Positions 1-40,663 of a stretch of DNA of 40,663 nt are shown here, one piece after another. The position numbers were made by a program, and so were the translations under genes. The notes beneath the pieces are model-generated. The model saw only the letters and a program-made list of their open reading frames with translations, made no database searches and was not told the DNA's origin. How positions within the stretch are numbered: the first letter of the stretch is position 1; every line of letters begins with the position of its first letter. The DNA is from Anaerococcus sp. AGMB09787. Its GTDB lineage: Bacteria > Bacillota > Clostridia > Tissierellales > Peptoniphilaceae. Location: NCBI RefSeq assembly GCF_022808955.1, contig NZ_JAKZEY010000011.1, forward strand, positions 1 through 40,663. Reading direction: 5' to 3'.

Positions 1-840
1 TTATCTATCTTTTTTATAATTTTGTCAAGAGTTTTTTTGCCTTTTTTATCATTTATTTATTTTGTATAATAAGCTCAAAATTAAGCTTAAATCTAATATA
101 TGATTTATATTAAATATTCATCTCTTCCCAGTCTAAAAAAGTTAATAATAATATAACTAGCTAAGATATCAAAATAAATACTGTAAATCTTACTCTATCT
201 AATGTCTTTAATAATATTATCGAAAATTCTCGGATTTGGTAACTCTATTATTTACAAAACATTGTTAAAAGATTAGGGAATGGATAAATCGTATTCTAAG
301 TTATGTTTACAATAAATTAGGGCTATATTAGCTTGCATTATTTCCTTTTGCTTTATTTACAATAGCCCTTATGTCTACTCAAATTTGTTATAATTAAGTT
401 TAAAGAAAATATTAATAATTACCAATGAAAGATAGGAGAAAAGAAACTATGATCTAATCAACAAAGATACCCCAATACCAAGCTTATAATTTATAAGCTT
501 TATATGAGAGAGGCAAATAATAGGCTAGTAAATATTGGTATATAATCTACTTGGTGGATAGATATTCTGAATAATTAAGTAAAATGAAGGAAAATCAATG
601 GTTTCTTAAATGAGTAAAGTCCAAAAAATATCAAAAATTAATAGAGCTTAATAATAGACCAAGAAAATATCTAAATTATCAAACTCCATTTACAATATCT
701 ATCCACGTATTTAGTTTACTGTAAGTATCTCAATATTATTTGCAATTTGTTATATGATAGAGGATTTTAGTGAATTTTTTATATGTTTCTTAATATAGTT
801 TAAATTGATAAATCATCAATAAAATGCGTAAGCTATACAC
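1..840. other. Gene-poor AT-rich stretch with an IS relic
   Basis: No intact reading frame with a ribosome binding site is visible over this stretch. It contains a degenerate transposase tail (listed separately) and a short inverted repeat, AGGGCTAT at 319-326 against ATAGCCCT at 362-369. The right arm read on minus (AAGGGCTATTGTAAA) resembles the ends of the inverted repeat at 20533-20627. The rest is AT-rich DNA without recognisable structure. Confidence 0.5.
590..700 (+). pseudogene. Relic of an IS30-family transposase C-terminus
   Basis: Reading from 623 gives KKYQKLIELNNRPRKYLNYQ followed by TPFTIS. This matches the conserved end of IS30-type transposases (LNxRPRKxLxYxTP). Just upstream, around 598-612 in another frame, is INGFLNE, which resembles the NTNGFIRE segment that normally precedes it. 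Stops and a frame change separate the two pieces, and no N-terminal catalytic region was found. It is a decayed fragment, not an active element. Confidence 0.55.
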
Positions 841-1284
841 TTACCTACATTCTGGACATACACCTCTAAATATAACTTCAACGCTATCTATGTCATAATC
901 ATCTAAGCTTTTGGGATATTCTATATTAACTACATCAACATCCTCTATTTTTCCACAAGATTCACATATAAAGTGACCATGGTTAGACTTTTTGAATTCG
1001 TATCTCTTGCTAGTCATATTGAAGTCTAGCTCTTTTATTATCTTTTTTTCAACAAGAAGATTTAAGGTATTATAGACTGTAGCTTGACTTATTACAGGGT
1101 CTAATATCTTGAGATCTTTGTAGATACTATCAGCCGTTGGATGGTCAGGATGCATTATCAAATAGTCCAATACCAAAAGTCTTTGGTGAGAAACCCTTAT
1201 ACCATGGTTATTTAATATTTCTTTTACTTGAGATATCCTATGCCCATATTCTTGAGTTCTAAGATTTTTTGCTAAATTTTCCAC
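841..1284 (-). CDS. perR: Fur-family transcriptional regulator, PerR-like
   Basis: A metal-dependent winged-helix repressor of 147 residues. The DNA-binding domain is at about 20-90, followed by NHGHFICESCG (101-111) with a CxxC at C107/C110 and a second CxxC at C143/C146. Together these form the structural zinc site of Fur/PerR proteins. The start is GTG at 1284, preceded by AAAGAGG; no better start lies upstream. It has its own promoter (1324-1351) and a palindrome just before the RBS that may mediate autoregulation. PerR is preferred over Fur or Zur because a PerR-like box also lies in front of the catalase gene in this window and a separate Zur-like protein sits beside znuACB. Sequence alone cannot prove peroxide sensing. 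Confidence 0.7.
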   Translation of the reverse strand: MENLAKNLRTQEYGHRISQVKEILNNHGIRVSHQRLLVLDYLIMHPDHPTADSIYKDLKILDPVISQATVYNTLNLLVEKKIIKELDFNMTSKRYEFKKSNHGHFICESCGKIEDVDVVNIEYPKSLDDYDIDSVEVIFRGVCPECR

Positions 1285-1295
1285 CTTTTACCTCT

Positions 1296-1309
1296 TTCTA
1301 ATATTAGAA
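1296..1309. promoter_or_regulatory. Palindromic operator candidate of the PerR-like gene
   Basis: A perfect palindrome, TTCTAATATTAGAA, lies between the promoter and the RBS at about +8 to +21. It resembles the PerR box (TTATAATnATTATAA) without the central base and with one changed base per half-site. The family often autoregulates, so this is a plausible repressor site. Confidence 0.45.
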
Positions 1310-1323
1310 CTATTATTTAATGT

Positions 1324-1351
1324 AATATACCAGTAATTTAATAATTTGCAA
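1324..1351 (-). promoter_or_regulatory. Sigma-A-type promoter of the PerR-like gene
   Basis: TTGCAA (1346-1351), a 16-nt spacer and TATATT (1324-1329) preceded by TGG, an extended -10. The predicted start is near 1317. Confidence 0.5.
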
Positions 1352-1355
1352 TATA

Positions 1356-1380
1356 AAAGGCTCTCAAAGAGAGCCCTTAA
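1356..1380 (-). terminator. Terminator after rplL
   Basis: On minus, GGGCTCTC-TTT-GAGAGCC is followed by TTTTATATT, directly downstream of the rplL stop codon. It ends the rplJ-rplL transcript. Confidence 0.8.
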
Positions 1381-1391
1381 ATTAAAGAAAA

Positions 1392-1775
1392 CTATGCTAA
1401 TTCTACTTCAGCACCAGCTTCTTCAAGTTTAGCTTTTACATCTTCAGCTTGGTCTTTAGCTACTTTTTCAAGAACTGTCTTAGGAGCTCCGTCTACTAGA
1501 GCCTTAGCGTCTTTTAGTCCAAGACCAGCTACGTCTTTAACAACTTTGATTACGTTGATTTTTGATTGTCCTGCTGATTTAAGAACTACGTCGAATTCAG
1601 TTTTTTCTGCTTCTCCACCTTCAGCTGCACCTGCTGCTGCTACTGGAGCTGCTGCTACTGTCGCTTGAGCTGTTACGTCAAATTCTTCTTCGATAGCCTT
1701 TACTAGGTCTGATAGTTCTAAAACTGTTAGGTTTTTGATTTCTTCTAATAGATTTGTTACTTTTTCGCTTGCCAT
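1392..1775 (-). CDS. rplL: 50S ribosomal protein L7/L12
   Basis: This is the stalk protein of the large subunit; it recruits and activates translational GTPases. At 127 residues it has normal length. The N-terminal dimerisation segment is at about 1-35, an Ala/Gly/Pro-rich hinge ([15 protein letters not shown]) at about 41-56, and the globular domain contains [16 protein letters not shown]. The ATG at 1775 follows AGGAG. It lies downstream of rplJ in the usual order and ends at a strong hairpin. Confidence 0.97.
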
Positions 1776-1806
1776 TTTAAATATTCTCCTTTAATTTATT
1801 TTTTAA

Positions 1807-2358
1807 TTATTCTTCGCCGTTTGCTTCTTTTTTCTCACGTACTGCATTAAGCACGATTGCAATCTTAGATACTGAATTGTTAAGATCTCCTGCAAGTCTT
1901 CTAATAGGTGCTTGTAGTACATTTGCTAGCATTGAGTGTAGTTGGTCGATTGTTGGTAATGAAGCTATTGCCATCATTTCTTCTCCTGTTTGGAAGTTTC
2001 CTTCTACTACTCCTGCTTTTAGTATTAATTTTTCTTTTTTCTCTTTGTCTTCTTTTCTGAAATCAACTGCAACTTTTGGCCCGTTTACTATGTCTTCGTT
2101 AGAGAAGATTAGGGCGTTAGAACCTGTAAGTTGATCAGCGAACTCATCATAGCCTAGTTCTTGGAAGGCAAATCTCATCATTGTGTTTTTGTAAACCTTG
2201 TATTCTGACTTGCTTTCTCTAAATTTGTTACGTAGGTCTGTGATTTCTTTTACATCCATACGATCAAATCCAACTAGGGTAACTGATTGAGCTTGCTCGA
2301 TTTTACCTTTGATTTCATCAACTACTAGTTGTTTAGCAGCTATTGCTTTTTCGCTCAC
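1807..2358 (-). CDS. rplJ: 50S ribosomal protein L10
   Basis: Anchors the L7/L12 dimers to the ribosome. I place the start at GTG 2358 (protein begins VSEKAIAAKQ), because GGAGGTG lies 5-10 nt upstream. A longer reading to 2418 would run through the attenuator hairpin and adds a segment unlike L10. The resulting 183 residues are slightly longer than typical L10 (about 165-175) because of a charged tail ending in KKEANGEE. The gene is the first of rplJ-rplL, with its own promoter and an L10-type leader. Confidence 0.95.
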   Translation of the reverse strand: MSEKAIAAKQLVVDEIKGKIEQAQSVTLVGFDRMDVKEITDLRNKFRESKSEYKVYKNTMMRFAFQELGYDEFADQLTGSNALIFSNEDIVNGPKVAVDFRKEDKEKKEKLILKAGVVEGNFQTGEEMMAIASLPTIDQLHSMLANVLQAPIRRLAGDLNNSVSKIAIVLNAVREKKEANGEE

Positions 2359-2390
2359 TTTTTCACCTCCTATAGGCTTTGGTAGGTATA

Positions 2391-2440
2391 TAAAAATCCC
2401 CACAAATAGGCATAGCATTTATGCCTACATCGGTGGGGAT
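2391..2440 (-). terminator. Attenuator hairpin in the rplJ leader
   Basis: On minus, ATCCCCAC pairs with GTGGGGAT and is followed by TTTTTATATA. An inner stem is formed by TAGGCAT/ATGCCTA. It lies between the L10-binding region and the rplJ RBS, which suggests control of rplJL by premature termination. Confidence 0.75.
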
Positions 2441-2517
2441 GTAGTTTCTGTATCCCACCTATACGCAATTATTAAACGCTAAGGTCTGCGTAGTCTTTGG
2501 TAGCCTCGTTATTTGAC
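2391..2517 (-). ncRNA. L10 leader (autoregulatory ribosomal protein leader RNA)
   Basis: The untranslated leader of rplJ carries the usual L10-leader landmarks on minus: CTACCAAAGACTACGCAGAC, then GCGTTTAATAATTGCG and GGTGGGAT, followed by the attenuator. In this RNA class the L10(L12)4 complex binds a kink-turn-containing structure and lowers expression of its own operon. Assigned from motif memory; a covariance-model search was not run. Confidence 0.75.
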
Positions 2518-2523
2518 TTTTAT

Positions 2524-2551
2524 ACTATATCACAAATATTTTATTTTGCAA
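2524..2551 (-). promoter_or_regulatory. Promoter of rplJ-rplL
   Basis: TTGCAA (2546-2551), a 16-nt spacer and TATAGT (2524-2529). The predicted start near 2517 fits the 5' end of the L10 leader. It begins right after the rplA stop codon. Confidence 0.5.
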
Positions 2552-2552
2552 G

Positions 2553-3263
2553 TTATCTTTCGACTAAATCCATAGCTCTTGCAGGTGAGATTTTTACACC
2601 AGGGCCCATAGTAGATGCAATAGTAATTGATTTCATATACTTACCCTTAGCTGCTGCTGGTTTTGCCTTAGCAATAGCTGTGATAAGGGTTGTGATATTT
2701 TCTGCTAATTTTTCTTTGCCAAATGAGATTTTTCCTGTTGGAACGTGTACTAGGTTTGCCTTGTCAGTTCTGTATTCTACCTTACCAGCCTTGATGTCTT
2801 CGATAGCTTTTTGAACATCATTTGTTACTGTTCCAGTTTTTGGGTTTGGCATAAGGCCTTGTGGTCCAAGTAGCCTACCTAGTTTACCAACTGTTGCCAT
2901 CATATCTGGTGTTGCAACTACAACATCAAAGTCTAGCCAGTTTTCGTTTTGGATCTTAGCAGCATATTCTTCTCCACCTGCATAGTCAGCGCCTGCATTT
3001 AGAGCTTCTTCTATCCTATCTTCCTTAACGAAAGCTAGCACCTTTTGTGTCTTACCTGTACCATTTGGTAGAATTACTGTTCCTCTGATTTGTTGGTCAG
3101 CGTGTCTGCTATCTACACCGAGCTTAAAGTGCAATTCTACAGTTTCATCAAAATTTGCCTTAGCAGTTTGTGCTACAATATCTAAAGCTTCGTCTAATGT
3201 GTATTCTTGTTTTAAATCAAAAGCTTTTTTTGATTCTAAGTATTTTTTTCCTCTTTTAGCCAT
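2553..3263 (-). CDS. rplA: 50S ribosomal protein L1
   Basis: Builds the L1 stalk that moves E-site tRNA, and represses its own operon in many bacteria. The 236 residues match the family length. Recognisable segments include [16 protein letters not shown] in the middle and the closing STMGPGVKI. The ATG at 3263 is preceded by AGGAGG. It follows rplK by 36 nt in the usual nusG-rplK-rplA order. Confidence 0.97.
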
Positions 3264-3299
3264 TTAATTCCTCCTGTGGTCTATGAGTTCCCTCTCCCA
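3264..3299 (-). promoter_or_regulatory. Candidate L1-binding element before rplA
   Basis: On minus the gap reads GTGGGAGAGGGAACTC, then ATAGACCAC and AGGAGG. The GTGG/CCAC arms can pair just 5' of the RBS. The same arms and GGGAG core recur before rplK, so both may be L1 operators. L1 autoregulation is known; this particular site is inferred. Confidence 0.45.
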
Positions 3300-3728
3300 C
3301 TAATCTTCTACAGTAACTCCCATACTTCTTGCTGTACCTGCTATCATGCTAACTGCTGCCTCAAGGCTTGCTGCGTTAAGGTCTTTCATCTTTGTGTTAG
3401 CTATTTCTTCAAGTTGGCTTTTCTTGATTGATCCAACTTTGTTTTTGTTTGGTTCTCCTGAACCCTTGTTTAGGTTGATAGCTTTTTTGATTAATACTGG
3501 TGCTGGTGGTGTTTTTGTTATAAATGTAAATGTCCTATCCGCATATATAGTCATTTCTACCGGTATAATCATGCCAGCTTGGTCTGCTGTTTGTGAATTA
3601 AATGCTTGAACGAAGTCCATGATATTAATTCCGTGTGGACCTAATGCTGTACCTACTGGTGGCGCTGGAGATGCAGCTCCTGCTGGTACTTGTAATTTTA
3701 CTATTGCTTTTACTTCTTTTTCTGCCAT
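3300..3728 (-). CDS. rplK: 50S ribosomal protein L11
   Basis: Binds the GTPase-associated centre of 23S rRNA together with L10. It is 142 residues, the usual length. The N-terminal domain has [20 protein letters not shown], including the two prolines that flank the conserved hinge. The C-terminal RNA-binding domain has [10 protein letters not shown] and ends in [11 protein letters not shown]. The ATG at 3728 follows AGGAGG. Confidence 0.97.
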
Positions 3729-3776
3729 TTTTTACCTCCTTGTGGTTTAAACGGGTCTAACCTCCCACGTATCGAC
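3729..3776 (-). promoter_or_regulatory. Candidate L1-binding element before rplK
   Basis: On minus: CGTGGGAGGTTAGACCCG, then TTTAAACCAC and AAGGAGG. The GTGG and CCAC arms flank a GGGAGG core directly upstream of the RBS and closely resemble the element in front of rplA. It is a likely site for L1 feedback control. Confidence 0.45.
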
Positions 3777-3780
3777 AGTT

Positions 3781-4395
3781 CTAAATTGTTTCGATATCTG
3801 TAAAGTCTAGATCTATTAGGGTATCCCTACCAAACATATCTACGTAGGCCTTAATACTTCCCTTTTCTGTATCTACTTCATCAACCTTGGCTACAAATCC
3901 TTCAAATGCTCCTGCTATGATATTGACATCATCGCCAACTTTTACATTGATATTTAAGATAGGAGCTTCGTCCTTTACACCAAATTTTCTAACTTCGGCA
4001 GGAGTTAGGGCTATTGGCTTACCTTCCGGTCCTACAAAGCCTGTAACACCTTGGGTATTTCTTATAATATACCAGCTCTTGTTGGTTACGTTCATCTTGA
4101 TCATAACATAGCCTGGAAATAGCTTTCTAGTCTTTACTTTCTTAGAGTCATTTTTTACTTCGACATACTCTTCAGTTGGTACTGTTACATCAATTATGTC
4201 AGGATTTTGCTCATTATCAATCATCATTTGAATTTTATCTTTGACCCTGTTCTCATATCCTGTATAAGTGTGAACTACATACCGTCTGGCGTTTTCTCTG
4301 ATTTCAGCTAGCCTTTGATCTTCTTTGTCATTGATACTTGGATTAGCTTCTAAGTTTTCTTCTTTTTTTTCTGGAGAATCGTAAGAATCTGTCAT
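3781..4395 (-). CDS. nusG: Transcription termination/antitermination protein NusG
   Basis: Binds RNA polymerase and modulates pausing, Rho termination and transcription-translation coupling. Of 204 residues, the first ~37 are an acidic low-complexity extension. The NGN domain follows (YVVHTYTGYENRVKDKIQ, then LFPGYVMIKM, then NTQGVTGFVGPEG) and a KOW domain closes the protein (GDDVNIIAGAFEGFVAKVD). It lies 7 nt after secE with GTGG before the ATG. Confidence 0.96.
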   Translation of the reverse strand: MTDSYDSPEKKEENLEANPSINDKEDQRLAEIRENARRYVVHTYTGYENRVKDKIQMMIDNEQNPDIIDVTVPTEEYVEVKNDSKKVKTRKLFPGYVMIKMNVTNKSWYIIRNTQGVTGFVGPEGKPIALTPAEVRKFGVKDEAPILNINVKVGDDVNIIAGAFEGFVAKVDEVDTEKGSIKAYVDMFGRDTLIDLDFTDIETI

Positions 4396-4402
4396 CTTCC
4401 AC

Positions 4403-4585
4403 CTACATAATTACTGAAATTAAGAATTGGAAAATCTTATCTAAGATCCAAATAGTTATTCCTACTAGGGCAGAGATAGCAATAACAATTCCTGTATACT
4501 CTACTGTAGTCTTGCCCTTTGGCCATTGGATTTTTTTGAATTCCCTAGATACTCCTGAAAAGAAAGATTCTTTTTTCTTTGCCAT
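4403..4585 (-). CDS. secE: Preprotein translocase subunit SecE
   Basis: A small essential clamp subunit of the SecYEG channel. Its 60 residues form the single-helix Gram-positive type: a basic amphipathic start with the conserved SREFKKIQWPKGK, then one membrane segment at about 31-58. It sits between rpmG and nusG as in most Firmicutes. Confidence 0.96.
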   Translation of the reverse strand: MAKKKESFFSGVSREFKKIQWPKGKTTVEYTGIVIAISALVGITIWILDKIFQFLISVIM

Positions 4586-4594
4586 AGTATCTCC

Positions 4595-4744
4595 CTACTT
4601 TGTTTCTCTATGAACAGTGTGTTTCTTGCAGTGTGGGCAATATTTCTTTAATTCGATTCTTTCACTATGAGTCTTTTTGTTTTTTGTTGTATCATAGTTT
4701 CTGTTTTTGCACACAGTGCATTCTAATTTTACTTTATCTGCCAT
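4595..4744 (-). CDS. rpmG: 50S ribosomal protein L33, zinc-binding form
   Basis: A 49-residue protein reading [20 protein letters not shown] at the start and ending in KHTVHRETK. Two CxxC pairs (C9/C12 and C36/C39) mark the zinc-containing C+ form. The ATG at 4744 is preceded by AGGAGGTG. It heads the rpmG-secE-nusG operon, with a near-consensus promoter just upstream. Confidence 0.95.
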
Positions 4745-4790
4745 AAAACACCTCCTATATATTTATACGGATATCTCCATACAATGGTTT

Positions 4791-4819
4791 ATAATACCAC
4801 CTTCAAGCTATTTTGTCAA
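4791..4819 (-). promoter_or_regulatory. Strong promoter of rpmG-secE-nusG-rplK-rplA
   Basis: Consensus TTGACA (4814-4819), a 17-nt spacer and TATTAT (4791-4796). It is one of the best promoters in the window, fitting for ribosomal genes. Confidence 0.8.
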
Positions 4820-4828
4820 TATTTAATT

Positions 4829-4868
4829 AAGCCTTTTGGTGGGATTTTTTCCATTATAATAGGCTTAG
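4829..4868 (-). terminator. Weak terminator candidate after glmM
   Basis: On minus, TAAGCCT and AGGCTTA pair around a 26-nt A-rich loop, followed by AATTAAATATT. The stem is only 7 bp and the U-tract is poor. Confidence 0.3.
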
Positions 4869-4875
4869 CTGATAA

Positions 4876-6228
4876 TTAATTTTCTTCAGCTAGATTTTCT
4901 TCCTTTATAGTAGCTGCTATTTGCTCTGCGCTTTTACTTGCAAGCTCACTTGTTTCTGCCTCTACCATAATCCTTATTAATGGCTCGGTACCACTAGGTC
5001 TAACTAAGACCCTACCAGAGTCCCCTAGGGCTTCTTCTACTTGGCCTATTGTATCATTTACTTTTTTATTCTCAAGTGTATAGTTCTTGTCCTTAACCCT
5101 TATATTTACTAGCTCTTGTGGGTAGATTTTTAGATCTCTTAGCAAGGAATTTAGGTCAGTCTTATCTTCTATCATGGCTTCCATTATCTTTAGAGAGGTC
5201 AAGATGCCATCTCCCGTATTGGCAAATTTCTTGTAGATGATATGGCCTGATTGTTCTCCACCTAGCTCATAACCCTCTTCGTCCATCTTGGCATGGACAT
5301 ACTTATCGCCTACTGGAGTTTGGACATAGTTTATGCCAAGTTCATCAAGAGCCTTATATAGTCCCATATTGCTCATAACTGTTGTAACTACTGTATTTGA
5401 TGGCAAGGCTCCCATTTTTTTCATATATTTTGCACTAAGATACATTATAGCATCACCATCTACTATATTCCCCTTATGATCAACTGCGATACACCTATCT
5501 GCATCTCCATCAAAGGCAAAGCCAATGTCGAGTTTATTATCTACTACAAATTTTTGCAAGCCCTCTATATGAGTAGATCCAGCATCCTTGTTAATATTAA
5601 AGCCATTAGGATCAGCATTTATAACGAAGGTATCAGCTCCTAGAGCATCATATACTGGTTTTGCTATGGTAAAGCTTGCTCCGTTGGCACAGTCAAGGCC
5701 TACCTTGAAGCCCTCAAAGGACTTGGTAACTGTCCTTATTAGATAGGCTATGTACCTATTTCTTCCCCCAACAAAGTCTACAGTCCTACCTATATTTTCA
5801 TCAACTGCTAGGTCTATATCTCTTATATCGCTGTCTATATATTTTTCTAAGTCTTCGAGGAAGTCATCCCCCATCTTTTCGCCTTCACTGTTAATTAATT
5901 TGATACCATTATCAGTAAAAGGATTGTGGCTTGCAGTAATCATTACTCCAAGGTCGAAGTCTTCTGTTTTGGTTATATATGAAACTGATGGTGTAGGAGT
6001 TACATGGAGCAAGTGGGCATTTGATCCTGATGATGTGATACCAGCAGCTAGGGCTGATTCATACATGTAGGAGGACCTTCTTGTGTCCTTTCCTATAATG
6101 ATCTTGCCATGACCATGTTTTTTAGGTGAAAAATAATCTCCTATATACCTTCCAATCTTAAAAGCGTGGTATACATCAAGATTTTTATTAGCTTCTCCTC
6201 TAAAACCGTCTGTACCGAAATATTTCAT
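4876..6228 (-). CDS. glmM: Phosphoglucosamine mutase
   Basis: Converts glucosamine-6-phosphate to glucosamine-1-phosphate on the way to UDP-GlcNAc for peptidoglycan. It is 450 residues, typical for GlmM. The phosphoserine loop is TASHNPFTDNGIKL (Ser100), the Mg-binding loop is DGDADR (about 239-244), the sugar-binding loop is GGEQSGH, and the phosphate-binding loop is RPSGTEPLIRIMVE. The ATG at 6228 is preceded by AGGAGAAG. It is monocistronic and divergent from trmN6. Confidence 0.95.
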   Translation of the reverse strand: MKYFGTDGFRGEANKNLDVYHAFKIGRYIGDYFSPKKHGHGKIIIGKDTRRSSYMYESALAAGITSSGSNAHLLHVTPTPSVSYITKTEDFDLGVMITASHNPFTDNGIKLINSEGEKMGDDFLEDLEKYIDSDIRDIDLAVDENIGRTVDFVGGRNRYIAYLIRTVTKSFEGFKVGLDCANGASFTIAKPVYDALGADTFVINADPNGFNINKDAGSTHIEGLQKFVVDNKLDIGFAFDGDADRCIAVDHKGNIVDGDAIMYLSAKYMKKMGALPSNTVVTTVMSNMGLYKALDELGINYVQTPVGDKYVHAKMDEEGYELGGEQSGHIIYKKFANTGDGILTSLKIMEAMIEDKTDLNSLLRDLKIYPQELVNIRVKDKNYTLENKKVNDTIGQVEEALGDSGRVLVRPSGTEPLIRIMVEAETSELASKSAEQIAATIKEENLAEEN

Positions 6229-6259
6229 TCTTCTTCTCCTTTATCTTTGGTATGGTTCT

Positions 6260-6327
6260 ATTATACCATTATCAAGGGATTGATAATATAAAAAGTAAAT
6301 TGTAAGTTATGAACAAAAGCCTATAAT
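6260..6327. promoter_or_regulatory. Divergent promoter region glmM / trmN6
   Basis: For glmM (minus): extended -10 TGGTATAAT, with TATAAT at 6260-6265, and a poor -35. For trmN6 (plus): TTGTAA (6300-6305), a 16-nt spacer and TATAAT (6322-6327). The plus -10 ends 6 nt before the ATG at 6334, so the predicted start coincides with the A of the start codon. Confidence 0.6.
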
Positions 6328-6333
6328 AAAGAT

Positions 6334-7035
6334 ATGATGAAACTAGACTACCTACCAAGAACAAAAATTAAAATGATTCATGTTGATAAGTCCTACTCCT
6401 TTGGAGTTGACTCTATAATCCTTGCAGACTTTGCCAAGATGAAAAAAGGAAAAATAGCCCTCGACATAGGATCAGGAACTGGGGTCCTTTCCTTTCTAAC
6501 AAGTGAGCTTTATGGACTCAAAAAAGTCTACTCAGTAGAAATTCAAAAGGAAAAGGCCGAGCTCTTAAGACGAAATATCGAATTAAACCAAGTTGATAAT
6601 ATAGAAGTCATTAATGATGACCTAAACAAAATCAACTTCGAGCCGAACTCCCTTGACTACATAATTACAAACCCTCCCTACTACAAACTAGGCCACAATA
6701 TAGCTAATGCCGATCTAGAATTTCTTATATCAAGACAGGAAAAATACCTAAAGCTAGAAGAAATTTTCGACTTTGCAAGAAAGAGCCTAAAGGATAGGGG
6801 TAGACTCTATATGATCCACAAGCCAGAAAGGATGGTCGGCCTCTTTAGCAAGAGTAAAAGTCTTATACCAAAGAGGGTTCGCTTTGTCCACTCAAGAGCA
6901 AGTGAAAAGCCCCAATTTATCCTCATAGAATACATCAAAAACGCCAATGAGGGCCTCAAAATCGAAGATCCCCTCATAATTTATGACAATGACCACTACA
7001 GTCCAGAGATGAAACAAATATCTGGACAAAGCTAA
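6334..7035 (+). CDS. tRNA1(Val) (adenine-37 N6)-methyltransferase-like, YabB/TrmN6 family
   Basis: A class I SAM-dependent methyltransferase of 233 residues. SAM-binding motif I is LDIGSGTG (about 43-50), the acidic motif II is VEI (68-70), and the amino-methyltransferase motif is NPPY (113-116), which flips an exocyclic amine into the active site. The order with rsmI downstream matches Bacillus yabB-yabC. No Shine-Dalgarno precedes ATG 6334 (or the adjacent ATG 6337), and the -10 box leaves room for no leader, so this mRNA is likely leaderless. The exact tRNA target is assumed from the family. Confidence 0.85.
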   Translation: MMKLDYLPRTKIKMIHVDKSYSFGVDSIILADFAKMKKGKIALDIGSGTGVLSFLTSELYGLKKVYSVEIQKEKAELLRRNIELNQVDNIEVINDDLNKINFEPNSLDYIITNPPYYKLGHNIANADLEFLISRQEKYLKLEEIFDFARKSLKDRGRLYMIHKPERMVGLFSKSKSLIPKRVRFVHSRASEKPQFILIEYIKNANEGLKIEDPLIIYDNDHYSPEMKQISGQS

Positions 7036-7044
7036 GGAGCAAAT

Positions 7045-7866
7045 ATGGATTACCAAATATACTTTGTACCAACCCCCATAGGAAACCTAGAAGATATGAC
7101 AATAAGGTCTATCAATGTCCTAAAAGAAGTAGACGTCATAGCCTGTGAAGATACCAGAGAGAGCAAGAAACTCCTAGACTACTATAATATAAACAAAAAT
7201 CTAACTTCCTACCACAAATTTAATGAGCAAGCCAAATCTGAAGCTATCATAGAAGATATAAAAAATGGCAAGACCTATGCAGTCATTACCGACCAAGGTA
7301 TGCCGGGTATATCAGACCCTGGCCATATCCTTATCAAAAAATGCCAGGAAGAAGATATCTCCTACACCATCTTGCCAGGGGCAAGCTCAATTATAACGGC
7401 CTTAGTTGGATCAGGACTTGATAACGATAGCTTTGCCTACTACGGCTTCATCCCCAAAAAATCCTCAGACAAAAAAGCCTACTACGAAAAGCTAGTTAAG
7501 GAAGATAAGACATCCATCATCCTAGATACACCCCACAAGCTAAAGGAAACCATAGAAGACTTCAAGAAGCTCTTCCCTGAAAGACGCTTGTGCCTGGCTA
7601 GGGAGCTAAGCAAGAAATTTGAAGAATATAGGCTAGAGAAAATATCAGAAATCCATCCAGAAACCATAACCCTCAAGGGCGAATTCGTCCTTATATTAGA
7701 AGGAAGGAAGGTCGAAGAAAAGTCAATAGCAACCTATGAAGACGAAATAAAAAGCCTCCTCAATGATGGCAGGAGGACCAAGGATATAGTTAAGATTATA
7801 AAAGAAAAATCAGGTCTAAGTAAGAACGAAATCTACGACTACGTCCTAGACCTAGGCAAAAATTAA
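7045..7866 (+). CDS. rsmI: 16S rRNA (cytidine-1402 2'-O)-methyltransferase
   Basis: Methylates the ribose of C1402 in the decoding centre, using a tetrapyrrole-methylase fold. Of 273 residues, the start FVPTPIGNLEDMTIRSINVL and ACEDTRESKKLL are diagnostic, with DQGMPGISDPG and the SAM loop LPGASSIITALVGSGL following. A C-terminal helical tail ends the protein. It begins 9 nt after trmN6 with AAGGAG, so the two form one operon. Confidence 0.95.
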   Translation: MDYQIYFVPTPIGNLEDMTIRSINVLKEVDVIACEDTRESKKLLDYYNINKNLTSYHKFNEQAKSEAIIEDIKNGKTYAVITDQGMPGISDPGHILIKKCQEEDISYTILPGASSIITALVGSGLDNDSFAYYGFIPKKSSDKKAYYEKLVKEDKTSIILDTPHKLKETIEDFKKLFPERRLCLARELSKKFEEYRLEKISEIHPETITLKGEFVLILEGRKVEEKSIATYEDEIKSLLNDGRRTKDIVKIIKEKSGLSKNEIYDYVLDLGKN

Positions 7867-7870
7867 AACC

Positions 7871-7950
7871 TTGGCCCTAGCTAAGCTAAGCTTAGGGCTT
7901 GAGCAAAAAATGGCCATAAGAAAAAGCCCTCTAAGGGGCTTTCTTTTGTT
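7871..7950. terminator. Convergent terminators between rsmI and the ferredoxin gene
   Basis: A first hairpin pairs GCCCTA with TAGGGC around the inner palindrome AGCTAAGCT. A second (about 7924-7945) pairs AAAGCCC with GGGCTTT and is followed by CTTTTGTT on plus, with AAAAA on its other side. The second can serve both convergent transcripts. Confidence 0.65.
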
Positions 7951-7960
7951 ATGTATATGA

Positions 7961-8134
7961 TTATTCTTGGTCGATTGCTTCTGTTGGGCAAACAGCTGCA
8001 CATGAACCACAATCTATACATGTATCAGCATCGATTTCGTAAGCTGCATCTCCTTGTGAGATTGCACCAACTGGACATTCACCTTCGCATGTTCCACAAG
8101 ATACACATGTATCTGGATCTATTCTATATGCCAT
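7961..8134 (-). CDS. 2[4Fe-4S] ferredoxin
   Basis: A clostridial-type low-potential electron carrier of 57 residues, beginning MAYRIDPDTCVSCGTCEGEC. Two cluster motifs are visible: CVSCGTCEGECP (Cys 10, 13, 16, 20) and CIDCGSCAAVCP (Cys 39, 42, 45, 49). Each is followed by the expected short turn. The ATG at 8134 has AGGAGG before it. It is monocistronic with a near-consensus promoter. Likely partners are hydrogenase, pyruvate oxidoreductase or radical SAM enzymes; none is adjacent. Confidence 0.95.
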   Translation of the reverse strand: MAYRIDPDTCVSCGTCEGECPVGAISQGDAAYEIDADTCIDCGSCAAVCPTEAIDQE

Positions 8135-8169
8135 AATTTCCTCCTATGTATTAATTATCTTATGGTAAT

Positions 8170-8198
8170 AATATACAACATATTTCTAATTAAGTCAA
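8170..8198 (-). promoter_or_regulatory. Promoter of the ferredoxin gene
   Basis: TTGACT (8193-8198), a 17-nt spacer and TATATT (8170-8175). Confidence 0.65.
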
Positions 8199-8263
8199 GA
8201 ATTTTTTATATTTATTCTTATTAGCCCGTCAAAACGATAATTTATTCGTATTGATTACCATTA

Positions 8264-9073
8264 TCATTTGCTATACTTTATTTCCTTGATTGGGTAGGTC
8301 TTCTCAATTTCTTGGTCGCTATCGGTAAGTTTTACCCTAACCTTTGAAGCATTCTTGATATAATCATTTGATAAAACTAGCCCATCTCCATCATTAGTAT
8401 GGACTTGTTGGCCTACTCTTGGCATAATTTTTTTGGCTTTTTTGTAGCATTCATCTTCATAAGATAGGCAACACATTAGACGACCACACATACCAGAAAT
8501 TTTGGTTGGGTCTAGGGTTATATCTTGGTTCTTGGCCATTTTTATGCTAAGAGGTTTAAAGTCTGTCATAAACCTTGTGCAACAGCATTTTTGACCACAA
8601 GTTCCAAATTGGTCTATCATCTTAGCGTGGTCTCTGACTCCCATTTGCCTAAGCTCTATCCTATTCTTATAGATAGCCGCCAGGTCCTTTACAAGGGCTC
8701 TAAAGTCCACCCTGTTTTCGGACTTAAAGTAAAAAGTTAGCTTGGACCTATCAAATGAATAGTTTGCATCTATTATTTTCATATCAAGACCATGTTTTTT
8801 GACCTTTTGCTTGCATACTTCGATTGCCCTGATAGCATCTTCCTTATTTTCATCAGCCTTATCTAAGTCTTCCCTATTAGCCCTACGAATTATCTTAGAT
8901 ATTTCTCTTGACTCATCCTTGTCGACATCTATTTCACTTATTGCGACTTCTGCTAGTTCTAAGCCGTTATTTGTATTTACTATTACCTTATCATTATCAT
9001 TTAGTTCAAGGTCTCCTTTATCAAAATGATATATTTTTCCTGCAGGTTTAAATCTTACTCCTACAACCTTCAC
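8264..9073 (-). CDS. ricT: PSP1-domain protein RicT (YaaT)
   Basis: In Bacillus, RicT (YaaT) works with RicA and RicF in a complex that binds iron-sulfur clusters and promotes RNase Y-dependent mRNA maturation. The 269 residues include the PSP1 core with two cysteine-rich patches: GTCGQKCCCTRF (Cys 159, 163-165) and MCGRLMCCLSYEDEC (Cys 196, 201, 202, 209). The start is GTG 9073, overlapping the holB stop as GTGA. Position after tmk-darA-holB matches Bacillus yaaT. No ricA or ricF is in the window. Confidence 0.9.
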   Translation of the reverse strand: MKVVGVRFKPAGKIYHFDKGDLELNDNDKVIVNTNNGLELAEVAISEIDVDKDESREISKIIRRANREDLDKADENKEDAIRAIEVCKQKVKKHGLDMKIIDANYSFDRSKLTFYFKSENRVDFRALVKDLAAIYKNRIELRQMGVRDHAKMIDQFGTCGQKCCCTRFMTDFKPLSIKMAKNQDITLDPTKISGMCGRLMCCLSYEDECYKKAKKIMPRVGQQVHTNDGDGLVLSNDYIKNASKVRVKLTDSDQEIEKTYPIKEIKYSK

Positions 9074-9864
9074 CTTCTATTCCCCTCTCTAAATATTGTA
9101 AAAAAGATTTTTTCTATAGCTAGATCATAATTTATATTTACTTTATTATATGACTTTATGTCTTCTAAGCAAAGTATTATTGTCTCTAGGCTATCTATTC
9201 CTATTCCATCAAATTTTTCTACAATATATAAGTTGTCACTATCTAGCCTTGCTTGCCTGTAATTTTTTTCTAGAATTTTTTTAAAAAGTTCCAATATTCC
9301 ATCCAATAAGACTTCCCTATCTTCCCTAAAGTCTTCCAAAAAGTCCTTATTCTTATAAAAGGTCTCGATCTTTCCCTGGTAGGTATCAGCGACCAGCCTA
9401 TAGAGGGCCAATCTATCAATAGCTAGCTCCCTAGGGGATGAGCCAATCCTTACTAGCTGGCACCTTGACCTAATAGTAGGTAGGATAAGGTCGGCATTTG
9501 TTGTTGTAAAGATTATCTTGACATAGTCCCTTAGCTCTTCAAGGCTCTTTAGCATGGCATTGGCTCCCTCTGCCCTCATCTTGTGAGCCTTGTTTATGAT
9601 ATAGATCTTTACCTTAGAGTTAAGGGGTCTTATATAGATAGATTTTAGAACTTCTCTTATTGTTTCTATATCGATTATGTCCTTACCCTTATCAATCATA
9701 TAGACATCTGAGCTTTGGGTCGGATTTTCCGAAAGTCCGTATGATTTTAAGATATCTCCTGCAAAATTTAGGGCGAAGTCCTTGTTATATTCTTCGTCCG
9801 GCCCTTCTAGGATATAGGCAGAAGCAAGGGTATTTTTCTCTAACTGCTCTTCTAGGATACTCAT
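9070..9864 (-). CDS. holB: DNA polymerase III subunit delta' (HolB-like)
   Basis: An AAA+-like clamp-loader subunit of 264 residues. Visible landmarks are KVKIYIINKAHKMRAEGANA (Walker B region with the degenerate NKAH), MLKSLEE, and the sensor-1-like TTTNADLILPTIRSRCQ, whose SRC motif is a clamp-loader hallmark. The N-terminal P-loop is missing, as is usual for delta'. It is translationally coupled to darA (ATGA) and to ricT (GTGA). Confidence 0.88.
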   Translation of the reverse strand: MSILEEQLEKNTLASAYILEGPDEEYNKDFALNFAGDILKSYGLSENPTQSSDVYMIDKGKDIIDIETIREVLKSIYIRPLNSKVKIYIINKAHKMRAEGANAMLKSLEELRDYVKIIFTTTNADLILPTIRSRCQLVRIGSSPRELAIDRLALYRLVADTYQGKIETFYKNKDFLEDFREDREVLLDGILELFKKILEKNYRQARLDSDNLYIVEKFDGIGIDSLETIILCLEDIKSYNKVNINYDLAIEKIFFTIFREGNRR

Positions 9865-10190
9865 AGTTGAATGTATTGTTCTACATCAATTACAAAGATG
9901 GTAGCCCCTCCTACAGTTATCTCTATTGGTACTGTGTTGGTCAAGATAGAGCTTTCTACACTAGGATTTATGATATTGGTCTTGGTATTTCTCTTCTTGC
10001 AATTACTTTCTATAATACCAAGTACCTCTTCAAGCTCATTTTCTTCGACACCTATAAGCAAGGTTGTGTTTCCCTTCTTAAGAAAACCACCAGTTGTCGC
10101 AAGCTTAGTTATCCTATAACCCTCTTCTGTTAGTGCATCTATTAGAAAATTAACGTCTGCATCTTGCACAATAGCTATAAGTAATTTCAT
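9861..10190 (-). CDS. darA: Cyclic-di-AMP receptor, DarA/PstA family
   Basis: A PII-like trimeric protein that binds cyclic di-AMP; its downstream target is unsettled. The 109 residues open with MKLLIAIVQDADVNFLIDAL and contain TTGGFLKKGNTTLLIGVEE (the T-loop/B-loop region of the family) and GGATIFVIDVEQY near the end. It sits between tmk and holB, the same place as Bacillus yaaQ. The ATG at 10190 overlaps the tmk stop (ATGA) with GGAGGAG inside the end of tmk. Confidence 0.92.
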   Translation of the reverse strand: MKLLIAIVQDADVNFLIDALTEEGYRITKLATTGGFLKKGNTTLLIGVEENELEEVLGIIESNCKKRNTKTNIINPSVESSILTNTVPIEITVGGATIFVIDVEQYIQL

Positions 10191-10816
10191 ATCTTCTCCT
10201 CCAATAACCTATATATTAAATCTATTGCTTGATCTCTTACTTCATCCACACTCAAGGTCGCATCAATTTTTTTGATCTTGTCCTTATAGGTCTCTGCTAT
10301 AGAATTATAGGCATCAAAAATCTTCTTGTGGAAGTCAAAATCTTCGCTCTCAAGACGGTCTGCTTCAAAATTTTCCCTCTTCCTAATGAGTGCAGTCTTG
10401 TAATCTATATCAAAAAATATGGTCAAATCAGGCTCTATACTTCCCGTTGCAAAGTCATTGATAGCTCTTATCTCATCAACTCCAAGCCCCCTGCCGACTC
10501 CCTGGTAACAAAGAGATGATAGGACGAACCTATCTGATAAGACAAGCTTGCCCTCTTCTAGGGCTGGCCTTATCTTCTCTTCTACTAGTTGTGCCCTTGA
10601 TGCTGCAAACAATAAAGCCTCACACCTCGCCGTCATAGAAGAATTTGCCTTATCAATTATTATATCACGGATTTTCTCAGAGATATCAGTTCCTCCAGGT
10701 TCCCTAAAATCTATAAAATCGATTCTTTCTTCTCTGAGTCTTTCCTTAACTTTTGCTAAAACCGTAGTCTTTCCTGATCCATCCGGTCCTTCAAATACTA
10801 TAAATTTACCTTTCAT
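10187..10816 (-). CDS. tmk: Thymidylate kinase
   Basis: Phosphorylates dTMP to dTDP. I choose ATG 10816 (MKGKFIVFEGPDGSGKTTVL), the canonical family start, giving 209 residues, rather than an upstream ATG at 10834 that would overlap the -10 box. The P-loop is GPDGSGKTT, then FREPGGT, DRFVLSSLCYQGVGRGLG (DR motif) and a LID segment KRENFEADR. No Shine-Dalgarno is seen; TATAAT at 10823-10828 places transcription start on the A of this ATG, so it is likely leaderless. It leads the tmk-darA-holB-ricT operon. Confidence 0.93.
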   Translation of the reverse strand: MKGKFIVFEGPDGSGKTTVLAKVKERLREERIDFIDFREPGGTDISEKIRDIIIDKANSSMTARCEALLFAASRAQLVEEKIRPALEEGKLVLSDRFVLSSLCYQGVGRGLGVDEIRAINDFATGSIEPDLTIFFDIDYKTALIRKRENFEADRLESEDFDFHKKIFDAYNSIAETYKDKIKKIDATLSVDEVRDQAIDLIYRLLEEKI

Positions 10817-10822
10817 ACTTAT

Positions 10823-10831
10823 ATTATACCA
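10823..10831 (-). promoter_or_regulatory. Extended -10 promoter of tmk, zero-length leader
   Basis: TGGTATAAT on minus, with TATAAT at 10823-10828 and 6 nt before the ATG at 10816. No good -35 is visible; the TG extension may compensate. The geometry is identical to that of trmN6. Confidence 0.55.
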
Positions 10832-10904
10832 CATCTTAAAAATTATAATTAGTAATAAGAAACTAGATTATAGATGTAAAGTACTAGCAAGCAAAAATCC
10901 CCAC

Positions 10905-10927
10905 AAAAAATGAAGGGCATGGCCCTA
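10905..10927 (-). terminator. Terminator candidate after the staygreen-like gene
   Basis: On minus, AGGGC-CAT-GCCCT is followed by TCATTTTTTG. The stem is short (5 bp) but GC-rich, and it sits just downstream of the last gene of the block. Confidence 0.45.
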
Positions 10928-10949
10928 CACTTAATTTATTACAAGCATA

Positions 10950-11432
10950 TCAAATTTTTTTCTTATAGTGGGCAAGTGTCTTGTAGTCAAAGCCTGGCTT
11001 ATATTTCTCTAAACCATCATCTCCATAAATATAATCATAGAGGTTCTTTTCTTCCCTAACAAGGTTTAAGCTTGGATTAGCTGACCTATACTCTTCTCTG
11101 AGTGTAAGATTAAGATCATCAGGACTAAGCTTTCTCTCAGCCTTTAGAATGGCTATAAGGGAATTCTTTAGGTGACCTTCAAATATCTTAAACCTTCCTT
11201 CTGGGACGTATGCTGATTTTTCATTATCAAGGAGGAAGGCAACTACAAATTTATTATCTCCCCAATAGGCAAAGACCTCATCTAGCTTATCTGAAAGCTT
11301 GTATTCATCAAAGTCCTTCACAATGTGAACCATGAGATTGCCTGTTTCATCATCGTGGGCTAGGATATACTTCCTCTCCCTAAGGTCAAGCTCTTTGGCA
11401 CTATCGTATTCTTTTACTCCAAGCTTCATCAT
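10950..11432 (-). CDS. Staygreen-family protein
   Basis: Of 160 residues, the segment RKYILAHDDETGNLMVHIVK and later LDEVFAYWGDNKF and RFKIFEGHLKNSLIAILKAE follow the staygreen pattern (R-Y-T-x-T-H-x-D-x-T-G, R/D-E-V-x-x-W, then F-x-IF-xx-xL). Plant staygreen is a chlorophyll Mg-dechelatase, and bacterial homologues have been reported to remove Mg from chlorophyllide. No chlorophyll is expected here, so a related porphyrin or another substrate is possible. Two ATGs are adjacent (11432 and 11429); the first overlaps the previous stop by 1 nt. It is the last gene after the S-component-like protein. The family call rests on motif memory. Confidence 0.6.
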   Translation of the reverse strand: MMKLGVKEYDSAKELDLRERKYILAHDDETGNLMVHIVKDFDEYKLSDKLDEVFAYWGDNKFVVAFLLDNEKSAYVPEGRFKIFEGHLKNSLIAILKAERKLSPDDLNLTLREEYRSANPSLNLVREEKNLYDYIYGDDGLEKYKPGFDYKTLAHYKKKI

Positions 11433-11965
11433 TATAGGCCTAGCCTTTTATTTAGGATTTCTACTGTGTACTTACTAACAAGTAGACCAACAAAATAAAT
11501 CACTACAGTAACTATAGCTGTTGGTATATAGCCTGCTTGGATAAATCTAGATTGTGGGACAAAGAATTTTACTATAAAAAACGAAGTCCACACAGAAATA
11601 CATGACCTTATTGGGACAGAATAAACTATATTTCTATTCTTCTTATAGTTTCTAAAAATCACAAGGGTTATTATATCTGCCAAGATTCCTGAAAGAACTC
11701 CAGCCAAAGCACCAAATATTGTCATCCTCATCATATAAAGTCCATAGGCTATTGAAATTATAGAAACTGTACCAATTCTCCTAGTTACCATGGCTGTTGC
11801 CGCATAGATAAAGGCAAAGACTGGTGCTGTAACAAGTACTCTAGATGAAGGAATTGGTAGAGTCATGCTTATAGTATACAAAAGCCTACCTACAACTACC
11901 ATTAGGGCTAGGGCAAGTGCCATCAAAACCCAATCTCTTAGTGTAAATTTTTTTAAATTTTCCAT
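11432..11965 (-). CDS. Membrane protein resembling an ECF transporter S component (MptD/Trep_Strep type)
   Basis: An integral membrane protein of 177 residues beginning MENLKKFTLRDWVLMALALA. About five to six hydrophobic segments alternate with short basic loops (VTRRIG, RNYKKNRNI, NKRLGL), which fits the compact S component that binds vitamins or metals for ECF importers. The block GALAGVLSGILADIITLVIF resembles MptD-type proteins. The ATG at 11965 is preceded by GGTGG; the frame is open further upstream but overlaps the radical SAM gene and lacks an RBS. No ATPase or T component is adjacent, so it would need a shared ECF module. Substrate unknown. Confidence 0.6.
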   Translation of the reverse strand: MENLKKFTLRDWVLMALALALMVVVGRLLYTISMTLPIPSSRVLVTAPVFAFIYAATAMVTRRIGTVSIISIAYGLYMMRMTIFGALAGVLSGILADIITLVIFRNYKKNRNIVYSVPIRSCISVWTSFFIVKFFVPQSRFIQAGYIPTAIVTVVIYFVGLLVSKYTVEILNKRLGL

Positions 11966-11966
11966 A

Positions 11967-12950
11967 TTAATCCACCAAACTACAATATCTATCGAAGCCC
12001 AAATAGTCTCCGCTATCAGCAAAGGCCCTAGCCCTACATCCACCACATATATCGTGGTTGTTGCAAGTCTTACATAGACCTTTGTATTGGTCAAAATCTC
12101 TTAACTTCTCAAATATCGAACTATTATTCCATATATCAAGGAAAGAATTTTCCCTCAAGTTACCAGCCTCTATCTCTGCATAAGGACAGATATTTACCCT
12201 ACCGTCATAGACTACAGAGCAGTAAGATGTTCCAGCTATGCAGGCCTTCCTAACCCTTGGATCAAGACCTAGGTCTTTGGCTATTACTGTGGATTGAGGA
12301 GCGCAGGTTGGCTTGATAAAGATGTCGCTCTCGTATTCCAAAACTTCCTTTATGGCTTGGAGGTACTCCTCCTTATTTAAGTAGGAATCGCCGAGATTTT
12401 TCCCTCTACCTGTCATTACCAAGAATAAAACATGGATGGATGATGCACCTAGCTCTGTTGCAAAGTCTAGGATCTCTCTTATTTCATCCTTATTAAGTCT
12501 TGATATGGTAGTATTTATTTGGAGCTTGACCCCATTTTCCCTAAGAAGTCTAATCCCCTCCATGGTTTTATCGAAGGCACCCTCGTAGCCTCTAAATTCA
12601 TCATGGGTCTTCTTGTCAGTAGAATCAATTGATACAGCTACAGACTTTATGTATTTTTTGATATCCAATATATTATCTTCATTTATCAAAGTTCCATTTG
12701 ATCCAAGGCAAGTATAGAGACCAAGGTCCTTGGCATATTTAGCGAGTTCAAAGATATCAGGTCTCATAAGGGGTTCTCCACCTGATAGTTTGATCATATT
12801 AAAACCAGCTTCCTTCATATCCCTAAACAATTGCTTACATTCTTCTGTAGTCAATTCTCCTGAAGTATCTACATCTTCGCCAGAATTTCTATAGCAATGT
12901 TTACAAAATAGGTTGCAAGCCCTGGTTGTATTTAATGATACAATGTTCAT
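11967..12950 (-). CDS. Radical SAM/SPASM protein, AhbD/NirJ-like
   Basis: Of 327 residues, the radical SAM cluster motif CNLFCKHC is at C12, C16 and C19, with the SAM-binding KLSGGEPLMRPDIF following at about 55-68. A C-terminal SPASM region carries many cysteines: CIAGTSYC, then NICPYAEIEAGNL, then GLCKTCNNHDICGGCRARAF and a last C near the end. The CGGCRARA-F-ADSGDYLG-D-xx-C ending is characteristic of the haem-synthesis radical SAM enzymes (AhbD, NirJ) and relatives. Peptide-modifying SPASM enzymes are the alternative, but no small precursor peptide was found nearby. The ATG at 12950 follows AGGAGG. The gene lies between catalase and the S-component-like gene. Confidence 0.75.
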   Translation of the reverse strand: MNIVSLNTTRACNLFCKHCYRNSGEDVDTSGELTTEECKQLFRDMKEAGFNMIKLSGGEPLMRPDIFELAKYAKDLGLYTCLGSNGTLINEDNILDIKKYIKSVAVSIDSTDKKTHDEFRGYEGAFDKTMEGIRLLRENGVKLQINTTISRLNKDEIREILDFATELGASSIHVLFLVMTGRGKNLGDSYLNKEEYLQAIKEVLEYESDIFIKPTCAPQSTVIAKDLGLDPRVRKACIAGTSYCSVVYDGRVNICPYAEIEAGNLRENSFLDIWNNSSIFEKLRDFDQYKGLCKTCNNHDICGGCRARAFADSGDYLGFDRYCSLVD

Positions 12951-12969
12951 TTAACCTCCTTTTTTAATT

Positions 12970-13001
12970 AAATAAGGACTGCCCGAAAGCAATCCCTATT
13001 T
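12970..13001 (-). terminator. Terminator or attenuator between catalase and the radical SAM gene
   Basis: On minus, AAATAGGGATTGC pairs over 13 positions (two G-U) with GCAGTCCTTATTT around TTTCGG. The trailing sequence is only AATTAAAAAA, so termination may be partial. It would let part of the catalase transcript reach the three downstream genes. Confidence 0.5.
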
Positions 13002-13010
13002 GTAAAATTT

Positions 13011-14723
13011 TTATAGCAAGTATGGGTCGTTTTCCCAAGAGATAAGACTCTTAGGATCTTCCACGTTGGTATCTCTACCTTCTTCTGGTAGGTCCATTGC
13101 ACTTTCTGGTTCAGCAGGTTCTGTTGGATAGTTGAGATCAGCATCTCTTGCTATTTCCTTCTCCCACTCTTCTCTTGATGCAGGTATGTTCATTGTTACA
13201 TCTACATCGTCAATGTTTATGCCAAGTGCCTTAGCTACACCCTTACCATATTCAGGGTCTGCTTGGTAGCAGTTTCTGATGTATCTATGTTTTATTTGCA
13301 TGGTAGAATCGCCCATATTTCTAGCAGTATTTTCAAATAAAACTAGTTTTTGCTCATCTGTCATTCTATTAAATAGCATACCTGGTTGGGTAAAGTAGTC
13401 GTGGTCATCTTCCCTGAAGTCATATCTTTTTACAGTACCACCTTCATCGTGTGGTATTTCAAGTTCTGGTTGGTCTTTCCATGCTCCGTATGAGTTTGGA
13501 CCGTAGTGGAGTTCTGAGCCCTTGTTCCCATCTACTCTCATAGCTCCATCCCTGTGGAAATCGTGAGGATTTTTTACACCTTGTGGGCTATTTACTGGTA
13601 TTTGATGGTGGTTTACACCTAGTCTATATCTTTGAGCATCTGAATAGAAGAAGGCTCTAGCTTGGAGCATCCTATCTGGTGATAGAGCAATACCAGGAAC
13701 TATATTAGCAGGTGAGAAAGCAACTTGTTCTACATCTTGGAAGAAATTATCTGGGTATTTATTTAGCACATATTCACCTACTGGAATTAGTGGATAATCT
13801 TCCTTTAACCACATCTTTGTTAGGTCGAATGGGTTGTTTGGATGTTTTTTAGCTTGCTCTTCTGTCATAACTTGGATATACATCTTCCATTTTGGATATT
13901 GACCATTTTCTATAGCTTCATATAGGTCTCTACCTGAAGATTCTCTATCCTTACCATTTACAATCTCTGCTTCTTGGTCTGTGTAGTTTTGGATACCTTG
14001 TTGGCTTCTGAAGTGGAATTTAACCCAGAATCTTTCTCCCTCTTCATTGTACATAGAATATGTATGAGAACCGAATCCATGCATATATCTAAATGATGAT
14101 GGGATACCCCTATCAGAGTTAATTATTGTTGTTTGTAGTAATGATTCTGGTAGAGCTGACCAGTAGTCAAAGTTTGTATTTGGGCTTCTTAGGTGGCTCT
14201 TAGGATCTCTCTTAACAGCGTGGTTTAGGTCGATAAACTTCATTGGATCTCTAAAGAAGAATACTGGTGTATTGTTTCCTACTACATCCCAGTTACCATC
14301 TTCTGTATAAAATCTTACAGCAAATCCACGGATATCTCTTTCAGCATCAGCAGCTCCACGTTCTCCAGCTACTGTAGACATTCTAGAGAAGACCTTGCAC
14401 TTATTACCTACCTTAGAGAATAATTTAGCCTTGGTATACTTGGTGATATCATCTGTTACAGTAAATTCTCCCCAAGCACCCCATCCCTTGGCATGCATTC
14501 TTCTTTCTGGAATAACTTCCCTATTAAAATGAGCTTGTTTCTCAAATAACCACAAGTCTTGGATAGAAATGTGACCACGTTCTCCGGCAGTCATAGAATC
14601 TTCGTTGTTGTCTACAACTTGTCCACCAGCACGTCTAAGAGTTGGATCATCAGCTACATTTTGATTTCTACTTGGTATTGACTTTTCAACCTTGTTTTTT
14701 TTTGTTGGATCAATTTTTGCCAT
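13011..14723 (-). CDS. katA: Haem catalase
   Basis: Dismutates hydrogen peroxide. Of 570 residues, the core shows [20 protein letters not shown], the distal histidine in [13 protein letters not shown] (His77), the distal asparagine in [13 protein letters not shown] (about 150) and the proximal tyrosine in [15 protein letters not shown]. The following [10 protein letters not shown] is the usual segment. It is longer than small-subunit catalases (about 480-510), with a 40-residue polar N-terminal extension and an acidic C-terminal tail, but far short of the 700-residue class. The ATG at 14723 follows AGGAGG. The leader is about 130 nt with a PerR-like box near the start of transcription. An anaerobe needs a haem source for this enzyme, which gives weight to the next three genes. 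Confidence 0.95.
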
Positions 14724-14834
14724 GTTAACCTCCTATTGATTCATATTCTCCACAAAATAGACAATAATCATCTATTTATTTAATTTACTTATAAAACTAT
14801 TGTACTCTCATTAAATTTTAAATCAATTCTAAGC

Positions 14835-14849
14835 TTATAATTATTTTAA
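14835..14849. promoter_or_regulatory. PerR-box-like operator of catalase
   Basis: TTATAATTATTTTAA matches the Bacillus PerR box TTATAATnATTATAA at 13 of 14 defined positions. It lies at about +8 to +22 from the predicted start, where a repressor would block transcription. The surroundings are AT-rich, so chance matching is possible, but the position is the same as that of the palindrome at the PerR-like gene. Confidence 0.5.
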
Positions 14850-14863
14850 TATTTTCGCCTAAT

Positions 14864-14891
14864 ATTATAAGAATTTTTTAACTTGATTCAA
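14864..14891 (-). promoter_or_regulatory. Catalase promoter
   Basis: TTGAAT (14886-14891), a 16-nt spacer and TATAAT (14864-14869). Confidence 0.6.
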
Positions 14892-14969
14892 ATATGAAAT
14901 TAACAAAAGTCCTATAGTGAGGATATGGACACCCCTCCTTATATATATGCCCAAAATCTTTAAGAATAT

Positions 14970-15001
14970 TAAAAAAAGACCAGTAATCCTACCGATCTTT
15001 C
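14970..15001 (-). terminator. Terminator after the serine hydrolase gene
   Basis: On minus, AAAGATCGG pairs with CTGGTCTTT (with G-U pairs) around TAGGATTA and is followed by TTTT. It ends the 16613-15046 transcript. Confidence 0.6.
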
Positions 15002-15045
15002 TTACGATATTACAAAATTTTATTGTCTATGACCTTAATAAATCC

Positions 15046-15873
15046 CTATCCCCTATTAGCCTTTATGATATCATCTAATTGACTTCTTATTTTTTGGGCT
15101 TCCCTTATACTTTTTATTAATTCATTCCTTATCCCTAGGCTTGTCTTAGGGGCCTTTTCTAGGAGGATTTTGCCTGCCCTTACATATATATCATTTTGAT
15201 AAAAGGCTAGGGCTAGGTCCTTGTTTATATTTTTAAGCTCGCTTTCATCAGTAAATACAAGTCTTATTAGGTTGATTTTCCAAATATCTTCATCTCCTGT
15301 AGGACTATTTGACCCTTGATTTAAGATATCGATAGCCTTACCTACTAGGTCTTCAGATTCTCCTATAAGTTCTTCGAAATTCGCCCTTATAGGTTTTACG
15401 GTATTGGGACTAGTATTTATAAGGATCTTGGATGCTTCTACAAAGATTTGGTTTTTGTAGATGGTATAGGCTATTTTTTTATTATCTGTAGCCAATCTTT
15501 CATAGAATTCTTCTTCTTTTCTTTCCTGGTCTTTGATATATTCTTCATCAAAGCTTTCGAAGGCCTTGGTTACCTTCTCTCCTAGGAGGTTCATTAAATT
15601 AACTTGGCTAGCCTTATCCATATAGTCTTGGTTGTCAGTAAGAAGGCTAATGGTAAAGGCTGACTTGTCTGTTTCTATAAGGGCAAGGTCATTTTCTATA
15701 GTTATAAGCTCACCTGTTTTGTTGTAGGCGGTATAATTTGGATTTATATTTTTTAGAAGCTTTTTTCTTTTGGAAGACGAATTTTCCATAGACTCAAGCA
15801 TATCTTTACTTATGTAGTCATCTGCTGTGTATATGGCTACCATCCCCTTGGTTAAGTCCCTTGGATTGGTATA
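15046..15873 (-). pseudogene. C-terminal part of a frameshifted serine hydrolase
   Basis: This frame continues the protein begun at 16337 after a one-base loss near 15872. It reads YTNPRDLTKG, then MVAIYTADDYISKDMLESME, and supplies the KTG motif (YNKTGELI) that completes a class A beta-lactamase-type site. The remaining ~150 residues are helical and charged and contain two copies of a unit of about 48 residues: YKNQIFVEASKILI...PIRANFEEL and YQNDIYVRAGKILL...GIRNELIKS. On its own an ATG at 15843 could start a 265-residue product, but no good RBS precedes it and it would lack the nucleophile. Confidence 0.7.
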
Positions 15874-16337
15874 TTTTGCTTACCTCCTCCTAGCATATAC
15901 CTATTTAGTTGGGTCAAATTACTCTTGGTATACTTATAAATTGTTTGGTTTATCCTATCAAAACCACCCAGGGCATCTATTAGTCTATTTGTCGCTTCAT
16001 TATCTGAATTTCTTAAAGCAAGGTCAAGATCTCTTTTTATCTCATCTGTATAAGATAAATCTCCACCTAGGACCTGCTCTCTTACAGCAAGTCCTATAAA
16101 AATCTTGATGGTTGACGCTGATGTAAAGTAGTCTACATCAGTATTTTGCATATAAACATCGACATCACTTGGCCCATAAAGGCTTTTGATATGGACTTGG
16201 TAGTCAAGTTTACCATCAACAGTAGAAAAAACGGCCTCTCGAATATCATTTTTTAAATCGGCTTCACTGGCATAGGCCCTGCCAGCAAAGAAAAAAAGTC
16301 CAAAAATAAGTAAGAATATTTTAAATGTCTTTTTCAT
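15852..16337 (-). pseudogene. N-terminal part of a frameshifted serine hydrolase (class A beta-lactamase fold)
   Basis: It starts with a signal peptide (MKKTFKIFLLIFGLFFFAGR, then AYA-S), so the product would be exported. SxxK is at S75-T-I-K78 and SDN at 111-113, both in the spacing of class A beta-lactamases and related DD-peptidase-like enzymes. After LGGGKQN the frame runs into IPIQGT and a stop. A single added T at about 15872 would give KQNYTNPRDL, the expected continuation, and a product of about 430 residues. This may be a true mutation or a sequence error in the AAAATAT tract. It lies 12 nt after the 87-residue gene upstream. Confidence 0.7.
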
Positions 16338-16349
16338 AATTACTCCATC

Positions 16350-16613
16350 TTACAAATTATCCAAGATCTTTCTTTTTAAATCCTTGAGGGCTTGGGAATC
16401 TTTCGGTCCAAATTCTTCATAACTTATCCCAAAGCTTTTTACAAGCTCACTTGTCTTATCATCTAGGTGGAGCTTGCCATGAGATATGTAGAAACTATCA
16501 GACCCCTTAGCATATTTTGCTACTGGTAGACCTTGAGGAATTTTATCATCTTCTTTCTTGTAACCTTCTTCTATAAGTTTATTAAATATTTCTCTATTAT
16601 TTAGTATTACCAT
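16350..16613 (-). CDS. Small protein of unknown function
   Basis: I do not recognise this 87-residue protein. It is soluble and charged, has no cysteines and no signal peptide, and contains GLPVAKYAKGSDSFYISHGK in the middle and a lysine-rich helix at the end (ALKDLKRKILDNL). The ATG at 16613 has GGAT 5 nt upstream, a modest RBS. It is followed closely by the serine hydrolase gene and is probably cotranscribed with it. Confidence 0.55.
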   Translation of the reverse strand: MVILNNREIFNKLIEEGYKKEDDKIPQGLPVAKYAKGSDSFYISHGKLHLDDKTSELVKSFGISYEEFGPKDSQALKDLKRKILDNL

Positions 16614-16770
16614 TTCGTATCCTTTATATTAATATGTAAATCCCAGAGGCTGATAGGATTTTCTTTTGATCTTTTTTCTTGATTTAGCTTAATTGATTTG
16701 TCATTTTTACAAAGGACTGAGTTTGAACTTTGTATCCTTTGTTTTTGATAATTTCAAACTCATTTCCTCC
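16614..16770 (-). other. Short region with a tiny frame and alternative hairpins
   Basis: Directly after the membrane-protein stop comes AAGGAGGAAATGAG, a good RBS followed by an 18-codon frame (MSLKLSKTKDTKFKLSPL). The start spacing is tight for ATG; an in-frame TTG 6 nt later would fit better. Two inverted repeats overlap here: GAGTTTGAA/TTCAAACTC and ACAAAGGA/TCCTTTGT. They cannot form together. Other frames are open for 25-50 codons but have no start. No firm gene call. Confidence 0.3.
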
Positions 16771-17112
16771 TTAAATAAGGTAGATGACTATAGGGAGGAT
16801 AATTCTAATTGCTATAATAAGCACAGCAAGGAAAAGAAAGAATAGTTTAGTGGCTCTTTGGCCTAAGGTAGGATATAAATTCCTATAAGTTTTTCCTAAC
16901 CACTTGATTAATATTTCCTTATGGGTAACTTTTTCACTTACCCCTACCAGCAAATCTTTAATATTAATTAGGCAAAGACACCCTAGAAAAATTTGTTTTA
17001 AGGAAAAGTCTTCTAATTTAACCATCAAATAAAGACAAAGCCCCAAGCTAAGGGTTGATGCTAGATATTTAGTCGTACTGATCTTATTTAAAAAAATACT
17101 TTCACTAGTCAT
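16771..17112 (-). CDS. Small membrane protein of unknown function
   Basis: I do not recognise this 113-residue protein. It has three or four hydrophobic segments: YLASTLSLGLCLYLMV, KQIFLGCLCLINI and a long C-terminal stretch, LFFLFLAVLIIAIRIILPIV. A basic loop (KWLGKTYRNLYPTLGQRATK) lies before the last. The ATG at 17112 has a weak RBS (TTAGG). It heads the minus-strand run that continues to the small unknown gene and the hydrolase. Confidence 0.5.
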   Translation of the reverse strand: MTSESIFLNKISTTKYLASTLSLGLCLYLMVKLEDFSLKQIFLGCLCLINIKDLLVGVSEKVTHKEILIKWLGKTYRNLYPTLGQRATKLFFLFLAVLIIAIRIILPIVIYLI

Positions 17113-17183
17113 AATACCTAATTCCTATAATTTTCCCCATGAATCACTATCAGTTTTTTACTCATATTTTTATCGATAATATA

Positions 17184-17213
17184 ATCATATCACATAATTA
17201 TAATTTTATTCAA
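17184..17213 (-). promoter_or_regulatory. Candidate promoter of the membrane-protein gene
   Basis: TTGAAT (17208-17213), an 18-nt spacer and TATGAT (17184-17189). The rest of 17113-17377 shows nothing else recognisable. Confidence 0.4.
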
Positions 17214-17377
17214 AGGATTAGGAAAAAGTAGAATGACCAGGTTATAAGATTAACCTGACAAGTATGACCAATAAAATAAATTTATCTCTAATGACAATAT
17301 CTAAGAACTTCAATTTAATCCCTAAGCCTTCTTAGTATTTTTACTAACATATTCCGAAATTCTCACTAAAGCTCACA

Positions 17378-17409
17378 AGAAAAAAAGCCTAAGTCTCTTA
17401 CTTAAGCTT
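17378..17409 (-). terminator. Terminator after znuB
   Basis: On minus, AAGCTTAAG pairs with CTTAGGCTT (one G-U) and is followed by TTTTTTTC. The 5' arm includes the last codons of znuB. Confidence 0.75.
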
Positions 17410-18198
17410 TCTTCTGATAAGTCCTATTATGGAAAAGATTATTAGGAAGGTTATTCCTATTAAAACTATGGTTCCTCCAGGTTTTAGTCCCTTGTAGAAG
17501 GAGATGCTTATTCCTCCTAGCATAAATATTAGGGAGAGGACTAGGGATAGTATATAGGTTGACCTGTAGGACCTTGCGACCATTAGGGCTGATGCCACTG
17601 GTATTACCATGAGGGATGTTATCATCAGGGCTCCTACGGTCTTTACTGAAATAGCTACTGTTATGGCAGTTATTAGGGTAAAGAGACCATCGACCACATG
17701 GATCTTAACCCCAGACAGTCTAGCCATTAGGGGATTGATGGAGTTATACAAGAGTCCATGGTAGTAGTATATGGAAACAAAGCTAACTAAGATAAACATG
17801 ACGCCTATAATAAGCAACTCTTCTTTACTTACTGTAGTTATTGATCCAAATAAGAAGGATTCAAAGCTTGCCCCTCCAGGTGTAAAGTCTGATAGGACTG
17901 CAGCAAGGCCTATACCAGTAGACATTACTATAGCTGTCGCCATATCCCCATATTGGTCAAACTTCTTCCTTATTGTTTCTATGGCAAAGGCTGATAGGAT
18001 ACATATAATTAGTGAAACCAAAAGGGGATTTATTCCCATAATTAAGCCTAGGGCTATTCCAGATAGGGATGAGTGGCTAAGGGCATCGCCTATCATAGAG
18101 GTCTTTCTATTAATCATTACCATCCCTATCATAGGGATAATTAGGGAAATCATAAACCCTGCCAAAAGGGCTCTTCTCATAAAATCGTAACTAAGCAT
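17398..18198 (-). CDS. znuB: Zinc (metal) ABC transporter permease
   Basis: An ABC-3 family permease of 266 residues with about eight membrane segments. The start MLSYDFMRRALLAGFMISLI, the loop KTSMIGDALSHSSLSGIALG and the TPGGASFESFLFG segment are typical of Znu/Adc/Mnt permeases. It overlaps znuC by 8 nt. Zinc is favoured over manganese because of the binding protein's long histidine-rich loop and the divergent Zur-like gene. Confidence 0.88.
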   Translation of the reverse strand: MLSYDFMRRALLAGFMISLIIPMIGMVMINRKTSMIGDALSHSSLSGIALGLIMGINPLLVSLIICILSAFAIETIRKKFDQYGDMATAIVMSTGIGLAAVLSDFTPGGASFESFLFGSITTVSKEELLIIGVMFILVSFVSIYYYHGLLYNSINPLMARLSGVKIHVVDGLFTLITAITVAISVKTVGALMITSLMVIPVASALMVARSYRSTYILSLVLSLIFMLGGISISFYKGLKPGGTIVLIGITFLIIFSIIGLIRRKLK

Positions 18199-18859
18199 GG
18201 CTTATCCTCCCCTCATGAAGGTATAGGATTCTTGTAACATAGTCCTTTATTAAATCAAGCTCGTGACTAATAATAAGGATCGTTAGGCCATGGTACTTGT
18301 TTAAGTGGATTAGGAGTTTCAAGAAGTCTTTCTTGTGCCTGGCATCAATACCAACTGTAGGCTCATCTAGGATAAGGAGCTTGGGATCTGATACCAAGGC
18401 CCTAGCTATCATCACCCTTTGTTGCTGACCTCCTGAGAGGTCCTTGAAGGGCTTTTTCCTAAGCTTTTGGATGGAGAGGTCCTTGAAGGTAAAGTCAAGT
18501 CTCTCCCAGCACTCTTTTGTAGGTCTCTTGAAGATATTAAACTTTTTGTAGAGACCCAGGATGGCATATTCCTCACAAGTTATGGGGAAAGCTATCTTTG
18601 TCGAATCCTTCGCTTGAGGAACATATCCAATCTTGTCATAGTCCTTGAAGGCTTCTATGTCCTTACCTAGGATTTTTATCTCTCCTCCATCCTTTTTTAG
18701 GTTCTTAAGGAGGATATTTATAAGAGTAGACTTCCCAGCCCCATTTTCTCCACTAAGTGCTAGGAAGTCTCCTTCATTTACGTCAAAATTTATATCGTCT
18801 AATATTAAATTGTACGGATAGGAAAATTTTAAATTCCTTATTTCTATAAGTTTAGTCAT
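18191..18859 (-). CDS. znuC: Zinc (metal) ABC transporter ATP-binding protein
   Basis: Powers metal import with ZnuA and ZnuB. Of 222 residues, Walker A is SGENGAGKSTLIN, the Q-loop is in IGYVPQAKD, the signature is DLSGGQQQRVMIARAL, Walker B is LLILDEPTVGID and the switch histidine is in ISHELDLI. It starts 1 nt after znuA ends. Confidence 0.9.
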   Translation of the reverse strand: MTKLIEIRNLKFSYPYNLILDDINFDVNEGDFLALSGENGAGKSTLINILLKNLKKDGGEIKILGKDIEAFKDYDKIGYVPQAKDSTKIAFPITCEEYAILGLYKKFNIFKRPTKECWERLDFTFKDLSIQKLRKKPFKDLSGGQQQRVMIARALVSDPKLLILDEPTVGIDARHKKDFLKLLIHLNKYHGLTILIISHELDLIKDYVTRILYLHEGRISHA

Positions 18860-18860
18860 A

Positions 18861-20018
18861 TTAGGCTAGGGAATTGTAGATTGCTTCTAGGTTTTCTTTG
18901 ATTAATTCTTGGTAGGTTACTTCGTTTTCTAATTCTTCATCAGATGCAAACTCTATAGTTGAGATAGGCTCAGCAGTTGCGCCAATTTCATTAGCTAGGG
19001 TCTTGGCTTCTTCATCTGAACCACCCTTTTCATAGAAGACTACCTTTAGTTTTTCTTCCTTGGCAAGGTCTGTTACTTCCTTAAGAACCTTGGCATCTGT
19101 TTCTCCTGTTGAAGTTAGGTTGTTTAGGGGGATTTGTTCAAGGTCAAATCTTTTAGCCAAGTAACCAAAGGCTTCATGTGGTACTATGAATTTCTTGTTT
19201 TCTACTGATGAGAATTTTTCGCTATATTCATTAACTATAGCATCTAGTTCATCGGCAATTTTTTGGTAGTTGGCTTGGAAGTAGTCCTTGTTGGCAGGAT
19301 CTATCTCTGATAGCTTGTCAGCTATAACCTTGGCTTGTTCTTTACCATTTTCTGGGTCTAACCAAGTATGAGGGTCAAATTCGCCGTGGTTGTGGTGGTG
19401 ATGGCCTTCTTCTTCACGGTCATGCTCTTCAACGTCTTCGTGTTCATGATCGTTGTCTTCAACGTCTTCGTGTTCATGGTCTTCTTCGTGTTCATGATCG
19501 TGGTCTTCACCCTCTTCATGTTCGTGGTCTTCTTCGCCTTCTTCATGGTCATGTACATGGCCACCTTCTGCCTTTATATATTCGATATTTTCTGATGTAT
19601 TGACAAAGTCTGTTTCTACATTTTCTTCAACATCTTCAGCCCATTCTTCCATACCAGCTCCATTTATAAAGATTAGTCCAGCCTCTGATAGGTCTGCTAT
19701 TTCCTTGGCTGATGGTTCAAAGCCATGGGATTCTGTCTTTAGATTGGTGAAGGATTTTACTTCGAATTTATCTCCTGCTATTTGTTTGGTTAAATTATAT
19801 ATAGGATAAAAAGAAGCATAGACTACAGAGCTTTCTTCATTTTCTTCTGATTTCTCTTTTTCTGTTGAAGGTCTAACTACTCCCTCACTATCTTCTGTAG
19901 ATGGTCCAGATGTTACTTCTGTATTTTCTATATTTGCCGGTTCTCCTTGATTATTGTTGCCACAAGCTGTTAAGGCTAAGCTCAAAGCAAGTAGGGTTAT
20001 TATTTTCTTGTTTTTCAT
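18861..20018 (-). CDS. znuA: Zinc-binding lipoprotein of the ZnuA family
   Basis: Captures metal at the cell surface and delivers it to ZnuBC. It is 385 residues. A lipoprotein signal ends at LTAC (Cys19). A Ser/Glu-rich linker follows, then SSVVYASFYPIYNLTKQIAG opens the cluster A-I fold. A long His/Asp/Glu loop at about 155-215 ends in GHHHHNHGEFDPHTWLDPEN, whose last histidine is a zinc ligand; other ligands are in the HEAFGYLAKRF segment and YEKGG region. The loop is encoded by a 30-nt tandem repeat (19427-19486). The ATG at 20018 follows GAGGAGG. Confidence 0.93.
   Translation of the reverse strand: MKNKKIITLLALSLALTACGNNNQGEPANIENTEVTSGPSTEDSEGVVRPSTEKEKSEENEESSVVYASFYPIYNLTKQIAGDKFEVKSFTNLKTESHGFEPSAKEIADLSEAGLIFINGAGMEEWAEDVEENVETDFVNTSENIEYIKAEGGHVHDHEEGEEDHEHEEGEDHDHEHEEDHEHEDVEDNDHEHEDVEEHDREEEGHHHHNHGEFDPHTWLDPENGKEQAKVIADKLSEIDPANKDYFQANYQKIADELDAIVNEYSEKFSSVENKKFIVPHEAFGYLAKRFDLEQIPLNNLTSTGETDAKVLKEVTDLAKEEKLKVVFYEKGGSDEEAKTLANEIGATAEPISTIEFASDEELENEVTYQELIKENLEAIYNSLA
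19427..19516. repeat. 30-nt tandem repeat in the histidine-rich loop of znuA
   Basis: The unit CTTCAACGTCTTCGTGTTCA plus TGATCGTTGT is repeated from 19427 and from 19457, with degraded 15-nt and 21-nt copies up to about 19516. It encodes runs of (D/E)H-E-H-E-D. Slippage here would change the length of the metal loop without breaking the frame, since the units are multiples of three. Confidence 0.7.
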
Positions 20019-20030
20019 TATTCCTCCTCT

Positions 20031-20045
20031 TGCAATTTATTTGCA
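20031..20045. promoter_or_regulatory. Palindromic operator candidate between znuA and the Zur-like gene
   Basis: TGCAA-TTTAT-TTGCA, a 15-nt interrupted palindrome at about +1 to +15 of the znuA promoter. It is a natural site for the adjacent Fur-family regulator, although it differs from the Bacillus Zur box. Confidence 0.45.
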
Positions 20046-20051
20046 TATTTA

Positions 20052-20091
20052 ATTATATTCGAGTTTAAACCTTTGTCAAATAAGGTATAAT
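20052..20091. promoter_or_regulatory. Overlapping divergent promoters of znuA and the Zur-like gene
   Basis: For znuA (minus): TTGACA (20074-20079), a 16-nt spacer and TATAAT (20052-20057), full consensus hexamers. For the regulator (plus): TATAAT at 20086-20091 with a weak TTTAAA 16 nt upstream. The two overlap, so one regulator could control both. Confidence 0.65.
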
Positions 20092-20110
20092 ATCGAAAAG
20101 AGGTGACATT

Positions 20111-20524
20111 TTGGATATTAGACAAACACTTAAAGATAAAAATCTTAGGGTTACAAACCAAAGGAAGCTAATCCTTAAGGCCTTCCTTGAAGATGGTAAT
20201 CCTATATCAGCAGAAGATCTTTACGATTTATTGAGAAATGAGATTGAACTAGACTTATCAACCATTTATAGGAACCTAAACACTTTGGAAGAAAATGGTA
20301 TTTTGTTAAGGTCCATTGACCTAAATGGGGTAAGTTATTACCAACTAAATAATGCAGACCACAAGCATTTTATAACTTGTAATATCTGCCACAAAAAGTT
20401 TCTTATAGACTCATGCCCTGTCCATATCTTAGAAGATAAGATAGAAAAGGATACAGGTTTTATTATTTCTGGTCATAATTTTGAATTTACAGGTATATGC
20501 CCTGATTGTCAAAAAAGTTTATAG
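20111..20524 (+). CDS. zur: Fur-family regulator, probably Zur
   Basis: A winged-helix metal-dependent repressor of 137 residues. It has RVTNQRKLILKAFLEDGNPI, the recognition helix segment DLSTIYRNLNTLEENGI, then DHKHFITCNICHK and GICPDCQ, with CxxC pairs for structural zinc. The start is TTG 20111 with AGAGGTG 6-7 nt upstream. It is divergent from znuACB, which argues for zinc sensing; this is inference from context. Confidence 0.78.
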   Translation: MDIRQTLKDKNLRVTNQRKLILKAFLEDGNPISAEDLYDLLRNEIELDLSTIYRNLNTLEENGILLRSIDLNGVSYYQLNNADHKHFITCNICHKKFLIDSCPVHILEDKIEKDTGFIISGHNFEFTGICPDCQKSL

Positions 20525-20532
20525 GAAAATTT

Positions 20533-20632
20533 AAGGGCTGTTGTAAAATGAATAAATCGTTCCAAAATCATTAGAAGAACATTCTTACGATGGGACGATG
20601 ATTTTTCATAGTTTTGCAACAGCCCTTTTTTT
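20533..20632. terminator. Long inverted repeat acting as bidirectional terminator, MITE-like
   Basis: Perfect 11-nt ends, AAGGGCTGTTG (20533-20543) and CAACAGCCCTT (20617-20627), enclose about 70 nt that also pair imperfectly (AAAATGA/TCATAGTTTT, AAATCGTTCC/GGGACGATGATTT). On plus it is followed by seven T. It lies between the convergent zur and symporter genes. Its size and symmetry are those of a small non-autonomous element that now works as a terminator. Confidence 0.65.
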
Positions 20633-21923
20633 AATTTTCTTGAATTTTTTCCATATATTTTTTCTTGTCAAAGGCCTTTAATGAGTTTGCCACAACTATA
20701 GTGCCCACTGCATCTCCAGTTATATTGATAGCAGTTCTTGACATATCAAGAATCCTATCAATACCCATTATCATGGCTATTCCTTCTACTGGAAGTCCTA
20801 CCGATTGTAAGACCATGGATAGGGTAACAAGTCCAACAGATGGTATACCAGCAGTACCAACTGATGCTATGGTCGCAGTAAGGATTACAGTCAAGAAGTC
20901 TGTCAGGCTTAGGTCTATCTTGTAGGCATTGGCTATAAATACTACTGCCACTCCTTGCATTATAGCAGTTCCGTCCATGTTGATGGTAGATCCTAATGGA
21001 ACAGTAAAGGAAGAGATCTTCCTATCAATTCCCATCTCATCTAGGGTCTTTATGTGGAGCGGAACTGTCGCTGATGATGAAGCTGTAGAAAAAGCGAAGG
21101 TCATTACTGGGAAGAATTTCTTTAAAAAGGTAAAAGGATTGACCCTAGTAAAGATCGTTAATAAGACGAGGTAAACAATCACTAGTTGGAACAATAGTCC
21201 TGTTAAGACCGTTGCCATGTAGGAAATCATAGACAAGATTACCTCGTAGCCCAGTGATGCGAATGTCCTAGTTAGGAGGAAGAATACCCCTATTGGAGCA
21301 AGCTTCATTACCCACATGGTCATCCCCATCATTAGGTCATTCATCTCTGTAACAATATTGCCTAGAGTTGTCATCCTATCTTCCATATAGGCAATTAGAA
21401 GGCCACAGATTACTGCAAATATTATGATTTGAATCATATTACCACTAGCCAAGGCTTCGATTGGATTGGTAGGTATAAAGTTTAGGATGGTTTCAGAAAG
21501 AGAAATCTCTGTACTTCCTTCCATATCAAACTTATTATCGCCAATATTTATGTTCATCCCCTTACCTGGATTAATAAGATTAGCAAGAAGAAGAGCAACT
21601 ACTATGGCAAGAAAGGTGGTAAATAAGTAAAAGACCACTATCCTTACACCAACCTTGCCTAGGGTATCCGTGTCTCCGAGGTTCCTACATCCATCTGCTA
21701 TGGAGAAAAATACCAAAGGAACTACTAGCATTTGCATGAGTCTTATAAAAATCTGGCCTATGGTATAAAAAATTCCTTCTATTAGTATATCATCTCTAAA
21801 GTGTCCTTCCGGTATAAAATAATGGATTAATATCCCCACCACAACACCTAGTATCAATGATAAAAATATTCTTTGTGATAGGCCGAACCTTTGTTTATTT
21901 TTCTCCTTTTTACCCTTATCCAT
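20631..21923 (-). CDS. Dicarboxylate/amino acid:cation symporter (DAACS family)
   Basis: A sodium- or proton-coupled carrier for glutamate, aspartate or C4-dicarboxylates. It is 430 residues with about eight membrane helices. The hairpin-1 serine motif appears as STASSSATVPLHIKTLDE, and the helix 7 motif as GSTINMDGTAIMQG; both are family hallmarks. GIPSVGLVTLSMVLQSVGLP corresponds to hairpin 2. The ATG at 21923 follows GGAGGG and overlaps the end of the upstream reductase by 8 nt. Substrate not resolved by sequence. Confidence 0.9.
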   Translation of the reverse strand: MDKGKKEKNKQRFGLSQRIFLSLILGVVVGILIHYFIPEGHFRDDILIEGIFYTIGQIFIRLMQMLVVPLVFFSIADGCRNLGDTDTLGKVGVRIVVFYLFTTFLAIVVALLLANLINPGKGMNINIGDNKFDMEGSTEISLSETILNFIPTNPIEALASGNMIQIIIFAVICGLLIAYMEDRMTTLGNIVTEMNDLMMGMTMWVMKLAPIGVFFLLTRTFASLGYEVILSMISYMATVLTGLLFQLVIVYLVLLTIFTRVNPFTFLKKFFPVMTFAFSTASSSATVPLHIKTLDEMGIDRKISSFTVPLGSTINMDGTAIMQGVAVVFIANAYKIDLSLTDFLTVILTATIASVGTAGIPSVGLVTLSMVLQSVGLPVEGIAMIMGIDRILDMSRTAINITGDAVGTIVVANSLKAFDKKKYMEKIQEN

Positions 21924-22773
21924 TTAATCCCTCCTTCTTTATGTATTCATGTAGGGCTAACTTCCATTCCAAAAACTCATAGTCCTTGGTAATTTTTAAG
22001 AAGTAATTATCTATACCTCCATAGAAAGGACTAAAGTCAACCCTTGATGGATCGTTTTCTTCTTTTATTTTGGCATCTAGACCTAAGAAGTCAATAATTT
22101 CTTGGGCAAATTCTTTCTGAGAACATACCCCACCACAAGATGCATGATAAGTACCAAAGTTATTGGTATTAATTAGCCCTATCAAGAACTTACTTAATTC
22201 AAAGGCTGGAGTTGGTGAAGAAAATCTATCCTTGGCTACCCTAACCTCGCCACTTTTTGCCTGACTTATTATATCTTCTACCAAGCCATTTTCCCTTGAG
22301 TAGAGCCTTGAAACCCTCACTATAAAGTAATGGTCAGAAAAGTCCCTTACAAATTGCTCACCCAAAAACTTGCTCTTGCCATAGATTGTTCTAGGCCTTG
22401 GCTCATCTATTTCTTTATAAGGACTTGTTGCCTTGCCATCAAATACATCTGCAGTTGATAATTGAACAATTTTTGCATGGAACCTATTAGCCACTATGGC
22501 TATATTTTTGGCACCAACTGCATTTAACAAATAAGCCTTGTCAGGGTCAGCCTGACACTCATTGCGCTTGGTAATACCTGATGCATTTATTATAACCGTA
22601 GGCCTAAGCCTTTCAGTAAATGTGGCTACTTCCTTTAGATTAGTAATGTCGACCTCGTGTTTATCAGTGGCAACTATCTCACAATCTATAGGGTCTAGGT
22701 ACCTATAAATTGTAGAACCTAGCCTGCCTGTAGATCCTGTAATCCAGATCTTATCTCTAACTCCAAATTTCAT
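21916..22773 (-). CDS. RmlD-like NAD(P)-dependent sugar-nucleotide reductase
   Basis: An extended short-chain dehydrogenase of 285 residues. The nucleotide-binding loop is TGSTGRLGSTIYRYL, followed by DITNL and NASGITKRNECQADP. Ser in QLSTADVFDG and YGKSK (the YxxxK dyad) complete the catalytic set. Family members reduce dTDP-4-dehydrorhamnose, but no other rhamnose genes are nearby, so the substrate is open. The ATG at 22773 follows AGGAGG. It is cotranscribed with the symporter. Confidence 0.8.
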   Translation of the reverse strand: MKFGVRDKIWITGSTGRLGSTIYRYLDPIDCEIVATDKHEVDITNLKEVATFTERLRPTVIINASGITKRNECQADPDKAYLLNAVGAKNIAIVANRFHAKIVQLSTADVFDGKATSPYKEIDEPRPRTIYGKSKFLGEQFVRDFSDHYFIVRVSRLYSRENGLVEDIISQAKSGEVRVAKDRFSSPTPAFELSKFLIGLINTNNFGTYHASCGGVCSQKEFAQEIIDFLGLDAKIKEENDPSRVDFSPFYGGIDNYFLKITKDYEFLEWKLALHEYIKKEGLNG

Positions 22774-22807
22774 ATTGCCTCCTTTAATGTATGAGTATTC
22801 TTATATT

Positions 22808-22835
22808 ATTATATTCTTAGATTTTTATTTTTCAA
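22808..22835 (-). promoter_or_regulatory. Promoter of the reductase-symporter operon
   Basis: TTGAAA (22830-22835), a 16-nt spacer and TATAAT (22808-22813). Confidence 0.6.
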
Positions 22836-22906
22836 TATACTTTGTTAAATTAGTAATGTAATAAATTACTTACTTAAGAAAATCCCTAAATCAAACTATT
22901 TTAGGG

Positions 22907-22931
22907 CAAAAAAATAAGCACCTAAGTGCTT
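22907..22931 (-). terminator. Terminator after the tRNA
   Basis: On minus, AAGCACTTAGGTGCTT is followed by ATTTTTTTG, starting 4 nt after the CCA end. A second hairpin (CCCTAAA/TTTAGGG, then ATTTTCTT) follows at about 22880-22906. Confidence 0.75.
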
Positions 22932-22934
22932 AAT

Positions 22935-23008
22935 TGGCAGGCCTGGAGGGAATCGAACCCCCATCTTTGGCTTCGGACACCTCTATTTTACCACTAAACT
23001 ACAGACCC
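22935..23008 (-). tRNA. tRNA-Arg (anticodon CCG), atypical
   Basis: Cloverleaf on minus: acceptor GGGTCTG against CAGGCCT (two G-U pairs), D arm with AGTGGTA loop, anticodon loop GTCCGAA (U33, CCG, A37), T arm GGGGG-TTCGATT-CCCTC, discriminator G and encoded CCA. The anticodon stem GAGGT/GCCAA has only three pairs; the outer two positions (A-A and G-A) do not pair. The 5' 15 nt overlap the end of the metallophosphoesterase gene. Arg(CCG) is my reading; the weak stem lowers confidence. Confidence 0.72.
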
Positions 23009-23785
23009 GAGTCTTATATTTGAATATCCAATTGGATTAAAAAATCTAAGAGGTAAGAAGGTATTGCCAAGTCCAGAATCTATATAGACTTGACCCTTGC
23101 CATAGGAATATTTGCCCATATCATACTTAGGCAAAATCCCCTCACCTGGTGCAAGCAAGGCCCCAACTAGAGGCATTCTCACCTGACCCCCATGGGTGTG
23201 ACCTGAAAATACAAAGTCAAAGTCTTTTATTCCATCATCCCTTATGGCCCTAAAAGAATGGGACAGGATTATATTAACCTTATCAGGACTAGGCTTATAG
23301 CTTGTGTAGGACCTCTCAAAATTTTTTAGCCCATACAAATTTACTATATTATTATTGATAGAAAATTCAACAGAAGAGTTGGATAGGTAGCTTATCCCTA
23401 GGTCCTTGCATTTTTCTAAGAAAATATCAAGCTTGGGACCTCTCTCCTCGTGGTTTCCGGTAATCAAGAAAACTTTTTTGCTAAGGGTCATTACTTTTCT
23501 AAGAACATAGGAGGACCTTTCGATTTTCCTATCTGTCCCATAGTCAATTATATCTCCGGTTAGAATTATAAAGTGGGGATCAAAGTCCCTTATATTTTCA
23601 ACCATCTCATCCAAATTGGCAAGAGGGTTAGAATGGAGATCGCTAATTTGAGTAAGCCTTATCTCATCTTTGATTTTTTTTGAAGTAAGATTTATTATTT
23701 TTTCCCTAGCATAATAAGCCTCGTGGTCTAAGTAAATAGCAAGACCTAAGGCTCCTAAGGCGAATAGGAATTTTTTATTTTTCAT
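22994..23785 (-). CDS. Membrane-anchored calcineurin-like metallophosphoesterase
   Basis: A dinuclear metal phosphoesterase of 263 residues resembling YkuE/YaeI. The motifs are ISDLHS, LTGDIID, ITGNHEERG and FVFSGHTHGGQVRMP, which together supply the usual Asp/His/Asn ligands. The N-terminus (KKFLFALGALGLAIYL) is a likely membrane anchor. It overlaps the nadE stop by 4 nt (ATGA). Its own stop codon and last codons lie inside the tRNA gene. Relatives act on UDP-sugar lipids or other phospho-compounds; the substrate is unknown. Confidence 0.85.
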   Translation of the reverse strand: MKNKKFLFALGALGLAIYLDHEAYYAREKIINLTSKKIKDEIRLTQISDLHSNPLANLDEMVENIRDFDPHFIILTGDIIDYGTDRKIERSSYVLRKVMTLSKKVFLITGNHEERGPKLDIFLEKCKDLGISYLSNSSVEFSINNNIVNLYGLKNFERSYTSYKPSPDKVNIILSHSFRAIRDDGIKDFDFVFSGHTHGGQVRMPLVGALLAPGEGILPKYDMGKYSYGKGQVYIDSGLGNTFLPLRFFNPIGYSNIRLGSVV

Positions 23786-25563
23786 AGTTCTTCCAAATAT
23801 ATACCACTACCCATATCAGATGGGATCTTGTAACCTGTCCTTGGACTATAGGATAGGCCAGTAATTGAAACAGAATCGACTGAGGCTGCCCTCTTAAATT
23901 GGCTTTGGCTAAAGCGCTTATAGTAGGACCTAAGCCACTTATCTATGATCTTTTTATCATAGGTATCAGCAAAGGCAACTTGGGCTAGGTCTCTGATCTC
24001 CCTTGGGGCAAGTTTATTTGCCAAGTGGTGGTAGATGAAAAAGTCAATTAATTCATAAGGACCTATTATATCTTCAGTCTTTTGACTAATCTCCCCCTCC
24101 TTCTCACTAGTTAATTCCGGTGAAATTGGAGTAGCTAGGATATCCTCAAGAACTTCACTTAGCTTTTCATTGTCTGTTGTTTCCGCCACGTAGGAAATAA
24201 TATAGCGTAGGTGAGTCTTGGTTAGGGAGGCATTGGTACTGTAGGATGACATGTGGTCTCCATTATAGGTAGCAAAGCCCTGCATGGCTTCAGATAGGTC
24301 ACCCGTTCCAATTACAAGACCTGATCCTTGGTTGGCAAGGTCAAATAAGACCTGGGTCCTCTCCCTGGCTTGGGAATTTTCGTAGGTAACATCCTGACTT
24401 TCTAGGTCGTGGCCTATATCTCTTAGGTGGCTTCTAACAGACTCAGATATATCAATTTCTCTAAGATCAAGTTCAAGAGCATCGGATAGCCTATAGGCAT
24501 TGGTCTTGGTTTTCTTGCTGGTAGCAAAGGCTGGCATGGTTACTAGGTGGATATGGTCAAAGTCAATTCCTTCTTTATGATAAGCATAGGTCATCAGTAA
24601 AAGGCTCATGGTAGAATCAAGACCACCAGATAGACCCAGGTAAAGGTCATAGGTTCCCACCTTCTTGCACCTAGTAAGAATTCCCCTTGCTCCAATCTCG
24701 AAGACATCCCTTACATACTCATCCCTATCTTCATCTTTAGGCAGGTAAGGGAATCTAGTAACTTGGCTAAGATTTTTCCTAGTAAAGGCACTTTCCCCTT
24801 CTATCTCTATTGGACAAGTTGTTAGAGCCCTATGTCTATCACAAGACTCAATAATTCCATTTGATCCTATCAGACAAAGGTCGCTATAGGCAAAGTCTGT
24901 AGAAGACTCACCCTCACCAGGTCCTACAGACAGGTAAATTAGTTCATTGGATAGGTAGGTGATGTCATCTTTTAACTTCTTTTCACTTAGGGTAAATCTC
25001 TCGAAGGCATGAGGATTTAAAATTAGCCTCGCTCCTTTTTCCTTAAAAATCAAGGACTTGGCTATAGGCATCCTTTCATCTTCCCCTATGGATACTCCCA
25101 GCCTTAGCCCATCTATATCAAGGACTTCTCCCTTATTAACTGGTATATCTAGTCCGTCAAGGCTAATATAGTCTGGAGCGTTATTAGAAAAAATCATTTT
25201 TTCATAAGGCTTTAGATTTTCCTTGATACAAATATCCAAAATCTCCCCAGCTTTTATCAATATATAAGCATTAAAGATATCCTTGCCAGATTTAAGAGCA
25301 GAGCCAAGGCCTAGGATAAAGTTAAAGTCCTTAGAAAAATCTACCAGGTCCCTTATCGCTTGTCTTGACCTTTCGATTAGGACTTTTTCTGTATACAAGT
25401 CATAAAGGCTTGCTCCACTAAGGGATAATTCAGGTAGGCAGATTAAATCTACACCTTCGTCCCTTGCCCTTGTCATAATTTTCTTTATACTTTCAATATT
25501 TTTGGCTATATCGCCAAGTTCAATATTAAAATTTTCTCCTAATATTTTTAAATTCTTATACAT
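23782..25563 (-). CDS. nadE: Glutamine-dependent NAD+ synthetase
   Basis: Amidates deamido-NAD using ammonia released from glutamine. The 593 residues combine an N-terminal nitrilase-type glutaminase (DLICLPELSLSGASLYDLYT with the catalytic Glu; KENLKPYEKMIF with the Lys) and a C-terminal synthetase with the PP-loop LGLSGGLDSTMSLLLM and GTGDLSEAMQGFATYNGDHM. I start at ATG 25563 (MYKNLKILGENF), 5 nt after AGAGG; a GTG 6 nt further upstream overlaps the RBS. The catalytic Cys region of the glutaminase is less clear to me. It heads the nadE-phosphoesterase-tRNA operon. Confidence 0.92.
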   Translation of the reverse strand: MYKNLKILGENFNIELGDIAKNIESIKKIMTRARDEGVDLICLPELSLSGASLYDLYTEKVLIERSRQAIRDLVDFSKDFNFILGLGSALKSGKDIFNAYILIKAGEILDICIKENLKPYEKMIFSNNAPDYISLDGLDIPVNKGEVLDIDGLRLGVSIGEDERMPIAKSLIFKEKGARLILNPHAFERFTLSEKKLKDDITYLSNELIYLSVGPGEGESSTDFAYSDLCLIGSNGIIESCDRHRALTTCPIEIEGESAFTRKNLSQVTRFPYLPKDEDRDEYVRDVFEIGARGILTRCKKVGTYDLYLGLSGGLDSTMSLLLMTYAYHKEGIDFDHIHLVTMPAFATSKKTKTNAYRLSDALELDLREIDISESVRSHLRDIGHDLESQDVTYENSQARERTQVLFDLANQGSGLVIGTGDLSEAMQGFATYNGDHMSSYSTNASLTKTHLRYIISYVAETTDNEKLSEVLEDILATPISPELTSEKEGEISQKTEDIIGPYELIDFFIYHHLANKLAPREIRDLAQVAFADTYDKKIIDKWLRSYYKRFSQSQFKRAASVDSVSITGLSYSPRTGYKIPSDMGSGIYLEEL

Positions 25564-25639
25564 AAGCACCTCTCTACTATTATATAATAAAAATCGTTTT
25601 TTACTAAGACTTTTAGTATAATTAAGGAGAGGTGATGAT

Positions 25640-26152
25640 ATGAAAATTTATTTAGGTTGTGACTTATTTACAGAAGGTCAAAGACTCCAAGCAAAGAAGG
25701 TCCAAGGGGCCTTGGAAGAAGAGTTTGGCGATGGGATTGACCTATATAACCCAGCAGATAATGACGAGATAAATGATAAGGAAGCAGGTTTTGCTTCAAC
25801 TTACCAAATTCTTTTGGGCGACTATGATAGGCTTAAGGAAAGTGACTTGCTAATAGGACTTATGGATACCAAGGACCTAGGTCTTGCAGCAGAGATGGGT
25901 ATAGCCTTCCAACTCGGCATTCCCATCTTTCAACTCTATACAGACATCCGTCTTACTGGCAATGACAAAGAAAATAAACTAGAGGAGATCAAGAAAGATG
26001 TCTTCCAAAACGACTTTCTCTACATCAATAAACTAGTAACAGGTCTTTCCTATGCAGACAAGGAAGGCAATATTTTTGAGAATCCAAGAATTTATAAGAC
26101 ATCTGATGATTTAATAGAGGCCCTCAAAGCCTTTATTAGGGAAAATTTATAG
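25640..26152 (+). CDS. Nucleoside 2-deoxyribosyltransferase
   Basis: Swaps bases between deoxyribonucleosides for salvage. Of 170 residues, MKIYLGCDLFTEGQRLQAKK opens the Rossmann-like fold, DLYNPAD and LKESDLLIGLMD follow, and the catalytic Glu lies in DLGLAAEMGIAFQLGIPIF. The ATG at 25640 is preceded by GGAGAGG. It is divergent from nadE and ends at a strong terminator. Confidence 0.88.
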   Translation: MKIYLGCDLFTEGQRLQAKKVQGALEEEFGDGIDLYNPADNDEINDKEAGFASTYQILLGDYDRLKESDLLIGLMDTKDLGLAAEMGIAFQLGIPIFQLYTDIRLTGNDKENKLEEIKKDVFQNDFLYINKLVTGLSYADKEGNIFENPRIYKTSDDLIEALKAFIRENL

Positions 26153-26187
26153 GGCTTACTTAGTCGATTAGAAAAATATTCAAATTA

Positions 26188-26222
26188 AAAGCTATGAGCG
26201 ATAAAACTCATAGCCTTTTTTG
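26188..26222 (+). terminator. Terminator after the deoxyribosyltransferase gene
   Basis: GCTATGAG (26191-26198) pairs with CTCATAGC (26207-26214) and is followed by TTTTTTG. The A-run on its other side could also serve the convergent gene. Confidence 0.75.
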
Positions 26223-26259
26223 TGTAAACTTTATTGTTAAGATTGTGGATTACTAAATA

Positions 26260-27942
26260 TTAAGCGTTTTTGATTTCTTCAATAAGTGCTGGAACTACTT
26301 CATGGAAGTCGCCTACGATACCGTAGTCGCAGTTATTAAAGAAGGCTGCACTTTCGTCATTGTTTATTGCAACAATTGTCTTAGCTTCAGGAATTCCCTT
26401 TAAGTGTTGCATAGCTCCTGATATACCAACTCCTATATATAGCTCTCCATTAAATTTCTTTCCGGAAAGTCCTATATACCTATCTGTTGGTACATAGCCT
26501 CTAACTTGTGAAGCAGGTCTTGATGATGATAGAACAGCTCCTGTTTCTCTAGCTAGATCTTTGATTAGTTCTAGGTTTTGGCTCTCACCTATTCCCATAC
26601 CAGCAGCTACTACTCTTTGAGCTCCATCGATAGGTCCTTCTAGGTCAACATCTTTTTTATCGAAGGTATATCCTTCAGCCTTTAGAGCTTCTACTAGTTT
26701 CTTAGCAGATTCTTTAGCATCACCCTTGAAGATTTGAAGTTTTCTATCTCCTACTAGGCTAGGTGCTTTCTTAGCTTCTGGTTTTTTCTTATCTTTCTTA
26801 ACTCTAGGAAGGATATTGTTAGAAATAACTACCCTCATTATTTCATTTGTACCTTCGTAGATTTGTGTAATCTTTGAGTCTCTGTAGAATCTTTCTACAT
26901 CAACTCCCTTAATAAATCCTGACCCACCATACATTTGTAGGGCTTCAGAAGTAATTCTTTCAGCTGTATCTGATGCAAACATCTTAGCCATAGCTGCATC
27001 CATACCATAGTTATCATGAGCATCTTTTTTCTTTGCTGCATCATAAATTAGTAGTCTAGAAGCCTTGATAGATGTTGCCATATCAGCAAGTTTGAATGAG
27101 TTGTGTTGCATCCTTGCGATTTGTTCACCAAATTGGATACGAGATAATGCATAGTCTTTGGCACTTTCGTAAGCTCCTTGTGCAATTCCTAGGGCTTGTG
27201 AAGCGATACCAATTCTACCACCGTCTAGGATCATCATAGCGTATTTGAATCCCTTGCCTTCTTCACCAAGTAGGTTTTCCTTTGGAACCTTAACATCCTT
27301 GAAGTGAAGTTCAGCTGTAATTGATGCTCTGATACCTAACTTATCATATGGTTCTGAGAAAGTAAATCCTTCAAAGTCCTTGTCTACGATAAACATTGAT
27401 ATACCGTGATTACCCTTACCTGGTGTAGTAACTGCAGTTACTAGGTAAGTTTGAGCTTCTGGTGCATTAGTGATAAAGATTTTTTTACCATTTAGAAGAT
27501 AGTGGTCTCCTTGAAGAACAGCTGTTGTTTCTGTTCCAGCTGAGTCAGATCCTGCATTTTCTTCTGTAAGACCAAAACCACCTATTGATTTACCTGTTAA
27601 TAGTGGAACAAGATATTTTTGTTTTTGTTCTTCGTTACCAAATTCATTAAGTCCCCAAGTACCTAGTGATGTATGAGCTGATAAGATAACTCCAACACCG
27701 CCGTCTACTCTTGATAATTCTTCAACTGCAATTGCGTAATGTTCATTGGTTAAGCCCGCTCCACCGTACTCTTCTGGAAATGGTATTCCCATAAGACCCA
27801 ATTGACCCATTTCTTTAACTATTTCCTTAGGAAATACTTTGTCACGGTCTAAGTGGTAAGCTATAGGTTTAACTTTTTCCTCAGCAAAATCTCTAACATA
27901 CTTTCTAAATTCTTCTAAATCTCTTGGTAGATTGTAAGCCAT
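26260..27942 (-). CDS. Acyl-CoA dehydrogenase fused to the EtfA C-terminal FAD domain
   Basis: The first ~378 of 560 residues are a short-chain acyl-CoA dehydrogenase: GIPFPEEYGGAGL, FGLTEENAGSDSAGTET, the flavin segment KKIFITNA, and the catalytic Glu in QIYEGTNEIMR (about 362). A Lys/Pro linker follows. Residues from about 434 match the FAD-binding half of electron-transfer flavoprotein alpha: SSSRPASQVRGYVPTDRYIG, then LYIGVGISGAMQHLKGI and AINNDESAAFFNNCDYGIVG. The N-terminal domain of EtfA and any EtfB are absent here. The fusion should pass electrons from acyl-CoA directly to a built-in Etf flavin. The ATG at 27942 follows AGGAG. Confidence 0.9.
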   Translation of the reverse strand: MAYNLPRDLEEFRKYVRDFAEEKVKPIAYHLDRDKVFPKEIVKEMGQLGLMGIPFPEEYGGAGLTNEHYAIAVEELSRVDGGVGVILSAHTSLGTWGLNEFGNEEQKQKYLVPLLTGKSIGGFGLTEENAGSDSAGTETTAVLQGDHYLLNGKKIFITNAPEAQTYLVTAVTTPGKGNHGISMFIVDKDFEGFTFSEPYDKLGIRASITAELHFKDVKVPKENLLGEEGKGFKYAMMILDGGRIGIASQALGIAQGAYESAKDYALSRIQFGEQIARMQHNSFKLADMATSIKASRLLIYDAAKKKDAHDNYGMDAAMAKMFASDTAERITSEALQMYGGSGFIKGVDVERFYRDSKITQIYEGTNEIMRVVISNNILPRVKKDKKKPEAKKAPSLVGDRKLQIFKGDAKESAKKLVEALKAEGYTFDKKDVDLEGPIDGAQRVVAAGMGIGESQNLELIKDLARETGAVLSSSRPASQVRGYVPTDRYIGLSGKKFNGELYIGVGISGAMQHLKGIPEAKTIVAINNDESAAFFNNCDYGIVGDFHEVVPALIEEIKNA

Positions 27943-28054
27943 AATGTCTCCTTTAGTATAAATTATATTTTTCTAAAATATTTCTTATATTTATAATATA
28001 CCCACTTTACAAAAATTTAACGCTTTTTATTTTCATAAAAACTTTTCTAAATTA

Positions 28055-28062
28055 TTAATAAA
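28055..28062. repeat. 8-bp target-site duplication, left copy
   Basis: TTAATAAA directly outside the left end of the IS256-type element; the identical octamer is at 29373-29380. IS256 elements make 8-9 bp duplications. Confidence 0.75.
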
Positions 28063-28157
28063 GATAGTGCCCGTATAATTGTGTAAAAAGAAAAGGTCAT
28101 TTGAAACCTAAACTAGTACAATGTTTTTAACCACAAAAACAAACTAGGAGGAATCAT

Positions 28158-29327
28158 ATGACCCAATTACATTTTACATTAAACATAGAAGATATTCAAA
28201 ATTTAATTAACTCAGAAGTTAAAAATGATATAGCTAAGAAAATTCTAACCAAGGTATTTAATGAGCTTATGGAAAAAGAAAGAGATGAATACTTAGATAA
28301 TCAAGCCTATCAAAGAGATCCTAATAGGAGCACTTACCGTAATGGATACTATGAACGTGACTATACGACAAAAATAGGAACGTTAACCCTAAGAGTACCT
28401 AGGACAAGAGATGGTAAATTCTCTACAGAAGTCTTTGAAAGATATCAAAGAAATGAGAAAGCACTACTTGCAACCATGTTAGAAATGTACATCCAAGGAG
28501 TATCAACAAGAAAAGTATCCAAGGTAATAGAAAACATGTGCGGTAAAACATATTCCAAATCCTTTGTATCATCCTTAACTAAAGAGTTAGACGAAGAAGT
28601 AAAACTATGGAGAAATAGTGATCTAAGCACGATAACATATCCCTACATAATTGTAGATGTAGTATACATAAAAGTAAGAGAAAACAATAGAGTAGTATCA
28701 AAAGCTTGTCACATTGCAATAGGAATAAATGAAAAAGGAAACAGAGAAATCATAGGCTTAGACCTAAGTGCTAGCGAAAGTGAATACTCATGGTCAAATT
28801 TCTTTGAATATCTAAAAGTTAGAGGATTATCTGGAGTTAAAATGGTAATATCAGATGCTCACAAAGGTCTAGTCAAAGCAATAAAAGAAACATTTATAAA
28901 TGTATCATGGCAAAGATGTCAAGTCCATTTTCTAAGAACCATCCTAACAAAAGCACCAAAGAAAAACACTGAAGAATTTAGGGCAGATATGAAGTCTTTA
29001 TTTAAAATTCAAGATATATCTCTAGCAAGAAAAATGAAAGATGAGATATTCGTAAAATATGAAAAAGAAAAGAAATATCAAAACTCATTAAAAACCTTAG
29101 ATGAAGGATTTGAAGATGCTTTTGCATATCTAGCTAATGATATAATTCATAGTAGACTTAGGTCAACAAATTGCATAGAAAGATTAAATCAAGAAGTTAG
29201 AAGACGAGAGAAAGTCGTTAGGATATTTCCTAATGAAAAATCTGCTATGCGCTTAATAGGTTCAATCCTCATTGATATCAATGAGGATTGGATCACATCT
29301 TCTAAATTGTATATTAAAATGAAGTAG
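28158..29327 (+). CDS. IS256-family (Mutator-type) transposase
   Basis: A DDE transposase of 389 residues. The N-terminal part has DEYLDNQAYQRDPNRSTYRN, like other IS256 proteins. The catalytic residues are D in PYIIVDVVYIKV, D in MVISDAHKGLVKAI and E in STNCIERLNQEVRRREKVV, with the CQVHFLRT motif between. The ATG at 28158 follows AGGAGG. No stop or frameshift is seen, so the element may be active. Confidence 0.95.
   Translation: MTQLHFTLNIEDIQNLINSEVKNDIAKKILTKVFNELMEKERDEYLDNQAYQRDPNRSTYRNGYYERDYTTKIGTLTLRVPRTRDGKFSTEVFERYQRNEKALLATMLEMYIQGVSTRKVSKVIENMCGKTYSKSFVSSLTKELDEEVKLWRNSDLSTITYPYIIVDVVYIKVRENNRVVSKACHIAIGINEKGNREIIGLDLSASESEYSWSNFFEYLKVRGLSGVKMVISDAHKGLVKAIKETFINVSWQRCQVHFLRTILTKAPKKNTEEFRADMKSLFKIQDISLARKMKDEIFVKYEKEKKYQNSLKTLDEGFEDAFAYLANDIIHSRLRSTNCIERLNQEVRRREKVVRIFPNEKSAMRLIGSILIDINEDWITSSKLYIKMK
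29263..29290. repeat. Perfect 28-bp palindrome inside the transposase gene
   Basis: The arm CAATCCTCATTGAT is followed immediately by its exact reverse complement. It encodes SILIDINED near the C-terminus. It can form a 12-bp hairpin, which might limit transcription or translation through the element. Confidence 0.8.
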
Positions 29328-29372
29328 TAAATATTGTACTAGACTAATTTACACAATATTATGGACTTGACT

Positions 29373-29380
29373 TTAATAAA
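29373..29380. repeat. 8-bp target-site duplication, right copy
   Basis: TTAATAAA, identical to 28055-28062. Confidence 0.75.
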
Positions 29381-29400
29381 CCATAAGTTATTTAATTATT

Positions 29401-29428
29401 TTTAAAATTTAGATATATAAAGTATAAT
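29401..29428 (+). promoter_or_regulatory. Promoter of the flavodiiron gene
   Basis: TTTAAA (29401-29406), a 16-nt spacer and TATAAT (29423-29428), about 30 bp downstream of the IS right end, so it seems to have survived the insertion. Confidence 0.5.
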
Positions 29429-29477
29429 ATAGGTACAAACACAAAACATTTTCGTCAAACATTTCAAAGGAGTAAAT

Positions 29478-30695
29478 ATGCACACTATAAGAGAAATATT
29501 AGATAATGTTTATTGGGTTGGAGTAAACGATAGAAGAATCGAACGTTTCGAAAACCTTTTTGAGTTAGACAAGGGCGTTGCCTACAATTCTTATCTTGTT
29601 AGAGATGAAAAAAATGTCTTATTTGACAGTGTAGATGCAGCCTTTACTAGAAACTACATCCAAAATATTGAAGCTGCCCTAGATGGAGAAGAGCTTGATT
29701 ATATAGTTGTATTGCACATGGAACCAGACCACTGTAGGTCAATCGAAGCAGCCTTGACAAGATGGCCAAATGCCAAATTCGTTGGCAATGCCAAGACCTT
29801 CAAGTTCTATGAACAATTCTATGATGATCGTTTCAAGGATAGGTACTACGAAGTTAAGGATATGGACGAGCTAAATATTGGTGAGAGGACTCTCAAGTTT
29901 GTTACAGCACCTATGGTTCACTGGCCAGAAGTAATGGTTGCCTATGAACTTAAGGATAAGATCCTCTTCTCAGCTGATGCCTTTGGTTCCTTCAATGCCC
30001 TAAATGGTAATATCGATGCTAAATATGTAATCCACAAGGGTGATTGGATAGATCAAGCTAGAAGATACTATATTAATATAGTAGGTAAGTTTGGTAACAT
30101 GGTTCAAAACCTATTTAAGAAGGTCGATGGACTTGAGATTAAGGCAATACTTGCCCTTCATGGACCAATCTTCAAGGATGAAGAATCAATTAACTTCATT
30201 ATGGAAAAATACCAAAGATGGTCAAAATTCATCCCTGAAGAAAAAGGTGTGGCTATAATCTATTGCTCAATGTATGGAGATACTGAACAAGCTAGTGATA
30301 TCTTGGCAAATAACCTGGCTGATCTTGGTGTAGAAGATATAGTTCTTTACGATATATCAGCTTGGGACCCATCCTTCCCTATAGCAGATTGCCATAGGTA
30401 TTCTCACGCAGTATTTGCACCTATCAACTATAACTCAGGACTCTACTACAAGATGGATGCCTTCTTAAGAGAACTTGTTGGAACAGGCTATCAAAATAGA
30501 ACTGTATCCTTCCTAAACAACTGGTCATGGGGTGGTAAGTCCCTAGAGATCTCTAAGGAAATATTAGAACCAGCTAAATTAAACTATATTGGTGAAGATG
30601 TTAAAATTAATTCTTCAGTCAAGGAAGAAAACCTAGCTCAAATAGCAGAACTTGCTAAGGTAATAGCTGAAGATATCAAAAATACAGAAATTTAA
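29478..30695 (+). CDS. fprA: Flavodiiron protein (A-type flavoprotein)
   Basis: Reduces oxygen to water (or NO to N2O) to protect anaerobes. It is 405 residues. The N-terminal beta-lactamase-like diiron domain has HMEPDHC (the H-x-E-x-D-H ligands, about 80-86), then MVHWPE, SADAFGSF and ALHGPIF, which supply the remaining ligands. The flavodoxin domain begins near 254 with AIIYCSMYGDTEQASDILAN (FMN phosphate loop) and SFLNNWSWGGKS. No rubredoxin domain is attached. The ATG at 29478 follows AAGGAG. Confidence 0.95.
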   Translation: MHTIREILDNVYWVGVNDRRIERFENLFELDKGVAYNSYLVRDEKNVLFDSVDAAFTRNYIQNIEAALDGEELDYIVVLHMEPDHCRSIEAALTRWPNAKFVGNAKTFKFYEQFYDDRFKDRYYEVKDMDELNIGERTLKFVTAPMVHWPEVMVAYELKDKILFSADAFGSFNALNGNIDAKYVIHKGDWIDQARRYYINIVGKFGNMVQNLFKKVDGLEIKAILALHGPIFKDEESINFIMEKYQRWSKFIPEEKGVAIIYCSMYGDTEQASDILANNLADLGVEDIVLYDISAWDPSFPIADCHRYSHAVFAPINYNSGLYYKMDAFLRELVGTGYQNRTVSFLNNWSWGGKSLEISKEILEPAKLNYIGEDVKINSSVKEENLAQIAELAKVIAEDIKNTEI

Positions 30696-30703
30696 GTAAA
30701 GTA

Positions 30704-30738
30704 AAACCGGAGGACTATGATTTACCTCCGGTTTATTT
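30704..30738. terminator. Bidirectional terminator between fprA and the aldehyde dehydrogenase gene
   Basis: AAACCGGAGG (30704-30713) pairs with CCTCCGGTTT (30725-30734), followed by ATTT on plus; on minus the exit is TTAC. It is a strong 10-bp GC-rich stem between convergent genes. Confidence 0.75.
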
Positions 30739-30742
30739 ATAT

Positions 30743-32113
30743 TTACAATATTTTCTTAATTAGTTCGAGCTTCCCTTTTGTATAAGGTGGGTATTTTACC
30801 TTTGGTCTTGGGAAGGATGAGGCTTCCATTATGGACTTTTTGTTGGAGAAGTTTACAAAGGAATTGTAGCCATGGTAGCCACCCATTCCAGATCCACCTA
30901 CTCCACCAAATTCAAGGTAAGGTGAGCTTATTTCCATAAGGACTTCGTTGACGCAGCCATTACCAAATTCTATATTATACATTACCTTCTCTATTAGGCG
31001 CTTATCTTCAGAAAATAGGTAGAAGGCTAATGGCTTAGGAAGTCTCTTAATCTTATATAGGATTGGATTTATATTATCATAGGTCAATATTGGAATTATT
31101 GGTCCAAATATTTCTTCTTCCATGACTTTATTATCAAAGTCCACTCCATCAATTATAGTTGGGGCTAATTTTAAATTTTCCCTATCAAAATTGCCACCCC
31201 ATATTATATCTTGATCCTTGGTTAGGTCGACTAGCCTATCAAGGTGGTCTTGGTTAATAATCTTTGGGTAGTCAGGGTTTCTAATAGGGTCTTCCCCGAA
31301 AAATTCTAGCAAGGCTCCCCTAAGTCTTTTGATAAATTCATCCTTGATAGCAACATCTACCAAGATATAGTCAGGAGCCACACAAGTTTGACCAGCATTG
31401 AAGGTCTTGCCCCAGGCGATTGACCTTGCAGCATTGGCGAGGTTGGCTGTCCTATCTACTATACAAGGACTCTTGCCCCCAAGCTCTAGGGTAACCTTAC
31501 TTAGGTTTTGTGAAGCAACTTCCATAATCTTCTTGCCTACTTCTCTTCCACCAGTATAGAAGATATGGTCATATTGGTAGTTCAAAAGCTCATCATGGCT
31601 AACTAGGTCATTATTTACTACAAAAATATATTCATTAGGAAAATTTGTATTTAGCATCTCTCTAATAAGCTTTGATGTGTGGGGAGTCTTAGATGATGTT
31701 TTTATAATAGCAGTATTTCCTGCTGCAATAACCCCAACTAGGGGATCTAGGGTTAGATTAAGGGGGTAATTCCAAGGGGATATTATTAAGGTAAGGCCCA
31801 GTGGCTCATAGAGGGTGTAGGACTTGGCTGGTTGGGCTGGTAGGGGAGTCTTTGCCTTGATAGGCTTCATCCAATCATCCAAGTTATCTAGGGCAAAATC
31901 AATTTCTTCTTTTGCGAAGGCAATCTCACTTACATAGGACTCAAAGGCTGACTTACCCAAGTCCTCCCTTAGGGCTTCTACTATGTCATCTTCATGATTG
32001 CTTATCAAATTCTTTAACTTAGTTAGGTTTTCTTTCCTAAAGGCCTTGGTCTTTGACTCACCTTTCAAGAAAAATTCCCTCTGCCTTTCTACAATATTTT
32101 TTAATTCAATCAT
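30743..32113 (-). CDS. Aldehyde dehydrogenase (class 3-like)
   Basis: Oxidises aldehydes to acids with NAD(P). The 456 residues fit the short class 3 form. ISPWNYPLNLTLDPLVGVIA, TGGREVGKKIME, the general base in TLELGGKSPCIV (about 212) and the nucleophile in FNAGQTCVAPDYILV (about 246) are all present, as is EEIFGPIIPIL. A C-terminal hydrophobic or basic tail (KGKLELIKKIL) is typical of fatty-aldehyde enzymes. The ATG at 32113 follows AAGGAG. Confidence 0.9.
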   Translation of the reverse strand: MIELKNIVERQREFFLKGESKTKAFRKENLTKLKNLISNHEDDIVEALREDLGKSAFESYVSEIAFAKEEIDFALDNLDDWMKPIKAKTPLPAQPAKSYTLYEPLGLTLIISPWNYPLNLTLDPLVGVIAAGNTAIIKTSSKTPHTSKLIREMLNTNFPNEYIFVVNNDLVSHDELLNYQYDHIFYTGGREVGKKIMEVASQNLSKVTLELGGKSPCIVDRTANLANAARSIAWGKTFNAGQTCVAPDYILVDVAIKDEFIKRLRGALLEFFGEDPIRNPDYPKIINQDHLDRLVDLTKDQDIIWGGNFDRENLKLAPTIIDGVDFDNKVMEEEIFGPIIPILTYDNINPILYKIKRLPKPLAFYLFSEDKRLIEKVMYNIEFGNGCVNEVLMEISSPYLEFGGVGGSGMGGYHGYNSFVNFSNKKSIMEASSFPRPKVKYPPYTKGKLELIKKIL

Positions 32114-32320
32114 AACTTCTCCTTACTAAAAAGAGCAAATTTTTGCCATTTTTCTTTAAGTAACTATTACTTAGAATATAGAACTATTAGCTATATAATT
32201 TCAAAAGCTCTTGCCAAACAAAGTATTTATGGTTAACTTCTATACTTACATTATCATTATTATTTATTTGTAAATATAAACTAACTTTTTCTATTCCTAT
32301 ATTATATACCCATTTTAGGC

Positions 32321-32346
32321 AAAAAAAGAGGGACCTATGCCCCTCC
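32321..32346 (-). terminator. Terminator after ridA
   Basis: On minus, GAGGGGCATAGGTCCCTC is followed by TTTTTTTGCC. The rest of 32114-32320 shows no gene. Confidence 0.7.
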
Positions 32347-32356
32347 AAGATTATTA

Positions 32357-32728
32357 TTATAATTCAGCGATTGCTTCGATTTCTAGTGGTGCTCCCTTTG
32401 GAACTGCTCCTACTTGAAAAGCTGATCTAGCTGGTTTGTGATCTCCAAAGAACTCTTCATAAACTGCATTGAAGGCTTCAAAGTCGTTTACATCTGCCAA
32501 AAATACTGTACATTTTACAATATTTTCCTTGCTAGCTCCAGCTTCCTTCACTATAGCTTCAACATTTAATAAAGATTGCTTGGTGGCTTCCTTAATATCC
32601 TTATATAATTCCTTTGTTTCTGGATTGATTGGTAGTTGTCCAGATGTAAAAATAAAGTTTCCTGTTTTAATTCCTTGTGAGTATGCTCCTACTGCTGCTG
32701 GAGCCTTGTCTGTTTTAATAATTTCCAT
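32357..32728 (-). CDS. ridA: RidA-family enamine/imine deaminase
   Basis: Hydrolyses reactive 2-aminoacrylate-type intermediates from PLP enzymes. It is a complete 123-residue member. GAYSQGIKTGNFIFTSGQLP is the N-terminal signature, and PARSAFQVGAVPKGAPLEIE carries the conserved arginine and Glu of the trimer-interface site. The ATG at 32728 follows AGGAG. It is downstream of the VanY-type gene. Confidence 0.93.
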   Translation of the reverse strand: MEIIKTDKAPAAVGAYSQGIKTGNFIFTSGQLPINPETKELYKDIKEATKQSLLNVEAIVKEAGASKENIVKCTVFLADVNDFEAFNAVYEEFFGDHKPARSAFQVGAVPKGAPLEIEAIAEL

Positions 32729-32782
32729 AATCGTTCTCCTTTCTTTTACTATCTATTATATGGATTTTATTTCTAATAACAA

Positions 32783-33781
32783 TTAATTTATCTTTAAATA
32801 TTCTTCCAAAGTAAGATCATTGTCGTAGATTTCCTTGGCATTGTAGACTCCTACAAACCTAAAGTGCCATGGTAGGCTACGGTGGTTGGTAATATTTTCC
32901 TTACCAGCCGGATATCTTTCTATAAAGCCATACTTGTAAGAATTATCCTTAAGCCAATTATATTCCTTACTTGAAGTAAATTTATCATCATACTTAATAG
33001 TGCCTGTAAAAAAGTCAAATGCATCTCCTAATTGGTGTTCAGATGTAGCAGGCACATCACTATCTACATCTCCTGCTTCATATAGTCTAGTTTCTAGGTC
33101 AAAGTCCCTATAATCTGATGCTATCTTTAGGTCAAGACCTTGTCTTTGCATATCCTGTCTCATAGTTTCGAAGGCTCTATAGGCAGTCTTATCAAGACCA
33201 GGATTGAAGTCTTGAGGCAAGGTGTAGTCGCTATTAACATAGGCAATACCATTGATTACCTTGACACTAGCTTCAGCACTTAATTTTTCTAGGCCATACT
33301 TATTTACATAATAAAAGGAATCATCTATCTTAATCTTGGCATAGCCATTTTGGCAACCATAAAAGGGCAAGTATGACCCTTCCCTTATAGATTTGTCTGT
33401 TTTAGAATAGTCGTTTGGATATTGAAAGGCCTCTTGGTCACAGACAGCTCTTATATAGGATACTAGAGTGTCTGAATACTCTGTATCTTCTACCTCCATC
33501 CCCTCACTAACTTCGACATCAGAAAAGCCAGCCTTGGTTGCCTTCTCATTAAATTCACCTTGGGGTTCTTGCTTTTGCTTATCATTAGTCTCGCTTGCAC
33601 CTAGTGCCTGTCTATATTCTGTTGGCCTTCCTATTGTAAAGTCATCATCATCTACATTGATAAAATAGCCAACCGAAAACACTCCCACAAGCGCTATACC
33701 ACCTGCAAGGATCCTTTTCCTTCTCTTCTTAGCTTCTCTAAGCTTTCTTCTCTTCAACTCTCTTAAACCTTTGTTAGACAT
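32783..33781 (-). CDS. VanY-type D-alanyl-D-alanine carboxypeptidase
   Basis: A zinc LAS-family peptidase of 332 residues that trims peptidoglycan stem peptides. The N-terminus is highly basic (about 25 residues of Lys/Arg), followed by one membrane segment (ILAGGIALVGVFSVGYFI), so the domain faces outside. A linker rich in Glu/Lys follows. The catalytic domain shows SDYRDFDLE, ATSEHQLGDAFDF (S-x-H-x-x-G-x-A-x-D zinc motif) and LPWHFRFVG (the last His ligand). The ATG at 33781 has AGGTAGGG upstream. Confidence 0.88.
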   Translation of the reverse strand: MSNKGLRELKRRKLREAKKRRKRILAGGIALVGVFSVGYFINVDDDDFTIGRPTEYRQALGASETNDKQKQEPQGEFNEKATKAGFSDVEVSEGMEVEDTEYSDTLVSYIRAVCDQEAFQYPNDYSKTDKSIREGSYLPFYGCQNGYAKIKIDDSFYYVNKYGLEKLSAEASVKVINGIAYVNSDYTLPQDFNPGLDKTAYRAFETMRQDMQRQGLDLKIASDYRDFDLETRLYEAGDVDSDVPATSEHQLGDAFDFFTGTIKYDDKFTSSKEYNWLKDNSYKYGFIERYPAGKENITNHRSLPWHFRFVGVYNAKEIYDNDLTLEEYLKIN

Positions 33782-33971
33782 TCCCTACCTCTATTTATTT
33801 CAATATTTTTAAGTAAATCTTTAGGATAAGTAGTTTTTTGGAAAATGTATTTCAACCTTCCAATTACTCTAGACTACTAAATTTCTTATTTATATTATAA
33901 CATCTTTTTCTTAAAAAATACAGGGGCAAAAGGGCTTTTCTATAGATTTTATACAGATTTTCCCTTTTATT

Positions 33972-34718
33972 TTAAACAAAGTCTACATAAGTTAATGAAT
34001 AGTCAAACTTTATCAAACTTTGTATAATACTTTCAGCAATTTTAGATTTTTGGGATAGGAAAATTTTAATCTTAAGGTCATTATCATTAGTCTCGATCTT
34101 ATCCAAAATATAGTCTGCTGGATCTATGATATTGACCTCATAAGTTAATTTCCTCCCTATCTCATCTTTTATCAAGGGAAAATGTGTACATCCAAGGAGG
34201 ATATTAGGGATTTGAATTTTGTTGGCAAGGTCTAGGTACTCCTCAAGGGACTCATCCATCTTGGGACTTTCTATTTGGTTATTTTCAATTAGGTCAACAA
34301 GGTTGTAACCTGCTACCTCATATACTTTTTTGCCAACTTTCTCAATATTATCCCTATAAAAATGGCTGTCTACTGTTGCCTTGGTAGCAAGCACTAATAA
34401 ATCCCCTGGGATAGACCTCCCTGCCTTAAGGCCCCCATCAGTTATTGGGATAAAGGTCTTCTTGTACTTCTCTTCTAAGAGATTTAGGCAGGTAACTGAT
34501 ATAGTATTGCAGGCTATTACATAGTAGTCGATATCAAACTTTTCCAAAAAGTCGACTATATCACAAGAAAACTCAAAGATTTCATCCTTGGGACGATTGC
34601 CATAGGGAACCCTAAGGGTATCTCCAAAATAAAAGTAATTTGCTTTTTTTGACTCAACAAGCTTAGAAAGGACCGTAAGTCCACCAAGACCTGTATCAAA
34701 AACTCCAATATTAGTCAT
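33972..34718 (-). CDS. murI: Glutamate racemase
   Basis: Supplies D-glutamate for peptidoglycan. Of 248 residues, GVFDTGLGGLTVLSKL opens the first domain, YFGDTLRVPYGNRP follows, and the two catalytic cysteines are in IACNTISVTCL and LLGCTHFPLI. Length and motif spacing are normal. It overlaps ispE by 8 nt, forming an ispE-murI operon. Confidence 0.95.
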   Translation of the reverse strand: MTNIGVFDTGLGGLTVLSKLVESKKANYFYFGDTLRVPYGNRPKDEIFEFSCDIVDFLEKFDIDYYVIACNTISVTCLNLLEEKYKKTFIPITDGGLKAGRSIPGDLLVLATKATVDSHFYRDNIEKVGKKVYEVAGYNLVDLIENNQIESPKMDESLEEYLDLANKIQIPNILLGCTHFPLIKDEIGRKLTYEVNIIDPADYILDKIETNDNDLKIKIFLSQKSKIAESIIQSLIKFDYSLTYVDFV

Positions 34719-35544
34719 CTATCAAGTCCACCTTTTCACAAAATTTGTAGGAAGTCTTTAAGTCTTCATAGGCCCTTTGGTAGAAGTCATCATCAAGGAA
34801 GACTCCAAAAATACTAGCACCGGACCCTGACACCAAGGCATTAGCAGCCCCTTTATCCAAGAGAATATCTCGGATTTCTTTTAGGTGGGGATAATTTTCG
34901 AAAATAACATCTTCCATAACATTCCTAAAATCTTTTACTACATAAGGATCTCCTGCCTTGAGTCCCTCAATTATCTTTTCATTATCAATTACCCCATAAT
35001 CCTTAAGTCTATTGTAGACAAAGGCTGAAGAAATCTCGGTCCCATCATTTATTAGTAAAATCTTTATATTTACCTTATTTGTAAAGGGACTTAGGATTTC
35101 ACCTATCCCCCTAGCCCTAGCAGCTTTTTCTAGGAAGAAAAATGGAATATCTGCCCCTAGGCTCGCCCCTAACTTTATCATCTCTCCTTTACTAAGACCC
35201 AGCTCCCAAAGGTCATTTAGGGCCTTTATCATCTCGGCAGCATCGGTAGACCCCCCAGCAAGACCTGCAGCGACAGGGATATTTTTAACCAATTCAACGT
35301 CAAGACCCTGATCATCCACCCTGTCCTTTAGGAGGGCATAGGCCTTATAAATAAGATTATCCTCAAGGTCTCCTAGGTCCACATTGGACTTGAAGTTAAA
35401 AGTTCCATTCTCGTTTTTATTAATTATCAATTTATCAAATAAACCAATCCTAACCATGATAGAATCAATTTCGTGATAACCATCATTTCTTTTATAAAGA
35501 CTATCTAAAGTTAGATTAATCTTTGCATAACAATTTTTTTCCAT
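34711..35544 (-). CDS. ispE: 4-diphosphocytidyl-2-C-methyl-D-erythritol kinase
   Basis: A GHMP kinase of the MEP isoprenoid pathway. I start at ATG 35544 (MEKNCYAKINLTLDSLYKRN), 6 nt after GAGG, giving 277 residues. An ATG 12 nt upstream (35556) has no RBS and lies at the predicted transcription start. The ATP loop is VAAGLAGGSTDAAEMI, and SGSGASIFGVF is motif 3. TATAAT at 35561-35566 puts the mRNA 5' end near 35554, so the leader is only about 10 nt, just enough to hold the RBS. Confidence 0.93.
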   Translation of the reverse strand: MEKNCYAKINLTLDSLYKRNDGYHEIDSIMVRIGLFDKLIINKNENGTFNFKSNVDLGDLEDNLIYKAYALLKDRVDDQGLDVELVKNIPVAAGLAGGSTDAAEMIKALNDLWELGLSKGEMIKLGASLGADIPFFFLEKAARARGIGEILSPFTNKVNIKILLINDGTEISSAFVYNRLKDYGVIDNEKIIEGLKAGDPYVVKDFRNVMEDVIFENYPHLKEIRDILLDKGAANALVSGSGASIFGVFLDDDFYQRAYEDLKTSYKFCEKVDLIDD

Positions 35545-35646
35545 AAAATACCTCATTTTAATTATATCATAAGAAAACTTAAGAGGCGAAATTTGCTAGG
35601 TAAAATTAACGACTAGAATATAATTCCCTATAAATTTTTCCACGAT

Positions 35647-35672
35647 AAAAGCCTACCAAAAATAGTAGGCTA
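35647..35672 (-). terminator. Terminator downstream of glpK
   Basis: AGCCTAC (35650-35656) pairs with GTAGGCT (35665-35671) around a 7-9 nt loop; on minus it is followed by TTTATCG. It lies after the original glpK stop codon at 35708. Confidence 0.65.
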
Positions 35673-35707
35673 ATTAGTTAATTTCTCGTAATTTATTCTT
35701 CAAAGTC

Positions 35708-35815
35708 CTATGCCCAGTCAAAAGACCTCTCAACAGCCCTCTTCCAATTCCTATACTTCTTATCTCGCTCTTCCTTGATAATTTGAGGCTCAAAGACCTT
35801 GTCTATGGACCAATT
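35708..35815 (-). pseudogene. glpK: Untranslated C-terminal remnant of glycerol kinase
   Basis: In the same frame as glpK, directly after the TAA at 35816-35818, the sequence reads NWSIDKVFEPQ, then EERDKKYRNWKRAVERSFDW and a TAG at 35708. This is the standard end of glycerol kinase (W-x-x-D-x-x-FxP ... W-x-x-AVER). The segment is intact, so the internal stop looks like one recent base change, most simply AAA to TAA. Confidence 0.85.
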
Positions 35816-37210
<1,395 letters not shown>

Positions 37211-37333
37211 CTAAATATTTACTTGTATATATTTTATAACAAAACTTAGGGAGAATTCAAATAATAATTAATTATGTAAGGATATTGTAATAGAAAGTAC
37301 AAGAATATATAATTAAAATATATTATAAAAAAG

Positions 37334-37365
37334 TTTGACTTACCAGACATAATGGTAGTGTCAAA
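37334..37365 (-). promoter_or_regulatory. Large hairpin upstream of glpK, terminator or operator
   Basis: TTTGAC-T-TACCA pairs with TGGTAG-TGTCAAA around GACATAA, with a small bulge. On minus it is followed by CTTTTTTATAA, so it has the form of a terminator. Because the tRNA-Leu gene already has one, it may be a leader attenuator or a protein site controlling glpK. Confidence 0.4.
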
Positions 37366-37460
37366 TTTTAATAAATTTTTTAATATTTCTTTTATTTAAA
37401 ATACAAATTTAAAATAATAAAACATGTGCAATTAACATTACCCACTAGTTACCCACTAAC

Positions 37461-37492
37461 TAAAAAAGGAATGCTGAAAAATCAACATTCCT
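37461..37492 (-). terminator. Terminator after tRNA-Leu
   Basis: On minus, AGGAATGTTG pairs with CAGCATTCCT around ATTTTT, followed by TTTTTA. Confidence 0.8.
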
Positions 37493-37502
37493 AAGCTCTT
37501 TA

Positions 37503-37592
37503 TGGTGCGGGATAGAAGACTTGAACTTCCACGACCTAAAGGCGGTCACAAGATCCTTAGTCTTGCGCGTCTGCCAATTCCGCCAATCCCGC
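37503..37592 (-). tRNA. tRNA-Leu (anticodon AAG)
   Basis: A 90-nt class II tRNA on minus: acceptor GCGGGAT/ATCCCGC, anticodon stem CAAGA/TCTTG with loop CTAAGGA (U33, AAG, G37), a long variable arm (GACCGCCTTTAGGTC), T arm with TTCAAGT, and encoded ACCA. The A34 anticodon is unusual outside tRNA-Arg in bacteria, though known in some Firmicutes. The promoter and terminator are its own. Confidence 0.93.
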
Positions 37593-37609
37593 TTGAGTAT
37601 TACTTTTAT

Positions 37610-37638
37610 ATAATACTCCCTATTTTTGTTTTTGTCAA
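37610..37638 (-). promoter_or_regulatory. Promoter of tRNA-Leu
   Basis: Consensus TTGACA (37633-37638), a 17-nt spacer and TATTAT (37610-37615). The -35 begins directly after the stop codon of the ABC ATPase gene. Confidence 0.8.
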
Positions 37639-38370
37639 CTATAGGATGGCTGATAGGAATTTTTTTGTTCTAGCCTCTATTGGATTTTCGAAAAATTGTT
37701 GTGGATTTTCTGATTTTTCTACTATTTCACCATCATCCATAAAGATTACCTTGTTAGATACTTCTTTAGCAAAGCCCATTTCGTGAGTAACTACAACCAT
37801 AGTCATTCCTTGATTAGCAAGTTTTTTCATCAATTCTAGTACATCACCAACCATTTCCGGATCTAATGCTGATGTTGGTTCATCAAATAACATAAGTTCA
37901 GGATTCATCATCAAGGCCCTAACTATTGCAATTCTTTGCTTTTGACCACCTGATAATTGTGATGCAAAAGATGTTTTTTTATCCTCTAATCCTATTGTTT
38001 CTAACAATTCAATTGCTTTTTCTCTTGCTTTACTTTTGGACATTTTTTTTCTTTGTACCGGTGCTAAGGTCATATTTTCTATAATATTCATATTAGAAAA
38101 TAAATTAAATTGTTGAAAGACCATGCCCATTTCTTCTCTAATGCTATTTATGTCAACATTATCTGAATTTATTTTTTTGTCATGGAATATAACATCACCA
38201 CTAGTAGGAATTTCTAATAAGTTTAAGCATCGAAGAAATGTAGATTTTCCTGAACCAGAAGGACCTATAATTGCAATTATGTCACCTTTTTCTATATCTA
38301 AATTTATCCCCTTTAAGACTTCCAATTGTCCAAATGATTTTTTTAAATTTTTAACTTTAAGCATAGGCAT
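37639..38370 (-). CDS. Polar amino-acid ABC transporter ATP-binding protein
   Basis: A GlnQ/ArtM-type ATPase of 243 residues. Walker A is [18 protein letters not shown], the Q-loop is [11 protein letters not shown], the signature is [16 protein letters not shown], Walker B is [17 protein letters not shown], and the switch His is in [10 protein letters not shown]. The FLRCLNLLE after Walker A is typical of the polar amino-acid group. It overlaps the permease gene by 14 nt. Confidence 0.92.
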
Positions 38371-39064
38371 ATCTCTTTTCTAATTTCTTAAATATTTGCT
38401 CTAATATTAAAACAACTACTAGATAAATCATCGCTGCAGCAAAATATGGTATTGCCGCTTCAAATGTTCTAGAGATTATTATAGCAGCTCCTCTTGTTAA
38501 ATCTACTAATCCGATAAACCCTGATATAGATGTTTCTTTGAATAAAGTAATAATCTCATTTCCTAAAGCGGGTAGTGAGTTTTTAAAAGCTTGAGGTAAT
38601 ACTATTAGTTTCATTGTTTGCCAATAGTTCAGACCTAAAGATCTGGCCGCTTCTATTTCTCCCTTATCTACTGCTTGGATACCACCTCTAAATAATTCTG
38701 ACATATAAGCAGAAGAGTTTATAGAAAATGTTACAATTGCTACTATTAATAGATTATCAATATTTACTAATATTACATTGAAAACTATTAATAATTGAAT
38801 TGTTGATGGTGTTCCACGTACTACAGTAACATATATTTTTGCTATAAAATCTAAAATATTTAATAATATTTCTTTGGGCTTTTTCCGACCAGGTTTTATA
38901 TCTATTTTTGCTGAACGTATGAGGGCAACTATTAAGCCAACTATAAGTGAAAAAAACAATGATACTATGGTTACTATTATAGTTGTTTTAAATCCATCTA
39001 GCAGATAATTATAATTGTTGTTTTCTATAAGATTTCTTTCAAAAGCATCGATTATACTAGTCAT
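38357..39064 (-). CDS. Polar amino-acid ABC transporter permease
   Basis: A HisM/GlnP-type permease of 235 residues with about five membrane segments. [34 protein letters not shown] and the EAA loop [25 protein letters not shown] are diagnostic. No binding domain is fused. It lies 20 nt after the second binding-protein gene. Confidence 0.92.
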
Positions 39065-39084
39065 CTTTTTTCTCTCTTCTATTT

Positions 39085-39903
39085 TTAATCTTCACTATTT
39101 ATATATTTATCTAAAATTTTATCAATTGTCCCATCTTCTTTTAGCTCATTTAAAGCCTTATTTATCTCATCGTATAAAGCTTGATTTTCTTTACCTAAGG
39201 CTATGGCGTAATCTTCTTGTGCATAATCTGTTTCTAATATTTTTAAATCATCATTTGCTTTTACAAACTTATCGGCTGTTTGTTGATCAAGAACCATTGC
39301 ATCAATCTTCCCACTTTGAAGCGCCAATACTGCATCTGAATATTTAGCAAATGATTGAACATTTTCATCTCCAAAATCATCAACAGCAAATATTTCACCC
39401 GTTGTGCCTAATTGAACACCTATTTTTTTATCTTTTAATTGATCAATTGCAGCTATTTCAGAATCATTTTTAATCATTATTTTTTGTACGCTCTTGGTAT
39501 AAGAATCTGTAAAATTAACTTGTTTTTTTCTTTCATCTGTTACTGTAAAACCAGACATTCCGCCATCAAGCTTTCCACTTTCGATAGAAGCTATAATAGC
39601 TGAGAATTCCATATCATGAAATTTTATTTCTATTCCAATTTTTTTACTAATTTCATTAGCTATATCAATGTCAATTCCTGTCATTTCTTGATCTTTATAA
39701 AATTCAAATGGAGGAAAATCTGCACTTGTTCCCAGATCAATAATCCCATCACTTACTAAATTAGATGTTGTTTCTACATTACTTACCGCACTAGCAGTTT
39801 GGCCGCTATCTAATGTTTGACCAGCTTTGTCATTATCGTTAGCTGAACAAGCTGATAATAAAATACTGCTTAATCCTAATATCAATAATTTTTTTACTTT
39901 CAT
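39085..39903 (-). CDS. Amino-acid-binding lipoprotein (second copy)
   Basis: A family 3 solute-binding protein of 272 residues. The lipobox is LLSAC (Cys19), followed by an Asn/Ser/Thr linker. DLGTSADFPPFEFYKDQEMT, FSAIIASIESGKLDGGMSGF and TDERKKQVNFTDSY are typical of polar amino-acid binders. The protein is closely similar along its whole length to the product of the next gene upstream, so the two arose by tandem duplication. Confidence 0.92.
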   Translation of the reverse strand: MKVKKLLILGLSSILLSACSANDNDKAGQTLDSGQTASAVSNVETTSNLVSDGIIDLGTSADFPPFEFYKDQEMTGIDIDIANEISKKIGIEIKFHDMEFSAIIASIESGKLDGGMSGFTVTDERKKQVNFTDSYTKSVQKIMIKNDSEIAAIDQLKDKKIGVQLGTTGEIFAVDDFGDENVQSFAKYSDAVLALQSGKIDAMVLDQQTADKFVKANDDLKILETDYAQEDYAIALGKENQALYDEINKALNELKEDGTIDKILDKYINSED

Positions 39904-39912
39904 TTCTTTATC

Positions 39913-40663
39913 CTATTCTGTTTTGATATACTTATCAATTATATCTTGTATTTCACCTGATTCTTTTAAATCTTTAATTACATCATTTACCTCTTTAAAA
40001 AGTTCTTCATTATCTTTTGTAATTGCCATTGCATATTCTTCGTCAGCATATTTAGTTTCTAATATTTCCAAGTCATCATTTGCATCCGCAAATTTTTCAG
40101 CAGCTTGTTGATCTATTATAATTGCATCAATTTTACCATTTTGTAATGAAAGAACAGCATCAGGAAATTTTGCAAATGATTGAACATTCTCACTACCAAA
40201 ATCATCTCCTGCTAGTAAATCACCAGTCGAACCCAGTTGTGTACCTATTTTTTTGCCTTCTAAATCTTCAATTTGTTTTATAACTGATCCTTTTTTCACT
40301 AATACTTCTTGTACACTATTAGCATAAGTATCAGTAAAATTAACTTGTTGTGCCCTCTCTTCAGTAACTGTAAAACCTGAAATTCCACCATCTAGTTTGC
40401 CACTTTCTATAGATGCTATAATTGCTGAAAAATCCATATCGTGTAAAGCTATCTCATAACCAAGTTTTTCTCCAATAGCTTCTGCAATTTCAGGATCTAT
40501 GCCGACTATTTTTTCATCTTCATGATATTCATATGGAGGAAAATCCGCTGAAATTCCTAAATCTAATACTCCATCATCTAATGTTTTACTTGAAGCTTGA
40601 TTCATATCGTTACTTTCAACACCAGATAAAGCGCTTATTTCTTCTTCATTTGTATTTGATGAT
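39913..40663 (-). CDS. Amino-acid-binding lipoprotein (first copy), 5' end outside the window
   Basis: The frame is open from the stop at 39913 to the window edge, reading SSNTNEEEISALSGVESNDM before NQASSKTLDDG. A Met at 40605 is therefore inside the linker, not the start; the signal peptide and lipobox lie beyond the edge. The mature domain has ISADFPPYEYHEDEKIVGID, FSAIIASIESGKLDGGISGF and TEERAQQVNFTDTY. It lies 9 nt upstream of its paralogue and is presumably the first gene of the importer operon. Confidence 0.9.
   Translation of the reverse strand, partial: SSNTNEEEISALSGVESNDMNQASSKTLDDGVLDLGISADFPPYEYHEDEKIVGIDPEIAEAIGEKLGYEIALHDMDFSAIIASIESGKLDGGISGFTVTEERAQQVNFTDTYANSVQEVLVKKGSVIKQIEDLEGKKIGTQLGSTGDLLAGDDFGSENVQSFAKFPDAVLSLQNGKIDAIIIDQQAAEKFADANDDLEILETKYADEEYAMAITKDNEELFKEVNDVIKDLKESGEIQDIIDKYIKTE

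Follow-up and report, generated by a model that had tools for sequence, protein, structure and literature searches.

The sirohaem-dependent haem pathway is described as ending with AhbD, which converts Fe-coproporphyrin III to haem b and whose cysteines are reported to follow a CX3CX2C motif and a SPASM pattern of CX20-33CX17CX36-37CX2CX5CX2CX17-35C (PMC10452713). Other described systems that bear on the locus considered here are LhaSTA, the haem ECF transporter of Staphylococcus lugdunensis (PMC7299338), HmuS, the haem dechelatase of Bacteroides (PMC12583661), and a bacterial staygreen Mg-dechelatase from Anaerolineae (7y5y), metal removal being the known staygreen reaction (PMC8531759, PMC11006732); a 2021 paper called the role of bacterial staygreen proteins unknown. 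Leucobacter is described as growing on porphyrins from Sphingopyxis, namely coproporphyrins and zinc porphyrins, and according to a citing paper coproporphyrin III did not rescue the related strain GP, which retains downstream porphyrin genes.

Here we analysed a window of 40,663 nucleotides from Anaerococcus sp. AGMB09787, in which a cassette of three genes, encoding an AhbD-like radical SAM/SPASM enzyme, an ECF S-component-like membrane protein and a staygreen-family protein, adjoins a catalase gene. The cassette enzyme shares with AhbD its clade, its SPASM cysteine pattern and its predicted chemistry, but here AhbC and mostly HemB are lacking, a probable importer and a staygreen gene are adjacent, and the sequence has diverged. 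As in LhaSTA, an ECF S-component would move a tetrapyrrole, whereas LhaSTA is described as having dedicated T and A genes and as serving iron supply from haem. The staygreen protein has the fold and catalytic aspartates of the Anaerolineae protein and, unlike that protein as the published passages present it, a genomic tie to haem-making genes; HmuS would resemble it in handling porphyrin metal anaerobically but is described as an unrelated class I chelatase-type protein that removes haem iron. The Leucobacter case has in common with our proposal a haem auxotroph that uses another bacterium's coproporphyrin, although the passages describing it mention neither AhbD nor staygreen. The reading that we favour, and consider fairly probable, is that the cassette makes haem from (Fe-)coproporphyrin III salvaged from outside, the staygreen protein handling the metal. 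It probably represents a route between making haem and stealing haem, in some anaerobes apparently unable to make haem.

A conserved gene trio beside catalase

All four genes of the block proposed in the first-pass annotation were present and intact on the minus strand. The haem catalase (570 aa; 13011-14723) matched PF00199 (E = 3.3e-175, 583 bits) and PF06628, and is followed by the AhbD-like enzyme (327 aa; 11967-12950), the membrane protein (177 aa; 11432-11965) and the staygreen-family protein (160 aa; 10950-11432). Successive gaps of 60, 1 and -1 bases bear out the tight packing noted earlier. We placed the start of the membrane-protein frame at the ATG at 11965, and rejected a 220-aa frame from 12094 because it overlaps the radical SAM gene.

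Across 130 genomes of the window's family, the radical SAM and staygreen genes occurred in an identical set of eight. The trio was contiguous and intact in seven of these, the window's genome included; in the eighth (G027) the cassette had decayed and the catalase was retained. Catalase lay immediately upstream of the trio in 7/8 bearers, the remaining one (G013) having the trio located apart from it, and the genes flanking the catalase-linked cassettes fell into three or more distinct sets. Given this contiguity, the recurrent position beside catalase and the varied flanks, the cassette exceeds a chance neighbourhood, and its three genes form a unit. They are also under purifying selection, with dN/dS of 0.05-0.17 in computable pairs, although dS in these was high, at 1.3-3.4, and reached saturation in one staygreen pair. 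The co-occurrence with a haem protein that the first-pass annotation had put forward for checking held throughout, as all eight cassette genomes carry catalase, a likely client of the cassette; 53 of the 61 catalase-bearing genomes of the family have no trio.

The gap between the catalase and the AhbD-like gene contains a predicted hairpin (12970-13002, minus strand), which recurred in all seven catalase-linked loci with gap folding energies of -14.4 to -20.3 kcal/mol. Its stem sequence is not the same in the two genera, and it is possibly a leaky terminator or attenuator. A singly mismatched PerR-like site occurs upstream of catalase (14835-14849), and another was found in L016. We judged PerR or Fur control unconvincing, given that the region has at most 24% GC and that the remaining loci are without a comparably good site.

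The AhbD-like enzyme and its neighbours

Matches to PF04055 and SPASM PF13186 identify the family of the radical SAM enzyme, and its C-terminal end is of the CGGCRARA type that had been pointed out from the letters. It scored 365 bits against TIGR04055 (NirJ2) and 310 bits against TIGR04545, below the cut-off of 500 for both, for which reason we call it AhbD-like and do not file it as AhbD. AhbDs from pathway clusters also fell below the TIGR04545 cut-off (337-394 bits), and three of four passed TIGR04055. In a tree of non-identical rows of at least 280 aa (other SPASM proteins at 100 bits or more; L016, L062, L075, L085 and L087 omitted, L053-L057 outside the input), the enzyme lay inside a 36-row AhbD clade (support 98/98), apart from other SPASM proteins and from AhbC, which formed a separate clade (99/95). 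Its cysteines (C12, 16, 19; C216, 237, 255, 293, 296, 302, 305, 323) match the full AhbD pattern reported in the passages cited above, spacing included. The enzyme thus belongs to the AhbD haem-synthase clade, as the first-pass annotation had supposed in setting AhbD/NirJ-like against peptide-modifying enzymes. Peptide-maturase models reached at most 161 bits, against 365 for NirJ2, and on these scores and the tree we rejected a peptide-maturase reading. The enzyme sits on a long stem (0.82), and this, together with the sub-cut-off scores, means that its substrate may have changed.

We then compared 37 AhbD loci, using neighbour-gene HMMs partly built from loci that they scored and omitting L062 (same genome as L010), the decayed L016 and L085, and L053-L057 (genomes of L011-L015). 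The next gene encoded an importer in all ten loci without pathway genes; among the 27 with pathway genes, none had either importer type in that position, and one (L058) had a riboflavin-type S-component further downstream. The importers are of two unrelated types, S-component and FecCD, on separate branches of the AhbD tree. The comparison would overlook importers of other kinds, since L084 and L169 were the only sources of the FecCD and binding-protein models. An AhbD and S-component pair also occurs in a Tissierellia genome (L059, genome G506), where the enzyme groups with that of the pathway locus L058 rather than exclusively with the cassette enzymes.

Membrane protein, staygreen protein and haem-pathway genes

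The small membrane protein has an S-component fold of six helices, the form ascribed to it from the sequence alone, and is a probable porphyrin importer. It matched no known S-component family. Five of ten aligned family members matched PF09605 (Trep_Strep), the cut-off being passed by two of the four members scanned singly; the family profile found no match by sequence among solved structures, and a literature search covering few subscription journals returned nothing on Trep_Strep with heme. The shared ECF module whose presence had been left for checking is represented by EcfT/CbiQ in 15/15 genomes, with a stop in the G119 frame. Among relatives of the membrane protein, one has catalase on one side and an FMN-binding protein on the other (G350), one adjoins NrfA, ResB and CcsA (G335), those of three further genomes lie near FMN-binding-type genes and no haem proteins, and one more stands alone. 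G350 and G335 also have AhbD, AhbC and HemB. Cytochrome c genes likewise adjoin some relatives of the membrane protein, and catalase may not be the sole client of the cassette.

The staygreen call was likewise upheld, by a PF12638 score of 47.8 bits (cut-off 27) and a staygreen fold, and the protein is a probable porphyrin metal-handling enzyme. D28, D51 and H26 are the equivalents of the catalytic aspartates D34 and D62 and of H32 and are invariant in 7/7; the T29 equivalent is I23. Besides the window and G110, PF12638 matches occurred in nine of 391 genomes of the class, one of them below the cut-off. By eye, no radical SAM gene lay beside the other staygreen genes of the class in ten stretches, one contig (L051) stopping at the gene.

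Ferrochelatase (PF00762) was found in none of 19 genomes searched, all eight cassette genomes included. Each of these eight gave one AhbD-model match and no second match of AhbC type, and HemB was absent from six of the seven with an intact cassette, occurring only in the window's genome and G027. In the former, another contig carries an apparent hemA-sirC-hemC-cobA/hemD-hemB-hemL run adjoining asrABC-like genes (names assigned by eye, except hemB), a probable sirohaem operon; the G027 HemB probably lies in one likewise. Neither HemB nor AhbC was found in G506, no AhbC was found in G366 among the best five candidates scored, a less firm result than for the cassette genomes, and no AhbA/AhbB was seen within the stretches read around AhbD loci. 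The earlier remark that no haem-biosynthesis genes are visible in the window is right; the genome has hemB elsewhere. Complete haem synthesis elsewhere in the genome was rejected, as neither ferrochelatase nor AhbC was found in the eight cassette genomes; this agrees with what had been expected, apart from the HemB and probable sirohaem operon of the window's own genome. With AhbC and ferrochelatase missing and HemB lacking in 6/7, the substrate should come from outside.

Proposed salvage of external porphyrin and its alternatives

In the salvage that we propose, the S-component would capture extracellular coproporphyrin III, metal-free or carrying iron or zinc, with entry via the shared ECF module, and the staygreen protein would set the porphyrin's metal, by removing a wrong metal or loading iron. 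By homology, the AhbD-like enzyme would then turn two propionates into vinyls by oxidative decarboxylation, giving haem b without O2, which, judging from gene position, could be passed to the adjoining catalase. Computed support comes from the conserved unit, the AhbD clade, the loss of the upstream pathway in most bearers and the constant presence, among the loci compared, of an importer beside pathway-less AhbD. Counting against it are the diverged, sub-cut-off enzyme, HemB and the probable sirohaem operon in the window's genome, the catalase genomes without the trio, the decay in G027, the full AhbD/AhbC/HemB sets of G350 and G335, the FMN-type neighbours, the lack of a staygreen gene over the stretches read at L059, L084 and L169, and the grouping of L059 with L058. 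The salvage interpretation of the first-pass annotation is thus supported in part, by AhbD placement, the failure to find a complete route and the catalase in every bearer, and is weakened by that HemB and operon. Our literature search, again with few subscription journals, found no account of this combination of genes, nor of AhbD bearers taking up coproporphyrin. If salvage is correct, porphyrins released by bacteria would feed neighbours, and some apparent haem auxotrophs may live on coproporphyrin, not host haem. The cassette also suggests a physiological setting for bacterial staygreen proteins, and the pairing of an importer with an AhbD that lacks its pathway gives a simple signature to search for in any genome.

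A bolder version, possible if doubtful, is a third way to haem, in which only the last Ahb enzyme is kept, neighbours' coproporphyrin III is imported and staygreen is an iron-inserting chelatase replacing the missing ferrochelatase. Bacterial staygreen would thereby gain a physiological role and coproporphyrin III would be a shared community nutrient, the general signature being pathway-less AhbD with an importer of S-component or FecCD type.

The known staygreen reaction, the existing haem ECF importer LhaSTA and the HmuS precedent for anaerobic haem dechelation would all suit uptake of whole haem, imported as by LhaS, stripped of iron by staygreen and its leftover porphyrin altered by the radical SAM enzyme, for iron supply or haem detoxification. 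We consider this unlikely, since the enzyme falls in a haem-making clade and the cassette accompanies a haem-requiring protein; moreover, the pathway-less L059 and L084 adjoin cytochrome c genes, with staygreen absent from the stretches read around them. Quite unlikely, too, is that the enzyme finishes a self-made intermediate, sirohaem or coproporphyrinogen, from a missed route while the S-component carries something else. HemB in probable sirohaem operons of two bearers fits this, as do S-component relatives whose genomes have a complete set of Ahb genes, but most intact-cassette genomes lack HemB, all eight lack AhbC and ferrochelatase, and G027, which has HemB, let its cassette decay. Many SPASM enzymes act on peptides, and the enzyme gene adjoins catalase, yet modification of a peptide or of catalase, with the other two genes as bystanders or helpers, is very improbable given that the cassette contains no visible peptide gene, that model scores and tree both favour AhbD, and that in G013 the trio lies away from catalase.

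The cassette and its radical SAM enzyme

Coordinates and Pfam matches bore out the block of four tightly packed, same-strand genes described in the first-pass annotation, the small membrane protein alone lacking a family match. The window, contig C3 of a 2.0-Mb genome (98% complete), encodes on its minus strand a catalase (13011-14723), an AhbD-like radical SAM/SPASM protein (11967-12950, both domains matched), the membrane protein (11432-11965), which resembles an ECF S-component, and a staygreen protein (10950-11432), with gaps in that order of 60, 1 and -1 bases. A hairpin (12970-13002) lies immediately 5' of the ribosome-binding site of the AhbD-like gene; all seven catalase-linked loci (the window, L010-L013, L015 and L016) have one in this gap, with varying stem sequence, and it perhaps serves attenuation. 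At L014, where no catalase is present, a terminator-like inverted repeat was seen by eye ahead of the trio.

Among NCBIfam models, the radical SAM protein matched NirJ2 best (365 bits), then AhbD (310 bits; both below the models' cut-off of 500) and TIGR04053, a family of unknown role (237 bits), with known peptide maturase models at 161 bits or less. The NirJ2 label is no argument against AhbD, because NirJ2 was likewise the top model (485-621 bits) for the four AhbDs scanned from haem-pathway clusters. Cysteine spacing matches that given for full-SPASM AhbD in PMC10452713. In a tree of 79 sequences the protein fell inside the AhbD clade (support 98/98), in line with the first pass's AhbD/NirJ-like reading, on a stem of 0.82 and close to enzymes from a Tissierellia locus (L059) and a Clostridiaceae pathway cluster (L058); AhbC sequences formed a separate clade and the remaining SPASM sequences lay outside both. 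Judging from its sequence, the cassette enzyme is diverged.

Conservation within the family

Eight of 130 family genomes carry a staygreen match (PF12638), and the cassette-type radical SAM enzyme (E up to 1e-40) occurs in the identical eight: three of the window's genus (the window, G013 and G027) and five given as Peptoniphilus harei, P. gorbachii, P. phoceensis, P. timonensis and P. ovalis. Seven of them keep the three genes whole and side by side. In the close relative G027 the cassette has decayed (L016:3125-4415): the radical SAM gene is broken, no membrane gene is left, the remainder runs into staygreen, and catalase is intact. Flanking genes differ among the window, P. ovalis and the remaining Peptoniphilus, so the cassette holds together independently of its surroundings. 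At high dS, the AhbD-like gene gave a dN/dS of 0.05 (two pairs), the membrane protein 0.16 and 0.17, staygreen 0.13 in one pair with a second pair saturated, and catalase 0.05 in a single pair.

The proposed tie to catalase stood in one direction: all eight bearers have a catalase, immediately preceding the trio in seven and on a different contig in G013, but catalase occurs in 61 of the 130 family genomes, and 53 of these lack the cassette. Since the bearers are related, these co-occurrences are not independent events. G013 and many relatives carry a longer catalase of about 700 aa (L030:7776-9905), compared with 570 aa for the cassette-side form.

Haem genes and AhbD loci without a pathway

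A search for haem genes turned up no complete pathway in the bearers. Ferrochelatase was found in none of 19 genomes tested, including all eight bearers, and HemB was not found in six of the seven intact-cassette genomes (99% complete in five, 87% in G119), but the window's own genome has it. There, apparent hemA, sirC, hemC, cobA/hemD, hemB and hemL (named by eye except HemB) adjoin asrABC-like genes, and the set reads as one for the sirohaem of a sulfite reductase. Searching with the AhbD model gave a single enzyme per bearer (a piece only in G027) and no AhbC. The result was the same for G506, which carries L059 and in which HemB was not found either; G335 and G350 yielded both AhbD and AhbC.

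We compared 37 AhbD loci (own-model score >400), using HMMs built partly from the loci scored; several of the genomes studied are MAGs. AhbC, AhbA/B or hem genes lay in the stretch read at 27, none of which had an importer gene of the kinds modelled; at all ten others the next gene was an importer. In eight this was the cassette-type membrane protein. In the other two, G366 (L169:9903-13651) and an Eggerthellales locus (L084:9998-13897), the genes after AhbD encode a Peripla_BP_2 protein, a FecCD permease and, next along the locus, an ATPase, a second importer type unrelated to the S-component type; their AhbDs form a branch of their own. Pathway-less AhbD traces to a small number of independent origins, two or more. 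L084 adjoins CcmE, CcmF, CcmB and a cytochrome c assembly protein, and L059 a multihaem cytochrome, ResB- and CcsA-like genes and a YgbA_NO gene; no evident haem protein was seen in the G366 stretch. At pathway locus L058, a riboflavin-type S-component that does not belong to the cassette membrane-protein family lies some way downstream. Across a class sample of 391 genomes, with the best five candidates per genome scored, nine had an AhbD match above 300 bits, with an adjacent AhbC-type match in six and none in G000, G110 and G366.

Relatives of the S-component also occur in an operon with NrfA, ResB- and CcsA-like genes, a NIR_SIR-domain protein and a DsbD-type protein (L120:7867-14096), in a genome also carrying AhbC, AhbD and HemB, and 65 bases ahead of a catalase gene in the distant genome G350 (L116:9651-11794), with no radical SAM or staygreen gene nearby.

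Proposed function and neighbouring features

Skin bacteria are a candidate source of coproporphyrin III, as the first pass noted. From homology and position, the cassette would most likely work by taking up this compound or a metal form of it, adjusting the porphyrin metal and decarboxylating the product by AhbD-type chemistry, and the resulting haem would be supplied to catalase. As precedent for such a nutrient, passages in citing papers describe Leucobacter growth enabled by Sphingopyxis coproporphyrins and zinc porphyrins, but the same passages count against it in that coproporphyrin III failed to rescue a related Leucobacter strain.

Upstream of catalase, a Beta-lactamase2-family gene (15046-16337) seems split across two neighbouring frames, with a PF13354 match to the second piece only. 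Further along lies an ABC-3 metal transporter set, probably for zinc, that comes with a histidine-rich binding protein and a regulator of the Fur family (17398-20524; by eye except ABC-3), and a second Fur-family gene was seen by eye at 841-1284. An IS256-type transposase-like gene occupies 28158-29327 (by eye), and pieces of a similar gene lie near a second catalase of G027 (L032).
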